A stretch of 64,000 nucleotides of DNA. Origin: Parasphingopyxis algicola (GTDB taxonomy: Bacteria; Pseudomonadota; Alphaproteobacteria; Sphingomonadales; Sphingomonadaceae). The notes under the pieces were generated by a model that was not told where the DNA came from, did no database searches, and was given only the letters and a program-made list of their open reading frames with translations. The DNA lies in NCBI RefSeq assembly GCF_013378075.1, contig NZ_CP051131.1, forward strand, positions 1,116,001 to 1,180,000, in the 5' to 3' direction. This document shows, piece by piece, positions 1 through 64,000 of this stretch. A program made the translations under genes and the position numbers. Every line of letters begins with the position of its first letter. Positions within the stretch are counted from its first letter, which is position 1.

Positions 1-25
1 AGCGACTGGACGCCGCACTTTGTTA

Positions 26-117
26 CGTCATTGCGAGCGTAGCGAAGCAATCCAGAGCCAAGGGTGACAGCGTTTGTGGCTCTGGATTGCTTCGTCGCTT
101 TGCTCCTCGCAATGACG
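26..117. repeat. Palindromic repeat, family A, copy 1
   Basis: Imperfect long inverted repeat. One arm begins CGTCATTGCGAGCG and contains AAGCAATCCAGAGCC; the other arm holds the reverse complement and ends CAATGACG. Related copies lie near 27.9, 28.6, 30.0, 30.5 and 35.8 kb, always in gaps between genes. This copy lies just downstream of the acetyltransferase gene, where a hairpin could protect or end the transcript; that role is inferred. Confidence 0.85.
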
Positions 118-125
118 GCTCAGCA

Positions 126-677
126 TTAGTCTTCGGTCTTTTTACCCGCGGCACCTTCCCATTCCCGCCTCAACAGCCCCCAGACGATGCTGTCGCGCAC
201 GCCGAGATGCGTCGTCCATTCCTCACGCAGATAGCCCTCGCGCTGGAAACCCAGCTTTTCGAGCAGCGCGTTCGATCCTTCATTGTCCGGATCGGTATCG
301 GCGCTGATGCGGCAAAGGCCCATCTCGCCAAAGCCATGGTCGATCACGCGCGCGACCGCCTCGCCGACATAGCCCTTCCGCCAATGGCTGCGGCGGAGAT
401 TGTAGCCGATCTCGGCGACGCCCTCGCGGCCCGCGATCAGCACGACCCAGCCCAGCGCCTCGCCGCCCGCTTTGGTGATCGCCCAGCTCGGATATCTGCC
501 GCCGACGGAATTGACCGCGATATAGGCCCGCGTCTCGGCGACCGACGTGTGCGGGCCGCTCGACCAATAGCGCATCGCCTCTTCGTCCGACAAAAAATGG
601 TGCATGGCTCCGGCGTCTCTGACGACCAACGGGCGGAGGACCAGGCGATCGGTTTCGAGCGTCGGAAGCGCGGCCAT
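126..677 (-). CDS. GNAT family N-acetyltransferase (RimJ/RimL-like)
   Basis: A 183-residue acetyltransferase of the GNAT fold, which moves an acetyl group from acetyl-CoA to an amine; the substrate cannot be told. The N-terminus (ETDRLVLRPL, about residues 8-17) is typical of the RimJ/RimL branch. The acetyl-CoA loop is seen as WRKGYVGEA near residues 99-107, followed by NEGSNALLEKLGF near 132-144, the usual C-terminal motif. The ATG start chosen overlaps the TGA of the upstream LysR gene by one base (TGATG); a longer reading from a TTG at 749 would add 24 residues lying inside the LysR gene and is unlikely. It is the last gene of an apparent metZ-apaG-lysR-GNAT operon. Confidence 0.85.
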   Translation of the reverse strand: MAALPTLETDRLVLRPLVVRDAGAMHHFLSDEEAMRYWSSGPHTSVAETRAYIAVNSVGGRYPSWAITKAGGEALGWVVLIAGREGVAEIGYNLRRSHWRKGYVGEAVARVIDHGFGEMGLCRISADTDPDNEGSNALLEKLGFQREGYLREEWTTHLGVRDSIVWGLLRREWEGAAGKKTED

Positions 678-1432
678 CAGGCCGTCAGCGCGGCCACCAG
701 ATCGCGCACCTTTTTCTGCCGCCATTGCGGGAGTGGCGCCATCAGCCAATAGGCGCGCTGGGCTTCCTCGCTCTCGCCGATCTCGGCCCCGGCCGACTCG
801 GCCAGCAGCCGGGGCACGCGTGCCTTGCCGATTCCCGCCATCGCCGCCTCGAGCGCGAGGCCCGCATCGGCGACGATCAGGCGGATCTCGTCGGCACTGC
901 CGCCTTCCCAGCAGATCGTCTCGCCCTTGCCGACCCAGACGGCTTCGGGTTCGGCAAGCTTGATGCCCATATGGTCGCCCGGCCCGTCGGCCAGCCGGAT
1001 GGCGAGATCGAGATTGGCTTCGGTGAAATCGAGCGGTTCGTCGCTGGCGATCAGCTGGAAGCGCATATCGGGATCGGTCTTGCCATATTCGGCGAGCCGC
1101 GGCAGCAGCCAGTAGCGGCTGAAATCGCGCGGCGCGGCAATGGTCAGGCGGTTGGAGGACTGGCCCTGGCGCATGGCCCGGACGCTATCTTCGAATTGCA
1201 GGAATCCCGCGCGCAACGCATCGAGCCCGCGTTCGCCCTCCGGCGTCAGTTCGAGCCCCTTGGGCGTCCGGCGGAACAGGACGACGCCGAGCGTATCCTC
1301 CAGCGCGCGAATCTGCTGGCCGACGGCCGCCGGCGTCACCGCGAGCTCATCCGCCGCACGGGTAAAGGAGAGATGGCGCGCGGCGGCATCGAACACGCGC
1401 AGGCCGTTCAGGGGTAGAAGCGTTCTTTTCAT
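677..1432 (-). CDS. Short LysR-type transcriptional regulator (GcvA-like)
   Basis: DNA-binding regulator of 251 residues. A winged helix-turn-helix sits at about residues 10-65 (MKRTLLPLNGLRVFDAAAR at the start, then SFTRAADELAVTPAAVGQQI), of the GcvA type. The effector domain (from about residue 95) is shorter than usual: the family normally reaches about 300 residues and here the second half of the ligand domain is reduced. The ATG start overlaps the apaG stop (ATGA), so translation is probably coupled. An open frame continues upstream to 1696, but that stretch is antisense-like and overlaps apaG. Its targets are unknown; no divergent partner gene is present, unlike the classic LysR layout. 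Confidence 0.85.
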   Translation of the reverse strand: MKRTLLPLNGLRVFDAAARHLSFTRAADELAVTPAAVGQQIRALEDTLGVVLFRRTPKGLELTPEGERGLDALRAGFLQFEDSVRAMRQGQSSNRLTIAAPRDFSRYWLLPRLAEYGKTDPDMRFQLIASDEPLDFTEANLDLAIRLADGPGDHMGIKLAEPEAVWVGKGETICWEGGSADEIRLIVADAGLALEAAMAGIGKARVPRLLAESAGAEIGESEEAQRAYWLMAPLPQWRQKKVRDLVAALTA

Positions 1433-1827
1433 TCGGTGACCGCAGGTCCTGCGAGCGGGAAGCGCGGTATCGCCGCCTCGAATTCCGAGCCGTCCGCGCG
1501 CTGCATCGTATAACTGCCTTCCATCGCGCCGTTCGGCGTCGTCAGCGGGCAGCCCGAGACATAGTCGAAGGCTTCGCCCGGCCCGATCATCGGTTGTTCG
1601 CCGACCACGCCTTCGCCTTCCACTTCCTGGCGGAAACCGCGACCGTCGGTGATGTACCAGTGGCGATTGAGCAGCTGGACCGGCCCTTCGCCGCAATTTT
1701 CCACGCGGATATGATAGGCCCAGAACCAGCGCTCCTTGGCGAGCTCGGACTGTTCGGGCAGGAAACTGACCGCGACGCGCACGATCACATCCTCGGTCTG
1801 CGCCACATGGGGAAATAGCGCGTTCAC
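1429..1827 (-). CDS. apaG: ApaG domain protein (Co2+/Mg2+ efflux protein)
   Basis: ApaG protein of 132 residues, a fibronectin-III-like beta sandwich linked in enterobacteria to divalent cation tolerance and nucleotide signalling. Family hallmarks are visible: a central GEGVVGEQP (about residues 72-80) and the C-terminal block with SGCPLTTPNGAMEGSY (about residues 91-106). The start is GTG and overlaps the metZ stop codon by four bases (GTGA), so it is very probably co-translated with metZ. Length agrees with the family (about 125-135). Confidence 0.93.
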   Translation of the reverse strand: MNALFPHVAQTEDVIVRVAVSFLPEQSELAKERWFWAYHIRVENCGEGPVQLLNRHWYITDGRGFRQEVEGEGVVGEQPMIGPGEAFDYVSGCPLTTPNGAMEGSYTMQRADGSEFEAAIPRFPLAGPAVTE

Positions 1828-3044
1828 AGCCCCGCCGCCTTCAGCGCGTCGTCGAGATCCTCGATCAGGTCGTCGGGGTCTTCGAGACCGACATTGATCC
1901 TCAGCATCCCCTCCTCGATCCCCATCTCCGCGCGGACCTGCTCATTCAACCCGCTATGGGTGGTCGACGCGGGATGCGTCATCAGGCTGCGCGAGTCGCC
2001 GATATTGTTCGAGATATCGACGAGTTCAAGCGCATCGAGCAGCGCATGCGCCTGGGATCGCCCGCCATCGACATAGAAGGAGAAGATCGGACCGCAGGCA
2101 TCCATCTGACTCATCGCGAGATTATGCTGCGGATGGCTGGCCAGACCGGGGTGAAGGATCCGCGGCACGCGGCCTTCCAAAAATTTTCCGACGGTGACGG
2201 CGTTCTCGCTCTGGCGGTGGATGCGCAGGTCGAGCGTCTCGAGTCCTTTGAGCACGACCCAGGCGTTGAACGCCGACAATGTCGGCCCCGTATTGCGGGT
2301 GAAAGGCAACAGGGTCTCGAGGACGAATTTCTCGGTTCCGCAGATCGCGCCGGCGAGCACCCGGCCCTGCCCGTCCATCATCTTGGTCGCGCTATAGGCA
2401 ACGATATCTGCGCCGAACTCCATCGGCCGCTGCAGCGCCGGCGTGGCAAACGCATTGTCGACGACCGAGACGATGCCGTTTTCGCGCGCAATATCGCAAA
2501 CCGCTTGCAGATCAACGACATCCATCGTGGGATTCGCAGGCGTTTCGAAGAAGAAGGCTTTGGTCTCTGGCCGGATCGCCGCCTTCCAGAGTTCCGGATC
2601 GCGGGCATCGACTGTGGTCGTTTCGATTCCGAATTTGGGCAACAGCATATCCGTCAACCAGCGGCACGAGCCGAACAGGGCGCGCCCGGCAACGACATGG
2701 TCGCCGGTTTCGAGCTGGCAGAGCAAGGCAGCCGTCATCGCCGCCATGCCGCTCGCCGTACAGCGCGCGGCTTCCGCGCCTTCGAGCAGCGCGATCCGCT
2801 GCTCGAGCATCTCGACGGTCGGGTTTTGCAGGCGCGAATAGGTCATGCCGTCCTGCTCGCCCGCAAACCGGTCCGCCGCATCTGCCGCGCAGTCATAGGC
2901 GTAGCCCGAGGTCAGGAAGATCGCCTCGGACGTCTCTCCCCATTCCGAACGCGCGGTACCGCCGCGCACGGCCTGCGTGGCGGGCCGCCATTTGGCGGTG
3001 ATCTTGCGGTTCTGGCCGGTATCGCGTTTCATCGCACCCGCCAT
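1824..3044 (-). CDS. metZ: O-succinylhomoserine sulfhydrylase
   Basis: PLP-dependent enzyme of the Cys/Met metabolism family (406 residues) that makes homocysteine from O-succinylhomoserine and sulfide, a step of methionine synthesis in the cytosol. Visible signs: YSRLQNPT near residues 69-76, the PLP lysine in YSATK (Lys221), and the active-site neighbourhood ETPANPT near 167-173. The overall sequence fits MetZ better than cystathionine gamma-lyase/synthase, but these families are close. The start at 3044 has no good Shine-Dalgarno; an in-frame ATG at 3032 (MKRDTG) is an equally possible start. First gene of the metZ-apaG-lysR-GNAT operon. I looked for a SAM-II type leader upstream and did not recognise one. 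Confidence 0.9.
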   Translation of the reverse strand: MAGAMKRDTGQNRKITAKWRPATQAVRGGTARSEWGETSEAIFLTSGYAYDCAADAADRFAGEQDGMTYSRLQNPTVEMLEQRIALLEGAEAARCTASGMAAMTAALLCQLETGDHVVAGRALFGSCRWLTDMLLPKFGIETTTVDARDPELWKAAIRPETKAFFFETPANPTMDVVDLQAVCDIARENGIVSVVDNAFATPALQRPMEFGADIVAYSATKMMDGQGRVLAGAICGTEKFVLETLLPFTRNTGPTLSAFNAWVVLKGLETLDLRIHRQSENAVTVGKFLEGRVPRILHPGLASHPQHNLAMSQMDACGPIFSFYVDGGRSQAHALLDALELVDISNNIGDSRSLMTHPASTTHSGLNEQVRAEMGIEEGMLRINVGLEDPDDLIEDLDDALKAAGL

Positions 3045-3140
3045 GCCAAGCGATGATGCACCGCGTCAATCCGGTTTCCGGGGCTTTGCAGGCGGGCACC
3101 GGTGCGAATATGTTGCAAGTCCCAAAGGAGAAATAGCGCC

Positions 3141-3512
3141 ATGACGATACTCGGCATCCGGTTCTGCACCGTCAAACCCGAACAGGAAGCACGCGATATC
3201 GCCGCCTTTCTCGGACCTAAGGGATGGGGTTTCGCCGAGCGCAGCATGGGCGCGGATCATAGCGAGGGCTTTCAGGGTGCCGTCTTTCCAGCGGGCGAAG
3301 CCAGCTGGACCGAAATCTGGGCAGCAAGCGAACATATGCCCGAAACCACGATGCTGCATGTGATCGTCGACGATGCGGACGCCTATGCCGAAAAGGCCAA
3401 GGCGAACGGCGTCACGGTGAACGGCCCGATGGATATGCATGGCGAGCGCATCTATTTCAGCGAAGCGCCCGGCGGGTTGCAGATTGCGGTGCTGTCCAAG
3501 CTGCCGGCTTAG
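3141..3512 (+). CDS. Small glyoxalase/VOC-like protein
   Basis: Protein of 123 residues with the spacing of a single vicinal-oxygen-chelate-like module: MTILGIRFCTV at the start, LHVIVDDADAYAEKAKANG in the middle and a C-terminal IYFSEAPGGLQIAVL strand. It lacks clear metal-binding His/Glu at the usual places, so enzymatic activity is uncertain. The start was chosen because AAAGGAG lies 10 bases upstream of this ATG; the frame stays open further upstream (to 3102). It is transcribed alone, divergent from metZ. Confidence 0.75.
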   Translation: MTILGIRFCTVKPEQEARDIAAFLGPKGWGFAERSMGADHSEGFQGAVFPAGEASWTEIWAASEHMPETTMLHVIVDDADAYAEKAKANGVTVNGPMDMHGERIYFSEAPGGLQIAVLSKLPA

Positions 3513-3516
3513 TCGT

Positions 3517-3594
3517 GTGCTCCTGCGAAGGCAGGAGCCTAGAGCGGTAAGCGGTTTTCCCGTCGGCTCTAGGCTCCTGCCTTCGCAGGAGCAC
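3517..3594. repeat. Perfect 29-bp inverted repeat, family D
   Basis: Two perfectly complementary 29-base arms (3517-3545 and 3566-3594) with a 20-base loop. The arm starts GTGCTCCTGCGAAGGCAGG. It lies between the convergent VOC-like and leuB genes, a position where a strong hairpin could act as a bidirectional terminator. No other copy was seen in this window. Confidence 0.9.
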
Positions 3595-3607
3595 CGATCT
3601 CACAACG

Positions 3608-3674
3608 CCGCCCCAGGCCGGGAGGGGGTGCGGGCCGGTACGGCGATTTCGCGCTCGCGAAATTCTGACAAACT
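3608..3674. repeat. Half copy of palindromic element family C
   Basis: This stretch matches only the right half of the complete family C element at 41322-41454: the GGGAGGGGGTGCGGGCCGGT arm, then a small hairpin ending in GAAATTCTGACAAAC. The left half is absent. The terminal TTCTGACAAAC runs into the leuB stop codon, so the element end forms the 3' end of leuB. Confidence 0.75.
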
Positions 3675-4716
3675 AAAGCATCGCAATCACGGCGTTCGCT
3701 GCTTCTTCCGTGGAGGCATCGCCGCCAAGGTCGGCCGTACGCAAACCATCCGCCAGCGCCTTGCCGACTGCCTGCTCGATCCGGTCCGCCGGTTCCACCA
3801 GATCAAGCGAATAGCGCAGCATCATCGCGGCGGAGAGGATTGTCGCCAGTGGATTGGCCTTGCCCCGCCCGGCAATGTCCGGCGCGGAGCCGTGAATCGG
3901 TTCGTACAGGCCCTTGCCGTCTTTATCGAGCGAGGCCGAGGGCAGCATGCCGATCGATCCCGCGCACATGCTGGCGAGATCGGACAGGATATCGCCGAAC
4001 AGATTACCGGTAACGATCGTATCGAACTGACCCGGATCGCGCACCAGCTGCATCGCGGCATTGTCGACATAGAGATGGCTGAGATCGACATCCGGATAGT
4101 CGGCTGAAATCTCGACTACGACATCGCGCCAGAGCTGCGAGGTTTCGAGGACATTGGCCTTGTCGACCGAGCAAAGCTTGCCGCGCCGCGCCCGGGCGGT
4201 TTCGAAACCGGATCGGGCAATCCGCGCAATCTCGGCCTCGTCATAGGCCATGATATCATAGCCCTCGCGCAGCCCCTCTTCTGTCGTTCGCATGCCCTTC
4301 TCGCCGAAATAGACATCGCCGGTCAGCTCGCGGACGATCATTACATCGATGTCGCGGGCAATCTCCGGACGCAACGCCGAGGCATCGGCCAATTCGGGAA
4401 AGAGGCTGGCCGGGCGCAAATTGGCAAACAGGCCGAGTTCCTTGCGCAACCCGAGGATCGCCTGTTCGGGGCGCAGATGCCGCTCCAGAGCGTCGCAAGC
4501 GGGATCGCCGACAGCGCCGAACAGGATCGCGTCGGCGCGCTTCGCCAGATCGAGCGTCGCCTCCGGCAGCGGATGGCCGCTTTGCTTGTAGGCCGCACCA
4601 CCGACCGGCGCTTCTTCGAACAGGAGTCCGTCGATTTCCAGTGCATCGAGTACGCGAACCGCCTCGACGATAACCTCGGGCCCGATCCCGTCTCCAGGCA
4701 GCAGCGCGACCAGCAT
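3673..4716 (-). CDS. leuB: 3-isopropylmalate dehydrogenase
   Basis: Leucine biosynthesis enzyme (347 residues): oxidises and decarboxylates 3-isopropylmalate with NAD+, Mg2+ or Mn2+ dependent, cytosolic dimer. Visible signs: N-terminal [10 protein letters not shown], substrate-side motif [10 protein letters not shown] (about 129-138), the metal-binding [10 protein letters not shown] (about 237-246), and the NAD loop [12 protein letters not shown] (about 272-283). ATG start with AAAGGA about ten bases upstream. Length matches the family. recO lies 17 bases upstream in the same direction, so the two may be co-transcribed. The stop codon overlaps the end of a partial palindromic repeat. Confidence 0.96.
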
Positions 4717-4733
4717 GTCTCTATCCTTTTCGC

Positions 4734-5465
4734 TCAGGCCGCCCGCCGGAGGCGTTCGACCAGTCTCTCGCGTGCCGCCATTACATCATTGCGCCGCTCG
4801 TCCAACAGGTCGCGGGCAAGAAAATGACCGGTCAGCCGAAACCCGTCGAAGATGGCGTCCCAATCCTCCGCCTCGCCGCCGGCGACGAGAAAGGACGGCA
4901 ACGCCAGCAATTTCTCCCGATAGGCTTCGCCGGCCGAAGCACTGACCGCGGCCCCGCTCTTCGGACTGACCCAGACAAGATCGTCGCTCGTCCCGGTCAA
5001 GGCACATCGCGAAAGATCGAGCCCGAAACCGAGTTCGGACAGCAGTAGCATCTCATAGCGCACCAGCGCCGCGGCCCAGCGCCGCGCGCTCGGCGCCGCC
5101 TCGATCGCGCCCAGCACGCCGTCGAGCGCGGCATGGAGGCGCGGATAGCCATGGCCTTCGGGCAGGATCGCGGCGGTGAGCGCACAGGCCCATTCGATGG
5201 CGGCGGCCGCCAGCGGTTCGGCATAAAGCCCGCTTCGGCTCGCGACGAGTTCGACGGTCAGCCCGGCCAGCTGGTCTTCGGTCCGCGCGCGAAATTCCGC
5301 GTCGACGATATTGCCGGGCAACAGGATCGGACGGATCCGCCGCGAACGCCCGCCGCGCACATAACCGGCGACCAGCCCGTTATCGGGCGTCATCAGCCGG
5401 GCGATGGTGCCATGTTCGCCATGCGGGCGAATGGCGCAGACAAGGGCGCGGGCGCGAAGATGCAT
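4734..5465 (-). CDS. recO: DNA repair protein RecO
   Basis: RecO (243 residues) anneals single strands and loads RecA with RecF/RecR in recombinational repair. The N-terminal OB-fold is recognisable (residues 1-75: [24 protein letters not shown], then YVRGGRSRR), followed by the helical domain with the typical [20 protein letters not shown] near residues 159-178. The alphaproteobacterial form lacks the four-cysteine zinc site, as here. Probably in one transcript with leuB downstream; dnaB lies 46 bases upstream in the same direction. Confidence 0.92.
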
Positions 5466-5511
5466 GGCGCGGGTCTAGTCGAAGCGGCGCGGGGGCAAAA
5501 GCCGCAGCGCC

Positions 5512-7011
5512 CTAATAGCCCTGCGGCCGATCCTCGAATGCCATATCGCTGAACCGCGTGAATTCGCGATCGAAGCGGAGCGTTACCGTGCCGGTCGCGC
5601 CATGGCGCTGTTTGGCGATGATGACCTGCGCCTGGCCCGAAATTTCGGCGTTTTTCAGCTCCCAGGCCGAGCGTTTCTCGCGATCTTCGGGCGAGCTGGT
5701 CTCGCTGATCATCGGCGGCTCGGCGAAACCGTGATAATAATCCTCGCGATAGATGAAGAGGACGATATCGGCGTCCTGCTCGATCGATCCCGATTCGCGC
5801 AGATCCGACAGCTGCGGCTTCTTGTCCTCGCGCTGTTCGACCGCGCGGCTGAGCTGGGAAAGGGCCAGCACCGGGACTTCCAGTTCCTTGGCGAGCGTCT
5901 TGAGTCCCCGGCTGATCTCCGAAATCTCGTTCACGCGATTGTCGTTGGCCTTGCCCGATCCCTGCAGCAGCTGGAGATAGTCGACGACGATCATCGAAAT
6001 GCCGCGCTGGCGCTTCAATCGCCGGGCGCGGGTCCGGAGCGCCGCGATGGTCAGGCCCGGCGTATCGTCTATAAAGAAAGGCAGGCTTTCCAGTTCGGCC
6101 GCGGCGCGCGCGAGATTGCGGAACTCCTCTTGGCTGATCTGGCCCTTGCGGAGTTTCTCCGAGCTGATCCGGGAGCGCTCGGACAGGATACGCGTCGCCA
6201 GCTGGTCGGCCGACATTTCAAGGCTGAAAAAGGCGACCGGAGCGCCAAGCGATTCCTCGATCCCGTCCTCCTGGTCGCGCTGATAGCGAAGCGCCGTCTC
6301 GAACGCGATATTGGTCGCCAGCGCCGTCTTGCCCATGCCGGGGCGCGCGGCGAGGATGATGAGGTCGGACTTGTGCAGCCCGCCGAAATGATGGTTGAGG
6401 CTCGAAAAGCCCGTCGTATAGCCCGAGACATTGCCGCCCGAATTGAGCGCCCGCTGCGCCATCGTGACGGCTTCGGCGGCGGCCGAGGCGAAGGTCTTGG
6501 TCGATCCGCTTTCGCCGCCCGCTTCGGCGACCTTGTACAGCTCGACCTCGGCTTCCTCGATCTGGCTCTTGGGATCGACCGAATCGCTGGTATCGACCGC
6601 CCGTTCGACCATCTCCCGCCCGACGCCGATCAGCGCCCGGAGCAAGGCAAGCTCGTAAATTTGCGTCGCGAAATCGCGGGCGCCGATCAGCGCGACGCCG
6701 CTTTCGGTGATCTTCACCAGATAGCCGACCCCGCCCAGTTCCTTGAGGCCCTCGTCGCTTTCGAACATCGGTTTCAGGGTCACCGGATTGGCGACCATAT
6801 TCTTGTCGACGACCATCTTGATGATCGCCTGATAGATCCGGCCATGCACAGGATCGAAGAAATGGTCCTCGCGCAGCATCCGCTGGACATCGTCGACCAG
6901 CCGGTTGTCGATCAGCAGCGCGCCGAGCAACGCCGCCTCGGCTTCCACGTTGTGGGGAAGCGCGGGAATGCCGTCTTCGTTAGCGCTGATGAGTCGGGCG
7001 GGTTCTGCCAT
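5512..7011 (-). CDS. dnaB: Replicative DNA helicase DnaB
   Basis: Hexameric 5'-3' helicase that opens the replication fork and binds primase (499 residues). N-terminal domain about 15-120 (PHNVEAEAALLGALL), linker, then RecA-like ATPase from about residue 195. Walker A is ARPGMGKTA (about 222-230) and Walker B lies in MIVVDYLQLLQG; a DnaB-type LSQLSRAVEQREDKKPQLSD follows with the ESGSIEQDAD motif. No intein. Start ATG is preceded by AAGGGG. The upstream gap to 7268 carries a complete family C palindrome. Confidence 0.97.
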   Translation of the reverse strand: MAEPARLISANEDGIPALPHNVEAEAALLGALLIDNRLVDDVQRMLREDHFFDPVHGRIYQAIIKMVVDKNMVANPVTLKPMFESDEGLKELGGVGYLVKITESGVALIGARDFATQIYELALLRALIGVGREMVERAVDTSDSVDPKSQIEEAEVELYKVAEAGGESGSTKTFASAAAEAVTMAQRALNSGGNVSGYTTGFSSLNHHFGGLHKSDLIILAARPGMGKTALATNIAFETALRYQRDQEDGIEESLGAPVAFFSLEMSADQLATRILSERSRISSEKLRKGQISQEEFRNLARAAAELESLPFFIDDTPGLTIAALRTRARRLKRQRGISMIVVDYLQLLQGSGKANDNRVNEISEISRGLKTLAKELEVPVLALSQLSRAVEQREDKKPQLSDLRESGSIEQDADIVLFIYREDYYHGFAEPPMISETSSPEDREKRSAWELKNAEISGQAQVIIAKQRHGATGTVTLRFDREFTRFSDMAFEDRPQGY

Positions 7012-7082
7012 GGACCCCTTGTCGCGCGGATCGCTCTTGGTCTCAAGCCATCAACATTGTGGAAATGCTGTGGGTTGTTGTT

Positions 7083-7217
7083 TGTCAGAATTTTCCTGAC
7101 GGAAAATCGCGGCACCGGCCCGCTCCCCCTCCCGACCGCCCATTCAGGGTACACTCGTGGGCGGTCGGGAGGGGGAGCGGGCCGGTGCCGCGCTCGACCG
7201 ATAGGTCGAGTCTGACA
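7083..7217. repeat. Complete palindromic element, family C, copy 1
   Basis: A compound palindrome. Outer ends are TGTCAGA and TCTGACA in opposite orientation; inside each end lies a small separate hairpin (ATTTTCC/GGAAAAT on the left, CTCGACC/GGTCGAG on the right); the centre is a GC-rich inverted repeat of about 30 bases per arm (GGCACCGGCCCGCTCCCCCT) around a GGGTACACT-containing loop. A second complete copy lies at 41322-41454 in the opposite orientation and a half copy at 3608-3674. Here it sits between the divergent dnaB and UPF0262 genes. Confidence 0.9.
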
Positions 7218-7267
7218 AAGAGAAGGCCGGTGTTTGCTTTCAGCGATGACGGCTTTAAGCGTCGCCC

Positions 7268-7750
7268 ATGGCCGATCCGCGGATCATAGACGTCGAACTC
7301 GACGAGCACACGATCATCTGGCGCAACGCCGATATCGAGCAGGAGCGGCGCATCGCGATTTTCGACCTGCTCGAGGGCAATCACTTCGAACCGGCGCGAG
7401 GTTATCCGAACGGCTATGCGGGGCCCTACAAGCTGACGTTGCGCGTCGAGGAAGGCCGGCTGGCGCTCGATATCGCGGCGGAGAATGGCGAACTCCTCGA
7501 GACGATCATCATCGGCCTCACGCGTTTCCGCCGGCCGATCCGCGAATATTTCGCGATCTGCGACAGCTATTTCCAGGCCATACGCCAGGCGACGCCGCAA
7601 CAGATCGAAACCATCGACATGGCCCGCCGCGCGATCCACAACGATGCGGCCGAATTACTCAAGGACAGGCTCGACGGCAAGATCGACGTCGATTTCGACA
7701 CCGCCCGCCGCCTGTTCACGCTCATCTGCGTCCTGCACATCAAGGGCTGA
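7268..7750 (+). CDS. UPF0262 family protein
   Basis: Conserved alphaproteobacterial protein of 160 residues and unknown function (UPF0262). Recognised by the run of conserved segments ERRIAIFDLLE (about 26-36), FEPARGYPNGYAGPYKL (about 40-56) and PIREYFAICDSYF (about 88-100). No signal peptide or membrane segment, so probably cytosolic. The GH25 gene follows 24 bases downstream and dcd after that, all in one direction, so an operon is likely. Confidence 0.88.
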   Translation: MADPRIIDVELDEHTIIWRNADIEQERRIAIFDLLEGNHFEPARGYPNGYAGPYKLTLRVEEGRLALDIAAENGELLETIIIGLTRFRRPIREYFAICDSYFQAIRQATPQQIETIDMARRAIHNDAAELLKDRLDGKIDVDFDTARRLFTLICVLHIKG

Positions 7751-7774
7751 ATCCAGAATTTTCGAACCGGGGGA

Positions 7775-8464
7775 ATGATGAAGGCGATAAAATGGGGGGC
7801 GTTCTGGCTGCTGCTGGCGGTGATTGCAGCCGTTGCTCTGTGGCAGGTGGCGATCCGCTGGCAGCCGGTGACCAGCCAGTATCCGGTCCAGGGGGCGACG
7901 ATCGGCGCCGAACAGGGTGCGGTCCATTGGCCGACCCTGCGCGCGGCGGGCGCGGACTTCGCCTATATCCACGCGACCGACGGGGATACCGATCGCGACC
8001 CGAATTTTGCCGATCACTGGCGCGCGGCACATGACGCCGGCCTGCGGCATGGCGCGATCCATATCTGGGAACTGTGCCGGCTCGCCGCCGACCAGGCGAC
8101 CAACTTCATCGCCACGGTCCCCGACCATTCGGACGCCCTGCCGCCCGCGATCATTTTCGATTTCGAAGGCAATTGCGCGGACCGCCCCGATCTCACGGTG
8201 TTCATTTCCGAACTCGCCACCTTTCTCGAGATGATCGAGGCGCATACCGAACGCCCGGCGCTGCTCTACGTCACGCGCGAATTCGACGCCGAATATGAGC
8301 TCACCAGCCGCGTCGAGCGGAGCTTCTGGTTGCCCCGCCGCCTGTTCAAACCCGATTTCGGTGCGGTTCCCTGGGTGATGTGGGAGGCCAGCGACATCCG
8401 CCAGGTCGAGGGTGTGGAAAACCCGGTACGCTGGAATGTGGTGCGGCCCCAACAGTCAGGCTAA
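7775..8464 (+). CDS. Glycoside hydrolase family 25 (lysozyme-like) protein
   Basis: A membrane-anchored GH25-type muramidase candidate (229 residues) that would cut the beta-1,4 bond of peptidoglycan. Residues 8-27 form a hydrophobic N-terminal anchor or signal; the rest is a GH25 barrel: [17 protein letters not shown] near 62-78 and the acidic pair in IFDFEGN (Asp129, Glu131), the place of the catalytic DxE of the family. The loop [10 protein letters not shown] (about 89-98) replaces the usual GxYHF motif. The C-terminal half is shorter than in phage or Gram-positive GH25 enzymes and there is no wall-binding domain. Lies between UPF0262 and dcd. Confidence 0.78.
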
Positions 8465-8475
8465 GGACCGGACGC

Positions 8476-9030
8476 ATGAGCATCATGGCCGACAGATGGA
8501 TTCGCGAGCGCGCGCTCGATGACGGGATGATCGAACCGTTCGAGGACGGCCAGCGGCGCGACGGCACGATCAGCTACGGCCTCTCCTCCTATGGCTACGA
8601 CGCGCGCGCCGCCGACGAATTCAAGATTTTCACCAATGTCGACAATGCGATCGTCGATCCGAAGAATTTTTCGGACAACAGCTTCGTCGACCGCCAGACC
8701 GATTGCTGCATCATTCCGCCGAACAGTTTCGCGCTGGCGCGGACGGTTGAATATTTCCGCGTGCCGAAGGATATTCTCGTCATCTGCCTCGGCAAATCGA
8801 CCTATGCGCGTTGCGGCATCATCGTGAACGTAACGCCGCTCGAGCCGGGCTGGGAAGGCCATGTGACGCTCGAATTCTCGAACACGACGCCGCTCCCGGC
8901 CAAGGTCTACGCCAATGAAGGCGCCTGCCAGTTCCTGTTCCTCCAGGGCAACGAACCCTGCGAGACCAGCTATGCCGACCGGGCCGGCAAATATATGGGC
9001 CAGAAAGGCGTGACGCTGCCGAAGCTATAG
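8476..9030 (+). CDS. dcd: dCTP deaminase
   Basis: Deaminates dCTP to dUTP, the main route to dTTP precursors (184 residues, family length). Motifs: [13 protein letters not shown] (about 32-44), GKSTYARCG (about 106-114, nucleotide binding), TPLEPGWEG (about 120-128) and the catalytic Glu in TLEFSN just after. The start MSIMADRW was chosen on homology to the family N-terminus; the open frame extends into the GH25 gene but has no support. Starts 11 bases after the GH25 stop. Confidence 0.96.
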
Positions 9031-9078
9031 CCCCGGCAGCGCCAACACGACCCGAAGGATTATTCTATCCCCCTTGGT

Positions 9079-9447
9079 TTAGCGCGAGCCCACGGTCACG
9101 CGGCCGCGAAGACCCGCCGTCGCCGCGTCATGCGACCAGATGGCTCCGCCATCCGCATGGCCGAGCTGCACATTCTCCGTTTCGAGCACTTGTTCGAGCA
9201 TCGAAGAAGCGCGGGCGGCGCGGTTCGTCTCCATCATGACGGCGGCGAGGTTCAGCATCGCCGAAACATCGCTCTCGTCTTCGCTGAGCCGCCGCATCAA
9301 CCGATCTTCCGCCGTGGCATAGTCGGCACGCTCGATCGCATCGACCGCATAGGGGTCATAGCCGGTCGGGTGAGCTTCCGGATACGGCACCGCCTGTGCT
9401 GCCATGGGAAGAGTGCAAACCGCTATCATCGCGAGCAATTTTGTCAT
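9079..9447 (-). CDS. Small secreted TPR-like protein
   Basis: Predicted exported protein of 122 residues. A signal peptide is clear (MTKLLAMIAVCTLPMAAQA, cut after about residue 19). The following part, EAHPTGYDPYAVDAIERADYATAEDRLMRRL then DESDVSAMLNLAAVMMETNRAARASSMLEQVL, reads as one or two tetratricopeptide-like helical hairpins. The specific function is not recognised. GGAGAGGATGG directly precedes the ATG, and a good promoter candidate lies upstream at 9481-9509, so it is probably transcribed alone. Convergent with dcd. Confidence 0.75.
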   Translation of the reverse strand: MTKLLAMIAVCTLPMAAQAVPYPEAHPTGYDPYAVDAIERADYATAEDRLMRRLSEDESDVSAMLNLAAVMMETNRAARASSMLEQVLETENVQLGHADGGAIWSHDAATAGLRGRVTVGSR

Positions 9448-9480
9448 CCATCCTCTCCAGGTTACGTTTGAATGACATAA

Positions 9481-9509
9481 ATATTACACTTATATGACGG
9501 TTATGTAAA
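9481..9509 (-). promoter_or_regulatory. Candidate sigma-70 type promoter for the secreted TPR-like gene
   Basis: On the minus strand TTTACA (9509-9504) and TAATAT (9486-9481) are separated by 17 bases, the ideal spacing for -35 and -10 boxes. The stretch is markedly AT-rich in a GC-rich region and lies about 35 bases upstream of the start codon at 9447. The same stretch has an imperfect inverted repeat TTACA...TGTAA (9484-9508) that could bind a dimeric regulator. Confidence 0.5.
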
Positions 9510-9593
9510 TCCTCGGTGACAGTGACATGCGAAAAGGCCGGCGATCGGCCATTCATCGGGCGTCGTCAGCTGCCGTCGATCACTATCACAGGC

Positions 9594-10118
9594 TCAGGTC
9601 AACGCGCCGCGCGCCGGGTAACCCTTGTCCTTCACGAAATCCAAGGCGCCGAGCAGTTCGCCGAAATCGGGCCGCGTGAATGGCATCGACTGCACCGCCG
9701 CGGCGTAGAGCATTCCGTCGGCGCGCACGAGAAACAGTCCGGGTTCCGAAAAACGATCGGGCTCCTCGCTGCCCTCCCGCTTGCTGGAGATATACAGGCC
9801 GAAGCTGCGGGCCTGATCCTCGCTCATGTCATAGCCGAGCCGGATATCCGCGATCCCCCATTCCGCATGCGTCTTCTCCGCCCGCTCGACATGATCCATG
9901 CTGGCCGCAAGGACGCCGATCCCGCGCTCGGCAAAGTCGGGCAGCTTCGCCTCGAGCGATTGCAGCCAGCCCTTGCAGATCGGGCAATGGAGCCCGCGAT
10001 AGAAAACCAGCATCGTCATCCAGTCCGGCTTTTCGGCCGACAGCGAGAAAGGGTCTGCGCCGATCTGCGGCATGGTGAGGTCGGGCGCGGGCTGGGTGGG
10101 AATGAGGGTGGGCATCAT
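9594..10118 (-). CDS. AhpC/TSA-family thioredoxin-like redoxin
   Basis: Thioredoxin-fold protein of about 174 residues. The N-terminal APDLTMPQIGADPFSL and the active-site segment FYRGLHCPICKGWL (Cys45, Cys48; a CPIC redox pair) place it near the alkyl hydroperoxide reductase/thiol-antioxidant family. It probably reduces peroxides or disulfides in the cytosol; there is no signal peptide. The start at the double ATG (10118/10115) is supported by CAGGAGACC upstream; the frame stays open to 10304 but that part overlaps the divergent lipoprotein gene. Stands alone between a secreted protein gene and a divergent lipoprotein gene. Confidence 0.82.
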   Translation of the reverse strand: MMPTLIPTQPAPDLTMPQIGADPFSLSAEKPDWMTMLVFYRGLHCPICKGWLQSLEAKLPDFAERGIGVLAASMDHVERAEKTHAEWGIADIRLGYDMSEDQARSFGLYISSKREGSEEPDRFSEPGLFLVRADGMLYAAAVQSMPFTRPDFGELLGALDFVKDKGYPARGALT

Positions 10119-10254
10119 CTGGTCTCCTGTTGATCTCTGGTTGTTGAACCCGGCTACATATCCCCAACCAACTTCCGGCGAAGCGAGTTCCAAATTGCGC
10201 TTTCCGCAAGACTGCATATAGTCCGCCACGGAAATTGCCGGAGGCCCCAAGAAG

Positions 10255-11241
10255 ATGCGCGCCGCGCCGTTCACGATCGGATTACTCGCCATGACGCTGG
10301 CCATCGCCGGTTGTTCGGGCCGCGAGACCGAAACGGCCGAGGGTCCGGAGGCGGAGGCGACTGCCGAGCTGGAGATTCATCGTCCCTTCCGCCGCGGCCC
10401 TGGCTCGGTCAACAGCTACTGGATCGAAGGGCCGGACGAAATCCTCGTCTTCGATACGCAGCGCAGCATCGCGCTGGCCGAGCGCGTCGTCGCCGCGATC
10501 GAGGCAACCGGCAAGCCGGTCACGGCGATCGTCATCAGCCATTACGATCCGGACCATTTCGGCGGGCTGCAGGCCTTTACGGACGCCTTTCCCGATGCCG
10601 AACTGCTCATGGCCGAGAATGTCGCCGAGCAGATCGGGCGGGATCTGTCCGGCTATGTCGAACGGCTGCGCGAGACCCAGGGTGACGAGTATCGGGCGCC
10701 GCCCGAACCAACCCGCTTCATCGAGCATCGCGAGGAACTGACGGTGTCAAACGTGCCGATCGTCGTGCATGTGCTCACCGATACCGAGGCGGAGACGATG
10801 GCGATGCTCGCGATACCGAGCGAACGGGCCGTGCTCGCTTCCGATCTCGTCGCCAATCGCATGCATCCCGATGTCGTCGACGCCGACATCGATAGCTGGC
10901 CGCGCGCACTCAATCGCCTGACCCGCGATTTCAGTGGTTTCACGCTTTATCCCGGGCATGGCGAGCCGGGTCCGGTCAACCTGCTCGCCGCGAACCAGAT
11001 CGCCTATCTCTCCTTCGTCCGAGGCCGGGTCGAGCGCGAAATCCTGGCAGACGATGTCGCGACGGAGGAGGAAATCAACGCGGCGATCTCCGCGATACGC
11101 GCCAATTATCCGGACTGGGAAAACGTGACGGGCCGCCCCGCCCAACTGCGCCGCAACCTCGAAGCAATCGTCGCACAGCTCGGGGGCGAGCTGGAATCCG
11201 AGCAGGAAGAGGACGGCGAAGCGGAAGTGGTCGAGGGCTAG
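10255..11241 (+). CDS. Metallo-beta-lactamase fold lipoprotein
   Basis: Exported lipoprotein (328 residues): the N-terminal segment ends in the lipobox LAIAGC with Cys20. The rest has the metallo-beta-lactamase hydrolase fold: NSYWIEG near 53-59, VFDTQ near 65-69, metal motif SHYDPDHFGG (His96-Asp98-Asp100-His101), ASDLV (later Asp ligand) and YPGHGEPG (last His ligand). The second His of the usual HxHxDH motif is Asp98 here, so metal binding may differ. The last 20 residues are acidic and low in complexity. Substrate unknown. The stop overlaps the stop of the convergent rnr gene. Confidence 0.83.
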   Translation: MRAAPFTIGLLAMTLAIAGCSGRETETAEGPEAEATAELEIHRPFRRGPGSVNSYWIEGPDEILVFDTQRSIALAERVVAAIEATGKPVTAIVISHYDPDHFGGLQAFTDAFPDAELLMAENVAEQIGRDLSGYVERLRETQGDEYRAPPEPTRFIEHREELTVSNVPIVVHVLTDTEAETMAMLAIPSERAVLASDLVANRMHPDVVDADIDSWPRALNRLTRDFSGFTLYPGHGEPGPVNLLAANQIAYLSFVRGRVEREILADDVATEEEINAAISAIRANYPDWENVTGRPAQLRRNLEAIVAQLGGELESEQEEDGEAEVVEG

Positions 11242-13460
11242 CGCCCGCGCTTCTGGCGCGGTTTCTGGCGACCGCGATCCGGCCGGTCTCCCTTTCCGCG
11301 ACGGCCCTGGCGGGCTCCCGATGTGCCGCCGCCCTTCCCCTCCGGCAGTTCGAACCGCAATCCGCCGCTGACCGGATTGGCCTCGACCAACCGCAGGTCG
11401 AGCCGGTCGCCCAAGGCGAAGCGTGTTCCGGTGTCTTCGCCGATCAGCGCATGGATGCGTTCTTCATAGCGATAATATTCGCGGCCCAGATCGCGCGCCG
11501 GAACCAGCCCGTCGCCGCCCAGCCCTTCGACCGTCGCGAAAAAACCGAAATTCTGCACGCCGGTGATCCGCGCCGGCATGATCTCGCCCACCCGCTCGGC
11601 GAGATAGGCGGCGACATAGCGGTCCACCGTATCGCGTTCGGCTTCCATCGCGCGCCGTTCGAGCTTGCTGATCGCCTCGCCCGTCGCCTCCATCCGCTCG
11701 ATCTCGGTCCCGGTCAGCCGCGTTTCCGCGACGTCGGGGCCCAGCCCATAGCCGCCGACGAGCGAGCGATGGACGAGCAGGTCGGAATAACGGCGGATCG
11801 GCGAGGTGAAATGCGCGTAGCTGCCGAGCGCCAGCCCGAAATGACCCGCGTTGCGCGGCGTGTAATAGGCTTGGGTCTGGGTTCGCAGGATCTGCTCCAT
11901 GACCTGCGGGCGGAAATCGCTATCGCCGATCCGTTCGAGGATCCGGTTGAACGTGTTCGGCGTGATGACCTGGCCGAGTGCGAGCGGCACGTCGAGGCTT
12001 TCCAGATATTCCTTGAGCGCGACGAGCTTTTCGCGGCTCGGCGGTTCATGGACGCGGTACATCACCGATGCGGCCTTTGCTTCGAGCGCCTTGGCCGCGG
12101 CGACATTGGCGGCAATCATATATTCCTCGACCAGCCGGTGCGCGTCGAGCCGGTCGCGCGGCGCGACGGAGAGGATGCGGCCCGTTTCGTCGAGTTCGAT
12201 CCGGCGCTCGGGCAGATCGAGATCGAGCGGGGCGCGCTTGTCACGGGCCCCGGCAAGCGCCTCCCAGCAATCCCAGAGCGGCCGGAGCACGGCATCGACG
12301 AGCGCCGGTTCGACGCCGTCCCGCCCCTCGATCGCGGCTTGCGCGTTTTCATAGGCGATGTTGGCGGCGATCCGCAGCTTGACGCGGGCGAAACGCCAGC
12401 TCTTCACCTGCCCCTTCTTGTCGATCGTCATGTGACAGGCGAGCGCTGCGCGATCCTCGCCGGCCTTGAGCGAACAGATATCGGCGGACAGTTGCTCGGG
12501 CAGCATCGGGACGACGCGATCGGGGAAATAGACGCTGTTGCCGCGCCGGCGCGCCTCCTTGTCGAGCGCCGAACCGGGGCGGACATAATAGCTGACATCG
12601 GCGATCGCGACGATGACGCGCCAGCCACCGTCCCCGTCAGGCTCGGCCCAGAAGGCGTCGTCATGATCGCGGGCGTCGGCGGGGTCGATCGCGACGATCG
12701 GCAGATGCGTCAGATCCTCGCGCTCTCCGAGGCCGAATTCGGCCATCCGTCCGGCCTCCGCCAGCGCCTCGTCCGAAAACTCGACCGGGATTTCATGCTT
12801 GTGGATCGCGATCAGCGAGAAGCTGCGCGGTTCGAACGGATCGCCGAGAATGTCGGTAACGCGCACCGAGACGCGCGGCGGACGGCCCGATTTTTCCGCC
12901 ATGACGAGATCGCCGGGCCGGGCGCGATTGGCGTCCGAGACAAAAAAGTCGCGCCGGTTGCTCTTCTCCAGACCCTTGAGCCAGAGCTTGCCGCCCTCTT
13001 CATGGATCACGCCCATCAGCTGATCCTGCGCCGGCGCGATCTTCTTCATGGGATGCGCGATCCAGCCCCGCCCCGCCTCTTCGGTCCGCGCCAGCACCCG
13101 GTCGCCCACGCCGAGCGGATGCCGCCGGCCCCGCTCCTTCACGCGCAGCTTCGGCGCTGGCGCGTCACTGTCCCAGCGCTCGGGTTCGGCCCAGACATCG
13201 CCGTCATCGTCGACGCGCACGATCCTCAGCAGGGTTACGCGCGGCAGCCCGTCGGCCTTGTGGATGGCCTGCCCCGCGCTTTTGTCGATCATTCCCTTGT
13301 CCGCCATGCGCTTGAGCATCGCCTTGAGCTGGATCTTCTCCTGCCCTTTGAGGCCGAAGGCGCGCGCGATTTCGCGCTTCCCGGCCGGCTTGTCCGAGCT
13401 CTGGACGAAATCGATGATCTGCTGTTCGGTCGGGAAACCCGGAGGCGGTTTGCGCGGCAT
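11238..13460 (-). CDS. rnr: Ribonuclease R (3'-5' exoribonuclease)
   Basis: Degrades structured RNA from the 3' end (740 residues with the start chosen). Layout: N-terminal helix-turn-helix-like region (about 10-65), cold-shock OB domains, the RNB catalytic domain whose DPADARDHDDAF carries the Asp cluster binding Mg2+, an S1 domain near residues 640-710 and a basic, Gly/Arg/Lys-rich tail (GKGGGTSGARQGRRGKGD) typical for RNA binding. The ATG at 13460 gives the conserved start MPRKPPPGFP; the frame extends to 13577 and an ATG at 13496 cannot be excluded. Confidence 0.94.
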   Translation of the reverse strand: MPRKPPPGFPTEQQIIDFVQSSDKPAGKREIARAFGLKGQEKIQLKAMLKRMADKGMIDKSAGQAIHKADGLPRVTLLRIVRVDDDGDVWAEPERWDSDAPAPKLRVKERGRRHPLGVGDRVLARTEEAGRGWIAHPMKKIAPAQDQLMGVIHEEGGKLWLKGLEKSNRRDFFVSDANRARPGDLVMAEKSGRPPRVSVRVTDILGDPFEPRSFSLIAIHKHEIPVEFSDEALAEAGRMAEFGLGEREDLTHLPIVAIDPADARDHDDAFWAEPDGDGGWRVIVAIADVSYYVRPGSALDKEARRRGNSVYFPDRVVPMLPEQLSADICSLKAGEDRAALACHMTIDKKGQVKSWRFARVKLRIAANIAYENAQAAIEGRDGVEPALVDAVLRPLWDCWEALAGARDKRAPLDLDLPERRIELDETGRILSVAPRDRLDAHRLVEEYMIAANVAAAKALEAKAASVMYRVHEPPSREKLVALKEYLESLDVPLALGQVITPNTFNRILERIGDSDFRPQVMEQILRTQTQAYYTPRNAGHFGLALGSYAHFTSPIRRYSDLLVHRSLVGGYGLGPDVAETRLTGTEIERMEATGEAISKLERRAMEAERDTVDRYVAAYLAERVGEIMPARITGVQNFGFFATVEGLGGDGLVPARDLGREYYRYEERIHALIGEDTGTRFALGDRLDLRLVEANPVSGGLRFELPEGKGGGTSGARQGRRGKGDRPDRGRQKPRQKRGR

Positions 13461-13631
13461 GGGGCCGCCATAGCCGCAATCGTCCCCGCGCGTCATGCGG
13501 AACTTGCGGCCTCGACAATGGCCCGGGATTGGCGATATCCGTGATATTTCCCGCTCGCGATCCGCACAAAAGGGCATTACTGACTATATGTATAACAGTG
13601 ACGTGTCCGAAATTTCCGCTAAGCAGCCGTC

Positions 13632-15122
13632 ATGACCTATGACCTTCTGATTATCGGCGGCGGGATTAACGGCGCGGCGATTGCCCGGGATGCCGCGGGA
13701 CGCGGCTGGAAGACCCTGCTCGTCGAGCGCGACGATCTCGCCAGCCATACGAGTTCCGCCTCGTCCAAGCTCATCCATGGCGGCGTCCGCTATCTCGAAT
13801 TTTACGAGTTCGGCCTCGTCCGCAAGGCGCTCAAGGAGCGGGAGGTCATGCTGCGCTCGGCACCGCACATCATCTGGCCGATGCGCTTCGTCTTCCCGCA
13901 CAACCATCAGGTCCGTCCCTTCTGGATGATCCGCGCCGGGCTGTTTCTCTACGACCTGATCGGCGGCCGCCGGACGCTCAAGGGCACGCGGCGGCTCGCC
14001 AAGGCCAATCCGCAATACAAAACGCCCTTCGCCGATCCGACGATCAGGGGCCTCGTCTATTCGGACTGCTGGGTCGACGATGCGCGGCTGGTCGTGCTCA
14101 ACGCGATGGACGCGGCGGCGAAGGGCGCCGAGATCGAAACGCGCACGGCGATCGTGTCCGCCGAGCGGGCCGGTCCGGTCTGGACGGCGCAACTCAGCGA
14201 CGGATGCGAAGTCGAGGCGCGGGCGATCGTCAATGCAGCGGGGCCCTGGGTGTCGGAGGTGCTCGGCGACACGCTCGGCGTCCAGGGCAAGGCCGGCGTC
14301 CGGCTCGTGCGGGGGAGCCATATCGTCGTGCGCCGCCTCTATGCCGGCGACCATGCCTATATCCTGCAGCTGCCCGACAAGCGGGTGGTTTTCACCCTCC
14401 CCTATCTCGACAAGTTCACCCTGATCGGGACGACCGATATCGCGGTCGAGAATCCCGAGGACGCGGTGATGGACACCAACGAGGTCGATTATCTGTGCCG
14501 CTCCGTGAACATGTATTTCGCGATCCAGATTTCGTCCGACGATGTCGTCTCCCTCTATTCGGGCGTGCGGTCGCTCTATGACGACGGGGCGGAGGATTCG
14601 ATGGAGGTCACGCGCGATTATGTGCTCGAAATCGATGGCGGCGGCGAGAGCAGCGATCCGCCGCTGCTCTCCGTGTTCGGCGGCAAGATCACGACGGCGC
14701 GCGCGCTCGCCGAGGATGCCGCCGACCGGCTGGCCGAATTGACGCCGTTCAGCGGCACGGCCTGGACGCGCACGGCCAAGCTCCCCGGCGGCGAACTCGG
14801 CATCGGGTTCGACGATTTTCTCGAACGGATCGAAGCCCGCTATCGCTTCCTCGACTGGGAGCATGCGAAACGGATGGCGCGGGCCTATGGCGCGCTGCTG
14901 CCCGAAATCCTGGGCGATGCAGAGAATATGTCAGATCTCGGCGAGCATTTCGGCGCCGGATTGACCGAACGCGAAGTCCGCTATCTGATCGACCGGGAAT
15001 GGGCCAGGACGCCCGAAGACATCCTCTGGCGACGGAGCAAACTAGGGTTGCTGATGAGCGAAGACGAACAGGCGCGCCTCGCGGAATTCATGACCGAGTT
15101 CTCCGAAGGAGTTGAAGCATGA
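13632..15122 (+). CDS. glpD: Glycerol-3-phosphate dehydrogenase (FAD)
   Basis: Membrane-associated flavoenzyme (496 residues) that oxidises glycerol-3-phosphate to dihydroxyacetone phosphate and passes electrons to quinone. The N-terminal FAD dinucleotide fold is seen as LLIIGGGINGAAIARDAAGR (about 5-24), followed by SSASSKLIHGGVRYLE (about 43-58), a GlpD signature. A C-terminal domain (about 390-496) matches the family. Start ATG has only a weak ribosome site. It overlaps glpK by four bases (ATGA), so the two are translated together; no glpF or glpR gene is seen here. Confidence 0.95.
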   Translation: MTYDLLIIGGGINGAAIARDAAGRGWKTLLVERDDLASHTSSASSKLIHGGVRYLEFYEFGLVRKALKEREVMLRSAPHIIWPMRFVFPHNHQVRPFWMIRAGLFLYDLIGGRRTLKGTRRLAKANPQYKTPFADPTIRGLVYSDCWVDDARLVVLNAMDAAAKGAEIETRTAIVSAERAGPVWTAQLSDGCEVEARAIVNAAGPWVSEVLGDTLGVQGKAGVRLVRGSHIVVRRLYAGDHAYILQLPDKRVVFTLPYLDKFTLIGTTDIAVENPEDAVMDTNEVDYLCRSVNMYFAIQISSDDVVSLYSGVRSLYDDGAEDSMEVTRDYVLEIDGGGESSDPPLLSVFGGKITTARALAEDAADRLAELTPFSGTAWTRTAKLPGGELGIGFDDFLERIEARYRFLDWEHAKRMARAYGALLPEILGDAENMSDLGEHFGAGLTEREVRYLIDREWARTPEDILWRRSKLGLLMSEDEQARLAEFMTEFSEGVEA

Positions 15123-16582
15123 CGCGCCATATCCTCGCGATCGACCAGGGAACGACGTCCAGCCGGGCGATCCTGTTCGGCGAAAAGGGCCGACCGCTCA
15201 CAAGTTCCGCACAGGAATTTCCGCAGCATTATCCCCAGGACGGCTGGGTCGAGCATGATCCGGAGGATATCTGGCGCGACACTGTAGCCGCGGTGAAAGC
15301 CGTATTGTCCGAGGAAACCGCTGCCATCGGCATCACCAACCAGCGCGAAACGATCGTGCTGTGGGAGCGCGCGACCGGCAAGCCGCTCCACAATGCAATC
15401 GTCTGGCAGGACCGGCGCACCGCCGAAACCTGCCGCCGGTTGAAGGCCGACGGCCATGAGCCGATGATCCGCGAGAAAACCGGCCTGCTGCTCGACCCCT
15501 ATTTCAGCGCGACCAAGCTCGCCTGGCTGCTCGATCATGTCGACGGGGCGCGCGCGGCCGCGGCGCGCGGCGAACTGGCGGCGGGAACGATCGACTCCTT
15601 CCTCCTCTGGCGGCTGACCGGCGGCGCGGTCCACGCCACCGACATTACCAACGCCGGGCGGACGATGCTCTGCGATATCCATCGCGGCGAATGGGACGAC
15701 GAACTGCTCGCACTGTTCGGGATCGATCGCAGCCTTTTGCCCGAAATCGTTGGAAACGCGGAAATTTACGGCGAAACGGATCCGGCGCTGTTCGGCCATG
15801 GCATTCCGATCACGGGCATGGCGGGCGACCAGCAGGCGGCGCTGATCGGCCAGGCCTGTTTCAAGCCCGGCATGGTCAAATCCACCTATGGGACCGGCTG
15901 CTTCCTGCTGCTCAACACCGGGACGGAAGCGGTGCAATCGAGCAATCGCCTGCTGACCACGCCGGCCTACCGGATCGGCGCGGATATCACCTATGCGCTC
16001 GAGGGATCGATCTTCGTCGCGGGCGCGGCGATCAAATGGCTGCGCGACAAGCTCGGCGTGATCCACGAGGCGGGAGAGACGGCGGCGATCGCGCAGGCCG
16101 CGCCGGACAATCACGGCGTATATCTGGTGCCGGCCTTTGTCGGCCTCGGCGCGCCACACTGGGAGCCCGATGCGCGCGGCCTGATCACGGGCATGACGCT
16201 CGACACCACCGCCGATCACATCGTCCGCGCGACGCTCGAATCGATCGCCTATCAGACCCGCGACCTCGTCGATGCGATGCGCGCCGACGGCGCCGACGAT
16301 CCGCAGACGCTGCGCATCGACGGCGGCATGGCGCAGAATGACTGGTTCGCGCAATTTCTGAGCGACATCGTCGAAGCGCCCGTCGAACGACCCGAAAGCC
16401 ACGAGACGACCGCGCTCGGCGCGGCCTATCTGGCCGGCCTCTCGATCGACATCTGGGACGGGCTCGACGATTTGTCAGCGCAATGGGAAGCGGCCGGGCG
16501 GTTCGCGCCGACGATGGACGGCGATCAGCGCGACGGCCTGCTGGACGGCTGGCGGCGCGCGCTCAGAAAGACGTTGCCTTAA
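15119..16582 (+). CDS. glpK: Glycerol kinase
   Basis: FGGY-family kinase (487 residues) making glycerol-3-phosphate from glycerol and ATP, feeding GlpD. Motifs: AIDQGTTSSRAILF (phosphate 1 site, about 7-20), AIVWQDRRT (about 97-105), the glycerol-specific GMAGDQQAAL near 235-244, and the adenosine-side DGGMAQNDW near 400-408. GAAGGAG precedes the ATG, inside the end of glpD. The gap after it to 16680 shows no obvious terminator. Confidence 0.96.
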   Translation: MTRHILAIDQGTTSSRAILFGEKGRPLTSSAQEFPQHYPQDGWVEHDPEDIWRDTVAAVKAVLSEETAAIGITNQRETIVLWERATGKPLHNAIVWQDRRTAETCRRLKADGHEPMIREKTGLLLDPYFSATKLAWLLDHVDGARAAAARGELAAGTIDSFLLWRLTGGAVHATDITNAGRTMLCDIHRGEWDDELLALFGIDRSLLPEIVGNAEIYGETDPALFGHGIPITGMAGDQQAALIGQACFKPGMVKSTYGTGCFLLLNTGTEAVQSSNRLLTTPAYRIGADITYALEGSIFVAGAAIKWLRDKLGVIHEAGETAAIAQAAPDNHGVYLVPAFVGLGAPHWEPDARGLITGMTLDTTADHIVRATLESIAYQTRDLVDAMRADGADDPQTLRIDGGMAQNDWFAQFLSDIVEAPVERPESHETTALGAAYLAGLSIDIWDGLDDLSAQWEAAGRFAPTMDGDQRDGLLDGWRRALRKTLP

Positions 16583-16680
16583 TCTGAAATATCAGTCCGT
16601 TATACGTAGCCAACCGTATTCAACCGGTCGGCACGCGCGATAACAGCATCCAGGGAAGGATCGCCCAAGAAAGGACCGCC

Positions 16681-17208
16681 ATGACCCGATACACCAAAGT
16701 CGCCATGACGCTGCACTGGATCATCGCGATCCTCGTCATCTCCAATATCGGCCTCGCCGAACTGACCGAGGATCTCTCCCGCGAAGCGCGCGGCCCCTAT
16801 ATGGACGTCCACAAGGCATTCGGCATAACCGTACTGGTCCTGACTCTGTCGCGGATCGCGTGGCGGCTCGGGCACAAGCCGCCGCCGCTTCCCGCCTCGA
16901 TGCCCGCCTGGCAGACCGCGACGGCGCGGATCAGCCATTTCACCTTCTATCTGCTGCTGCTCGCCCTGCCGTTTTCGGGCTGGTTGTGGATGTCGACCTA
17001 TCCGGCGCCGATTTCCTGGTTCGGTTTCTTCAACGTTCCCCTCTGGCCGGTGGCCGGACAGGAAGCACTGGGCGAGACGCTGCACGAAGGCCATGAGATC
17101 ATGGGCAAGGCGATGCTCGCGCTCGTCGTCCTGCACATCCTCGGCGCGTTCAAGCATCTGCTTGTCGACAAGGACGGCGTGTTCGGGCGGATGCTGCCCG
17201 GCAGCTAG
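16681..17208 (+). CDS. Cytochrome b561 family protein
   Basis: Integral membrane di-heme b-type cytochrome (175 residues) of the bacterial CybB type, which transfers electrons between quinol and an acceptor. Four membrane helices are seen (about 9-26, 46-64, 87-105 and 141-158). Candidate heme histidines are His12 (TLHW), His44, His86 (ISHF) and His152 (VVLHILGAFKH). AAAGGA lies just upstream of the ATG. Transcribed alone; its stop codon directly abuts that of the convergent hydrolase gene. Confidence 0.9.
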   Translation: MTRYTKVAMTLHWIIAILVISNIGLAELTEDLSREARGPYMDVHKAFGITVLVLTLSRIAWRLGHKPPPLPASMPAWQTATARISHFTFYLLLLALPFSGWLWMSTYPAPISWFGFFNVPLWPVAGQEALGETLHEGHEIMGKAMLALVVLHILGAFKHLLVDKDGVFGRMLPGS

Positions 17209-18258
17209 CTAGAGATTGAGCGGCGTCCACTCCTCGTCCGCATTCAACGGCGCGAAAATCTGGTCGATCAGGTGATCGCTGACGTCTTCCGGCGTCGCCG
17301 GATTCCATTGCGGGTCATTGTCCTTGTCGACGATGACGGCGCGCACGCCTTCGAGGAAATCGTGCCGCTGCACGACATGCGCGCCGACCCGGTATTCGAC
17401 CCGCATCTCGTCGGCGAATTCGGTTTGCTGTGCGCCCTGCCACAGCAAATAGAGCGAAACCTTGCAGGTCTGCGGCGATTTGGTGCGCAGGGTCGCCAAT
17501 TCCTTCTGCGCCCAGTCCGACCCGTCTTCCTCGAGCGCGGCGAGGATATCCTCATAGCGGTCCGAGGCAAACAGCCGGTCGATCTTTTCCAGATTGCCGG
17601 TGATTCGTGCCTCGGGCGGTTCGACCGAGGCGTCTTCGAGAATGGCTTCAATCGATTGCGGGTCTTCGGCCATCTTTACCTTGACCTCTTCCAGCGCTTC
17701 AGACGGCAGATAATGCGTCGCCAGGCCCAGCGTCACACACTCCGCCCCGTCGATCCGCGCGCCGGTCAGCGCGAGGAACTGCCCGGCCCGCCCCGGCAGC
17801 CGCGACAGATACCAGCCGCCGCCCACATCCGGGAAAAGCCCGATACCGGTTTCGGGCATGGCGAAGCGCGTATGCTCGGTCGCGACGCGATATCTGCACG
17901 GCAGCGACAACCCGACCCCGCCGCCCATCGTGATCCCGTCCATGAACGCGACGGTCGGCTTGGCATAGGTGAAGAGCAGATGGTTGAGCCGGTACTCGGT
18001 ATGGAAGAATTCGCGCGCTTTCACACCGTCCGTCGCCCCGCTCTCTGCCAACATCCGGATATCCCCGCCTGCGCAGAAACCGCGCCCCTCGGCATGATCG
18101 ATCAGTACCGCTTCGACGGCGAGATCCTCGCGCCAGTCCATCAGCGCGTCAATCGCCGCTCCGCACATGGTAGTGGTCAGCGCGTGAAGCGCTTTGGGGC
18201 GATTGAGGCGCAGCCGCGCGGCCTTGCCGTCGATTTGGGTCATCAGTTCTTCGGTCAT
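17209..18258 (-). CDS. 3-hydroxyisobutyryl-CoA hydrolase (crotonase family)
   Basis: Valine degradation: releases 3-hydroxyisobutyrate from its CoA ester (349 residues). It belongs to the crotonase fold but has the long C-terminal half of the hydrolase branch (HIBYL-CoA hydrolase). Signs: RPKALHAL at the start, oxyanion loop EGRGFCAGGDIRML (about 57-70), GGGVGLS (about 112-118), and the catalytic-side Glu/Asp in PETGIGLFPDVGGG (about 134-147). Its product is the substrate of MmsB at 32.3-33.2 kb, so it belongs with the valine genes although it lies about 14 kb away. Confidence 0.88.
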   Translation of the reverse strand: MTEELMTQIDGKAARLRLNRPKALHALTTTMCGAAIDALMDWREDLAVEAVLIDHAEGRGFCAGGDIRMLAESGATDGVKAREFFHTEYRLNHLLFTYAKPTVAFMDGITMGGGVGLSLPCRYRVATEHTRFAMPETGIGLFPDVGGGWYLSRLPGRAGQFLALTGARIDGAECVTLGLATHYLPSEALEEVKVKMAEDPQSIEAILEDASVEPPEARITGNLEKIDRLFASDRYEDILAALEEDGSDWAQKELATLRTKSPQTCKVSLYLLWQGAQQTEFADEMRVEYRVGAHVVQRHDFLEGVRAVIVDKDNDPQWNPATPEDVSDHLIDQIFAPLNADEEWTPLNL

Positions 18259-18316
18259 GCCGAATGCTGGTAACGGTTCGGCGCGTGCCCGTCATCCCAT
18301 CAATAGGACGAAACGA

Positions 18317-18736
18317 TCAGGAGCCCTCGCCCGGCTGCGGCGTCCACACATATTCAAGCTTCAGCCCGTCCGGATCGGCGAAGAACACCGCGTAATAGTT
18401 GTCGCCATAATAGTGATCCGGCGGATCGAGAATCGTGACGCCTGCTTCGACCAGCTTGGCATGCAGCGCATCGATATCGGCCCGGTCCTCCGCCCGCCAG
18501 GCGGCATGGTGCAACCCCGGCGCATAGCGGTTATGCGGGACCGATCTGTTGTCCTCAGTCGCCGGGCGGATCCCGACGGACGGGAAAAGCCCCTCGCCCA
18601 GGCTCCACTCGGTCGGGCCGTTTTCGGTCCGGCGCGTTTCGCGATAACCCATATGCGTCAGGAACAGCTCATAGACCGGACGGGCCGCTTCGACATCGCT
18701 GACCGTGAAATCGATATGATGCCAATCGCCGCGCAT
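18317..18736 (-). CDS. VOC family (glyoxalase-like) protein
   Basis: Protein of 139 residues with the vicinal oxygen chelate fold: HHIDFTVSDVEAARPVYELFL at the N-terminus, LHHAAWRAEDRADIDALHAKL in the middle and AVFFADPDGLKLEYV at the end. Metal-binding positions look intact (His near residue 6, His near 75-76, Glu in KLEYV), so it may be a lyase, isomerase or dioxygenase-like enzyme. Start ATG has a good GGAGGGCGAT just upstream; the longer frame to 18829 lacks one. Specific substrate unknown. Confidence 0.83.
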   Translation of the reverse strand: MRGDWHHIDFTVSDVEAARPVYELFLTHMGYRETRRTENGPTEWSLGEGLFPSVGIRPATEDNRSVPHNRYAPGLHHAAWRAEDRADIDALHAKLVEAGVTILDPPDHYYGDNYYAVFFADPDGLKLEYVWTPQPGEGS

Positions 18737-18872
18737 ATCGCCCTCCTGTTCTGTATATGTTCTTCTCTGCTTCCCCGCCCCGGTTGTCAATGATGCGGCG
18801 AGCTGCGTCCCCCTACCCAATCCCCGCAATCTCCCCTAAACTCGGTTTCAAAATGCAACAGAGGATGACGAC

Positions 18873-20321
18873 ATGGCCGATGCAGACCCGCAAATCGTGA
18901 ACAAGGATGCGATGCTCGCCGCGCTCGAAAAGCAGCGCGCGGCCTTTACCGCCGAGCTGCCGGTCAGCGCGGAAACGCGCAAGGACCGGCTGACCCGGGT
19001 CGGCGAGCTGCTCGTCGACAATGCCGATGCGCTGTGCGACGCGATGAGCGAGGATTTCGGCCATCGCTCGAAGGACCAGTCGATGATGACCGATGTCGTT
19101 TCGGCGCTCGGCGAGGTCAAATATGCGCGCAAGCATGTCGAAAAATGGATGCGGCCCGAAAAGCGCAGCGCGCGCTTCCCGCTCGGCCTGTTCGGCGCGC
19201 GCGCGCGGATCGAATATCAGCCGATGGGCGTGATCGGAATCATCGCACCATGGAATTTCCCTGTCCAGCTGACTTTCAGCCCGCTCGCCGATGCCCTGGC
19301 CGCCGGCAACCGCGTGATGATCAAGATGAGCGAATTCACGCCGGTCACCAGCGAGCTGGTCGAGAAGCTGATCGGCGACGCCTTCTCGCCCGAAGAGATC
19401 GCCGTGTTCAACGGCGGGCCCGAAGTCGGCCAGGCCTTCTCGTCCCTGCCCTTCGATCACCTGCTCTTCACCGGCGCGACGAGCATCGGCAAGCATATCC
19501 TGCACGCTGCGGCCGACAGCCTCACGCCGGTCACGCTCGAACTCGGCGGCAAGTCGCCGACCATTTTCGGCGAGAGCGCGGATATCGGGCGCGGGACCAG
19601 CCGCGTGGCGATGGGCAAGATGATGAACGCCGGGCAGATCTGCCTTGCGCCCGATTACATGATGGTGCCCGAGGCGAAGGAAGGCGATGTCATCCAGGGT
19701 CTGAGCGCCGCTGTGACCGAACAATATCCGACGCTCGACGCCAATGACGACTACACCTCGATCGTCAACGACCGCCATTATGAGCGGCTACAGGGCTATC
19801 TGAAGGATGCCGAGGAAAAGGGCGCAGAGTTGGTCGAGGTCAATCCCGGCAACGAGGATTTCAGTGCGTCGAACAAGCGCAAGATGCCGCTCACCATCGT
19901 CCGCAACCCGACCGAGGACATGCAGGTGATGCAGGAAGAGATTTTCGGCCCCGTCCTCCCGATCAAGACGTATAAGTCCGTCGATGAAGCGATCGACTAT
20001 GTGAACGCGCATGATCGCCCGCTCGGGCTTTACTATTTCGGCAGCGACAAGGCCGAGGAGCAGAAGGTCCTGTCGAAAACGATCTCCGGCGGCGCGACGG
20101 TCAACGACGTGATCTTCCATGTCGCGATGGAGGAGCTGCCGTTCGGCGGCGTCGGGCCTTCGGGCATGGGCGCCTATACCGGCCATGAAGGCTTCAAGAC
20201 GTTCAGCCATGCCAAGAGCGTCTACAGCCAGCCCAAGATGGACGTGGCGAAGCTCGGCGGGTTCAAGCCGCCTTACGGCAAGGCGACCAAGGGCACGATC
20301 AAGCGCGAGTTGAAGCTTTAA
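18873..20321 (+). CDS. Coniferyl-aldehyde dehydrogenase family protein
   Basis: NAD(P)-dependent aldehyde dehydrogenase (482 residues) of the CalB/coniferyl aldehyde dehydrogenase branch, acting on aromatic or fatty aldehydes. Visible: APWNFPVQL near 125-133, catalytic Glu223 in TLELGGKSP, catalytic Cys257 in NAGQICLAPDY, and the typical C-terminal FGGVGPSGMGAYTGHEGF. The segment YFGSDKAEEQKVL is also typical of this branch. GAGGA precedes the ATG by about 6 bases. The real substrate could equally be a fatty aldehyde. It is convergent with pccA, with hairpin repeats between. Confidence 0.86.
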   Translation: MADADPQIVNKDAMLAALEKQRAAFTAELPVSAETRKDRLTRVGELLVDNADALCDAMSEDFGHRSKDQSMMTDVVSALGEVKYARKHVEKWMRPEKRSARFPLGLFGARARIEYQPMGVIGIIAPWNFPVQLTFSPLADALAAGNRVMIKMSEFTPVTSELVEKLIGDAFSPEEIAVFNGGPEVGQAFSSLPFDHLLFTGATSIGKHILHAAADSLTPVTLELGGKSPTIFGESADIGRGTSRVAMGKMMNAGQICLAPDYMMVPEAKEGDVIQGLSAAVTEQYPTLDANDDYTSIVNDRHYERLQGYLKDAEEKGAELVEVNPGNEDFSASNKRKMPLTIVRNPTEDMQVMQEEIFGPVLPIKTYKSVDEAIDYVNAHDRPLGLYYFGSDKAEEQKVLSKTISGGATVNDVIFHVAMEELPFGGVGPSGMGAYTGHEGFKTFSHAKSVYSQPKMDVAKLGGFKPPYGKATKGTIKRELKL

Positions 20322-20344
20322 CCCCTTCTCCCAAAGGGAGAAGG
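20322..20344. repeat. Short hairpin after the aldehyde dehydrogenase gene
   Basis: CCTTCTCCC and GGGAGAAGG form a stem around a short AAA loop, starting directly after the stop codon. A comparable hairpin lies at 20464-20484 before the pccA stop. They could end transcription from both sides but lack a T-run. The DNA between them (20345-20463) shows no gene. Confidence 0.65.
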
Positions 20345-20463
20345 ATACGGAGCCTTATGAGCAGAGCGAATCAGGCCGAGTTGGATGAGGGGCTGTGCGC
20401 CACCAGTAAGGCGGAACCCCTCACCCAGCTACGACTAGGCAACAGGTTGCCAAGTCTGCGCAA

Positions 20464-20484
20464 CCCTCTCCCCATGGGAGAGGG
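20464..20484. repeat. Short hairpin downstream of pccA
   Basis: CCCTCTCCC and GGGAGAGGG form a nine-base stem with a CAT centre, seven bases from the pccA stop. Possible 3' end structure of the pccA transcript, facing the similar hairpin at 20322-20344. Confidence 0.65.
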
Positions 20485-20490
20485 ATAAAA

Positions 20491-22596
20491 CTACTCGAAC
20501 TCCAGAATAACGTCGTCGGCCTGGAGGCTGTCGCCCTCGGCCGCCGCGACCGTGCTCACCACACCCGCCTTCTCGGCGCGCAGGATATTTTCCATCTTCA
20601 TCGCTTCGACGACCGCGAGCGGCTGGCCGGCCTCGACCTTGTCGCCCTCGCCGACATGCAGCGCGGTGATGAGACCCGGCATCGGGCAGAGTAGGAACTT
20701 CGAAAGATCGGGCGGTTCCTTCTCGATCATGTGCCGGACGAGATGCGCGAAATGCTTGGGCAACGTGCGCACCTCGTGGCTCGCGCCGCGGGTCGTCACC
20801 GTGAAACCGTAGCGGCCCGGCCTGATCTTCACGGTCAGCGCCTCGCCGCCGAACTCCGCCGCGATCATCCGGTCGCCCGGCGCATAGGCCATCGCGAGCT
20901 CCATCGCCTCGCCATCGACCGAAACATCGTCGAGATCGACATGGACGTCATGCGCACTGCCGTCGATCTCCACGACCCAGTCGGCCGGCGGCTGCAGCGG
21001 ACCGTCGAGCTGGCCGGACACCCTTCGCGCCCGGTCGGAATGGGCCACCGCGGCGAAACCGGCGATCGCTGAGAGCCGTTTGAGCAGCGTTTCGTCCGCC
21101 GGCGCGCCTTCGAACCCGTCCGGATATTCCTCGGCAATGAAATTGGTCGTGATCTCGCCCGAGCGGAAACGCGGATGCTGCATCAGCGCCGAGAGGAAAT
21201 CGAGATTGTGGCCGAGACCTTCCAGCTCGAACCTGTCGAGCGCGTCGATCTGCAGGTCGATCGCCGCCTCGCGCGTTTCGGCATAGGTGATGAGCTTGGC
21301 GATCATCGGATCGTAGAACATCGAGACCTCGCCGCCCTCGGCGACGCCGTCATCGACCCGGAGGGACGTGGGGATGGATACCGTATCCGTTCGTGTGGAG
21401 CGAAGTCGAGACACCGTGTCGAGCTCAGCCGAGACAATTTCGCCATCATGGTCCTCGGCTTCGCTCGGACCAGCCCCTCGACTACGCTCGGGGTAGGCGG
21501 AGTTGGCAGCTACCGGCGGATTGTAGCGCACGAGCCGGCCGATCGACGGCAGGAACCCGCGATACGGGTCTTCGGCATAAACGCGGTTCTCGACCGACCA
21601 GCCGTTGAGCGTGATATCGCCCTGTTTGAACGGCAGCTTCTCGCCCGCTGCGACGCGGATCATCTGTTCGACCAGATCGACGCCGGTCACATTTTCCGTC
21701 ACCGGATGCTCGACCTGGAGCCGGGTGTTCATTTCGAGGAAATAGAAGCTCTTGTCCGCGCCCACGATCAGTTCGACCGTCCCGGCGCTGTGATAGTCGA
21801 CCGCCGCAGCCAGCGCGACAGCCTGTTCGCCCATCGCCTTGCGCATTTCTTCGTCGACGAACGGCGACGGCGCTTCCTCGACGACCTTCTGGTGGCGGCG
21901 CTGGATCGAGCATTCGCGCTCACCCAGATAGACGATATTGCCATGCTTGTCGCCGAGCACCTGAATCTCGATATGACGCGGCTGCTCGATGAATTTCTCG
22001 ATGAAGACGCGATCGTCGCCAAAGCTTGCAAGCCCCTCGCGCTTGGTCGCCTCGAAGCCTTCGCGGACGTCCTGCTCGTTCCAGGCGAGCCGCATCCCCT
22101 TGCCGCCGCCGCCGGCGGACGCCTTCATCATCACCGGATAGCCGATCTCGGATGAGATTTTCACCGCATGCTCGGTATCGTCGATCTCGCCGACATGGCC
22201 GGGAACGACGCTGACGCCGGCCTTCTTGGCAAGCTTCTTGGATTCGATCTTGTCGCCCATCGCGGCGATCGCGGCGGGCGGCGGGCCGATAAAGGTGATC
22301 CCCGCCTCGTCGAGCGCCTTGGCGAAGCTCTCGCGCTCGGAGAGAAATCCATAGCCCGGATGCACGGCCTCGGCGCCGGTTTCCTTGCACGCCGCGATGA
22401 TCTTGTCGGCCAGCAGATAGCTTTCGGCGGCGGGCGGCGGGCCGATATGCACGGCCTCGTCCGCCATCTCGACATGCGGGCTGCGCGCATCGGCATCCGA
22501 ATACACCGCGACCGTAGCGATCCCCATCTTCTGGGCGCTGCGGATCACCCGGCACGCAATTTCACCGCGATTGGCGATCAGGATTTTCTTGAACAT
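20491..22596 (-). CDS. pccA: Propionyl-CoA carboxylase alpha subunit (biotin carboxylase and carrier)
   Basis: Biotin-dependent subunit (701 residues) that carboxylates biotin with ATP and bicarbonate and hands the CO2 to PccB to make methylmalonyl-CoA. Order: biotin carboxylase N-domain (1-120), ATP-grasp (about 120-330, with the glycine-rich loop KASAGGGGKGMRL), C-domain (about 335-460), the BT linker region and biotinyl domain with the biotin lysine in VEAMKMEN (Lys667). It is longer than the usual 650-670 because residues about 363-411 are an insertion read from palindromic repeat DNA between NPPV and LRVDDGVAEGG. The ATG overlaps the upstream membrane-protein stop by one base (TAATG). 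Assigned to propionyl-CoA because the other carboxylase pair (42.8-47.0 kb) sits with leucine genes. Confidence 0.92.
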   Translation of the reverse strand: MFKKILIANRGEIACRVIRSAQKMGIATVAVYSDADARSPHVEMADEAVHIGPPPAAESYLLADKIIAACKETGAEAVHPGYGFLSERESFAKALDEAGITFIGPPPAAIAAMGDKIESKKLAKKAGVSVVPGHVGEIDDTEHAVKISSEIGYPVMMKASAGGGGKGMRLAWNEQDVREGFEATKREGLASFGDDRVFIEKFIEQPRHIEIQVLGDKHGNIVYLGERECSIQRRHQKVVEEAPSPFVDEEMRKAMGEQAVALAAAVDYHSAGTVELIVGADKSFYFLEMNTRLQVEHPVTENVTGVDLVEQMIRVAAGEKLPFKQGDITLNGWSVENRVYAEDPYRGFLPSIGRLVRYNPPVAANSAYPERSRGAGPSEAEDHDGEIVSAELDTVSRLRSTRTDTVSIPTSLRVDDGVAEGGEVSMFYDPMIAKLITYAETREAAIDLQIDALDRFELEGLGHNLDFLSALMQHPRFRSGEITTNFIAEEYPDGFEGAPADETLLKRLSAIAGFAAVAHSDRARRVSGQLDGPLQPPADWVVEIDGSAHDVHVDLDDVSVDGEAMELAMAYAPGDRMIAAEFGGEALTVKIRPGRYGFTVTTRGASHEVRTLPKHFAHLVRHMIEKEPPDLSKFLLCPMPGLITALHVGEGDKVEAGQPLAVVEAMKMENILRAEKAGVVSTVAAAEGDSLQADDVILEFE
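21364..21510. repeat. Palindromic element inserted in frame in pccA
   Basis: About 147 bases with several short inverted motifs (GTCGAGACACC, CTCAGCCGAGAC, CTCGGCTTCGCTCGGACC, CCTCGACTACGCTCGGGG). A related intergenic copy lies at 34195-34281, sharing TCGACTACGCTCG and GTCGAGAC. Read in the pccA frame it gives about 49 residues including AYPERSRG. Boundaries are estimated from where the usual carboxylase sequence breaks off and resumes. Confidence 0.8.
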
Positions 22597-22880
22597 TATC
22601 TCGCTTTCAATCTGTTGTCCTTCTTAATGGACCAGCGAGTCCAGACCGTCCAAGGCACTAGCAGGATCAAGAACAAAAAAGCCATCGTGGATGTGATTAC
22701 GACGAGTATCATGAGAAACTGATCGTATATTTCGCCGAAGCCCGCAGCCGTCGGCCAGCCGATCAGCAATCTCAGCAAACATATCGCGAAAAATACAGCG
22801 AGCCCAGCGGCACATCCTCCGATTGCAATCGCAAACAGTTCATGAGCTGCCATTTTTAGTGATGCGATCCAAACCTTCAT
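22596..22880 (-). CDS. Small two-helix membrane protein
   Basis: Unrecognised protein of 94 residues with two hydrophobic segments (about 12-40 and 54-80) and a basic tail (RWSIKKDNRLKAR), so probably an inner-membrane hairpin with the C-terminus inside. The gene is clearly lower in GC than pccA or bioB. Its stop overlaps the pccA start (TAATG) and only one base separates it from the upstream LprI-like gene, so the gene set LprI-like, this gene, pccA looks co-translated. Confidence 0.7.
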   Translation of the reverse strand: MKVWIASLKMAAHELFAIAIGGCAAGLAVFFAICLLRLLIGWPTAAGFGEIYDQFLMILVVITSTMAFLFLILLVPWTVWTRWSIKKDNRLKAR

Positions 22881-22881
22881 G

Positions 22882-23277
22882 CTATTGATCTTCGATCATC
22901 AGATTGCGCAGCTCGGTCGTTCGCTGGCGTGTCATAGTCGTTCGGCAACCATGGTAGAGTAGCGGCTCCGCACTGCCGCCGCGCATATGATAGCTATATG
23001 CCGCGCAATGCTCGTCGCGCACGATGATCCAGGCGCGCTGGGCCGCGAGCAAACGCTCCGCGCCGCTCGCCCGGCCATCGTTCAAATCGTCAAAGCTCAA
23101 ATAGTTGCGCGCATAGACAATCGCCTGTTCCCAGACTTCGTTGAGCTCGGCATCGGCCTGTTCATACTCCCAAGCGGCGCAGGCGTTCATCGGTTGCTGC
23201 GGCAGATTGCCATAATCGGCGCAGTTCTCGGCGTTCGGTGTGAACTGCATCATCGCGAAGAGAGCAACGCCGAGCAA
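22882..23277 (-). CDS. LprI/DUF1311 family protein
   Basis: Protein of 131 residues with the cysteine-containing pattern of the DUF1311/lysozyme-inhibitor LprI family: NAENCADYGNLPQQPMNACAAWEYEQADAELN, then RLLAAQRAWIIVRDEHCAAY, and YHGCRTTMTRQRTTEL. Members are usually periplasmic; the N-terminus MLGVALFAMMQF could be the end of a signal peptide whose start is further upstream or short. Start codon is TTG five bases after the bioB stop. Role here unknown. GC lower than the neighbouring metabolic genes. Confidence 0.78.
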   Translation of the reverse strand: MLGVALFAMMQFTPNAENCADYGNLPQQPMNACAAWEYEQADAELNEVWEQAIVYARNYLSFDDLNDGRASGAERLLAAQRAWIIVRDEHCAAYSYHMRGGSAEPLLYHGCRTTMTRQRTTELRNLMIEDQ

Positions 23278-23281
23278 CGCC

Positions 23282-24289
23282 TTACTCCGCCGCCATCAGA
23301 TCGGCCCGCGCCGGCTCTTTGCCTTCCAGCGGCACGAGCCCGAGTTTTTCGAACAGCGCCGCATCGGCATCGTCACCGCGATTGCCGGTGGTGAGCAGCT
23401 TGTCGCCGGTGAAGATGCTGTTCGCGCCGGCGAGGAAACACAGCGCCTGCAAGGCCTCGCTCATGCTCTCGCGGCCTGCCGACAGCCGCACCATCGAGCG
23501 CGGCATCGTGATCCGCGCGACGGCGACCGTGCGGACGAATTCGAGATCGTCGATCTTCGCCTCGGGCACGTCGTGCAGGATATCGCCCAGCACCGTGCCT
23601 TTCACCGGCACGAGCGCGTTGACCGGAACGCTTTCGGGATGCCGCTCGAGCGTCGCCAGCGCATGGAGGAAACCGACCCGATCCGCACGGCTTTCGCCCA
23701 TGCCGACGATGCCGCCGGAACAGACATTGATCCCGGCCTCGCGAACATTGTCGAGCGTTTCGATCCGCTCCTCGAACGTCCGGGTCGTGATGACCTCTTC
23801 ATAGCGCTCGGGCGAGGTATCGATATTGTGGTTGTAGTAATCGAGGCCCGCTTCGGCGAGCATATCCGCCTGTTTGGGCGTCAGCATGCCGAGCGTCATG
23901 CAGGTCTCGAGGCCCATCTGGCGCACGCCGTTTACGATCTCGACGATCGCCGGCATGTCGCGATCCTTGGGGTTGCGCCACGCCGCGCCCATGCAGAAAC
24001 GCTGCGATCCCGCATCCTTGGCCTGCGCCGCAGACTGCAGAACCTGGCGCACGTCCATCAGCTTGGTCGCCTCGACGCCGCTATCGGCATGGACGGATTG
24101 CGAGCAATAACCGCAATCCTCAGGGCACCCGCCTGTCTTGATGGAGAGGAGCGTGCAGAGCTGCACTTCGCCCGCCGCATGGTTTTCACGATGAACGGTC
24201 TGCGCCCGCCACATCAGCTCGTGAAACGGCAGTTCGAAAAGATCGGCGATCTCGTCGCGCGTCCAGTCGGTACGGATTTCGGCTGTCAT
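23282..24289 (-). CDS. bioB: Biotin synthase
   Basis: Radical-SAM enzyme (335 residues) that inserts sulfur into dethiobiotin, last step of biotin synthesis. The 4Fe-4S motif is [10 protein letters not shown] (Cys55, Cys59, Cys62); further cysteines for the second cluster are in RFCMGAAWR and [10 protein letters not shown], and Arg of the [2Fe-2S] site lies in [13 protein letters not shown]. Length fits the family. No other bio genes are here, but the gene sits among three biotin-carboxylase system genes. The Shine-Dalgarno GGAGT begins at the end of repeat 24300-24390. Confidence 0.96.
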
Positions 24290-24299
24290 TTTTTTACTC

Positions 24300-24390
24300 C
24301 GTCATGCTGAACTTGTTTCAGCATCCACTTCTCCTCTTGCACAGGTTCAACAAACTGATGAGTGGACCCTGAAACAAGTTCAGGGTGACG
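24300..24390. repeat. Palindromic repeat, family B, copy 1
   Basis: Inverted repeat starting CGTCATGCTGAACTTGTTTC and ending with its near-complement CCTGAAACAAGTTCAGGGTGACG. Further copies: 28429-28519, 29903-29994, 33240-33385, 42748-42838 and a variant at 48553-48636. It lies between bioB and the methylmalonyl-CoA mutase genes. Confidence 0.88.
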
Positions 24391-24408
24391 AAAAGGGGAA
24401 AATTCGAT

Positions 24409-24503
24409 CTAGCCGTCCCCATGCATAAACATTCCAGAGTAAAACATCAGCATAAGAACGACCACGAGCGAGAACGCTCCGAACAGAATAGCCTTGCTGC
24501 CTT

Positions 24504-24507
<4 letters not shown>
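24409..24507 (-). CDS. Predicted 32-residue membrane peptide coupled to methylmalonyl-CoA mutase
   Basis: A small open frame starting with GTG whose last two bases and the following A form the mutase TGA stop (GTGA overlap), the same coupling used by accepted gene pairs in this window. The peptide begins [10 protein letters not shown], continues with a strongly hydrophobic stretch (about residues 6-28, rich in Phe, Leu, Val and Met) and ends MHGDG before TAG. This reads as a single membrane helix with a positive N-terminus. Function unknown; a mutase- or transport-linked role would be a guess. The stop lies 19 bases before repeat 24300-24390. Confidence 0.55.
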
Positions 24508-26639
<2,132 letters not shown>

Positions 26640-26668
26640 GGCGATCTTCTACCCCTGTGCCCCGCGCA

Positions 26669-26722
26669 TGTCGAAGCCTCCCTGCTCGCAGACCGGTTAG
26701 AAGAAAGAATGGGGCTTCGACA
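26669..26722. repeat. Degenerate inverted repeat upstream of methylmalonyl-CoA mutase
   Basis: TGTCGAAGCC and GGCTTCGACA form perfect ten-base arms 34 bases apart. The motif TTCGACAAGCTC continues to the right and is shared with the family E element at 40401-40480. GAAAGAATGGG occurs twice nearby (around 26703 and 26733). Confidence 0.6.
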
Positions 26723-26745
26723 AGCTCCACCCGAAAGAATGGGCG

Positions 26746-27549
26746 CTATTTCCCCGTGAACTGCGCCTTTTCCTTCTTGAGGAAGGCGATGGCGCCGATC
26801 TTCGCATCGTCGCTGTTGCCGGCCTCGCGCTGGGCGTTTGCTTCGGCATCGAGCGCGTCGGAATAGCTGCGCTCGAGATTCTGCGTCGCCACGCGCCGCA
26901 TCAGGCCGAGCGCGAAGGTCGGGCCTTCCGCGAGGCGCTTCGCAAGCACCATCGCCTCGTCGATCAGTGCATCATCCTCGACGCATTTGTAGATCAGCCC
27001 CCAATCGGCGGCCTTTTCAGCCGGAATCTTCTCGCCCAGCATCATCATCTCGAAGGCGCGCGCCTTGCCGGCGAGGCGCGGCAGCATCCAGGTCGCGCCG
27101 CCATCGGGCACGAGGCCGATATTGACGAAGGCCTGGAGGAAATAGGCCGACTTGCCTGCCAGCACGAAATCCCCGGCCAGCCCGGCCGAACAGCCGACGC
27201 CCGCGGCCGGGCCGTTGACCGCGGTGATGAACGGTACCGGCAGGTCGGCGATCTTCCTGATCATCGGGTTGTAATGGCCGTCGAGCGAGGCCTTGGCCGC
27301 GTCGCCGCCCAGGCCCTGGGACCGGTCCCGGCTCCCGCCGCCGCCCGCCAGATCGGCGCCCGAGCAGAAGGCCCGCCCCTCGCCGGTCATGACGACCGCG
27401 CGAACGCCCCGATCCAGCGCTTCGTCGAGCGCGGCGGAAATCTCGTCGGCCATCGCCGGCGGCATCGCATTGAGGCGCTCGGGCCGGTTCAGCGTGATCG
27501 TCGCGATATCATCGGCAACGGCGAGTGTGATCATTTCATAGTCGGCCAT
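26746..27549 (-). CDS. Enoyl-CoA hydratase/isomerase family protein (PaaG-like)
   Basis: Crotonase-fold protein of 267 residues. The oxyanion loop is seen as GRAFCSGADLAGGGG (about 58-72). The segment around 115-150 (GVGCSAGLAGDFVLAG, then FLQAFVNIGLVPDGGATW) matches 2-(1,2-epoxy-1,2-dihydrophenyl)acetyl-CoA isomerase PaaG and not classic hydratases, as the two catalytic Glu of the hydratase are absent and Asp is kept in LVPDGG. A true phenylacetate gene set is not present, so another acyl-CoA isomerisation is possible. Good AGGGAGG ribosome site. Downstream in the same direction is the mutase, 106 bases away. Confidence 0.83.
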   Translation of the reverse strand: MADYEMITLAVADDIATITLNRPERLNAMPPAMADEISAALDEALDRGVRAVVMTGEGRAFCSGADLAGGGGSRDRSQGLGGDAAKASLDGHYNPMIRKIADLPVPFITAVNGPAAGVGCSAGLAGDFVLAGKSAYFLQAFVNIGLVPDGGATWMLPRLAGKARAFEMMMLGEKIPAEKAADWGLIYKCVEDDALIDEAMVLAKRLAEGPTFALGLMRRVATQNLERSYSDALDAEANAQREAGNSDDAKIGAIAFLKKEKAQFTGK

Positions 27550-27825
27550 GATTGCCTCCCTGGTGGCAAAAGAGTGAGTCGGCGGTTTCCGTTAACGTCA
27601 ACTCTGTCGGACGCGCGATCTTTGTTCAAGTATCAATTTGGCGAGGGCGGTGCCCGAAGTTGGCGAAAGGGACGCGCATGAGCGGTTTTCGACGTCATTT
27701 TGGCGCGAAACGGCGCTTTGGCGCCGCGATCCGCATCATCCGGCGCAACTTTCGGACCCGTTCCGCAACTTTCGACTTTCTTCCATTGCGACTCTGATTG
27801 ACGATTGCGTCTTTGCGGCAGGGTT
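27550..27825. other. Intergenic stretch with no firmly supported gene
   Basis: Between the PaaG-like gene and repeat 27826-27930. It holds one weak candidate for a very basic 39-residue peptide (27678-27797) and nothing else that I recognise; the GGCGC motif recurs several times near 27700-27725. Confidence 0.5.
27678..27797 (+). CDS. Possible short basic peptide (39 residues)
   Basis: ATG preceded by GAAAGGGAC at suitable spacing. The product starts MSGFRRHFGAKRRFG and carries about eleven Arg/Lys in 39 residues, with amphipathic arginine spacing in AAIRIIRRNFRTR. Such a peptide could bind nucleic acid or membranes, but arginine-rich frames arise easily by chance in GC-rich DNA, and no neighbour supports it. 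Confidence 0.15.
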   Translation: MSGFRRHFGAKRRFGAAIRIIRRNFRTRSATFDFLPLRL

Positions 27826-27930
27826 CGTCATTGCGAGCGCAGCGAAGCAATCCAGAGCATCGGGAGAGGCGCTTGCGGCCCTGGATTGCCGCGTCGGCCC
27901 GAAACAAGTTCGGTCCTCCTTGCAATGACG
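27826..27930. repeat. Palindromic repeat, family A, copy 2
   Basis: Left arm CGTCATTGCGAGCGCAGCGA, right arm ending TGCAATGACG, with AAGCAATCCAGAGC and CTGGATTGCC inside. The right half contains GAAACAAGTTCGG, a piece like family B, so it looks like a hybrid of the two families. Confidence 0.82.
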
Positions 27931-27989
27931 GACCTTGGCCGAAAGCAATAATTGTCGCCCAATATCGAGAAAACGACCGGCGCCGTCCC

Positions 27990-28409
27990 TCAATGCTCCG
28001 CTTTGGGCGTCTCCATGATCTCGGTCAGCACCCCGCCCATATCCTTGGGATGGACGAAGAAGATCAGGGTGCCGTGCGCGCCGATCCTGGGCTCGCCGAG
28101 GACGCGCTTGCCTAGTCGCTCGAACTCCGCCTTGGCCGCATGGATGTCCGGCACCTCGAAACACAGATGATGCTGCCCGCCCTTGGGGTTGGCCTTCAGG
28201 AATCCATGAATCGGCGAATCCTCGCCGAGCGGCTCGATCAGCTCGATCTGGCTGTTCGGCGTATCGACGAAACAGACTTTGACGCCTTGGGCCGGCATGT
28301 CGAACGGCTCGTGGATCGTGGTCGCGCCCATGATATCGCGCCAGAAGGCGATGCTGTCGGGAATGGACGGCGTTGCGACGCCGACATGGTTGAGGGGGCC
28401 GAGTTTCAT
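27990..28409 (-). CDS. mce: Methylmalonyl-CoA epimerase
   Basis: VOC-fold enzyme (139 residues) that interconverts the (S) and (R) forms of methylmalonyl-CoA between PccAB and the mutase. Metal ligands fit the family: His8 in LNHVG, His in GGQHHLCFEV (about 76-85), and the C-terminal Glu in LTEIMET. Other marks are FVHPKDMGGVL and the N-terminal VATPSIPDSIAFWRD. GAGGAAG ribosome site. Separated from the other pathway genes by repeats only. Confidence 0.94.
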   Translation of the reverse strand: MKLGPLNHVGVATPSIPDSIAFWRDIMGATTIHEPFDMPAQGVKVCFVDTPNSQIELIEPLGEDSPIHGFLKANPKGGQHHLCFEVPDIHAAKAEFERLGKRVLGEPRIGAHGTLIFFVHPKDMGGVLTEIMETPKAEH

Positions 28410-28428
28410 TTCACGCTTCCTCGTTGAT

Positions 28429-28519
28429 CGTCATGCTGAATCTATTTCAGCATCCACTCCTATTCTCGCACCGCCTTCGCAAGCTGAAAAGTGGATCCTG
28501 AAACAAGTTCAGGATGACG
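28429..28519. repeat. Palindromic repeat, family B, copy 2
   Basis: CGTCATGCTGAATCTATTTC at the left and its partner ending GTTCAGGATGACG at the right. It is followed 19 bases later by a family A copy. Confidence 0.85.
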
Positions 28520-28538
28520 TGAGCGGATTTGGCGCCGC

Positions 28539-28639
28539 CGTCATTGCGAGGAGCGCAGCGACGAAGCAATCCAGAGCGGCGAGGAACATCGCTGGCGGCC
28601 CTGGATTGCCGCGTCGCCTGACGGCTCCTCGCAATGACG
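28539..28639. repeat. Palindromic repeat, family A, copy 3
   Basis: CGTCATTGCGAGGAGCGCAG at the left, CTCGCAATGACG at the right, with the core AAGCAATCCAGAGC and CTGGATTGCC. It directly follows the 3' end of the beta-propeller gene transcribed toward it. Confidence 0.85.
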
Positions 28640-28652
28640 GTGCCAGGCCAAA

Positions 28653-29876
28653 CTACCGCACCGCCCCCAAGACGCTCTCGGGCACCCGGCCCACCGTGAT
28701 ATGCTTGGGCGCGCGGCCGATATCGAGCCGGGCGACTTCCGCGCGCGCCGCGATATCGATCAGCGACACATCGTCGCTGCGATTGTTGGCGACGACGCAG
28801 ATCGCGCCGTCCGCGCTCACCGCCGACCAGCTCGGCGCATTGCCGACGGGCACCGTGGCGAGCAGCTCCAGCCCCTCGGTCGCGACCAGCGCCGCATAGT
28901 CCGACGCCCGGCCCGCCGCGCACAAAGTCGCGCCGTCCGGCGTTATCACCAGTCCGTGATGCGGCGCCTCGAAATCCCAGTCCTCCTCGCTCACGCCCGC
29001 GGCCACCGGCAGGTCGATCCGGTCGACGATCTCGCGCCGCGCGAAATCATAGGTCACGATCGAATGCTCGTTCGAGAGCTGGGCATAGAGCAGGCTCTCG
29101 TCGGGCGAGAGCTGGAACGGCCGGATGCCGCGCGGGAAGCGGTGGCGGTCGATCCGCTCGAGGGTCGCCGCGTCATAGACGGTCAGCTGATAGGGCCAGG
29201 GATCGTCCGCGTCCTCCGCCGCGCCGCGCGCGGTTTCGTCCTCCTCCTGCATGTCGCCGAGGCTGGCGCTCAAGATCCGGTGATTGTCCGGCGTCGCATG
29301 GACGTCGTGCGGCCATACACCGGTGCGGAGGCGCGCGAGCCGCTCCCCGGTCCGCGCGTCGAGCACGTCGAGCCGGTCCGAAATCGTGCCCGACACATAG
29401 AGCCGCGATCCATCGGGCGCGATCGCCATATGATCGGCGCGGACGCCCGCGACGCGCGTCCGCCAGCGCAGGATCCCGCTCGCCAGATCGAACGCCGCGA
29501 CATCGCCGAGATGGCCGCGCGCTACATAGAGCGTACGCCCGTCGGGCGAGAGATCGGTGTCCTGCGCGTAGTTGAGACCGCCACCCCGCTCGATCAGCCG
29601 CTGGCCGGCGAGCCCCTGGGTAAAATCGCGGAAGATCGACACGCGGCGGCCGTCGGGCACGATATCGAGTGCGCCGATGACTTCGCGCGCCTCGATATCG
29701 ACGAGGCTGATCGTTCCGCCGACCGCGTTGGAAACGAAGGCGATTTCCCGGGTCGGCCCTTCCGGCGCCACCGCCACATCGACCGCCTCGGCGCCGACCC
29801 GCGATTCCTGCCAGACGCGATAGCCGGCGAAGAGCGCGAAGATGACGAGCGCGACGAGGAGAAGGCGTTTGATCAT
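28653..29876 (-). CDS. Exported beta-propeller (YVTN-type repeat) protein
   Basis: Protein of 407 residues: an N-terminal signal or anchor helix (KRLLLVALVIFALFAGYRVW, about 3-22) followed by repeated blades with the pattern LSPDGRTLYVARG, IAPDGSRLYVSGT, LSPDESLLYAQLS, ITPDGATLCAAGR and VSADGAICVVANN, as in YVTN/40-residue beta-propeller proteins of the periplasm. No catalytic motif was seen. Start ATG has a GAGG upstream. The frame stays open far upstream (to 30368) only because it reads through repeats; that part is not coding. Specific role unknown. Confidence 0.82.
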   Translation of the reverse strand: MIKRLLLVALVIFALFAGYRVWQESRVGAEAVDVAVAPEGPTREIAFVSNAVGGTISLVDIEAREVIGALDIVPDGRRVSIFRDFTQGLAGQRLIERGGGLNYAQDTDLSPDGRTLYVARGHLGDVAAFDLASGILRWRTRVAGVRADHMAIAPDGSRLYVSGTISDRLDVLDARTGERLARLRTGVWPHDVHATPDNHRILSASLGDMQEEDETARGAAEDADDPWPYQLTVYDAATLERIDRHRFPRGIRPFQLSPDESLLYAQLSNEHSIVTYDFARREIVDRIDLPVAAGVSEEDWDFEAPHHGLVITPDGATLCAAGRASDYAALVATEGLELLATVPVGNAPSWSAVSADGAICVVANNRSDDVSLIDIAARAEVARLDIGRAPKHITVGRVPESVLGAVR

Positions 29877-29902
29877 CGGCGGAACCTCGCTCTTCCTCAC
29901 AT

Positions 29903-29994
29903 CGTCATGCTGAACTTGGTTCAGCATCCACCCCCTATTCTCGCATTGCCGTCGCAGATTGAAAAGTGGATCCTGAACCAAGTTCAGGATGACG
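29903..29994. repeat. Palindromic repeat, family B, copy 3
   Basis: CGTCATGCTGAACTTGGTTC at the left, TGAACCAAGTTCAGGATGACG at the right: a compensated change (TTTC to GGTTC, matched in the other arm), which indicates that the stem itself is kept. Confidence 0.87.
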
Positions 29995-30013
29995 GGAGCG
30001 GATTTAGTGAACT

Positions 30014-30113
30014 CGTCATTGTGAGGAGCCGAAGGCGACGCGGCAATCCAGGGCCGCCAACGATACCGCTCGCTGCTCTGGATTGCTTCGTCGCTCCGCT
30101 CCTCGCAATGACG
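30014..30113. repeat. Palindromic repeat, family A, copy 4
   Basis: CGTCATTGTGAGGAGCC at the left, CTCCTCGCAATGACG at the right, with GGCAATCCAGGGC and GCTCTGGATTGC inside. It ends eight bases before the broken GIY-YIG gene. Confidence 0.83.
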
Positions 30114-30121
30114 ATGCAGTG

Positions 30122-30408
30122 TCAGGCGATAGCCGCATACAAGTCCCGCCATGTCGGATTGCCGGCCTCGATCAGTGCAAGTTTCTTCTTCCGTGATCCG
30201 GCCTTGATCTGCTTCTCGCGCGCGATGGCGGCTTCCATCGTCTCGTGCATCTCGAACCAGACGAGCAGCTTGCAGCCATAGCGTTTGGAAAAGCCGGGAA
30301 AGGTGCCTTCCTGTGCTGCCACGCGCGCTGCAGCAGATTGGAGGTGACGCCGGTGTAAACCGCCCCATTCCGCCTGTTCGCCATCATATAAACCGCCGGC
30401 TGGCTCAC
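30122..30408 (-). pseudogene. GIY-YIG endonuclease gene with a frameshift
   Basis: The N-terminal half reads in one frame (start GTG at 30408; AVYMMANRRNGAVYTGVTSN, then LLQRAWQHRK), and the C-terminal half in another (GTFPGFSKRYGCKLLVW, then AIAREKQIKAG, ending at 30122). The switch lies near 30300-30310, at AGGAAGGCACC on the minus strand, and fits loss of one G. Joined, the halves match small GIY-YIG family proteins of about 95 residues, such as the intact one at 42410-42721. A sequencing error cannot be ruled out. Family A repeats flank it on both sides. Confidence 0.8.
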
Positions 30409-30431
30409 TCAACCCATGCCTCAACCAGTAT

Positions 30432-30537
30432 CGTCATTGCGAGGAGGCCCGAGTTTGTCTCGGGACGACGCGGCAATCCAGAGCGGCTGGCGGTGTCGCT
30501 TGCGGGTCTGGATTGCTTCGCTACGCTCGCAATGACG
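30432..30537. repeat. Palindromic repeat, family A, copy 5
   Basis: CGTCATTGCGAGGAGGCCC at the left, GCTACGCTCGCAATGACG at the right, with GGCAATCCAGAGC and TCTGGATTGC inside; the left arm carries a GTCTCGGGACGA insert. Lies between pccB and the broken GIY-YIG gene. Confidence 0.83.
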
Positions 30538-30560
30538 AGGGACGTCAATTCGATCACGCC

Positions 30561-32093
30561 CTACAACGGAATGTTATCGTGCTTCTTCCAGGGGTTCTCG
30601 AGCGTCTTGTTCCGCAGCTTCCGTAGCCCCAGCGCGACCCGGCGCCGGGTCGAATGCGGCATGATGACCTCGTCGATAAAGCCTTTCGCCGCCGCGACGA
30701 AAGGATTGGCGAAGCGGTCTTCATATTCTTTTGTTTTTTCGGCGATCTTTTCGGGATCGTCGCGGTCCTTCCTAAAAATGATCTCGACCGCGCCCTTGGC
30801 GCCCATCACCGCGATCTCGGCGGTCGGCCAGGCATAGTTGAGATCGCCGCGCAGATGCTTCGACGCCATCACATCATAGGCGCCGCCATAGGCCTTGCGC
30901 GTGATCACCGTGATCTTCGGCACCGTCGCCTCGGCATATGCAAACAGAAGCTTCGCGCCATGCTTGATGATGCCGTTATGCTCCTGCCCCACGCCGGGGA
31001 GGAAGCCCGGCACGTCGACAAAGGTCACGATCGGGATATCGAAGGCGTCGCAGAAGCGCACGAAGCGCCCGCCCTTTTTCGACGCCGCGATATCGAGACA
31101 GCCGGCGAGCACCGTCGGCTGGTTGGCGACGATGCCGACCGTGCGGCCCTCGATCCGGCCGAAGCCGATGATGATGTTCGCCGCATGGGCCGGCTGGAGC
31201 TCGAAAAACTCGCCCTCGTCGACCGTTTTCCGGATCAGTTCGTGCATGTCATAGGGCGTCGCCGCGCTCGCCGGGATCAGCGTGTCGAGGCTCGGCTCTT
31301 CGCGATCCCAGGCGTCGGCGGTCGGCCGTTCGGGCACCTCTTCGCGATTCGAGGCGGGCAGATAGTCGATGAAATCGCGCGCCGCCATCAGCGCCTCGAT
31401 ATCGTTCTCGAACGCCACGTCCGCGACGCCCGACCTGGTCGTGTGCGTGACCGCCCCGCCCAATTCCTCCTGCGTCACCACTTCGTTGGTGACCGTCTTA
31501 ACGACGTCGGGTCCGGTCACGAACATGTAGGACGAATCCTTCACCATGAAGATGAAGTCGGTCATTGCCGGGCTGTACACCGCGCCGCCCGCGCACGGGC
31601 CCATGATGAGGCTGAGCTGCGGCACGACGCCCGAGGCGAGCACGTTGCGCTGGAACACCTCGGCATAGCCGCCGAGCGACGCCACGCCTTCCTGGATGCG
31701 CGCGCCGCCGGAGTCGTTGAGGCCGATCACCGGCGCGCCGACCTTCATCGCGGTGTCCATCACCTTGCAGATCTTCTCGGCATGCCGCTCGCTGAGCGAA
31801 CCGCCGAACACGGTGAAATCCTGGCTGAAGGCGTAAACGAGCCGGCCGTTGATCGTGCCCGATCCGGTGACGACGCCGTCGCCGGGCACGATCTGGTCCT
31901 GCATGTCGAAATCGACGCAATTATGCTCGACGAACATGTCGAGCTCCTCGAACGAGCCTTCGTCGAACAGGATCTCGAGCCGCTCGCGCGCGGTCAGCTT
32001 GCCCTTGGCGTGCTGTCCGTCGATGCGTTTCTGGCCGCCGCCCATACGGGCGGCTTCGCGCCGGCGTTCAAGATCTTCGATAACGTCCTGCAT
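30561..32093 (-). CDS. pccB: Propionyl-CoA carboxylase beta subunit (carboxyltransferase)
   Basis: Carboxyltransferase (510 residues) that moves CO2 from biotin to propionyl-CoA, partner of PccA. Two crotonase-like halves: acyl-CoA binding N-half with [16 protein letters not shown] and ALIM-type [17 protein letters not shown] (oxyanion GG), and C-half with [22 protein letters not shown] and [16 protein letters not shown]. Length and residues fit PCC beta better than methylcrotonyl-CoA carboxylase beta (at 45.4-47.0 kb). Unusually, pccB and pccA are about 8 kb apart, with the epimerase and mutase between. Confidence 0.95.
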
Positions 32094-32169
32094 AACTCTC
32101 CCCTTTTGCGCGTCAGAAAGAAGAGGATGCCTGCATTGTCAATGCTATCCCTATCCTTGCGGCAAAGCC

Positions 32170-32280
32170 CGTCATGGCGGGGACCCCGGACTTGATCCGG
32201 GGGACGAAGCAATCCGGAGCGGCTGGCGATATCGCTCATGGCCCTGGATTGCCGCGGGCCTTCGGCCCCCCGCAATGACG
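32170..32280. repeat. Degenerate hybrid palindrome between mmsB and pccB
   Basis: Starts CGTCATGGCGGGGACCCCGG and ends CGCAATGACG; the core AAGCAATCCGGAGC and CCTGGATTGCC is of family A, while CTTGATCCGG matches the family B variant at 48553-48636. It looks like a recombined or decayed element. Confidence 0.7.
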
Positions 32281-32326
32281 AATGGCGGCGTCCGGTCTCC
32301 CCCTCGTTCGAGAGAGGCGGTAAATG

Positions 32327-33217
32327 TCAATCCGTGGAACTGGCTTCGAGGAACTTGATAATGCCGGAAAAATCCTTCTTCTCGCCGCCATGCTTGACGA
32401 ACTGCTCGTACATGGCGCGCGCCTTGGCGCCCATCGGGGTGCGCATCCCGGCCTCGTCGGCGGCCTCCATGGCGAGCTTGAGGTCCTTGAGCATCAGCGG
32501 CGCGGCGAACCCGCCTTCATAATCGTGATCGGCCGGGCTTTCGGGCCCGACGCCGGGGACCGGGCAATAGCTCGTCATCGACCAGCTCTGGCCCGAGGCC
32601 TTGCTCGAAATGTCGAAGAAGGTCTGCGGATCGAGGCCCAGCGACTGGGCGAGGTTGAAGGTTTCGCAGGTCGCGATCATCGTCGCGCCCAAGAGCATAT
32701 TGTTGCAGATCTTGGCCGCCTGCCCCGCCCCGGCCTCGCCGGCATGGATGACGGCCTTGCCCATGTCCTCGAGAATCGGCCGGGCGCGTTCGAACGCGGT
32801 TTCACGGCCACCGACCATGAAGGTCAGTGTGCCGCCGGACGCCGCGGCGATCCCGCCCGAAACCGGCGCATCGACCATCAGCAGCCCCTTGCCCGCCGCC
32901 ATTTCGGCGACGTCGCGCGCGGTCGCGACGTCGATCGTCGAACAATCGAGCAGCAGCGTGCCGGGGTCGGCATTGTCGAACACATCGTCGACATAGACGG
33001 CTTTGACGTGCTTGCCGGCGGGCAGCATGGTGACGACGGCCTCGGCGCCCTTCACCGCGTCCGCGCCGGATCCGGCGACCCGGCAGCCATTGGCCTTGGC
33101 GGCCTCCAGCGCCTCCTCCGAAATATCGAAGGCGGCGACGTCATGCCCGGCCTTGGCGAGGTTCGCGGCCATCCCGCTCCCCATATGGCCGAGCCCGATA
33201 AAGGCGATTGTGGTCAT
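32327..33217 (-). CDS. mmsB: 3-hydroxyisobutyrate dehydrogenase
   Basis: NAD-dependent enzyme of valine degradation (296 residues) making methylmalonate semialdehyde. N-terminal Rossmann fold IAFIGLGHMGSGMAANL (about 4-20), the substrate loop DAPVSGGIAAASGGTLTFMVGG (about 115-136) and catalytic Lys in GQAAKICNN (about 168-176) are all seen. AAGGGG ribosome site. Its product feeds MmsA at 37.1-38.6 kb; the enoyl-CoA hydratase and acyl-CoA dehydrogenase genes are just upstream in the same direction. Confidence 0.95.
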   Translation of the reverse strand: MTTIAFIGLGHMGSGMAANLAKAGHDVAAFDISEEALEAAKANGCRVAGSGADAVKGAEAVVTMLPAGKHVKAVYVDDVFDNADPGTLLLDCSTIDVATARDVAEMAAGKGLLMVDAPVSGGIAAASGGTLTFMVGGRETAFERARPILEDMGKAVIHAGEAGAGQAAKICNNMLLGATMIATCETFNLAQSLGLDPQTFFDISSKASGQSWSMTSYCPVPGVGPESPADHDYEGGFAAPLMLKDLKLAMEAADEAGMRTPMGAKARAMYEQFVKHGGEKKDFSGIIKFLEASSTD

Positions 33218-33239
33218 TGGATTAACCCCTTCAATGATT

Positions 33240-33385
33240 CGTCATGCTGGACTTGTTTCAGCATCCACCCGTCTTCGTGCGACTTCGCTGGCACTTTTCT
33301 CGCTCGTTTTCCAGCACGGCCTGTCCGCACCGGACAATCGGCCACCCAGCCCAAAAGTGGATTCTGAAACAAGTCCAGAATGACG
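33240..33385. repeat. Palindromic repeat, family B, copy 4 (long centre)
   Basis: CGTCATGCTGGACTTGTTTC at the left and CTGAAACAAGTCCAGAATGACG at the right, again with compensated arms (GGAC matched by GTCC). The loop is longer than in the other copies, about 90 bases. Confidence 0.85.
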
Positions 33386-33393
33386 ATAATATT

Positions 33394-34167
33394 TCACTTA
33401 CCCGTCCAATTGGCCTCGCGCTTCTCGACAAAGGCGGCCATGCCTTCCTTCTGGTCCTCCGAGCCGAACAGGCCGTGGAACAGGCGGCGCTCGAAGGCGA
33501 TGCCCTGGGCGAGCGTGGTTTCGAAAGCGGCGTTGACCATCTCCTTGGTCGCCATCGCCGCGAGCGGACCCATCCCGGCGATCGTCTCGGCGGTCTTCAC
33601 GGCTTCGTCCGCCAGATCGTCCGCCGGAACGACTTTCGCGACGAGCCCCAGCCCTTCGGCCTCTTCCGCGTCCATCATCCGGCCGGTCAGGCACATTTCC
33701 ATCGTCTTGGCCTTGCCGATCGCGCGCGCCATGCGCTGCGAGCCGCCCATGCCGGGCGTCACTCCCAATTTGATCTCGGGCTGGCCGAACTTGGCGCTGT
33801 CCGCCGCGATGATGAAATCGGCCATCATCGCGACCTCGCAGCCGCCGCCCAGCGCATAGCCGGCCACCGCGGCGATCCACGGCTTGCGGGTCTGCGTCAC
33901 CCGCTCCCAGCCGCCGAAATGGTTGGCGCCGTACATGTCGGCGAAGCTCTGGTCCGACATCTCCTTGATGTCCGCGCCCGCCGCGAACGCCTTTTCGCTG
34001 CCGGTGAGCACCGCGCAGCGCTGGCTGTCGTCCGCGTCGAAGGCGGCAAAGGCGTCGATCGCCTCGTCGAGCACCTGATTGTTGAGCGCGTTCAGCGCCT
34101 TGGGGCGATTGAGCGTGATCAGCGTGACGGCGCCGCGCTGTTCGACGAGGATGGTTTCGTATTCCAT
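33394..34167 (-). CDS. Short-chain enoyl-CoA hydratase
   Basis: Crotonase (257 residues, the family length) that adds water to enoyl-CoA; in this setting probably methacrylyl-CoA in valine degradation. Both catalytic Glu of classic hydratases are present: [11 protein letters not shown] (about 108-118) and [15 protein letters not shown] (about 130-144). N-terminus [15 protein letters not shown] is typical. The ATG at 34167 is preceded by GCAGGTGA; the in-frame GTG three codons upstream is not preferred. Lies between mmsB and the acyl-CoA dehydrogenase gene. Confidence 0.93.
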
Positions 34168-34194
34168 AGATATCACCTGCTAAATTAACCCGTT

Positions 34195-34281
34195 AGTGTC
34201 GAGCGGCGGTTCGAGCGAAGCCGAGAACCAAAGTCGAGACATCGTCCCGGGCGGCCCGTGTCTCGACTACGCTCGACACCA
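34195..34281. repeat. Palindromic repeat, family F, intergenic copy
   Basis: Outer arms GTGTCGAG and CTCGACAC; inside, GTCGAGAC and GTCTCGAC plus GTTCGAGCGAAGCCGAGAAC. It shares TCGACTACGCTCG and GTCGAGAC with the insertion in pccA at 21364-21510. Between the acyl-CoA dehydrogenase and enoyl-CoA hydratase genes. Confidence 0.8.
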
Positions 34282-34306
34282 ACGGCGTGTTCAATTCCAA
34301 GACAAT

Positions 34307-35449
34307 TTACTGCCGCAGCATGTCGCGCGAGACGATCATGCGCATGATCTGGTTCGTGCCTTCCAAAATCGAATGGACGCGCAGATCGCGCCAGAAGCGT
34401 TCGATCGGATAATCCTGCAGATAGCCATAGCCGCCGAACAGCTGCAGCGCATCGTTGACGATCTTGCTGCCGTTATCGGTCGCCAGCCGCTTGGCCATCG
34501 CGGCGAACCGCGTCTTGTCCGGCGATCCCGCCGTCACCTTGGCCGCCGCTGTGTACAGCAGCATGCGCGCCGCCTGGAGATCGGTTTCCATATCGGCGAG
34601 CATGAACTGGGTGTTTTGGAAATCGGCGATCGCCTGTCCGAACTGCTTGCGCTCCTTGGTGTAGCCCACCGCCTCGTCGAGGCACCGCTGCGCGCCGCCG
34701 AGCGAACAGGCGCCGATATTGAGCCGCCCGCCATCGAGCCCCATCATCGCGATGCGGAAGCCTTCCCCCTCGTCGCCCACACGGTTTTCCACAGGAACGC
34801 GCACATTGTCGAAATTGACCTGCGCGGTCGGCTGCGAATGCCAGCCCAGCTTCTTCTCGAACGCGCCGAAGGAAACGCCCTCCATCTCCTTCTCGATCAC
34901 GAGGCAGGAAATGCCCTTGGGCCCGTCTTCGCCGGTGCGGACCATGCAGACATAGATCCCGTTCTCGCCGCCGCCCGAGATAAAGGCTTTCGAGCCCGAC
35001 ACGACATAATCGTCGCCGTCGCGCACGGCCTTGGTCTTGAGCGCGGCGGCGTCGGACCCCGAACCCGGTTCGGTCAGGCAATAGCTGGCGACGCGCTCGC
35101 AGGTCACGAGCCGGGGCAGATATTTCTCTTTCACCGCGTCGGCGCCGAACGTGTCGACCATCCAGCTCGCCATATTGTGGATCGAAATGAAGGCGCTGGT
35201 CGAGGGGCAGCCATAGGCCATCGCCTCCATGATCAGCGCCGCCTCGAGCCGGCCGAGCCCGATCCCGCCCGATTCCTCGGACACGTAGATCGCGCCGAAG
35301 CCGAGTTCGGCAGCCTTGCCGATCGTATCGCGCGGGAAGATATGCTTCTCGTCCCATTCAGCGGCGTGCGGGGTGATCTCGTCGGCGGTGAATTTCTGCG
35401 CCATCTCCTGGATCTGGCGCTGTTCGTCGGTCAGGTCGAATTGTGTCAT
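34307..35449 (-). CDS. Acyl-CoA dehydrogenase (isobutyryl-CoA dehydrogenase-like)
   Basis: FAD enzyme (380 residues) of the acyl-CoA dehydrogenase family. The sequence resembles isobutyryl-CoA dehydrogenase (ACAD8), the third step of valine degradation: YCLTEPGSGSDAAAL (about 123-137), ISGGGENGIYVCM, ERKQFGQAIADFQNTQF and LQLFGGYGYLQDYPIERFWRD are visible, and the catalytic Glu lies in SILEGTNQIMRMI near the C-terminus. Placement directly before the hydratase and mmsB supports the valine assignment; a broad short branched-chain enzyme is the alternative. Confidence 0.9.
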   Translation of the reverse strand: MTQFDLTDEQRQIQEMAQKFTADEITPHAAEWDEKHIFPRDTIGKAAELGFGAIYVSEESGGIGLGRLEAALIMEAMAYGCPSTSAFISIHNMASWMVDTFGADAVKEKYLPRLVTCERVASYCLTEPGSGSDAAALKTKAVRDGDDYVVSGSKAFISGGGENGIYVCMVRTGEDGPKGISCLVIEKEMEGVSFGAFEKKLGWHSQPTAQVNFDNVRVPVENRVGDEGEGFRIAMMGLDGGRLNIGACSLGGAQRCLDEAVGYTKERKQFGQAIADFQNTQFMLADMETDLQAARMLLYTAAAKVTAGSPDKTRFAAMAKRLATDNGSKIVNDALQLFGGYGYLQDYPIERFWRDLRVHSILEGTNQIMRMIVSRDMLRQ

Positions 35450-35564
35450 GCGCGCCCCTTAGCACCGGCCAAGCCGCCCGCGCCAGTATCCTGTTGCCCG
35501 TCCCGGGCGAACTCTCTAAAATGGTACGGAACGAACGATACAGCTGTCGGCAGGAGTAAGACCC

Positions 35565-35753
35565 GTGAGGACATTTGGCGCGATCATCATGCTGCTAGCG
35601 TTGTCCGCGTGCAGCCGGCATGTCGACTGGACCTATCTCGACTGGAACGGGCTGGCGGTCGATGTCTGCGAGGATGTCGACAGCTGCGAGGTCGAGGATG
35701 CGCGCGACTATCAGGGCGCGCCGCACGAACAGGCGATGCGCGAACCGCGCTAG
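35565..35753 (+). CDS. Small lipoprotein
   Basis: Predicted lipoprotein of 62 residues with signal and lipobox MLLALSAC (Cys16). The mature part is short and acidic, with a pair of cysteines in VCEDVDSCEVED. Start is GTG, with CAGGAG eight bases upstream. Divergent from the acyl-CoA dehydrogenase gene. Not recognised as a named family. Confidence 0.65.
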   Translation: MRTFGAIIMLLALSACSRHVDWTYLDWNGLAVDVCEDVDSCEVEDARDYQGAPHEQAMREPR

Positions 35754-35778
35754 CCGCCAGCGAAGGCATATGGCTGTT

Positions 35779-35870
35779 CGTCATTGCGAGCGCAGCGAAG
35801 CAATCCAGAGCGGCTGGCGACGGCCTTGGCGGCTCTGGATTGCTTCGTCGCTGCGCTCCTCGCAATGACG
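35779..35870. repeat. Palindromic repeat, family A, copy 6
   Basis: CGTCATTGCGAGCGCAGCGA at the left and GCTCCTCGCAATGACG at the right, close to copy 1 in sequence. Lies between the convergent lipoprotein and RidA-like genes, a terminator-like place. Confidence 0.88.
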
Positions 35871-35879
35871 AGTGGTGAA

Positions 35880-36305
35880 CTAACGGGTCGCGATCACGGC
35901 TTCCGCCTCTATCTCCACCTTCCATTCGGGGCGCAGCAGCTCGGCGACGACGACCATCGTCGCGGCGGGCCGGATATCGCCAAACAACTCGCCATGGACC
36001 GCGCCGATCGCATCGCCGTCCACCGCATCGGTCACGAACATGCGCGTGCGCACGACATCGGCCATGCTGCCACCCAGCTCGCCGATCGCCGCCTCGATGA
36101 TCGCGAAACAGCGCCGCGCCTGTGCAGCCGCATCGCCCGGCGTCGAGCTGCCATCGGCTTCGATCGGGCCGGTGCCGGAGACGAGGATACGGTTGCCGGT
36201 GCGGATGGCGCGGGAGAAGCCGAACGCCTTTTCGAAGGGGGAAGCGGAACCGGTGTGCTGCCTGCCGGAATCAGACCCGGTGTGCTGCCTGCCGGAATCA
36301 GACAT
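35880..36305 (-). CDS. RidA/YjgF family protein
   Basis: Small trimeric-type RidA/YER057c/UK114 protein (141 residues); the family removes reactive enamine/imine intermediates. The core is clear: SRAIRTGNRILVSGTGPIE near 35-53, ARRCFAIIEAAIGELGGSMADVVRTRMFV near 67-95, and the C-terminal ATMVVVAELLRPEWKVEIEAEAV. The usual active Arg fits TRMFVTD. The N-terminus carries SDSGRQHTG twice, read from a perfect 27-base tandem duplication, and is poorly conserved in type. AAAGG precedes the ATG. Confidence 0.88.
   Translation of the reverse strand: MSDSGRQHTGSDSGRQHTGSASPFEKAFGFSRAIRTGNRILVSGTGPIEADGSSTPGDAAAQARRCFAIIEAAIGELGGSMADVVRTRMFVTDAVDGDAIGAVHGELFGDIRPAATMVVVAELLRPEWKVEIEAEAVIATR
36250..36303. 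repeat. Perfect 27-base tandem duplication at the start of the RidA-like gene
   Basis: The unit 36250-36276 is repeated exactly at 36277-36303 with no difference. It keeps the reading frame and gives nine extra residues at positions 2-19 of the protein. Absence of any difference suggests a recent event. Confidence 0.95.
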
Positions 36306-36392
36306 GGATGTCGCCTTTCGATGAACAGTGAGTCCCCTGGCGAACGCGGCGTCTCGCCGATTCCGCCGTTCGGGCAAAGACCATAGCCTATT

Positions 36393-36683
36393 CTACATCC
36401 GCTCGAAATGCTCGACGGCGCAGCTCGCTATCAGATGCTCCATGCCCGCGGGTATATGCGCTTCGTGCCAGGCACTGCCGAGCGCATCCTGCAATGCCTG
36501 GAGCGACGTCCATTCGGAGACCATCACATAATCGTCGGGCGTCCACTGCGTCGGTCTGCCGATGGACACCGATTCCATGCCTTGGCAGGATTCCATGAAC
36601 GGGACGGAGACGGTCCGGTATTTCTCCTCGAACTCGTCTTCCAATCCGATTTTGATGCACGCCCGGAAAATACGGATGATCAT
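36393..36683 (-). CDS. Antibiotic biosynthesis monooxygenase-like (ABM) protein
   Basis: Dimeric alpha-beta barrel protein of 96 residues: MIIRIFRACIKIGLEDEFEEKY, VSIGRPTQWTPDDYVMVSEWTSLQALQDAL and C-terminal AHIPAGMEHLIASCAVEHFERM. The fold is shared by small monooxygenases and heme- or quinone-acting proteins; the substrate is unknown. Upstream SD is AGGAGACTGGT just before the ATG. Follows the hypothetical gene at 36716 in the same direction (32 bases apart). Confidence 0.8.
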   Translation of the reverse strand: MIIRIFRACIKIGLEDEFEEKYRTVSVPFMESCQGMESVSIGRPTQWTPDDYVMVSEWTSLQALQDALGSAWHEAHIPAGMEHLIASCAVEHFERM

Positions 36684-36715
36684 ACCAGTCTCCTATTTGG
36701 ATCGAGAGCCGGGCC

Positions 36716-37126
36716 CTATTTCGAGGCATCCGCCGGCATCTGGCTCCCGACCTCGGCATCGATTGCCTCTTCGTCCACTATTTCCCGTGTCATGCGGAAG
36801 TCGCCAGCAATATCTTCGAGCGACCACCGCCCCTCGATCTGCCGACCATCGGAGGATAGCGTGCCGTCATAGTCCACGCGATGAGCTGCGTCGCTTGCAC
36901 CGTCATAGGTCTTCGCGAAGCTCACGGATCGCCCCCGCCGCCCGCCATTTACAAAGGCGTTCAATTCTGTCGAGGAGAGACCGATAGCGTTCGGCTCGCT
37001 GATGGTTCCGTTCAGAGCGCCATTGTCCTCGGTCAGGACAGCGAGGAACGATACCGGGCTGCCCATCCAGCTATGATCGTAACCGAATTGGCCGATCCAG
37101 AAACCGGACAAATTCAGCCTGTTCAT
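36716..37126 (-). CDS. Hypothetical protein
   Basis: Protein of 136 residues that I do not recognise. The sequence suggests an all-beta domain: LNLSGFWIGQFGYDH at the start, then FLAVLTEDNGALNGTISEPN, GRSVSFAKTYDG, VDYDGTLSSDGRQIEGRWS. The pattern of strands with IEGRWSLEDIAGDFRM is like small lipocalin-type or DUF-type calycins, but this is only an impression. No signal peptide. Five bases downstream of mmsA, so probably co-transcribed with it and the ABM gene. Confidence 0.7.
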   Translation of the reverse strand: MNRLNLSGFWIGQFGYDHSWMGSPVSFLAVLTEDNGALNGTISEPNAIGLSSTELNAFVNGGRRGRSVSFAKTYDGASDAAHRVDYDGTLSSDGRQIEGRWSLEDIAGDFRMTREIVDEEAIDAEVGSQMPADASK

Positions 37127-37131
37127 GCTCC

Positions 37132-38628
37132 CTACCCCATCGTCGGGATCACGAACGCATTGCTGCCGTCGCCGCCGCCATCGGGCCAGCGCTGGGTGAT
37201 CGTCTTGATCTTGGTCCAGAATTTGACGCCTTCCATGCCGTGCTGGTTGGTGTCGCCGAAACCCGAGCGTTTCCAGCCGCCAAAGGTGTGATAGGCGACG
37301 GGCACCGGGATCGGAACGTTGATGCCGACCATCCCGACATTGACCCGGTGCGCGAATTCGCGGGCGGCATGGCCGTTGCGCGTGAAGATCGCGACGCCGT
37401 TGCCATATTGATGCTTCGAAGGCAGTTCGAGCGCTTCCTCGAAGGTCTTGGCGCGCACCATCTGGAGAACGGGGCCGAAAATCTCTTCCTTGTAGCTCTC
37501 CATGCCCGGCTTCACATGATCGAACAGCGACGGACCGATGAAAAAGCCGTTTTCATGGCCTTGGAGGCTGAAACCGCGGCCGTCGACGACCAGCTCGGCG
37601 CCCTCGTCGACGCCGGTCTGGATCCAGTTTTCGACCCGCTGCTTGTGCTCGGCGGTCACGACGGGGCCGTAATGCGCCTCGCCGTCAGTGGAGACGCCGA
37701 CGCGCAGGGCGTCGATCGCCGGGATCATCTTCTCGCGCAACCTGTCCGCCGTCTCGTCGCCGACCGGTACGACCACGGGCAGCGCCATGCAGCGCTCGCC
37801 GGCGCTGCCAAACGCCGCGCCCGCCAGATCGTTGACCACCTGGTCGAGATCGGCGTCGGGCATGACGATGCCGTGATTCTTCGCGCCGCCCATCGCTTGG
37901 ACCCGCTTGCCGTTCTCGGTTCCGCGCTGATAGACATAATGGGCGATATCGGTCGAGCCGACAAAGCTCACCGCCTTGATATCGTCATGGTCGAGGATCG
38001 CGTCCACCATCTGCTTGTCGCCATGGACGACCTGGAGGATGCCGTCGGGCAGGCCTGCTTCCTTCATCAGTTCGGCGAGCCGCACAGGAACGCTCGGATC
38101 GCGCTCGGACGGCTTGAGGATAAAGGCGTTGCCGCAGGCGATGGCCACGCCGAACATCCACATCGGGATCATCGCGGGGAAGTTGAACGGCGTGATGCCG
38201 GCCACGATGCCGAGCGGCTGGCGCATCGAATAGACGTCGATACCGGGGCCGGCGCCCTGCGTATATTCGCCCTTCAGTGCATGCGGGATGCCGCAGGCAA
38301 ACTCGATCACGTCTAATCCGCGCTGCACGTCGCCGGCGGCGTCCGCGACAACCTTGCCATGCTCGGACGACAGCAGCTCGGCCAGCTCGTCCATATGCGC
38401 CTCGACCAGCGCCTTGAACGCGAACATGACGCGCGCGCGTTTTTGCGGGTTGGTCGCCGCCCAGGCCGGCTGCGCGGCGTTGGCTGCGTCGACCGCCTTC
38501 TGCAACTCGTCGGCCGTGCCGAGCGAAACCTTCGCCTGCACTTCGCCGGTGTTCGGGTCCCAAATGTCATGCTGGCGCGATCCGCCGCCGGCTGCATTGC
38601 CACCAATGAAATGCTCCACCGTGCGCAT
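37132..38628 (-). CDS. mmsA: Methylmalonate-semialdehyde dehydrogenase (CoA-acylating)
   Basis: Converts methylmalonate semialdehyde, NAD+ and CoA to propionyl-CoA and CO2, the last step of valine degradation (498 residues). Catalytic Cys280 lies in FGSAGERCMALPV. At the place of the general-base Glu of ordinary aldehyde dehydrogenases there is Asn251 (MGGAKNH), the mark of this CoA-dependent family. Also FNFPAMIPMWMFG near 148-160 and WKRSGFGDTNQHG near the end. The start ATG is preceded by GGAGGAAAGC. Its product is the substrate of PccAB. Confidence 0.96.
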   Translation of the reverse strand: MRTVEHFIGGNAAGGGSRQHDIWDPNTGEVQAKVSLGTADELQKAVDAANAAQPAWAATNPQKRARVMFAFKALVEAHMDELAELLSSEHGKVVADAAGDVQRGLDVIEFACGIPHALKGEYTQGAGPGIDVYSMRQPLGIVAGITPFNFPAMIPMWMFGVAIACGNAFILKPSERDPSVPVRLAELMKEAGLPDGILQVVHGDKQMVDAILDHDDIKAVSFVGSTDIAHYVYQRGTENGKRVQAMGGAKNHGIVMPDADLDQVVNDLAGAAFGSAGERCMALPVVVPVGDETADRLREKMIPAIDALRVGVSTDGEAHYGPVVTAEHKQRVENWIQTGVDEGAELVVDGRGFSLQGHENGFFIGPSLFDHVKPGMESYKEEIFGPVLQMVRAKTFEEALELPSKHQYGNGVAIFTRNGHAAREFAHRVNVGMVGINVPIPVPVAYHTFGGWKRSGFGDTNQHGMEGVKFWTKIKTITQRWPDGGGDGSNAFVIPTMG

Positions 38629-38780
38629 TGCTTTCCTCCAATTTCCAAATACAAGTTGCCGCACGCCATAAACCGCAAAAGCGGGCAACGCCATGCTGTC
38701 TATATTGACGGTGGCTAAGTTTTATTTGGACGCAGCGGACCCGGGGGCGGGACGCATGCGCCGGAGGATTGGGGACGAGG

Positions 38781-40364
38781 ATGCATGAACCACATGACGC
38801 GGAAACGCTGAACGAACTCGCCGATTACTGGGCGGACAGGAAGCCCGATCATATCGGCTATCGGTTCGAGGGGCGGGAAACCACCTTCGCCGAGTTCCGC
38901 GACACGACCGTCCGCCTGTCCCGCGCCTTGCGCGCGGCCGGCATCGGCAAGGGCGACCGGATCGCCTGGATCGGCAAGAACAGCGACCGCTATTTCGCGC
39001 TCCTCTTCGGCGCGGCGCGCGCCGGGGCGGTGACGGTGCCGATCGGCTGGCGGCTCGCGCCGAAGGAGATGGCCTTCATCCTCGAGGATTCGGGCGCAGT
39101 GGCGCTGGTTGCGTCGCCCGAATTCGCCGAACTCGCGCAGGAGCTGGCCGCCGACATCCCGGCGATCCAGTGGGTGCTGGCCAGCGAACCGGGCTGCGGC
39201 ATCGACAGCCCCGAAGATTTCATGGAGAAATATGGCGACGCACCCGAACTCGAGGAGCTGCCCAAGGGGAGCGATCCGCTGGTTCAGCTCTACACGTCCG
39301 GCACGACCGGCAATCCCAAGGGCGTGGTGCTGACCCAGGGCAATTTCCTCAAGAACAGCGACGGAAACCGGCCCGAAATCCCGCATTGGGATGTCTGGGG
39401 CGAGGACGAAGCCGGGCTGCAGGTCATGCCGGTCGCGCATATCGCGGGCACCGGCTATGGCATCGCGCCGCTCAATCGCGGCGTGTCCTGCAATATCGTC
39501 GCCGAGTTCAACCCGGGCGAGATCCTCGACCTTATTCACAACAGGCATCTGACCCGCTTCTTCCTCGTGCCGGCGGCGCTGCAGATGCTGATCACCGATC
39601 CCAAGGCCGCCGAGACGGACACGAGCGGCGTCGTCCAGATCAACTACGGCGCTTCGCCCATGCCGCTCCAGTTGCTGCGCGATTGCATGAAGGCCTTTCC
39701 GAACGCGGGCTTCTGCCAGTTTTACGGGATGACCGAGACGACGGGAACGATCGTCGTGCTGCCGCCCGAGGATCACGATCCGGAGGGCAATGAGCGGATG
39801 CGCTCGGCCGGCAAGCCGCTGCCGGGCATCGAAGTGAAGATCGTCGACGAGAATGGCGAGGAGGTCGGCGTGCGCGAGGTCGGGGAAATCTGCACCCGCT
39901 CCAACGCCAATATGGCCCATTATTTCAAGCAGCCGGACAAGACCGCCGAAACGGTCGACGATGATGGCTGGCTCAGGACCGGCGACGCCGCCTATCGCGA
40001 CGAGGACGGCTATATCTACATCCACGACCGGATGAAGGACATGATCATCACCGGCGGCGAAAATGTCTATCCGGCCGAGGTCGAGAATGCGCTGTACGAG
40101 CATCCGCATGTCTCGGAAGCCGCGGTGATCGGCATCCCCGACGAGAAATGGGGCGAAGCGGTAAAGGCGATTGTCGTACCCAAGCCGAACCAGGAGGTCG
40201 ACGAGGCGCATGTCATCAGCTTCGTGCGGGAGCGGATCGCGGGCTTCAAGACGCCCAAATCGGTCGATGTGATCGCCGAGATGCCGCGCAACGCGAGCGG
40301 CAAGATCTTGCGAAAGGATTTGCGCGCACCCTATTGGGAGGGCAAGGATCGGCAGGTGAACTGA
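38781..40364 (+). CDS. Acyl-CoA synthetase (AMP-forming ligase)
   Basis: ATP-dependent CoA ligase of the ANL superfamily (527 residues). AMP-binding P-loop YTSGTTGNPKGV (about 175-186), adenine motif YGMTETTG near 315-322, RTGDAAYRDEDGYIYIHDR (hinge and A8) near 400-418, GGENVYPAEVE, and the catalytic Lys in ASGKILRKDLR near the end are all visible. The substrate is probably a medium or long-chain fatty acid or a branched acid; sequence alone does not tell. A TTG at 38769 with a nearby GGAGGA is an alternative start. Divergent from mmsA. Confidence 0.9.
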   Translation: MHEPHDAETLNELADYWADRKPDHIGYRFEGRETTFAEFRDTTVRLSRALRAAGIGKGDRIAWIGKNSDRYFALLFGAARAGAVTVPIGWRLAPKEMAFILEDSGAVALVASPEFAELAQELAADIPAIQWVLASEPGCGIDSPEDFMEKYGDAPELEELPKGSDPLVQLYTSGTTGNPKGVVLTQGNFLKNSDGNRPEIPHWDVWGEDEAGLQVMPVAHIAGTGYGIAPLNRGVSCNIVAEFNPGEILDLIHNRHLTRFFLVPAALQMLITDPKAAETDTSGVVQINYGASPMPLQLLRDCMKAFPNAGFCQFYGMTETTGTIVVLPPEDHDPEGNERMRSAGKPLPGIEVKIVDENGEEVGVREVGEICTRSNANMAHYFKQPDKTAETVDDDGWLRTGDAAYRDEDGYIYIHDRMKDMIITGGENVYPAEVENALYEHPHVSEAAVIGIPDEKWGEAVKAIVVPKPNQEVDEAHVISFVRERIAGFKTPKSVDVIAEMPRNASGKILRKDLRAPYWEGKDRQVN

Positions 40365-40400
40365 CATCCCGGATGATGCGGCCATCCGACCAAAACACCC

Positions 40401-40480
40401 GCTCGGGCTGAGCCTGTCGAAGCCCTGCCCTTTCCTCAAAACCGTTGAAAGAAAAGAACAACCCTTCGACAAGCTCAGGG
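40401..40480. repeat. Palindromic repeat, family E
   Basis: GCTGAGCCTGTCGAAGCCCT at the left and CCCTTCGACAAGCTCAGGG at the right form imperfect arms around an AT-rich centre. Similar motifs appear around 26670-26730. Located between the ligase and cysQ genes, both on the plus strand. Confidence 0.75.
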
Positions 40481-40512
40481 CCAACGGAATTGAATTACTC
40501 GAAAGGTAAGAT

Positions 40513-41313
40513 TTGCAACGCGAAACCCATCTCGAGCTGATGATCGACCTGGCGCTGAAAGCCGGAGCCGCGATCGACGCGGTCTACCGGACCGATTTCG
40601 ACGCCGAGGACAAGGGCGACGGTTCGCCGGTAACCGCCGCCGACACAGAAGCCGAGGCGATCATCGAGGCGGGGCTCAGGGCGGCCCAGCCCGATATCCC
40701 GATCCTCGCCGAAGAAGCGGCGTCGGAGGGCCGCATCCCGGAATTGGGCGATCGTTTCTTCCTCGTCGATCCGCTCGACGGGACGCGCGAATTCGTTTCG
40801 CGCAACGGCGAGTTCACGGTCAATATCGCGCTGATCGACCATGGCCGGCCGATCTCCGGCGTCGTCTACGCACCGGCGATCGACAAGCTCTATCATGGCG
40901 CGATGGGCGAAGGCGCCTTCTACCAGGAGGTCGCCCCCGGCCAGGCGCGCGCGGATGCCGAACATCCGCACGAGATCGAAGCGCGTTCCTCCTTCCACAA
41001 GAATCTCACCGCCGTGGCGAGCCGCAGCCATCGCTCGCCCGAAACCGACGCGCTGCTCGAACGGATCGGCGTCAAGGAATGCACGCCCGCCGGCTCCAGC
41101 CTCAAATTCTGTCTGCTCGCCCAAGGCTCGGCCGACGTCTATCCGCGCCTCGGCCGGACGATGGAATGGGACACGGGCGCCGGCCAGGCCGTGCTCGAAG
41201 CGGCCGGCGGACGCGTCGATATCCTCGAAGGGCAGAACGAGGCGGGACCGTTGACCTATGGCAAGAAGGACCGCGGCTTCGACAACCCCCATTTCATCGC
41301 CTGGGGAAGATGA
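40513..41313 (+). CDS. cysQ: 3'(2'),5'-bisphosphate nucleotidase CysQ-like
   Basis: Inositol monophosphatase-fold Mg2+ enzyme (266 residues) that would remove the 3' phosphate from PAP/PAPS, a sulfur assimilation by-product. Metal motifs: ILAEEAASEG (about 73-82, first Glu), FLVDPLDGTREFV (about 85-97), and the second-half WDTGAGQAVLEAAGG. Start TTG with AAAGGTAAG just upstream. Histidinol-phosphatase or inositol monophosphatase cannot be wholly excluded, but DPLDGTREF with Thr-Arg-Glu-Phe fits CysQ. Confidence 0.88.
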   Translation: MQRETHLELMIDLALKAGAAIDAVYRTDFDAEDKGDGSPVTAADTEAEAIIEAGLRAAQPDIPILAEEAASEGRIPELGDRFFLVDPLDGTREFVSRNGEFTVNIALIDHGRPISGVVYAPAIDKLYHGAMGEGAFYQEVAPGQARADAEHPHEIEARSSFHKNLTAVASRSHRSPETDALLERIGVKECTPAGSSLKFCLLAQGSADVYPRLGRTMEWDTGAGQAVLEAAGGRVDILEGQNEAGPLTYGKKDRGFDNPHFIAWGR

Positions 41314-41321
41314 TTTCTTTA

Positions 41322-41454
41322 TCAGACTCGACCTGTCGGTCGAGCGCCGCACCGGCCCGCACCCCCTCCCGGCCTCACACAGGGTACACTTATTGGGAGG
41401 CCGGGAGGGGGTGCGGGCCGGTGCGGCGATTTCCCGCTAGGGAAATTCTGACAA
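41322..41454. repeat. Complete palindromic element, family C, copy 2
   Basis: Same build as 7083-7217 in the opposite orientation: outer TCAGACTCGACC...; inner GC-rich arms GCACCGGCCCGCACCCCCT and complement; loop with GGGTACACT; then a small hairpin TTTCCC/GGGAAA and the end TTCTGACAAAC. Between the convergent cysQ and enoyl-CoA hydratase genes; arm bases differ from copy 1 with matching changes in the opposite arm. Confidence 0.9.
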
Positions 41455-41466
41455 ACCTAAACCAAA

Positions 41467-42363
41467 TCAAAACTCCGGATCGTCAAACCAGCGCGACAGG
41501 TCGGGCATGTCCGAACTGACCGTATTCGGATAATCGGCCGGGCGCTTCTCCAGGAACGACACCACGCCTTCCTTCGCGTCCTCCTGCCGTCCGCGATACC
41601 AGATTGCCCGGCTGTCCATCCGATGTGCCTCGATCGGATGCGCCGCGCCCAGCATCCGCCACAGCATCTGCCGCGTCATCGCGATCGACACCGGCGCGCT
41701 CTCCGCCGTCATCTCGGTCGCCAGAGCGCGGGCCGCGGGGATCAGCTCGTCCGGCTTGTGGATCGCCTGTACCAGCCCGCCGGCCTTGGCCTCTTCGGCC
41801 CCGAACACATCGCCCTTGTAACACCATTGCAGCGCCTGACTGATCCCGACGAGCCGCGGCAGGAACCAGCTCGACGCCGCCTCGGGGACGATCCCGCGCC
41901 GCGCAAAGACAAAGCCGAACCGCGCATGATCGGCGGCGAGACGCACATCCATCGGCAGGGTCATCGTCGAACCAACGCCGACCGCCGCGCCGTTGATCGC
42001 GCCGATCACCGGCTTCTTGCAGTTGAAGATGCGCAGAGTGAGCTGCCCGCCCCCGTCGCGCGCGCCGCGATGGTTCCAGTCGACGCTGCCATCTTCCTGC
42101 ATCGGCGTATCGCGGTCGAGCCGCTTATCGTAATCGAACGTGTCGCCGCCGGACGACAGATCGGCCCCGGCGCAAAAGGCGCGATCGCCTTGGCCCGTCA
42201 CGATCACCGCGCGGACATCGTCATCCGCATCGGCCTCGTCGAACGCGGCGATCATCTCGTGCATCATCCGCTCGGTGAACGCGTTCATTTTTTCGGGCCG
42301 GTCGAGCGTGATCGTGAAAATGCCGTCCGAAAGATCGGTCAGGATGGTTTGATAATCGGCCAT
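41467..42363 (-). CDS. Enoyl-CoA hydratase/isomerase family protein
   Basis: Crotonase-fold protein of 298 residues, longer than standard hydratases because of an insert after the oxyanion loop (DRAFCAGADLSSGGDTFDYDKRL, about 63-85, then QEDGSVDWNHRGARDGGG). A Glu is kept in RRGIVPEAASSWFLPR (about 150-165), but the other catalytic Glu position (GVGSTMTLPMD) is not Glu, so isomerase or other activity is possible. Upstream AAGAGGAGAGC. It closes the series GIY-YIG, mccA, mccB, ivd on the minus strand; a 3-methylglutaconyl-CoA hydratase role would complete leucine breakdown but is not shown by the residues. Confidence 0.84.
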   Translation of the reverse strand: MADYQTILTDLSDGIFTITLDRPEKMNAFTERMMHEMIAAFDEADADDDVRAVIVTGQGDRAFCAGADLSSGGDTFDYDKRLDRDTPMQEDGSVDWNHRGARDGGGQLTLRIFNCKKPVIGAINGAAVGVGSTMTLPMDVRLAADHARFGFVFARRGIVPEAASSWFLPRLVGISQALQWCYKGDVFGAEEAKAGGLVQAIHKPDELIPAARALATEMTAESAPVSIAMTRQMLWRMLGAAHPIEAHRMDSRAIWYRGRQEDAKEGVVSFLEKRPADYPNTVSSDMPDLSRWFDDPEF

Positions 42364-42409
42364 GGGGCTCTCCTCTTGCCGACCAGCTTCCGCCAGCTTG
42401 ACGTAAAGG

Positions 42410-42721
42410 TCAACCGTCGGGCGCGGAGTCCAATCCCAAACCGACGGCCAGATCGACCCAATTCGGATTTTCGGACTCGATCAGGTTCATCTTCCATTCG
42501 CGATGCCAGTTCTTGAGTTGCTTTTCGCGCGCGATGGCGTGTTCCATGTCGTCGAACATCTCGAAACGGACGAGGCGGGCTATTCGATAACGCGAGGCAT
42601 GGCCTTTCGAGAGCCCATTGCGATGCTGATGGAGCCGCTTCAACAAGTTCGAAGTGACGCCGATGTATAATGCGCCGTTAAACTGTTTGGCGAGAATATA
42701 GACGCAGGGTTTGCGTTCCAT
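42410..42721 (-). CDS. GIY-YIG family small endonuclease-like protein
   Basis: Intact single-domain protein of 103 residues. The GIY-YIG pair is seen as CVYILA (about 6-11) and ALYIGVTSNLLKRLHQH (about 17-33), with conserved Arg in LLKRL and the Glu in AIAREKQLKNWHREWK. Such small proteins are common in alphaproteobacteria and their role is not settled (repair, or nuclease of mobile origin). A broken relative lies at 30122-30408. A family B palindrome follows the start by 27 bases. Confidence 0.88.
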   Translation of the reverse strand: MERKPCVYILAKQFNGALYIGVTSNLLKRLHQHRNGLSKGHASRYRIARLVRFEMFDDMEHAIAREKQLKNWHREWKMNLIESENPNWVDLAVGLGLDSAPDG

Positions 42722-42747
42722 GCGCCGAGCTTAGCACAACCACAAAC

Positions 42748-42838
42748 CGTCATGCTGAACTTGTTTCAGCATCCACTCTTCAGTTTGCGACGATTATCCC
42801 AGCTGGTTGGTGGACCCTGAAACAAGTTCAGGGTGACG
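42748..42838. repeat. Palindromic repeat, family B, copy 5
   Basis: CGTCATGCTGAACTTGTTTC at the left and CCTGAAACAAGTTCAGGGTGACG at the right. It lies between the mccA stop (six bases away) and the GIY-YIG start. Confidence 0.88.
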
Positions 42839-42843
42839 AAAGC

Positions 42844-44769
42844 CTATTCCTCACTCGCCTCGATCTGCACGAGCACGGCGCCTTCGGACACCTGCCCGCC
42901 TTCTTCGGCGTTCAGCTCGGCCACCGTCCCGTCGAACGGCGCGACCAGGCTGTGCTCCATTTTCATCGCTTCGAGCGTGAGCAGTTTCTGCCCAGCCGTC
43001 ACGCTGTCTCCGGCGCCGACCGAAACGGCGATAATCTTGCCGGGCATGGGGGACAGGATCGCGCCGTCCGCGGCAGCACCGACAGCCGAGCCGCTGGCAG
43101 GTCGGGGACGAACTTCGTATGAAAACCCGTTCGAAAAGGCGATGGCCCCTCGCCCGTCCATGACGAAGGGCTTCTCGCCAGTGAAGTCGCCGATCGAAGC
43201 ATTATCAGGAAAACTAACGGTAGTTTGCTCGCCATCAACCCAAAGGACAACATTGCGCTCGCGGTCTCTGTTCAATCGAAACCCGGCAATCTCAAGATCG
43301 GCATCGTAACCAGATGGCCCCGGCCACCCCCAATCGGCGCTCATCCAAAGTGCGACGCCGCCGAGAATGTCGTGGTCGATGTCAGGTTTTTCGAAAACGT
43401 CCTGCTCTAGCGATCCGATGAAACCGGTTGTGATGTCGCCTGACCGAAACGCCTCGTGTTCGAGCAGGTTCGCCAAAAAACCAGCGTTTGTCCTGACTGG
43501 GTGAACGCGTATGGATCGGCACGCCTCAGCCAAATGATCGATCGCTTCTTCCCGGCTATCTGCTTGTTCGATCAGCTTCGCGATCATGGGGTCATAATGT
43601 GGCGAGATCGAGTCGCCTTCCTCCACCCCGCTATCCTGCCGGTCATTGTGGAAATAGCCCAGTTTCCCGCCAAAGTAGCTGAATATTTCCAACTTGCCCG
43701 TACTCGGCAAGAACCCGCTCGCCGGGTCCTCCGCATACAACCGCGCTTCCATCGCCCAGCCGTCAATCGACAGCTCGTCCTGTTTCTTCAGCAGCTCCTC
43801 GCCGCTCGCCACGCGCAGCTGCCACTCGACCAGATCCTGCCCGGTGATCTCCTCGGTCACCGGATGCTCGACCTGCAGCCGCGTGTTCATTTCCATGAAC
43901 CAGATGCGGTCGGCACGCAGGCCGTTCGAGGCGTCGGCGATGAATTCGATCGTGCCCGCGCCTTCATAATCGACCGCCTTGGCGGCGCGCACGGCGGCGG
44001 CGCAGACTTGTTCGCGCGTCGCTTCGTCCATGCCCGGCGCGGGGGCTTCCTCGATCACCTTCTGATGGCGGCGCTGGAGCGAGCAATCGCGTTCGAACAG
44101 ATGGACGACATTGCCTTGGGAATCGCCGAAGACCTGCACCTCGATATGGCGCGGGCTCTCGATCCATTTTTCCAAGAGCACGATATCGTTGCCGAACGCG
44201 GCCTTGGCCTCGCGGCGACAGGATTGCAGCGCATCCGAAAAATCCTCGGCGGCCTCGACCTTGCGCATCCCCTTGCCACCCCCGCCCGCAACGGCCTTGA
44301 TCAGGACCGGATAGCCGATCTGCTCGGCCTGTTCGGCCAGGAAATCGACGTCCTGGTTCTCGCCCAGATAGCCGGGCGTGGTCGGCACGCCCGCTTCGTC
44401 CATCAGCGTCTTCGCCGCATCCTTGAGGCCCATGGCGCGGATGCTCTCCGGCTTCGGCCCGACCCAGAGCAGGCTCGCGTCCAGAACGGCCTGCGCAAAA
44501 TCGGCATTCTCCGAGAGAAATCCGTACCCCGGATGAATCGCCTCGGCGCCCGTCTCCTTCGCCGCCGCGATAATCTTCTCGCCGACCAGATAACTCTCCG
44601 CCGCCGGCGACGGGCCTATGTGAACGGCTTCATCCGCCTCGCGCACATGCAGCGCCTTGGCATCGGCATCCGAATAGACGGCAACGGTGCGGATACCGAG
44701 TGCCCGCGCGGTACGGATGATCCGGCAGGCAATTTCGCCGCGATTGGCGATGAGGAGAGATTGGATCAC
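42844..44769 (-). CDS. mccA: Methylcrotonyl-CoA carboxylase alpha subunit (biotin carboxylase and carrier)
   Basis: Biotin-containing subunit (641 residues) of the leucine pathway carboxylase. Biotin carboxylase domain 1-450 (SLLIANRGEIACRII, KAVAGGGGKGMRKV, EMNTRLQVEHPVTE), BT-like middle region about 470-570, biotinyl domain with LEAMKMEHS near 607-615. The start is GTG overlapping the stop of the DUF559 gene (GTGA). Its ribosome site GGGGAGGATT is the end of a repeat-like stretch. The region encoding about residues 350-540 (43.15-43.75 kb) has visibly lower GC than the rest. Assigned to methylcrotonyl-CoA by its neighbours mccB and ivd. Confidence 0.92.
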   Translation of the reverse strand: MIQSLLIANRGEIACRIIRTARALGIRTVAVYSDADAKALHVREADEAVHIGPSPAAESYLVGEKIIAAAKETGAEAIHPGYGFLSENADFAQAVLDASLLWVGPKPESIRAMGLKDAAKTLMDEAGVPTTPGYLGENQDVDFLAEQAEQIGYPVLIKAVAGGGGKGMRKVEAAEDFSDALQSCRREAKAAFGNDIVLLEKWIESPRHIEVQVFGDSQGNVVHLFERDCSLQRRHQKVIEEAPAPGMDEATREQVCAAAVRAAKAVDYEGAGTIEFIADASNGLRADRIWFMEMNTRLQVEHPVTEEITGQDLVEWQLRVASGEELLKKQDELSIDGWAMEARLYAEDPASGFLPSTGKLEIFSYFGGKLGYFHNDRQDSGVEEGDSISPHYDPMIAKLIEQADSREEAIDHLAEACRSIRVHPVRTNAGFLANLLEHEAFRSGDITTGFIGSLEQDVFEKPDIDHDILGGVALWMSADWGWPGPSGYDADLEIAGFRLNRDRERNVVLWVDGEQTTVSFPDNASIGDFTGEKPFVMDGRGAIAFSNGFSYEVRPRPASGSAVGAAADGAILSPMPGKIIAVSVGAGDSVTAGQKLLTLEAMKMEHSLVAPFDGTVAELNAEEGGQVSEGAVLVQIEASEE

Positions 44770-45254
44770 GACAAATCCTCCCCGGTACGGATCGACGGGT
44801 CGGATCGTCCTCCGGACGACCCTTGACCATGCGGGGCATGGTCAACCCGCCGATGGGGACCAGCCGCGGGCTGGTGGAGGGGTCCTCCCTCACCACATCG
44901 CGCAACGATTCCCTCGATCACACCCTCCAAATTGCCCAAAACATCCCGAGCCGATATCCGCATCGTCCGATATCCCTGTTCCGCCAACGCCGCATCGCGT
45001 ACTTCATCCCTTTCCGGCCGATCGCCCATGCCATGCGCCTCGCCATCAATCTCGATCACCAGCCGCGCCGCCATACAAACGAAATCTCCCACATACGGCC
45101 CGATGGGATGCTGCCTGCGAAATTTGAAACCGCCCGGTCGCTCGCGCAGCTCGCGCCACAACAGCACCTCGGGCAGCGACATGTCCTTGCGCAGGTTACG
45201 CGCCCTGCGCACCGTATTGCGCGGCGCGTGCAAGGTCTGATGCACGCGCTTCAC
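44766..45254 (-). CDS. DUF559 (Vsr/restriction-like) endonuclease domain protein
   Basis: Protein of 162 residues. Residues about 10-120 are a DUF559 domain: NTVRRARNLRKDMSLPEVLLWRELR, KFRRQHPIGPYVGDFVC, LVIEIDGEAHG (active-site acidic residues of the PD-(D/E)XK fold) and RTMRISARDVLGN. The last 40 or so residues (from GPLHQPAAGP) are read from hairpin-rich DNA at 44797-44875 and look like non-native tail. GTG start; its SD GGGGAAGA is the end of repeat 45262-45372. It is wedged between mccB and mccA, overlapping mccA. Cellular role unknown. Confidence 0.85.
   Translation of the reverse strand: MKRVHQTLHAPRNTVRRARNLRKDMSLPEVLLWRELRERPGGFKFRRQHPIGPYVGDFVCMAARLVIEIDGEAHGMGDRPERDEVRDAALAEQGYRTMRISARDVLGNLEGVIEGIVARCGEGGPLHQPAAGPHRRVDHAPHGQGSSGGRSDPSIRTGEDLS
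44797..44875. repeat. Hairpin-rich element inside the DUF559 gene 3' end
   Basis: Three consecutive inverted repeats: GGGTCG...CGACCC, TTGACCATGC...GCATGGTCAA and ACCAGCC...GGCTGGT. The reading frame of the DUF559 gene runs through them before its stop at 44766. Confidence 0.72.
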
Positions 45255-45261
45255 GAAATCT

Positions 45262-45372
45262 TCCCCGGCACGGGGAGGTGGCAGTGCGAAGCACCGACGG
45301 AGAGCTCGCCCCTACCGAAACGGGCGACCCCTCCACCGCCTTCGGCGGTTCCCCTCCCCGTGCCGGGGAGGA
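45262..45372. repeat. Palindromic repeat, family G, between mccB and the DUF559 gene
   Basis: Left arm TCCCCGGCACGGGGAGGTGG, right arm CCCCTCCCCGTGCCGGGGA, with inner pairs GGCAGTGCGAAGC and CCTCCACCGCCTTCGGCGG. Each end alone also folds (CCCCGGCACGGGG and CCCGTGCCGGGG). On the minus strand its left end supplies the GGGGAAGA before the DUF559 start. Confidence 0.85.
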
Positions 45373-45396
45373 TTTTGGATGCGCGCATCGCCATCA

Positions 45397-46998
45397 TCAC
45401 ATCCTGAACACGCCGAACGCGGGCCGCTCGGCAATCGGCGCTTCCAGCGTAGCGGAGAAAGCCAGCCCCAGCACGTCGCGTGTCTGCGCCGGATCGATAA
45501 TGCCGTCGTCCCAGAGCCTAGCCGTCGCGTGCCAGGGGTTGCCTTCGTCTTCGTAGGTTTGCCGGATCGGGGCCTTGAAGGCTTCGGTCTCTTCCTCGCT
45601 CCATTTATCCGCATCGCGGTGGACGGTGGCGAGGACGCTGGCGGCCTGTTCGCCGCCCATCACGCTGATCCGGCTGTTCGGCCAGGTAAAGAGGAAACGC
45701 GGGCTATAGGCGCGCCCCGCCATGCCGTAATTGCCCGCGCCGAAGCTGCCGCCGATCAGCAGCGTGATTTTGGGGACGGTCGCGGTGGCGACCGCCGTCA
45801 CCAGCTTCGCGCCATGCTTGGCGATGCCCTCGGCCTCGTATTTCCCGCCGACCATGAAGCCCGAGATATTCTGCAAGAACAGCAGCGGGATGCGGCGCTG
45901 GCAGGCGAGCTCGATGAAATGCGCGCCCTTTTGCGCGCTCTCGCTGAACAGCACGCCGTTATTGGCGAGGATCGCGACGGGCATCCCCCAGATATGCGCA
46001 AAGCCGCAGACCAGCGTCGAACCGTACAGCGCCTTGAACTCGTGAAACTCGCTACCGTCGACGATCCGCGCGATGATCTCGTGGACGTCATAGGGCGCGC
46101 GAACATCGTCGGGGACGATGCCGTACAGTTCCTCCGCATCGAATTTGGGAGCGCGCGGTTCGACCAGCTTCACGCCCGGATCGTGCGGCGCGTTCAGGGT
46201 CGAGACGATATCGCGAACGATGGTCAGCGCATGTTCGTCATTCTCGGCGACATGATCGACGACGCCCGATTTGCGGCCATGGAGATCGCCGCCGCCCAGA
46301 TCCTCCGCGCTGATCTCCTCGCCCGTTGCCGCTTTGACGAGTGGCGGGCCCGCGAGGAAGATCGTGCCCTGCTCGCGGACGATCACCGTTTCGTCGGACA
46401 TCGCCGGGACATACGCCCCGCCCGCCGTGCAGCTGCCCATGACGCAGGCGATCTGCGGGATGCCGAGCGCGGACATGTTGGCCTGATTGAAGAAGATGCG
46501 CCCGAAATGGTCGCGGTCGGGAAACACCTCGGCCTGGTGCGGCAGGTTCGCGCCGCCGCTATCGACGAGATAGATGCACGGCAGCCGGTTCTGCTCGGCA
46601 ATCTCCTGCGCGCGCAGATGCTTCTTCACCGTCATCGGGTAGTAAGTGCCGCCCTTCACCGTCGCATCGTTACAAAGGATCATGCACTGGCGACCCGAAA
46701 CCCGGCCGATCCCCGCGATCATCCCGGCGCCGGGCACCTCGCCGCCATACATGTCGCAGGCGGCCAACTGGCCGATCTCGAGAAAAGGCGAACCCGGATC
46801 GAGCAGCCGCTCGACGCGATCGCGCGGAAGCAGCTTGCCGCGCGAGACATGCCGCTCGCGCCGCTTCTCGGACCCGCCCAGCGCCGCCTTCGCGACATCG
46901 GCGCGCAGCGCGTCGACGAGTTCGCGGTTATGCGCGCTGTTGGCGCGGAACGCCTCGCCGTTGGTGTCGATCTTCGTATCGAGTGTCGGTGCGCTCAA
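45397..46998 (-). CDS. mccB: Methylcrotonyl-CoA carboxylase beta subunit (carboxyltransferase)
   Basis: Carboxyltransferase (533 residues) acting on 3-methylcrotonyl-CoA in leucine degradation. Seen: [27 protein letters not shown] (about 47-73), [17 protein letters not shown] (oxyanion site), [26 protein letters not shown] (about 376-401), [36 protein letters not shown]: all of the MCC beta type and distinct from PccB. The start is TTG overlapping the stop of the small membrane gene (TTGA). A DUF559 nuclease gene separates it from mccA. Confidence 0.95.
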
Positions 46999-47267
46999 CT
47001 GGCGGCCTCCTTTGGTTCTTCATGCGCGATCAGATAACGGTACACCCCGATACAGTTGATCACGAGCAGGACGATATTCTGGATGCCGATGGCGAGCCCC
47101 TGCTGGCCCATGAACGCCCAGGCGATGAGCGCCAGCGACGAGCTCACGAAGATGATGAAGCCGAACCCCGTCTTCTGCGCGCCGAGATTGAGCGAGACGA
47201 TCAGCGCGGCGACGGCCCCGGCCCCCGCGCCATACCATTGCAGCACGAAGAGCATGGTGTCGTTCAC
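46995..47267 (-). CDS. Small three-helix membrane protein
   Basis: Protein of 90 residues with three hydrophobic segments (about 6-27, 33-52 and 57-80) and a charged tail. MQQ-type turns and the pattern of Gly in [22 protein letters not shown] recall small SWEET/PnuC-like or CBU_0592-type membrane proteins, but I do not recognise it with certainty. GTG start; the stop overlaps the mccB start. A transport or assembly role for the leucine pathway is possible but unproven. Confidence 0.72.
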
Positions 47268-47298
47268 GCCAGGCCCTCGCTGAAGGAGAGGGACTTAC

Positions 47299-48456
47299 TC
47301 AACCCGCCGCCCCGATCAGTTCGCGTCCGATCAGCATGCGGCGGATTTCGTTGGTGCCGGCGCCGATATCGAGCAGCTTCGCGTCGCGCATGTAGCGTTC
47401 GACGGGCCAGTCCTTGGTATAGCCCGCGCCGCCCAGCGCCTGCACGGCTTCGAGCGCGACCTGCACGGCGTTTTCGCTCGCGAGCAGGATCGAGCCGGCT
47501 GCATCGAAACGCGTCGTCTGCCCGGCGTCGCAAGCGCGCGCCACGGCGTAGACATAGGCCCGCGCGGAATTCAGCGCGACATACATGTCGGCGACCTTGG
47601 CCTGCATCAGCTGGAAACTGCCGATCGGCTGGCCGAACTGTTTGCGCTCGCGGACATAGGGCAGCACGACGTCCAGGCATGCCTGCATGATGCCGAGCTG
47701 GATCGCGGCGAGCACCGCGCGCTCGTAATCGAGGCCGCTCATCAGCACGCCGATCCCGCCATTGACCGGGCCCATCACATTCTCGTCGGGTACCTCGCAA
47801 TCGTTGAAGACAAGCTCGGCCGTGGGGCTCCCGCGCATCCCAACCTTGTCGATCTTCTGGCCGATCGAGAATCCCGGCATGTCCTTCTCGATGAAGAAGG
47901 CCGTGATCCCGCCCGATCCCTCGCCGGTCTTGCCATAGACGACCAGCGTATCGGCGTGCGACGCGTTGGTGATCCAGAATTTGGTGCCGTTGAGGATATA
48001 GCCGCCCTGCACCGCGTCCGCTTTCAGCTTCATGCCGACGACGTCGGAGCCCGCCGCGGCTTCGGACATGGCGAGGCTGCCGACATGCTCGCCGGAGATC
48101 AGCTTGGGCAGATATCTGGCCTTCTGCTCGTCATTGCCCCAGCGGCGGATCTGGTTGACGCAGAGATTCGAGTGCGCGCCATAGCTGAGGCCGACCGAGG
48201 CGCTCGCGCGGCTGACTTCCTCGACCGCGACGCAATGGTCGAGATAGCCGAGGCCGAGCCCGCCCCACTCTTCCTCGACCGTAATCCCGTGCAGGCCGAG
48301 CTCGCCCATTTGCGGCCAGAGCTCGGCCGGGAACCAGTCTTCCGCGTCGATCTTCTTCGCGAGCGGTCCGATCTTGTCGGCGGCGAAGCGCGACGTCGTC
48401 TCGCGGATCATGTCGGCGGTTTCGCCAAGGCCGAAATCGAGGGTGGGGGCGGACAT
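47299..48456 (-). CDS. ivd: Isovaleryl-CoA dehydrogenase
   Basis: FAD acyl-CoA dehydrogenase (385 residues) that makes 3-methylcrotonyl-CoA from isovaleryl-CoA. Visible: HNLCVNQIRRWGNDEQKARYLPKLISGEHVGSLAMSEAAAGSDVVGMKLKA split as GSLAMSEAAAGSDVVGM (about 129-145) and WITNASHADTLVVYGKT; MSGLDYERAVLAAIQLGIM (about 229-247) contains the internal Glu position typical for isovaleryl-CoA dehydrogenase (E in DYERAV); LLDIGAGTNEIRRMLIGRE at the end. First gene of the ivd, membrane gene, mccB, DUF559, mccA series. Confidence 0.95.
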   Translation of the reverse strand: MSAPTLDFGLGETADMIRETTSRFAADKIGPLAKKIDAEDWFPAELWPQMGELGLHGITVEEEWGGLGLGYLDHCVAVEEVSRASASVGLSYGAHSNLCVNQIRRWGNDEQKARYLPKLISGEHVGSLAMSEAAAGSDVVGMKLKADAVQGGYILNGTKFWITNASHADTLVVYGKTGEGSGGITAFFIEKDMPGFSIGQKIDKVGMRGSPTAELVFNDCEVPDENVMGPVNGGIGVLMSGLDYERAVLAAIQLGIMQACLDVVLPYVRERKQFGQPIGSFQLMQAKVADMYVALNSARAYVYAVARACDAGQTTRFDAAGSILLASENAVQVALEAVQALGGAGYTKDWPVERYMRDAKLLDIGAGTNEIRRMLIGRELIGAAG

Positions 48457-48552
48457 AGGGCAACCTTCTGTTGAAAGAATGTTGCTTTAGCAAGCCGCGC
48501 GCCCGCCCGGAAGGGCCGGAGATGATTTCGGGGCGGGTCCGATTTTCTCCTT

Positions 48553-48636
48553 CGTCACCCCGGACTTGATCCGGAATCCAGGGCGGCAAGTGAATCCGCC
48601 TTTGGCCCTGGACCCCGGATCAAGTCCGGGGTGACG
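48553..48636. repeat. Palindromic repeat, variant of family B
   Basis: CGTCACCCCGGACTTGATCC at the left, GGATCAAGTCCGGGGTGACG at the right: a perfect 20-base stem, with the inner pair GAATCCAGGGC / GCCCTGGAC(C) and a short loop. The outer CGTCA and the order of bases resemble family B with changed middle. Between the ivd start and the transaldolase gene. Confidence 0.9.
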
Positions 48637-48653
48637 AGTCTTTTTTTTGAGCC

Positions 48654-49307
48654 TCAGCCGATGCTCTGCCCGGTCTTTTCCCAGTCCGCCAAAAACGCCG
48701 CGAGGCCCTTGTCGGTCAGCGGATGGTTGAAGAGCTTCAGGATCACGTCGGGCGGCATGGTCGATACGTCCGCGCCCATCTTCGCGGCCTCAAGGATATG
48801 GATCGGGTGGCGGACCGAGGCGACGAGGATTTCGGTCTCGAAATCGTAATTGTCATAGATGATCCGGATATCGGAAATGAGGTTCATCCCGTCATAGCCG
48901 ATATCGTCATGCCGGCCGACGAACGGCGAGATGAAGCTCGCGCCCGCCTTGGCCGCGAGCAACGCCTGGTTGGCCGTGAAGCACAGCGTGACGTTGACCA
49001 TCGTGCCGTCGCTCGTAAGCGCCTTGCAGGTCTTGAGCCCGTCGACGGTCAGCGGCACCTTGATCGCGATATTGTCGGCGATCTTCCGCAGGACTTCGGC
49101 CTCCTGCATCATCGCCTCATGCTCGGTCGCGACGACCTCGGCCGAGACCGGCCCGTCGACGATCCCGCAAATCTCCTTGGTGACCTCCATGATGTCCCGG
49201 CCAGCTTTGTGGATCAGCGACGGGTTGGTCGTCACGCCGTCGACGAGGCCGGTGGCGGCGAGTTCGCGGATGGCGTCGGTATCGGCGGTGTCGGCGAAGA
49301 ATTTCAT
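48654..49307 (-). CDS. Transaldolase / fructose-6-phosphate aldolase-like
   Basis: Short transaldolase family protein (217 residues), the form annotated as fsa or tal: [17 protein letters not shown] at the start, [15 protein letters not shown] (about 24-38), the Schiff-base lysine in [14 protein letters not shown] (about Lys84-86), [23 protein letters not shown] (about 108-130). The function (transaldolase of the pentose phosphate pathway or fructose-6-phosphate aldolase) cannot be fixed. The frame runs open upstream to 49481 without support. Divergent from priA, whose start is about 145 bases away. Confidence 0.9.
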
Positions 49308-49452
49308 GGCGGAGGCGGTCCCGTATCGGAAGGTGAGTCGTGTTGCCGCTATAGCCCAATCGCCGGAGCCGCTGTAGCGGCTATCCACAGACAATCGGGC
49401 AAGACGGACCATCCGGCTTTTCAGCCGGCGCACATGACCTATTGTATCGCAT

Positions 49453-51618
49453 GTGACCCGCGTCCGCGTCCTGATCCTCAACGCCGCGCTCGGCCCGCTC
49501 GACTATCGGGTGCCGGGCGGCATGGCCGCGCCGCCGGGCAGCATCGTCAAAGTGCCGCTCGGGCCGCGCCAGGTGACGGGCGTGGTCTGGGACGATGGGC
49601 GGCTGGAGGGCGCGCCGGTCGCGGCGGAGAAGCTGCGGCCGATCCTCGGCGTCTATGACGCACCGCCGATTCCCGAAACGCTGCGCCGGCTGATCGAATG
49701 GACGGCCGACTATTATCTTGCGCCCCTCGCCTCCGTGCTCCGCATGAGCCTTGCGTCCACCAGCGGCTATTCGGGCGAGAAGACGATCACCGAATACCGC
49801 GCCTCGGGCGGAATGCCCGAGCGGATGACGCCGAAGCGCGAACAGGCGCTCGAGCTGATCGGCGACAGCCAAGGCATCATCCGCGAGCTTTCCGAGATCG
49901 GCGAGGTGTCGGTCGGCGTGATTCGGGGGCTGGTGAAGGCGGGCGCGCTCGAACCGGTCGAGGTCTCGCTCGACGCGCCCTTCCCGCTCCCCGATCCCGA
50001 TTTCGGCCCGCCCGAGCTCGAGGAGGGCCAGCAACAGGCCAGCGCGCGGCTCGTCGAAGCGGTCGAGGCGCGCGCGTTCGCGCCGATCATGCTCGACGGC
50101 GTCACGGGATCGGGCAAGACCGAGGTCTATTTCGAAGCCATCGCCGAAGCCTTGCGCATGGGGCGGCAGACGCTCGTGCTGCTCCCCGAGATCGCGCTGA
50201 CCGAGCCGTTCCTGACCCGCTTTACCGCGCGCTTCGGCTGCGAGCCCGTCGCCTGGCATTCGGGGCTGCGCCAGTCCGAACGCCGCCGGGCCTGGCGCGC
50301 CATCGCGACCGGCGAGGCGAAGGTGACGGTCGGCGCGCGCTCCTCGCTCTTTCTCCCCTATCCCAAGCTCGGGCTGATCATCGTCGACGAAGCGCATGAA
50401 AGCGCCTTCAAGCAGGAGGAAGGCGTCATGTACCATGCCCGCGACGTCGCGGTGATGCGTGGGCATTTCGAGAGCTTCCCGATCGTCCTCGCCTCGGCGA
50501 CGCCGGCGATCGAGACCAAGCAGATGGTCGAGATCGGCCGCTATGAAAGCGTCACCCTGCCCGGCCGCTACGGGGCGGCGGAACTGCCCGAGCTTGCCGC
50601 GATCGACATGCTGCAGGACCCGCCGCCGCGCGGCTCCTGGCTCGCGCCGACGCTCGTCCGCGCGGTCGAGGAGACGCTGGCCCGCAAGGAACAGTCGCTG
50701 CTTTTTCTGAATCGCCGCGGCTATGCGCCGCTCACATTGTGCCGCACCTGCGGCCATCGCTTCCAATGCCCGAACTGCACGGCCTGGATGGTCGAGCACC
50801 GGCTGCTTGCCCGCCTCGCCTGCCATCATTGCGGCCATGTCATGCCGCCGCCCGACGAATGCCCGGAATGCGGCGCAGAGGACAGCCTCGTTGCCTGCGG
50901 CCCGGGCGTCGAGCGGATCGCCGACGAGGTCGCCGCGCTGTTTCCCGAGGCGAAGACCGCGATCGTCACCTCCGACACGCTCTGGTCGCCGGCCAAGGCC
51001 GCCGAGTTCGTCCACCGGATGGAGGCCGGCGATATCGATATCGTCATCGGCACGCAGCTGGTGACGAAAGGCTATCATTTTCCGAACCTGACTCTGGTCG
51101 GCGTCGTCGATGCCGATCTCGGGTTGCAGGGCGGCGACCTGCGCGCGGCCGAACGCACCTTTCAGCAGATCATGCAGGTTTCGGGGCGCGCCGGGCGCGG
51201 CGACAAGCCGGGCCGCGTCTTCATCCAGACCCACGAGCCGACCGCGCCGGTCATCGAGGCGCTGGTGTCGGGCGACGCGGAGAGCTTCTACGAAACCGAG
51301 ACCGAGGCCCGGCGCTTCGCCGGAGCGCCGCCCTTCGGCCGCTATGCCGGGATCGTCATCTCCTCGGAGGACGAGAAGGAAGCGTTCGAGACTGCGCGGG
51401 TCATCGGCCAGACCGCGCCCAAGGTCGAGGGCATGATGGTCCTCGGCCCCGCCCCCGCCCCGCTCGCCATGCTGCGCGGCCGCCACCGCCAGCGCCTCCT
51501 CGTCCATGCCCGCCGCGCGCTCGACGTGCAGAGCGTGATCCGCGACTGGCTGGGCGAGCGGGACTGGCCGAAAGGCGTGCGTGTTACCGTGGATGTCGAT
51601 CCGTATTCCTTCCTCTAG
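49453..51618 (+). CDS. priA: Primosomal protein N' (replication restart helicase PriA)
   Basis: 3'-5' helicase that restarts stalled forks (721 residues). N-terminal DNA-binding region (about 1-110, [19 protein letters not shown]), helicase core with Walker [13 protein letters not shown] (about 215-226), DEAH in [14 protein letters not shown], zinc-binding cysteines [13 protein letters not shown] and [18 protein letters not shown], and a C-terminal domain ending VDVDPYSFL. Start GTG is the conserved start. The last 177 bases (51442-51618) are repeated at 52641-52817, around a foreign-looking gene. Confidence 0.96.
51442..51618 (+). repeat. 3' end of priA, copy 1 of a 177-base duplication
   Basis: The last 59 codons of priA including stop. 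The second copy (52641-52817) has exactly the same length and stays aligned without gaps. 77 bases in a row (51475-51551) are identical; the remaining differences are mostly at synonymous sites, with Glu to Asp and the first few residues as the main protein changes. Confidence 0.93.
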
Positions 51619-51673
51619 CGCCAGCAGTCCGCTCTGGTGCGTCGGGTCAGCGCATCGATATCTCGGCCGAGAT

Positions 51674-52579
51674 TTAGTCGCGCTCGAAGAAGTGGCGGAA
51701 GAACTTCGCGTGACGAGCCTTGTAGGGCTCCAAGATGCGCCGGGCTTCCTCGCGGTCGCCGAACCAATATTGGCAGAAGGCGGTCTTGCCGATCGTCGCG
51801 TCGGGGAACTGGCGGCCTATCACCGTGCACTGCTGTTCAAGGGAAGCTTCCATGCGTTCGATGCGCTCGATGCGCTCTTCGAGCGTGAAGTCGTCGGTGA
51901 CGATCTTGGTCTGCAAATCGTCGGGGATCGGATCGACGATCTTGAAGTAAAGCGAACCGTCGGCGATTTGCCGAATAACGCGGACGTAAGGCAGGATCAG
52001 TTCAAGCCCGTAGGTGAGCCAGGGCAGAGTGATCGATTTGAAATCCTGGTGAATGAGGATGGTCGAGCCGGGGATGTAGTGTCGCGCGATGATGGCCCAG
52101 GTGCGCTTCCAAACCTCGAGCGTTTTAGCGATGTCGATGTGGCCGATCTCTATCGGGCGGCCGATCCATTCGATCTCGCAAATGTCGCCCGCGTAAAGAT
52201 TGATGAGGCTGCGATAACGGTCGACGACTTTCTCAAAGACGCAGATGTCCTCTTTGATCGGACCGCCGAGAATCTGGGTGACGAGGTCGGCGTCAAAGAT
52301 GCGTTTGGCGTTGTCTTCACCGAACATACCGAAAGCGTGGATGCGGGCGATCTTCTCGGCGTGAGAGAGACGCTTGTTTCTCTCCAGACCCATGCCGAGG
52401 AGATAGGTGCTGCCGCCCAGGAACGTGCCAAAGTCGACAATCTCCCCAACACCAGTGAATTCATGCTGCGCAACGTTCACCAGAAACGAGCGCTCGATCT
52501 CGGTCGTCTGCGAGAGCGTAGCGAGATCCGCCGGATCGGGTATGCTGCTGTAACTGGACGGGAAATCGATCGTGTGCAT
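51674..52579 (-). CDS. Class I SAM-dependent methyltransferase-like protein (sugar-biosynthesis type)
   Basis: Protein of 301 residues with a Rossmann-like SAM site: IVDFGTFLGGSTYL (about 47-60) fits the glycine-rich motif I. HIDIAKT (about 147-153) and ILIHQDF (about 174-180) resemble a family of TylF/cephalosporin hydroxylase-like proteins often coded next to glycosyltransferases. The C-terminal part (about 230-301) is helical and rich in charge. GC is about 50-60% against 65-78% in priA, which suggests transfer. Start ATG with AGAGG upstream. It is on the strand opposite to priA and lies between the two copies of the priA 3' end. Target unknown. Confidence 0.75.
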   Translation of the reverse strand: MHTIDFPSSYSSIPDPADLATLSQTTEIERSFLVNVAQHEFTGVGEIVDFGTFLGGSTYLLGMGLERNKRLSHAEKIARIHAFGMFGEDNAKRIFDADLVTQILGGPIKEDICVFEKVVDRYRSLINLYAGDICEIEWIGRPIEIGHIDIAKTLEVWKRTWAIIARHYIPGSTILIHQDFKSITLPWLTYGLELILPYVRVIRQIADGSLYFKIVDPIPDDLQTKIVTDDFTLEERIERIERMEASLEQQCTVIGRQFPDATIGKTAFCQYWFGDREEARRILEPYKARHAKFFRHFFERD

Positions 52580-52640
52580 CGCGCTACCTCTTCTCAAAAA
52601 TGCCTCAATAGGGAGAAGCCTGGCGAATGGCTACATCCGG

Positions 52641-52817
52641 CTCGGCCAAGTTCCCGCGCCGCTCGCGATGCTCCGCGGCCGCCACCGCCAGCGCCTCCTC
52701 GTCCATGCCCGCCGCGCGCTCGACGTGCAGAGCGTGATCCGCGACTGGCTTGGCGACCGAGACTGGCCGAAAGGCGTGCGTGTGACCGTGGATGTCGATC
52801 CCTACAGTTTTCTTTGA
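52641..52817 (+). pseudogene. Displaced copy of the priA 3' end
   Basis: Second copy of the 177-base end of priA, ending with TGA instead of TAG. It codes the same C-terminus (PAPLAMLRG to DVDPYSFL) with one Glu/Asp change in the WLG-(E/D)-RDW segment. It has no start of its own and is not part of a full gene; the open frame before it (from 52572) is chance. The many silent differences show that this copy diverged while under selection for protein sequence, so it is not simply a fresh tandem duplicate. Confidence 0.88.
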
Positions 52818-52869
52818 ATGCGATAATCAAGCGCGTTGCCGCGAAAACGGCGCGTTGATAGTAAAAGCC

Positions 52870-54606
52870 ATGCGGTTTCTGATCTTTATCGCGGCAACGC
52901 TGCTCATAGTCGCACCAGCCGATGCCCGGTGGCGCCGCGGGGAATCGACGAACTTCATCGTCTATGCCGAATTTTCAGAATCGCGCATGCGCGAATATGT
53001 TGCCGAGCTGGAGCGTTTCGATGGGCTTTTGCGGCGTTTCAGCGGTCTGGAAACAGTGCAATCCCTGAACAAGCTGCGGATATTCGTCGTCCGCAACCAG
53101 GGGCGGATTTCGCGCTATCTGGACGGGAATATGCGGGTCGGCGGCATCTATTTTTCCGATCCGCGCGGGCCTTACGCCATCGTCCCGCGGCGAAGCGCCG
53201 GCTATGGCCGGTTTCGCGTGACCGGCCAGAATGTTCTGTTTCACGAATATACGCACCATTTCATGATGCAGTATTTCCCGACCAGCTACCCGGCCTGGTA
53301 TGTCGAGGGCTTCGCCGAATTCTACTCGACCATCCGCTTTCGCGACGACGATGAGGTGGAATTGGGATTCCCGGCGCGGGACAATGTCCCTTGGCTGCGC
53401 CTCTTTCCCTGGATTCCCCACGAAACCCTGCTTTCCAACAGGCTGCGCAACAATCGCATGACTTATGCGCAGGGATGGCTGCTCGTCCATCACGCCGCAT
53501 TTCATCGCGAAACGCGCGAAGCCTTGAACGGCTATTTGCGGGCGATCAGCGACGGTATCGAGCCGAGCGAAGCCTATAGCCGGAATTTCGGTGACTGGGA
53601 TCCCGGTCTCGACGAGATTCTGACCGCTTATGGAACGGGACGGCGAATTCCCGTCCTTCGCCTCGTCCTCGATCTGCCTCCGAGCGGCCCCGTCGAAATC
53701 GAGGAGCTGACCGACGACGAAGCCGCTATCGCTCTTCTGTACGCGCGCGAAGGAGAGCAGCTTAACGACCGCGTCGAAGACCTGCTCGAAGAATATCCCG
53801 ATGTGCCTCAACTGCATGTCGAAGCCGCGATCTCGGCCATCGCGCGTCAGGATTATACGACTGCGATCGAAGCGGCCGATACGGCGCTGGCGATCGATGC
53901 CGACCATGTCGAGGCCAACATCTACAAGGGCGTCGCGACGCTTTTGTCGATCACCGCCCAAGCGAGCGATGACGATACCGCAACAGCTGAATCGGAGGAC
54001 ACAGGCGAGGAGTCCGCCGACGGGGCCGAATTCGACGTCACGGCATTCTTCGGATTCGATGCCGGGGAAGAGCTGGCCGCCGACCCCCGCTGGGAGCAAG
54101 CGCGCGGCCATTTCATCCGGGCCAACAATGCCGACCACAACAATGCATTGGCCCTGCTCTATTATTATCTGTCCTACCCGGATCGCGAAGACCGGCCCGA
54201 CGATGCCATGGCGGCGCTCAATCAGGCCTATCAGTTCGTGCCGCAATCGCCGATCATCAGACTGCTTCTCGGTCGCGAAATGCTCGAGGACGGACGCTTC
54301 GAAGAAGCCGGTGCGATCGTCCGGCCGGTGGCGCAGGATCCGCACCAATCCGGCAGCCGGATCATGGCGTTGCTGATCCAGGAACTTGGCGCCCGCGAAG
54401 CCGGGTTCGATCAGGCCAGTGCCATTCTGGAAGAGCTCCGGGCCGAAGCCGAAGCTGCCGAGGCTGCGGATGCGGAAGCCGAATCCCAAGTGGCCGCGGC
54501 GGCCGAAGAGGAAGCGCCGGAAGTGGGAGACGAGACCGATACTGTGGACGATCCGGTCGCAGGGGCTGTCGACAGTCCGGCAACGGAAAACGATCCAGAG
54601 CGGTAG
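52870..54606 (+). CDS. Secreted HEXXH metallopeptidase-like protein with TPR region (paralog 1)
   Basis: Exported protein of 578 residues. Signal peptide MRFLIFIAATLLIVAPADA; peptidase-like domain about 20-270 with FHEYTHHF (His125-Glu126...His129) and downstream WYVEGFAEF (Glu146 as likely third zinc ligand), a gluzincin pattern of the DUF1570 kind; then TPR-like helices (about 300-510: HVEAAISAIARQDYTTAIEAADTALAIDADHVEANIYKG); and an acidic Ala/Glu-rich low-complexity tail. Paralog of the following gene with the same HEXXH and Glu positions. Start ATG has only a weak ribosome site. Substrate unknown. Confidence 0.82.
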   Translation: MRFLIFIAATLLIVAPADARWRRGESTNFIVYAEFSESRMREYVAELERFDGLLRRFSGLETVQSLNKLRIFVVRNQGRISRYLDGNMRVGGIYFSDPRGPYAIVPRRSAGYGRFRVTGQNVLFHEYTHHFMMQYFPTSYPAWYVEGFAEFYSTIRFRDDDEVELGFPARDNVPWLRLFPWIPHETLLSNRLRNNRMTYAQGWLLVHHAAFHRETREALNGYLRAISDGIEPSEAYSRNFGDWDPGLDEILTAYGTGRRIPVLRLVLDLPPSGPVEIEELTDDEAAIALLYAREGEQLNDRVEDLLEEYPDVPQLHVEAAISAIARQDYTTAIEAADTALAIDADHVEANIYKGVATLLSITAQASDDDTATAESEDTGEESADGAEFDVTAFFGFDAGEELAADPRWEQARGHFIRANNADHNNALALLYYYLSYPDREDRPDDAMAALNQAYQFVPQSPIIRLLLGREMLEDGRFEEAGAIVRPVAQDPHQSGSRIMALLIQELGAREAGFDQASAILEELRAEAEAAEAADAEAESQVAAAAEEEAPEVGDETDTVDDPVAGAVDSPATENDPER

Positions 54607-54696
54607 ACCCGGCCCCGCATCGCGCGAGCGCTACCGACGAATAAGCTGACATCGCAGCGTTTTGCAGCTATCTGAACCGGGGAGGCAATCGGGCGG

Positions 54697-56181
54697 ATGA
54701 TGCGCTGGATCGGTGTTCTTATCGCGACGCTGTGCATACCCGCGGCTGTTGACGCTGCATGGCACCGGGCCGAGTCCGATCATTTCATCATATATGCCGA
54801 GCTGAGCGAGGATGAGATCCGCGAGCGCGCGATCGAACTGGAAAGCCTCGACCGAGTGATGCGAGCCATGACCGGCACGCCGGAACAAGCCGCAGAGGTC
54901 AAACTGCGCGTATACATGGTGACAAACTACAACGCCGTCGTCCGCTATCATGGCGGCGGAGACGTGGCCGGCTTTTACAATCCTTCGATGCGCGGTCCCT
55001 TTGCTGTGGTCCCGCGGCGCAATGTCAGTTCGGGCACGTTGGGCATGACGGCCAACCATGTGCTGTTCCATGAATATGCGCATCATTTCATGTATCAATA
55101 TGCGCCGTCCACCTATCCCAGCTGGTATGTCGAAGGCTTTGCGGAGCTCTTCGCGACGGCCGAAATCCGGGACGATGGCTGGGTTGAGATCGGCCGCCCC
55201 TTGCCCCGTGGGGTAGCATCTTTCCAATGGGGCCGCCGGCTCCGCTATGCGGACATATTGTCCAACGCCCAGCCGAACGCGAACATGACCTATGTACAGG
55301 GCTGGATACTCGTCCATTACGCCGCGTTCGACAGCGAGGCAGGCGCGCTGCTGAACCGGTATCTGCAGGCGCTCGCGCAAGGCACAAGCGGATCCGAAGC
55401 CTATGCGGCCACGTTCGGGCGGCTTGACGAACCTTTGGACCGGACGCTCCGGGACTATGGCCTCGGGCGGCGGGTGCCGGGCATCGCCCGGCGGATCGAA
55501 CCGATCGATCCGTCCACCATCACGATCACGGAGCTGTCCGAGGTCCAGGCCGAGATCGCGATGCTCTTCCCGCGCAATCCCGATCGGCTCGAGCGGCAGG
55601 TCAGACGGGCCGTCGAACGCTATCCGAACGAAGCGCAGGCGCATGTCGAACTCGCCAGGTCTCTGGAAGCCGACGAGGACATGGAGGCGGCCATGCGGGC
55701 GATCGACCGCGCGTTGCAACTCGATCCGGATCACGTCGAAGCCAACAATATGAAGGGCGATCAGCTGATCATGGCCGCGCGCGCGACCGATGACGCGGAC
55801 GACCCCAACTGGGAATTGGCGCGGCAGCACTATCTGCGCGCCAACCGGTCCGATCCGCGGAACGCGCGCGCCTTGCACGGCTATTTTGATTCCTATCCGG
55901 ACCCGCAAGACCGGCCTGATAACGCCATGGCTGCCCTGGAATCCGCCTTTTTGCTAGTTCCGCAGAACGCGCATTTGCGGATCGATCTGGCACGGGCCTA
56001 TCTGGATCGCGGCGAATATCGTGACGCGCTCGACGCGATCATGCCGGTGGTCCAAACCCCGCACGTGGAACCCGGCGACGAAATCGTTCAGATCGCGGAT
56101 GCTGCGCGCCGAGGCTTGGCGGTAGATTCCGGCACAGGCGCGTCGAACGCTGAGGAAACAGCCCTCGAAGCGACAGAATAG
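54697..56181 (+). CDS. Secreted HEXXH metallopeptidase-like protein with TPR region (paralog 2)
   Basis: Exported protein of 494 residues, paralog of the gene 90 bases upstream. Signal peptide MRWIGVLIATLCIPAAVDA; FHEYAHHF with His125, Glu126, His129 and WYVEGFAEL with Glu146, all at exactly the same positions as in paralog 1; then TPR-like repeats (AQAHVELARSLEADEDMEAAMRAIDRALQLDPDHVEANNMKG). It lacks the long acidic tail of paralog 1. Likely a zinc peptidase or a peptidase-fold protein of the periplasm or outside; partners unknown. Confidence 0.82.
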   Translation: MMRWIGVLIATLCIPAAVDAAWHRAESDHFIIYAELSEDEIRERAIELESLDRVMRAMTGTPEQAAEVKLRVYMVTNYNAVVRYHGGGDVAGFYNPSMRGPFAVVPRRNVSSGTLGMTANHVLFHEYAHHFMYQYAPSTYPSWYVEGFAELFATAEIRDDGWVEIGRPLPRGVASFQWGRRLRYADILSNAQPNANMTYVQGWILVHYAAFDSEAGALLNRYLQALAQGTSGSEAYAATFGRLDEPLDRTLRDYGLGRRVPGIARRIEPIDPSTITITELSEVQAEIAMLFPRNPDRLERQVRRAVERYPNEAQAHVELARSLEADEDMEAAMRAIDRALQLDPDHVEANNMKGDQLIMAARATDDADDPNWELARQHYLRANRSDPRNARALHGYFDSYPDPQDRPDNAMAALESAFLLVPQNAHLRIDLARAYLDRGEYRDALDAIMPVVQTPHVEPGDEIVQIADAARRGLAVDSGTGASNAEETALEATE

Positions 56182-56184
56182 CGC

Positions 56185-57231
56185 CTAGCTCCGCCCCGCC
56201 CGCTCGCGTTCCAACAGCGCTTCCTTCCGTTTCAGCCCGTAGGCATAGCCGCCGAGCGAGCCGTCGGTGCGGATGACGCGGTGGCAGGGGATGAGGACGG
56301 CGACATTGTTCGCGCCGTTCGCGCTGCCCGCTGCGCGCACCGCCTTGGGCTTGCCGACCGCGGCGGCGATTTCGGCATAGGTCCGGGTCTCGCCGGGCGG
56401 GATGCGGGTCAGTTCGCGCCAGACCGCTTCCTGGAAGGCCGTACCCTGGACGTCGAGCGACAGGCCGTGCGGCCGTGCCGGATCGTCGACCGCCGCGACC
56501 GTACGCGCGACCAGATCGGCCATGTCGCCGTTCGCCGGAACGATCTCGGCGTTGGGGAAACGCTCGCGCAACGCCGCTTCGTCCTCGTCGAAGCTCAGCC
56601 GGCAGATGCCGCGCTCGGTGGCGGCGACGAGCATGTCGCCGAGGCTCGTCTCGGCGATCGCCCAGTGGATCGTCACGCCCTCCCCGCCCTTGCGCCAGGC
56701 CGACGGGGTCATGCCGAGCCGCTTGCCGGTTTCGGCATAGAAACGGCCCGGCCCCGAATAGCCGGCCTCGTAGATCGCATCGGTCACCCGGTCCTCGGTA
56801 TCGAGCGCCCGTTCGGCGCGGTCGGCGCGGAGCCGCCGCGCGTAGGCGGCCGGCGTCACGCCCGTCGCCCGGCGGAAGACGCGCAGGAAATGGGTGGGCG
56901 AATAGCCGACTTGCGCCGCGACCTGATCGAGCTTCGGCGCTTCTTCCGCCGCCGCGATCAGCGCGACCGCTTCGGCGACCGCCGCCTCGTCGCGCGACAC
57001 TTCGTCGGGCTTGCAGCGCTTGCAGGGCCTGAGGCCCGCTTCGCGCGCCTCGTTTCCGGTCGCGAAGAAGCGGACATTGCCACGCTTGGGATGGCGGGCG
57101 GCGCAGGACGGCCGGCAATAGATGCCCGTCGTCAGCACGCCGGTCACGAAGCGGCCGTCGAAACTGCGATCGCGCGCCTGCACGGCCCGCCAGGCGAGAT
57201 CGGGGTCTATGGATGTGATTTGCTGTGTCAT
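56185..57231 (-). CDS. ada: Bifunctional Ada protein (alkyl-DNA repair and regulator)
   Basis: Adaptive response protein of 348 residues: N-terminal Ada zinc domain with GIYCRPSCAARHPKRGNVRFF and LRPCKRCKPD (about 36-95; Cys accepting methyl from phosphotriesters), AraC-type helix-turn-helix (about 100-180, VGYSPTHFLRVFRRATGVTPAAYARR), and C-terminal O6-methylguanine methyltransferase with the acceptor Cys in LIPCHRVIR (about 310-318). Domain order and length match Ada. It is self-induced in other bacteria. Convergent with the metallopeptidase gene. Confidence 0.95.
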   Translation of the reverse strand: MTQQITSIDPDLAWRAVQARDRSFDGRFVTGVLTTGIYCRPSCAARHPKRGNVRFFATGNEAREAGLRPCKRCKPDEVSRDEAAVAEAVALIAAAEEAPKLDQVAAQVGYSPTHFLRVFRRATGVTPAAYARRLRADRAERALDTEDRVTDAIYEAGYSGPGRFYAETGKRLGMTPSAWRKGGEGVTIHWAIAETSLGDMLVAATERGICRLSFDEDEAALRERFPNAEIVPANGDMADLVARTVAAVDDPARPHGLSLDVQGTAFQEAVWRELTRIPPGETRTYAEIAAAVGKPKAVRAAGSANGANNVAVLIPCHRVIRTDGSLGGYAYGLKRKEALLERERAGRS

Positions 57232-57359
57232 GCGGCCTTTCTAGGCACAGTTTAGCACAGATGCGTTCCGAATATTGCGGTCAAAGGAAAGCGCCCCCTT
57301 TCATTCGCTCCCGCGCCCCGGCTAAAAGGCCGGTCCGTGCCGATTGGGAGGGGTTTGCC

Positions 57360-58508
57360 GTGCTGCGATGGATGTCTGTCTTGCTGCTCTGGATGGTGAT
57401 GCTGCCGGTGGCGGCATCGGCGCAGAAGGGCGAGGAACAGGCGGCCACACAAAACGAGGTCGTGCTCGCCGCGCGCAGCGTGGTGCGCGTCGCGCTGATC
57501 GCCAACGACCCCAAACAGGGCGAATATCTGCTCGGCCATGGCAGCGGCGTCGCGGTCGCGCCGGGCCTGATCGTCACCAACGCCCATGTCGTCGCGCCGC
57601 TGCGCGAATCGCCCAATATCGCGATCAGCATCGTCCCCTCCTCGGGCGACCGGCGCTATCCGGGGCGGCTGCTGTCCTCCGATTCGCGGGCCGATCTGGC
57701 GCTGATCCGGATCGAGGAGGACGTGATCGAGCCGCTGCCGATCTTCACCGGCACGCCGCCCGATACCGGCCGGGTCGCCGCGATCGGCTATCCGGGATCC
57801 GTCGATCTCGCGGAAAATCTCTCGGCCACCGAACGGGTCCAGCCGATCCCGCCGGTCCGCACCTTCGGCCAGCTCTCGGGCGGGCGCAGCCGGCGCGACG
57901 TCGACACCTTGCTCCACACCGCGGCGATGGCGCGCGGCAATAGCGGCGGGCCGCTGGTCGACGATTGCGGCCGGATCATCGGCATCAACAGTTTCGGGGC
58001 GCTGGCCCAGCAGAATGACGCCGAGTTCGGCTTCGCGATCTCCGCGCGCGAGATTATCCCGTTCCTCCAGCGCGCCGATGTCCGGCCCGAGATCACGACC
58101 GAGAGCTGCGTCCCCTCGCCCGAACGCGCGCGGCGCGAAGCGGCGGAGCGCGAGCGCGCGGACCGGCTGGCCCGCGACCGCGAGCGCGAGGCGTTCTACG
58201 AGACCCGCGAACTGAGCCTGGCGCTCGCCGTCGCGCTGCTCGTGACGGGCGCGATGCTGTTCACGGGCGGGATCATCGCGATGTTCTTCCGCCGTCGCTG
58301 GCGGCCCGGAACGCTGGTCGGCGGCCTCAGCATCGGGCTCGGCATCGCGCTGATGGCGGGCGCGGTCTATGCTTTTCTGAACCGGCCGAGCCTGGCCGAG
58401 CTGTACGCGGAGCCGGAAGCCGGAGCCGCCGCATCTGCCGAAGCGGCATCCGCCGATGCGGAACCCGCCGAGACCGAAGACCCGCCCGAAGGGCCCTCCG
58501 GCGAATAG
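57360..58508 (+). CDS. Membrane-bound trypsin-like serine protease
   Basis: S1 fold protease (382 residues): signal peptide LRWMSVLLLWMVMLPVAASA, then triad in NAHVV (His76), ADLALI (Asp112) and ARGNSGGPL (Ser195), as in DegP-like cores without PDZ domains. A charged stretch (RARREAAERERADRLARD) leads to two membrane segments (about 278-300 and 316-340) and an acidic Ala/Glu tail. GTG start with GGGAGG nine bases upstream; the frame reaches back to 57225 without support. Probably a periplasmic protease held by its C-terminal helices. Upstream of the ATP synthase operon by about 135 bases. Confidence 0.82.
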   Translation: MLRWMSVLLLWMVMLPVAASAQKGEEQAATQNEVVLAARSVVRVALIANDPKQGEYLLGHGSGVAVAPGLIVTNAHVVAPLRESPNIAISIVPSSGDRRYPGRLLSSDSRADLALIRIEEDVIEPLPIFTGTPPDTGRVAAIGYPGSVDLAENLSATERVQPIPPVRTFGQLSGGRSRRDVDTLLHTAAMARGNSGGPLVDDCGRIIGINSFGALAQQNDAEFGFAISAREIIPFLQRADVRPEITTESCVPSPERARREAAERERADRLARDREREAFYETRELSLALAVALLVTGAMLFTGGIIAMFFRRRWRPGTLVGGLSIGLGIALMAGAVYAFLNRPSLAELYAEPEAGAAASAEAASADAEPAETEDPPEGPSGE

Positions 58509-58579
58509 TTTCGGGGAAAAGTTCGCCCGCGCCATCTTGCATCGCAGCATGACCCTTGCTAGGTGGCCCGCAGCCGTAG

Positions 58580-60729
<2,150 letters not shown>

Positions 60730-60730
<1 letters not shown>

Positions 60731-61023
60731 TGAGTCACACGGTGTTCGCAACCGTTCCGGTCAAGCCCGAGCATCTTGACGATGCTTGCGCGGCTGTGGC
60801 GGCGATTGTGCCGGCTACGCGGCAGGAATCCGGGTGCGAGCATTTTGAGGCGTATCGCGCCGCGGACGGCTCCTCGAACATTCATATCTTCGAGCGCTGG
60901 GCGGACATGGACGCGTTCAACTTTCATCATGCGCAACCCTACACGCGCGATGTTTTCAAGAAATACGAAGATTGGCTTCGGGACGACCCGCAGCTGATCG
61001 AAGTCAAAGAACTGGAAGGCTGA
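60730..61023 (+). CDS. ABM-fold monooxygenase-like protein inside the ATP synthase operon
   Basis: Protein of 97 residues with the dimeric alpha-beta barrel (antibiotic biosynthesis monooxygenase, YgiN-like) pattern: HTVFATVPVKPEHLDDACAAVAAI, QESGCEHFEAYRAADGSSNIHIFERWADMDAFNFHHAQPYT, then LIEVKELEG. GC matches its neighbours. It is tightly coupled: ATG shares a base with the atpA TGA, and atpG begins six bases after its stop. The normal order atpA-atpG is thus interrupted. Function unknown; it is not a known ATP synthase subunit. Different from, but same fold as, the gene at 36393-36683. Confidence 0.85.
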
Positions 61024-61029
61024 TCAACA

Positions 61030-61905
61030 GTGGCAAGCCTTAAAGAACTCAAGGATCGGATCGGGTCGGTCAAATCGACCCAGAAGATCACCAAGGCCAA
61101 GCAGATGGTCGCCGCCGCCAAGCTCCGCAAGGCGCAGGCGGCCGCCGAGGCCGCGCGCCCCTATGCCGAGCGGCTCGAGGGCGTCATGACAAGCCTTGCG
61201 TCCAAGGTTTCGATCAATGGCGACACGCCCGCGCTCCTCGCCGGCACCGGCAAGAAGCAGCGGCACCTGCTCGTCGTCGCGACATCCGACCGCGGCCTGT
61301 GCGGCGCCTTCAACACGAATATCGTGAAGGAAGCGCGGCAGAAGGCCGAAGCGCTGAAGGCCGAGGGCAAGGACGTTTCCTTCTATCTGGTCGGCAAGAA
61401 GGCGAAGCCGATCATCAACCGCTTCTATGCGGGCGCGATCGATCATCACTTCGACACCAGCGAGATCAAGAACCCGCATTATGACGATGCGAAGGAAATC
61501 GCCGCAGACCTGGTCGCGCGGCTCGAAAAGAACGAATTCGACGTCGCCTGGCTCTTCTATTCCAAGTTCAAATCCGCGCTGGTCCAGGAACCGCAGACCC
61601 AGCAGATCATCCCCGTCCCGGTCGACGAGGATGCGGACACGACCAGCACGGTCGCCGTCGAATATGAGCCGGACGAAGAGGAAATCCTTTCCGAGCTGCT
61701 CCCGCGCAACCTGTCGATCCAGCTATTCCGGGCGCTGCTCGAGAACACGGCATCCGAACAGGGCGCCTCGATGACCGCGATGGACAACGCCACGCGCAAT
61801 GCCGGCGACCTGATCGACAAGCTGACCATCGAATATAACCGCAGCCGCCAGGCCGCGATTACCACCGAACTGGTGGAGATTATTTCGGGAGCAGAGGCGT
61901 TATGA
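61030..61905 (+). CDS. atpG: ATP synthase F1 subunit gamma
   Basis: Central stalk subunit (291 residues). N-terminal coil [34 protein letters not shown] (about 3-37) and C-terminal coil ending in [44 protein letters not shown] are family hallmarks. GTG start with a weak SD. The TGA overlaps the start of the next gene (ATGA). Confidence 0.97.
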
Positions 61906-62177
61906 GTGATGCACTTCCAGTCGAGTATCATCTCGAACTATACACATCATCCTTTTACGGCGATCCGTTCTTCTCGATTAAGACGTCCACGCCACTCTCT
62001 CCGATCTCCGTTGGAGATCAATTTGAACCGCGCGGCTTTACAGATTTCCCCTTGAAGTTAGCTGAAGGCTCTATTCTAAAAGTAGTTGATATCAATCACT
62101 ACATCTGGGAAATTGAAACTAGTCATGTGGGCCACAAAGTGATGATTGTGGTCGAAATCGCACCAAGAAACGATTGA
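61902..62177 (+). CDS. AT-rich orphan gene inside the ATP synthase operon
   Basis: Protein of 91 residues that I do not recognise: [71 protein letters not shown]. The pattern looks all-beta, with no signal or membrane segment. GC is about 40% in a region of about 64%, so it was probably acquired. The ATG overlaps the atpG TGA by four bases and atpD follows 15 bases after its stop, with AGGAAATAAATC before atpD. Thus a foreign gene has been fitted into the operon without breaking translation coupling. Confidence 0.8.
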
Positions 62178-62189
62178 ATTAGGAAATAA

Positions 62190-63638
<1,449 letters not shown>

Positions 63639-63646
63639 CTTCTAAA

Positions 63647-63670
63647 GCCCCTCCCCGTTGCGGGAGGGGC
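63647..63670. other. Intercistronic hairpin between atpD and atpC
   Basis: GCCCCTCCC and GGGAGGGGC pair perfectly (nine bases, six-base loop). The atpC ribosome site GGAGATA starts right after the stem. Such a hairpin could lower atpC translation or protect the atpD end; the role is inferred. Confidence 0.7.
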
Positions 63671-63681
63671 GGAGATACCCA

Positions 63682-63945
63682 ATGGCTTTGAATTTCGAAC
63701 TCGTCACGCCGGAAAAGCTTCTCCGCTCGGAGGAAGTGCATATGGTCGTCGTGCCCGGCACGGAAGGCGATTTCGGCGTGCTCGAACGCCATGCCCCGGT
63801 CATGTCGACGATCCGCGACGGCGCGATCCAGATCTTCAAGACCGCCGGCGGCACGCCGGAGACGATCAAGGTCGAGGGCGGCTTTGCCGAGGTCAACGAC
63901 AAGGGCCTGACGATCCTTGCCGAAAAGGTCGTCGAGGCCGAATAG
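63682..63945 (+). CDS. atpC: ATP synthase F1 subunit epsilon
   Basis: Short epsilon subunit of 87 residues (the common alphaproteobacterial form without the long C-terminal helices): [46 protein letters not shown] and [21 protein letters not shown] are typical. ATG with GGAG seven bases upstream. Last recognised gene; 63946-64000 shows nothing further. Confidence 0.96.
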
Positions 63946-64000
63946 CGCCCGCGCGCTTTCGCTTTCAATGTAGGAAAAACTGTGCGAGCCCGGCGATGCG

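Follow-up and report, generated by a model that had tools for sequence, protein, structure and literature searches.

Family C of Parasphingopyxis algicola, a dispersed palindromic repeat of REPIN/BIME-like architecture with unlike side hairpins

Background

The double-hairpin elements of fungal mitochondria are small mobile units built of hairpins; the repeat described here, termed family C, is likewise a small unit built of hairpins, whereas those elements are organellar.

In Pseudomonas fluorescens, REPINs consist of two inverted hairpin-bearing ends around a folding spacer, are extragenic, carry compensatory changes and leave solo remnants (PMC3116915). The legend of Fig. S11 of that article proposes that REPINs are recognised in a 'clover' fold and not as a stable hairpin, and its text describes solo REPs as arising by deletion between the two REPs of a REPIN. 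REPINs and BIMEs go together with a RAYT (Y1 transposase) gene flanked by the repeats. The BIMEs of E. coli and Stenotrophomonas are mosaics of inverted hairpin units; BIME-2 of E. coli has two different units, Y and Z2, and some Stenotrophomonas BIMEs are hybrids with complementary changes (PMC2817692). Rare class 3 Y1 proteins are associated with atypical repeat structures of high copy number that have the 5' foot CnGA (PMC6006769). GTAG- and CGTC-tagged REPs are palindromic extragenic repeats, the latter also without a dedicated transposase in the account given in PMC3733652. In the sections of PMC4666352 used here, which treat BoxC-type triplex repeats, no sphingomonad is named.

Family C was compared with these systems as they are described in the parts of the articles cited. 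An initial annotation of the window, a stretch of 64,000 nucleotides of the P. algicola genome, had proposed a MITE- or REPIN-like unit. The REPIN-like architecture was borne out by outer feet, a side hairpin at either end and compensatory changes, and the folded doublet of two inverted hairpin units known from REPINs and BIMEs is present, as are extragenic location, solo remnants and a predicted clover fold. The foot of family C is TGTCAGA, unlike the GTAG of REPINs; a GTAG (GT[AG]G) foot is absent 5' of its hairpins and no RAYT was found in this genome, so that family C is not assigned to the REPINs or BIMEs despite the similar architecture. It further differs from REPINs in that its 85-nt core is itself a near-perfect palindrome and its two hairpins are of different types. 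From BIMEs, with which it shares the mosaic of inverted hairpin units, it is set apart by about five interchangeable hairpin types, by layers that surround one core instead of standing in tandem, and again by the lack of a detected RAYT. The four bases before the family C hairpin, CAGA, agree with the CnGA foot of the class 3 repeats; as a match of four bases, one of them free, this may serve as a weak lead only, and unlike those systems the genome has no match to Y1_Tnp (PF01797). Neither tag of the GTAG- and CGTC-tagged REPs stands at the family C foot, and family C is much longer and has three hairpins.

Structure of the element

Family C is a 135-bp element composed of a foot (TGTCAGA), a side hairpin, a palindromic core of about 85 nt, a second side hairpin and a foot (TCTGACA); the loop of the core reads GGGTACACT (Table 1). 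Both full copies of the initial annotation were recovered, the bounds of copy 2 being refined to 41320-41453, and the half copy mentioned there was located at about 3616-3670 as the right half of an element. The outer ends TGTCAGA/TCTGACA were confirmed at both ends of copy 1; the left foot of copy 2 reads TATCAGA, so that its left end is imperfect. An opposite orientation of the two copies had also been proposed: it holds for the side hairpins, which are swapped, but not for the loop motif, which lies on the plus strand in both.

In both copies the side hairpins comprise 18 nt and the core 84-85 nt. Each copy combines an unlike small hairpin at either end with a long GC-rich stem, as had been annotated, with a fold energy of -120.5 kcal/mol for copy 1 (z = -13.8) and -112.4 kcal/mol for copy 2 (z = -14.7); none of 200 shuffles folded as well as the native sequence of either copy. 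The loop sequence GGGTACACT occurs exactly twice in the window, against 0.03 expected occurrences. No Rfam family matched the window above its gathering score. Family C comprises short, strongly self-pairing repeats dispersed between genes, most of them with a predicted cloverleaf fold.

Table 1. Coordinates of family C copies, their parts and neighbouring genes in the window
Feature	Position	Strand	Remark
Half copy with truncated arm, side hairpin of type a and foot TCTGACA	3616..3670	-	right half of element
Neighbour gene, DnaB-like helicase	5512..7011	-	PF03796, PF00772
Full copy 1, modules a/b	7083..7217	+	between divergent gene pair
Copy 1 left outer foot TGTCAGA	7083..7089	+	pairs with 7211-7217
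Copy 1 left side hairpin, type a (ATTTTCC-TGAC-GGAAAAT)	7090..7107	+	
Copy 1 core palindrome (arms and loop)	7108..7192	+	
Copy 1 conserved loop motif GGGTACACT	7147..7155	+	includes TAnnnT
Copy 1 right side hairpin, type b (CTCGACC-GATA-GGTCGAG)	7193..7210	+	
Copy 1 right outer foot TCTGACA	7211..7217	+	
Neighbour gene, UPF0262	7268..7750	+	anchor for orthologous site in relatives
Neighbour gene, inositol monophosphatase family	40513..41313	+	ends 6 bp before copy 2
Full copy 2, modules b/a	41320..41453	+	between convergent genes
Copy 2 left side hairpin, type b	41327..41344	+	
Copy 2 core palindrome	41345..41428	+	
Copy 2 loop motif GGGTACACT	41382..41390	+	strand as in copy 1
Copy 2 right side hairpin, type a	41429..41446	+	
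Neighbour gene, enoyl-CoA hydratase/isomerase	41467..42363	-	convergent; 3' end 13 bp after copy 2

Copy number and covariation

At least 66 full copies are present in the 3.67-Mb genome, a lower bound since the full-element parse covered about 0.29 of 3.67 Mb, largely picked around known copies; at least one further core lies outside the parsed regions, at position 1,000,369. Together with 29 elements from stretches of the relatives G001, G007 and G008, 95 full elements were parsed. Used as a query against the genome, copy 1 had 95 matches, a figure in which a palindrome may count once per strand, and 40 of the 124 first-look candidates were scored. These matches and the half-units below place the recurrence of the element beyond chance. 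The view of family C as a dispersed unit is upheld by the half-unit pattern GTCAGA-N18-20-CGCSGCACCRG, which has 141 exact places in the genome (72 and 69 by strand) and none for its reversed control, and by family C matches in all ten genomes of the genus that were examined. Feet and hairpins as in family C were also read in a stretch from an uncultured Parasphingopyxis (L178).

For covariation, 63 of 92 usable elements were aligned. Across these copies 96.3% of cells pair, and the covariation score reached 0.291, compared with 0.090 after shuffling and no more than 0.064 when the alignment was slid. Both sides were changed in 24 of 53 pairs, which confirms the compensating stem changes reported earlier, and all pairs of both side hairpins vary. 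Covariation is thus very strong. The bases TCAG of the left foot were invariant in 62 to 63 of the 63 copies, which had been gathered with the TGTCAGA pattern, two mismatches allowed; a BLAST search without foot requirement gave the identical foot. Within copies the arms pair at 98.2% of cells, although the copies differ among themselves.

A 250-kb segment of this genome (G000:C1:2500000-2750000) contains 24 of its 66 full elements, partly by sampling bias, as 140 kb were taken there; many of the listed half-units fall into the same segment. In the hairpin of the half-unit at G000:C1:51831-51865 the left stem is of type b and the right one of type a; the two are mismatched, and the half-unit is likely a recombinant with a chimeric hairpin.

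Side hairpins and predicted folds

About five types of side hairpin were distinguished: a (ATTTCCC), b (CTCGACC), c (ACGTTGC/ACATTGC), e (AACTTCC) and f (CCTTCGG). Facing hairpins were of equal type in one of the 95 elements, compared with 21 expected by shuffling. Likeness was also defined free of types, as an edit distance of at most 3 over 14 stem bases. By this measure no facing pair was alike among the 66 elements of this genome, compared with 12.0 expected and a lowest value of 3 in 1000 shuffles, and one was alike among all 95; at distance 4 the counts were 0/66 and 2/95. For the 29 elements of the relatives, one pair was alike at distance 3 (4.0 expected, P 0.056) and one at distance 2 (P 0.137), the expectation being 3.4 to 4.0 over these two distances, and two were alike at distance 4 (6.0 expected, P 0.023). 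The rule that facing hairpins are unlike is firm in this genome; the relatives' 29 elements by themselves are weakly suggestive of it. The sole like pair by type (G007:C11) begins 36 bases from a contig end, where palindromes may be badly assembled.

Outer layers, absent from 36 of the 95 elements by the parse used, are extra half-units with a period of about 44-45 bp. Adjacent hairpins on the same side were alike in 5 of 86 cases (18.5 expected). Facing hairpins of the second layer showed no avoidance, with 3 of 17 alike and 3.3 expected. This speaks against the explanation preferred below, since it is predicted neither by nesting of whole elements nor by slippage.

With DNA parameters, the 66 native elements of this genome were predicted to fold as a clover in 61 cases, as a long hairpin in three and otherwise in two; when the right hairpin was replaced by the left one, all 66 were predicted to form the long hairpin. 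RNA parameters gave 57, 7 and 2 for the native elements and again 66 of 66 long hairpins for those made alike. In silico, the unlikeness of the hairpins therefore decides the predicted fold. Since a like pair places the same 18 bases as direct repeats on both flanks of a strong hairpin, solo-hairpin scars of the form TGTCAGA-hairpin-TCTGACA are predicted. The exact pattern occurs three times in this genome, against none for the control. When one mismatch was allowed at fixed spacing, eight places were found in three of the ten genus genomes (reversed control 0); six of the eight contain a known hairpin by manual reading, and G000 408257 and G007 C9:84683 have none. Including one of 17 bases from the exact search, there are seven scars, four in this genome, two in G007 and one in G008, and one of them lies between outer-layer half-units (L101). 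The collapse of a like pair would be expected to leave such scars, and we infer that they arise by this route. Of all the results, the unlike-pair rule together with its folds and scars tells most about the element.

Loops of the type c(GNNA)g are unusually stable in DNA. The side loops of family C read TNNC in 186 of 202 hairpins (18-nt hairpins only, found without a loop criterion), that is GNNA on the opposite strand, with the third base C79 T69 A29 G25. Given this third base, the side loops of the genus do not obey the RNA GNRA rule, and RNA GNRA tetraloops were rejected as their type. The few side loops read in two other genera (GTGA, GCAA and GAGA) would also fit GNRA, so that the argument for DNA rather than RNA rests on this genus.

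The oriented core loops read CAGGGTAYACTNAATGGG; they were oriented by a weighted consensus, since the simple motif pattern matches both strands. TAnnnT was present on either strand in 92 of 95 loops (38 in shuffles) and in 88 of 91 loops from other Alphaproteobacteria (40 in shuffles). In sequence it resembles a -10 box, and by eye no -35 box was seen. Among the 88 orientable loops of the 95 elements, the counts gave no clear tie between loop orientation and hairpin side.

Orthologous sites and gene context

Orthologous sites without an element, for which the initial annotation had advised a check, do exist. None of nine relatives had an element within about 400 bp upstream of the UPF0262 gene, the site of copy 1; in G001, G002 and G006 this region resembles, on visual inspection, the same dnaB start. 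The element at 2,412,683 is matched by 17 bp in collinear G007, and that at 2,614,101 by 82 element-free bases in collinear G001. Conversely, no counterpart of the G001 element at 1,918,998 was found in the matching, diverged gap of this genome, and the place of the G001 element at 1,934,951 is taken here by a remnant that lacks the core. The full element at 2,620,656 is represented by a truncated half in G001, and the common site 2,615,378 carries b/a here, with a mixed a/e hairpin, and b/c in G001. Such filled, empty and remodelled sites lend indirect support, through site comparison, to the proposed mobility of family C. At a further orthologous site (G000:C1:2592199-2592466 and G007:C11:2850-3026), the order of the side hairpins is seemingly reversed and the loop orientation kept.

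A MITE-like unit in the strict sense is not supported. Terminal inverted repeats of the MITE type are present (TGTCAGA/TCTGACA); direct repeats of 2-9 bp were not notably in excess beside the outermost ends of 94 copies, by which a MITE with target duplication is ruled out, and no transposase with matching ends was found among those sought. Over the same 94 copies the flanks are T-rich on the 5' side and A-rich on the 3' side. With the T-run 5' of the hairpin, on the wrong side, the elements are not intrinsic terminators.

Gene context was determined with a home-made gene caller for the 68 of 95 elements with enough flank. None of these lies inside a predicted gene; 30 are in convergent, 34 in tandem and 4 in divergent gaps. 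Copies are thus not confined to convergent gene ends as strict terminators; such confinement, together with a lack of empty sites, had been named as evidence against a mobile unit, and neither was observed. The background of gaps of at least 60 bp in this genome was 16 convergent, 62 tandem and 30 divergent (108 in all), and that of all adjacent gene pairs 32, 113 and 32. Convergent gaps are over-represented (30/68 vs 16/108, P 3.6e-5) and divergent gaps avoided (4/68 vs 30/108, P 3.1e-4), also when the elements of this genome are taken alone (convergent 18/41, P 3.5e-4; divergent 3/41, P 0.007). Of the 30 convergent elements, 22 lie at most 15 bp from a gene end, a count that compact gaps alone could yield.

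Search for a mobilising enzyme

The initial annotation had suggested looking for a transposase with matching ends; none emerged from the searches of the Y1 family or among the recurrent neighbours of the core. A Y1 transposase (PF01797) was detected neither in this genome, which rules out a RAYT partner for it, nor in G001 or G007. Y1_Tnp exceeded the cut-off in two of the ten genus genomes, G006 and the copy-rich G008. The ends of the G006 gene (L103) read TTTCGGTGACAGT and those of the G008 gene (L104), which are similar, GTGACAGT...; TGTCAGA is absent from both. Inverted repeats of the TTTCGGTGACAGT type or similar flank both genes, with further copies in L103, and to judge from their sequence form a separate repeat family. 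In the family as a whole, 17 of 99 genomes have Y1, among them the core-rich G036. The core occurs in 8 of these 17 and in 32 of the 82 genomes without Y1 (Fisher P 0.59), so there is no association of Y1 with the core across the family, and none of 20 Y1 loci of the family had a core in the flank fetched.

Recurrent neighbours were sought in 118 listed stretches with the exact arm pattern of the core. Twenty-five clusters of open reading frames occurred in at least three stretches and three clusters in at least four. Members of the largest cluster (nine stretches, ABC transporter) lie 0.8-7 kb from the core in the six stretches with a parsed core. In a four-member cluster, three Exo_endo_phos nucleases from three genera stand within 34 bp of a core (L172 3096, L201 1873 and L233 4076); the core is at the 3' side in one case and at the 5' side in two, and given these inconsistent sides the adjacency is put down to coincidence or to a site in common. 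Aconitase C-terminal reading frames lie at most 22 bp from a core in two stretches (L183 and L142). No gene family was convincingly recurrent beside the cores of the 118 listed stretches, and no transposase was found among the recurrent clusters checked.

Distribution of the core

A covariance model found matches in 40 of the 99 genomes of this bacterial family. Eleven of the matches, read from other genera, have the arm and loop of the core in common and carry different side hairpins; paired feet were found in none of the 11, and L115 has TGTCAGA on one side. The same core is present in 21 elements of G036 and G095, in most of them flanked on either side by a small hairpin. The exact arm pattern was found in at least 118 stretches. 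Among the matches listed are, from the Sphingomonadales, Sphingomonas, Novosphingobium, Sphingopyxis, Hephaestia, Qipengyuania and others, and further Neoroseomonas, Belnapia and other Acetobacteraceae or Rhodospirillales. Two-armed cores were present in 87 of the 118 listed stretches, 92 cores in all. A looser arm pattern was present in 9 of 385 genomes of a class-wide sample, spread over seven families, and in 8 of 398 of a phylum-wide sample; these eight all belong to this bacterial family. Judged by sequence, the core recurs with other side hairpins in other Sphingomonadales and in Acetobacteraceae.

A description of this repeat family was not found in the open-access literature searched, and four core strings of 19-20 bases had no match in the text of that literature. 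Its wide core marks it as a repeat family of these two groups with possible effects on assembly breaks and gene 3' ends. In five whole short contigs (L144, L145, L160, L165 and L171) a single core arm lies at most about 80 bases from the contig end, as if draft assemblies break at the palindrome.

Possible explanations

We incline, with slightly more than even confidence, to the explanation that family C is a REPIN/BIME-like, non-autonomous palindromic mosaic element which works as folded single-stranded DNA and is moved by a presumed enzyme. In the single-stranded state, as on the lagging-strand template, the element would fold into a four-way cloverleaf made up of the paired feet, two small side hairpins whose loops are of the c(GNNA)g type, and a long stem displaying GGGTACACT. 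The side hairpins would need to be unlike, since a like pair is predicted to form a single long hairpin instead. Such a pair, as 18-bp direct repeats around the core, would be lost by slippage or palindrome processing and leave a solo hairpin. Recombination would swap modules between copies, giving interchangeable hairpins and extra outer layers, and copies would persist where they are least harmful, near gene 3' ends. Of the parts of this explanation, the anatomy, the covariation, the unlike-pair rule in this genome, the alternative folds in silico, the scars, the filled and empty sites and the wide core rest on observation; single-stranded DNA as the active form, collapse as the origin of the scars and the mobilising enzyme are inferences. 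A bolder version seems improbable to us: a class-wide alphaproteobacterial family of single-stranded DNA elements mobilised free of Y1, in which the four-way junction would be the substrate, the unlike hairpins a switch that forbids the silent long hairpin, and the -10-like TAnnnT of the loop, when single-stranded, would be read by the mobiliser or by RNA polymerase.

There is an appreciable chance, though one well short of even, that the unlike-pair rule is a matter of survival alone: like pairs would arise freely and then be deleted, the cloverleaf having no function. Scars exist, and adjacent like hairpins are depleted as well (5/86); facing pairs of the second layer are not (3/17), and the strong conservation of the side loops is not required by pure survival. 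Since this account overlaps with the collapse step of the preferred explanation, the chances given to the various readings do not sum to one. It is rather unlikely that there is no dedicated mobiliser and that the palindromes multiply and rearrange on their own through template switching, gene conversion and ectopic recombination. The close pairing of arms within copies that differ from one another, the b/a and b/c states of one orthologous site, the chimeric half-unit at 51831-51865 and the failure of the Y1 and neighbour searches to yield a partner gene would fit such a process, but new sites in otherwise collinear DNA need an insertion route, and the same core in distant families is hard to obtain without transfer. 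Equally doubtful is a 3'-end element kept by the host, whose transcribed hairpin would protect or end messages, with the loop as a protein or RNA site and the copies useful. The excess of convergent and the avoidance of divergent gaps, the covariance model matching both strands of the same elements and the TAnnnT of nearly all loops agree with it; against it stand the T-run 5' and A-run 3' of the hairpins, the reverse of an intrinsic terminator, the gain and loss of sites between species, the side loops that depart from the RNA GNRA rule in this genus, the 34 of 68 elements in tandem gaps and the position of copy 1 between divergent genes.

Family C is a natural comparison for the clover and long-hairpin proposal made in the Fig. 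S11 legend of PMC3116915. In this genome nearly all copies are predicted to be clovers and the like-pair state is met only as solo scars, so that element pairs with a single hairpin changed would put the question to a direct test.

Further observations

The flanks of the element at G000:C1:2361956 lie apart and in different orientations in G007 (G007:C18:51722-58210), where the right junction, and not the left one, falls inside a G007 element; this is read as an apparent rearrangement near elements. The purine arm of the core (e.g. window 7158-7192) has G runs spaced like a putative G-quadruplex motif; the runs are near-invariant and the positions between them covary. Other palindromic repeats of the window start with (T)CGTCA (24300-24390, 29903-29994, 33239-33386, 42748-42838 and 48552-48637). 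They are perhaps CGTC-tagged REPs as in PMC3733652 and possibly correspond to the families A and B of the initial annotation.

Follow-up and report, generated by a model that had tools for sequence, protein, structure and literature searches.

The end of priA in Parasphingopyxis algicola raises a question of origin: how did the last 177 bp of a housekeeping gene come to stand twice on the chromosome, with one gene on the opposite strand between the two copies? Most single-gene additions to bacterial chromosomes leave no trace of their arrival; where a displaced gene end stands beside a foreign twin, the acquisition has left a scar that can be read. The window analyzed here is the whole stretch of 64,000 nucleotides (contig NZ_CP051131.1, positions 1,116,001 to 1,180,000), and all coordinates are positions in it. 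The locus contains the following features, in which G007 denotes the sister genome of the same genus:

49453..51618, plus strand: priA (primosomal helicase), intact, 721 aa, with Pfam domains PriA_3primeBD, PriA_C and DEAD; the last ∼35 bp are of foreign type
51442..51618, plus strand: copy 1, the functional priA 3' end; by sequence comparison 51442-51561 is G007-like and 51585-51618 is a foreign-like tail, ending TATTCCTTCCTCTAG
51562..51584, plus strand: 23-bp identical stretch GACTGGCCGAAAGGCGTGCGTGT in which the allele pattern switches in the comparison; putative crossover interval, partner 52761-52783
51619..52640, no strand: inserted DNA of 57.5% GC that searches of the other genus members did not recover
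51674..52579, minus strand: putative class I SAM-dependent methyltransferase gene, 301 aa, ATG start, Methyltransf_24-like (profile match below the curated cut-off)
52641..52817, plus strand: copy 2, the displaced priA 3' end; by sequence comparison its tail CAGTTTTCTTTGA is of the native genus type
52867..54606, plus strand: TPR-containing HExxH-type putative peptidase 1, in the family often adjoining priA
54697..56181, plus strand: TPR-containing HExxH-type putative peptidase 2, paralogue of putative peptidase 1
56185..57231, minus strand: ada-type methylated-DNA repair gene (named from sequence; ORF and neighborhood comparison), the conserved far edge of the variable interval

The two priA ends (51442-51618 and 52641-52817) aligned over 177 bp with no gap, with 157 identical positions and 20 differences. 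The longest identical run was 77 bp (51475-51551), and equal length and run agree with what an earlier sequence-only reading had described. The pair is the top direct repeat of the window (164 bp at 93%; BLAST E about 3e-61), and no further copy of the priA end was found elsewhere in the P. algicola genome, which is complete in a single 3.67-Mb contig. Fifteen codons differ between the copies and 12 of these changes are silent, which bears out the mainly synonymous changes reported before; of the remaining three, P/Q and A/V lie directly at the left junction and E/D at codon 39. At the left edge of copy 2 true homology may start only near 52653, and the first seven bases (52641-52647, CTCGGCC) could be a junction microhomology, which is followed by 4 mismatches.

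The segment between the copies (51619-52640) contains a single supported ORF, the methyltransferase gene (51674-52579), on the minus strand as first read. No integrase, insertion sequence or tRNA was found in this segment, in line with the earlier remark that an integrase is absent. The GC content is 57% in the methyltransferase ORF and 57.5% in the insert, against 69% in priA and 61-62% in the two downstream genes. The low GC of the gene noted previously therefore stands, and the contrast of 55% against 65-78% given with it was too large, since the downstream genes lie closer to the insert.

Comparison with the genus revealed empty sites in relatives, which the earlier reading had proposed to look for. 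A single priA end is present in seven genus-mates (G001, G002, G003, G004, G007, G008 and G009), while G005 was unclear and G006 incomplete. In the sister G007, whose priA is 90% identical and whose PriA protein is 96% identical to that of the window, there is one priA end, no insert and another gene behind. The P. algicola methyltransferase was not found in other Parasphingopyxis genomes, some of which carry only remote homologs (26-31%) elsewhere, and, as to the refuting case of relatives having this gene but no second priA end, no relative carried it above 32% identity. The draft Parasphingopyxis bin G005 holds two differing priA ends on contigs C485 (L043/L300) and C118 (L044), one of which precedes a TPR peptidase and ada; either a further displaced end or a mixture of strains would account for this.

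Across the family, priA and the ada-type gene are common neighbors, and the interval between them is variable. It is empty in G001. In G007 it consists of an NRAMP-like transporter gene; G004 has such a transporter and two TPR peptidases, G009 an NRAMP-like transporter and a TPR peptidase, and G002 a dehydrogenase-like gene, a TPR peptidase and a transporter (transporter and dehydrogenase names were read from sequence). In P. algicola it holds the methyltransferase and two TPR peptidases. Because the contents of this interval vary among genus-mates, the insert was taken as 51619-52640 together with the tail of copy 1.

The tails of the two copies differ in type. That of copy 2 resembles the genus relatives (CAGT..TTT..TGA), and that of copy 1 (TAT TCC TTC CTC TAG) encodes the same residues as the genus-type end in other codons. 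Relative to all genus members, copy 1 shows a switch of serine codon family from AGT/AGC to TCC and a different stop codon; a TCN codon occurs otherwise only in G002, and the combination of Ser TCC with stop TAG is rare among sphingomonad priA ends (3 of 165). Over the tail (positions 144-177 of the repeat) 10 of 34 sites differ between copy 1 and G007 and 3 of 34 between copy 2 and G007, where the average difference is 10%. Searches at the protein and DNA level found no donor genome, and the term foreign therefore rests on comparison with relatives.

As to which copy is closer to relatives, which had been raised as a check, the answer is divided. In the left part (positions 8-120) G007 carries the allele of copy 1 at 10 of 10 differing sites, and in the right part it carries that of copy 2 at 8 of 9 informative sites. 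For these 19 sites and one sister genome the partition had a Fisher p of 0.0001, and of 0.001 when the four junction sites were removed and six clearly homologous left sites were kept. The switch falls in 51562-51584. All six differences within positions 13-120 are at third codon positions and five are silent (p about 0.001 under neutrality), and both alleles therefore appear to come from working priA genes.

On balance we favor an integrase-free, homologous acquisition of the gene, most likely via a single crossover. A DNA fragment of a related bacterium, consisting of its priA end and the methyltransferase gene behind it, would have reached the P. algicola lineage and been integrated into its chromosome through homologous recombination within the priA end. 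The simplest course would be one crossover within 51562-51584 with a circularized or tandem molecule, presumably dependent on RecA. The product would contain, in this order, copy 1 with the resident left part and the donor tail, the cargo gene, and copy 2 with the donor left part and the resident tail, and such reciprocal hybrids fit the observed allele partition. Since the donor tail specifies unchanged residues, priA would remain intact, and a recombinase encoded by an element would not be needed. A cargo gene added by recombination at the priA end, with ends from different lineages, had been put forward before, and it gains support from the absence of the gene in genus-mates, the foreign tail of copy 1 and the native tail of copy 2. 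Against a single crossover, the 23-bp identical stretch is short for RecA, though similarity over the flanking 177 bp is about 89%.

The left part of copy 2 bears on a second course. It differs from G007 at 11 of 108 positions, which is the ordinary divergence of 10%. As it is no more distant than average, copy 2 is possibly wholly resident and copy 1 wholly donor, as in one-sided recombination. Under homology-facilitated illegitimate recombination of a linear fragment, the donor priA end would have paired with the resident priA, and microhomology would have linked the far end to a point upstream of the resident 3' end, the present copy 2. Such a course, for which the CTCGGCC at the left edge of copy 2 is a possible 7-bp microhomology, was proposed earlier for Vibrio T6SS loci with displaced 3' ends (PMC5361080), and the differences of both parts of copy 2 to G007 (11/108 and 3/34) are ordinary, so that all of copy 2 could be resident. 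However, the described products of this process usually, though not obligatorily, delete recipient DNA (PMC3240628), whereas P. algicola has a duplication with the resident end kept as copy 2. Further, G007 has the left alleles of copy 1 at all sites, so that a donor closer to G007 than P. algicola itself would be needed. We consider the linear-fragment course quite unlikely.

An old duplication of the priA end within the lineage, followed by independent drift and partial gene conversion, is highly improbable. It would correspond to the pattern of a long direct repeat around an inserted gene, named insertion with long target duplication in Helicobacter pylori (Nobusato et al., 2000, cited in PMC3031569 and PMC1643837), where few genes, often of restriction-modification systems, lie between long direct repeats of the target with no transposase. 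In P. algicola a long direct repeat of the target likewise flanks the insert and is absent from relatives, and the 77-bp identical block could be the result of conversion. In that model, both repeats reportedly derive from the recipient. In P. algicola, by contrast, one tail appears to be foreign, with the switched Ser codon family and different stop in copy 1 while copy 2 keeps the old tail, and the left-part changes in the non-functional copy are on third positions only. The cargo, too, differs from the H. pylori pattern, as profile search did not identify it as a restriction-modification gene. Nor are the copies the product of one recent tandem duplication in this strain, which the sequence-only reading had named as a refuting case.

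Returning to the acquisition by homologous recombination, parallel cases were sought in other sphingomonads with the 64 C-terminal PriA residues as query. The search covered 398 family genomes and 295 genomes of the genus of Sphingomonas oligophenolica, two sets that overlap by about ten, and 80 named priA loci were examined in addition; about 680 genomes were surveyed. The search addressed priA ends only and makes no claim of enrichment at priA over other gene ends. Three further clear displaced priA ends were found, in G326, S. oligophenolica S5.1 and Sphingomonas G629, each flanking a TPR-peptidase gene, so that other cargo between priA ends, which had been named as something to look for, does occur. 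In G326 (L104), of another genus, priA is followed by a TPR peptidase of 504 aa and then by a second occurrence of its last 67 bp (92.5%). S. oligophenolica S5.1 (L255) has priA, a TPR peptidase and a decayed 243-bp copy with indels. In G629 (L296) priA and a TPR-peptidase gene are followed by a copy of 171 bp whose frame is open and which is identical over a run of 78 bp. In all four cases the gene end and its displaced copy are collinear; the copy reaches the stop codon in three, its end being decayed in S. oligophenolica. Reading of the sequences between and beside the repeats in G326, S5.1 and G629, as opposed to a profile search, recognized no recombinase. Among species related to G629, L261 and L253 have the TPR peptidase but no displaced end, and L260 lacks the peptidase. 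Copy 1 of G629 matches relatives over its whole length, and the history of this locus is therefore possibly different from that of P. algicola. When the DNA behind all TPR peptidases was searched for decayed priA ends, the three known cases alone came up.

The scar in three other sphingomonads suggests that homologous recombination anchored in priA can add genes without a dedicated mobile element. The type of event is already known, and its recurrence at one housekeeping gene in four lineages is the point of interest: the four cases make it testable whether a conserved gene end can serve as an anchor for between-species gene uptake.

Several other second matches were rejected. The second match in G632 comes from two contigs with the same downstream gene and reflects a strain mixture in a metagenome bin. 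Those in G027, G029, G062, G073, G080, G090, G111, G163, G205, G239 and G302 were weak matches elsewhere or a second priA-like contig, and the match in L252 was noise beside simple repeats. In G047 (L105, L106) an exact 55-bp contig overlap at the priA stop is an assembly break and does not demonstrate a duplication. The assembly graph of G047 branches precisely at the priA stop; one possible cause is a population in which some members have an insert and others lack it. The record L220 (QDFQ01000003.1), titled 'Arthrobacter sp. TPD3018', has a sphingomonad priA inside (74% identical) and is probably misnamed. The direct repeats of L117 and L124 lie between genes and are palindromic, REP-like sequences instead of gene ends. 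A similar REP-like palindrome lies between two genes of the window at 48552-48637; it is an inverted repeat of 33 bp, near-perfect (94%), around a loop of 20 bp.

The same gene end hit in four lineages is also what a site-specific integrative element targeting the priA 3' end would produce. The insert would then be a remnant or non-autonomous cargo, the copies would be attL and attR with a 23-bp core, and the integrase would be lost or supplied in trans. The attL/attR geometry, the replacement 3' end, the short identical core and the empty sites in relatives agree with such an element. Protein-gene 3' ends used by tyrosine-recombinase islands include those of guaA and prfC. Genomic islands also integrate at the 3' end of trmE by tyrosine recombinases (PMC7449626), and in these islands, too, a replacement 3' end keeps the host gene intact and the old end is displaced. 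The P. algicola insert, on the other hand, has no integrase and spans 1.2 kb only, and, left of the core, its repeat continues through more than 100 bp of priA under coding constraint. This left part of copy 2, with changes at third positions only, looks like a piece of a working priA and unlike an attP arm. Further points against an element are the repeat lengths, which range from 67 to 243 bp, and the lack of a recombinase in the segment or, as far as recognized by reading, at the other three cases; a literature search surfaced no paper on priA as an integrase target. We regard this explanation as unlikely, and the minimal integrative element suggested at the outset was not upheld.

The closest known parallel to a single crossover comes from Escherichia coli, where linear DNA with gene-end homology mostly gave single-crossover products of circularized molecules (Amarir-Bouhram et al., 2011; PMC3240628). 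The duplication product was detected by PCR in 56 of 60 clones, with 109-950 bp duplicated in the 14 that were sequenced (PMC3240628). Both there and in P. algicola there is one homology region, the whole fragment enters and a gene end is duplicated, over about 100-950 bp in E. coli and 177 bp in P. algicola. The P. algicola case differs in that the event was natural, took place between species and hit a housekeeping gene, and in that we infer the circular intermediate. In T6SS effector-immunity arrays and Rhs loci of Vibrio cholerae (PMC5361080), a homologous part of the gene similarly anchors new DNA and the old 3' end is left downstream as a fragment. There, however, the variable end is exchanged and the effector changes, whereas the PriA end of P. 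algicola remains the same protein and only the neighboring gene is new.

A broader version of the favored reading would make the priA end of sphingomonads a standing, integrase-free docking site, at which fragments of 'priA end plus next gene' pass from species to species through homologous recombination. In this way priA would anchor the turnover of methyltransferase, TPR peptidases and transporter in the priA-ada interval, like a cassette slot that has no recombinase. We put this forward tentatively and think it has a small chance of being correct. In many sphingomonads the priA-ada interval contains TPR/HExxH putative peptidases (loci including L152, L156, L169 and L253), and at least one was located within 8 kb of priA in 46 of 175 loci. 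They are often in tandem, with two in P. algicola (52867-56181) and three in Sphingomonas sp. HITSZ_GF (L253).

The cargo gene, whose expression we presume, was characterized by its homologs. Its protein matched Pfam Methyltransf_24 at 20.2 bits, below the curated cut-off of 26.3, and all six homologs matched this family below E 0.01 (best 4.7e-7). Motif I (DFGTFLGGST) and the GD, PIE and QD residues are conserved in the six homologs; the five relatives (22-26% identity over an alignment) share motif I as G-x-F-x-G-x-S/T, GD, P-I/V-E and QD. A profile of the six homologs gave weak matches in the PDB to SAM-dependent O-methyltransferases over motif I (2hnk, 6g7d; E 0.005-0.008). No match was obtained in NCBIfam, PADLOC, PHROGs, phages or viral contigs, and an AlphaFold model from the single sequence had a mean pLDDT of 38.7 and was not usable. 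Relatives are scarce, being found in 6 of 299 family genomes (including P. algicola) and 3 of 385 in the class, with best identities of 26-32%. Nothing suggests a role in DNA methylation or defense. Relatives borne on plasmids sit at glycosyltransferase annotations, and in L031 and L032 further methyltransferase-like ORFs follow; the protein likely methylates a surface glycan or a small metabolite.
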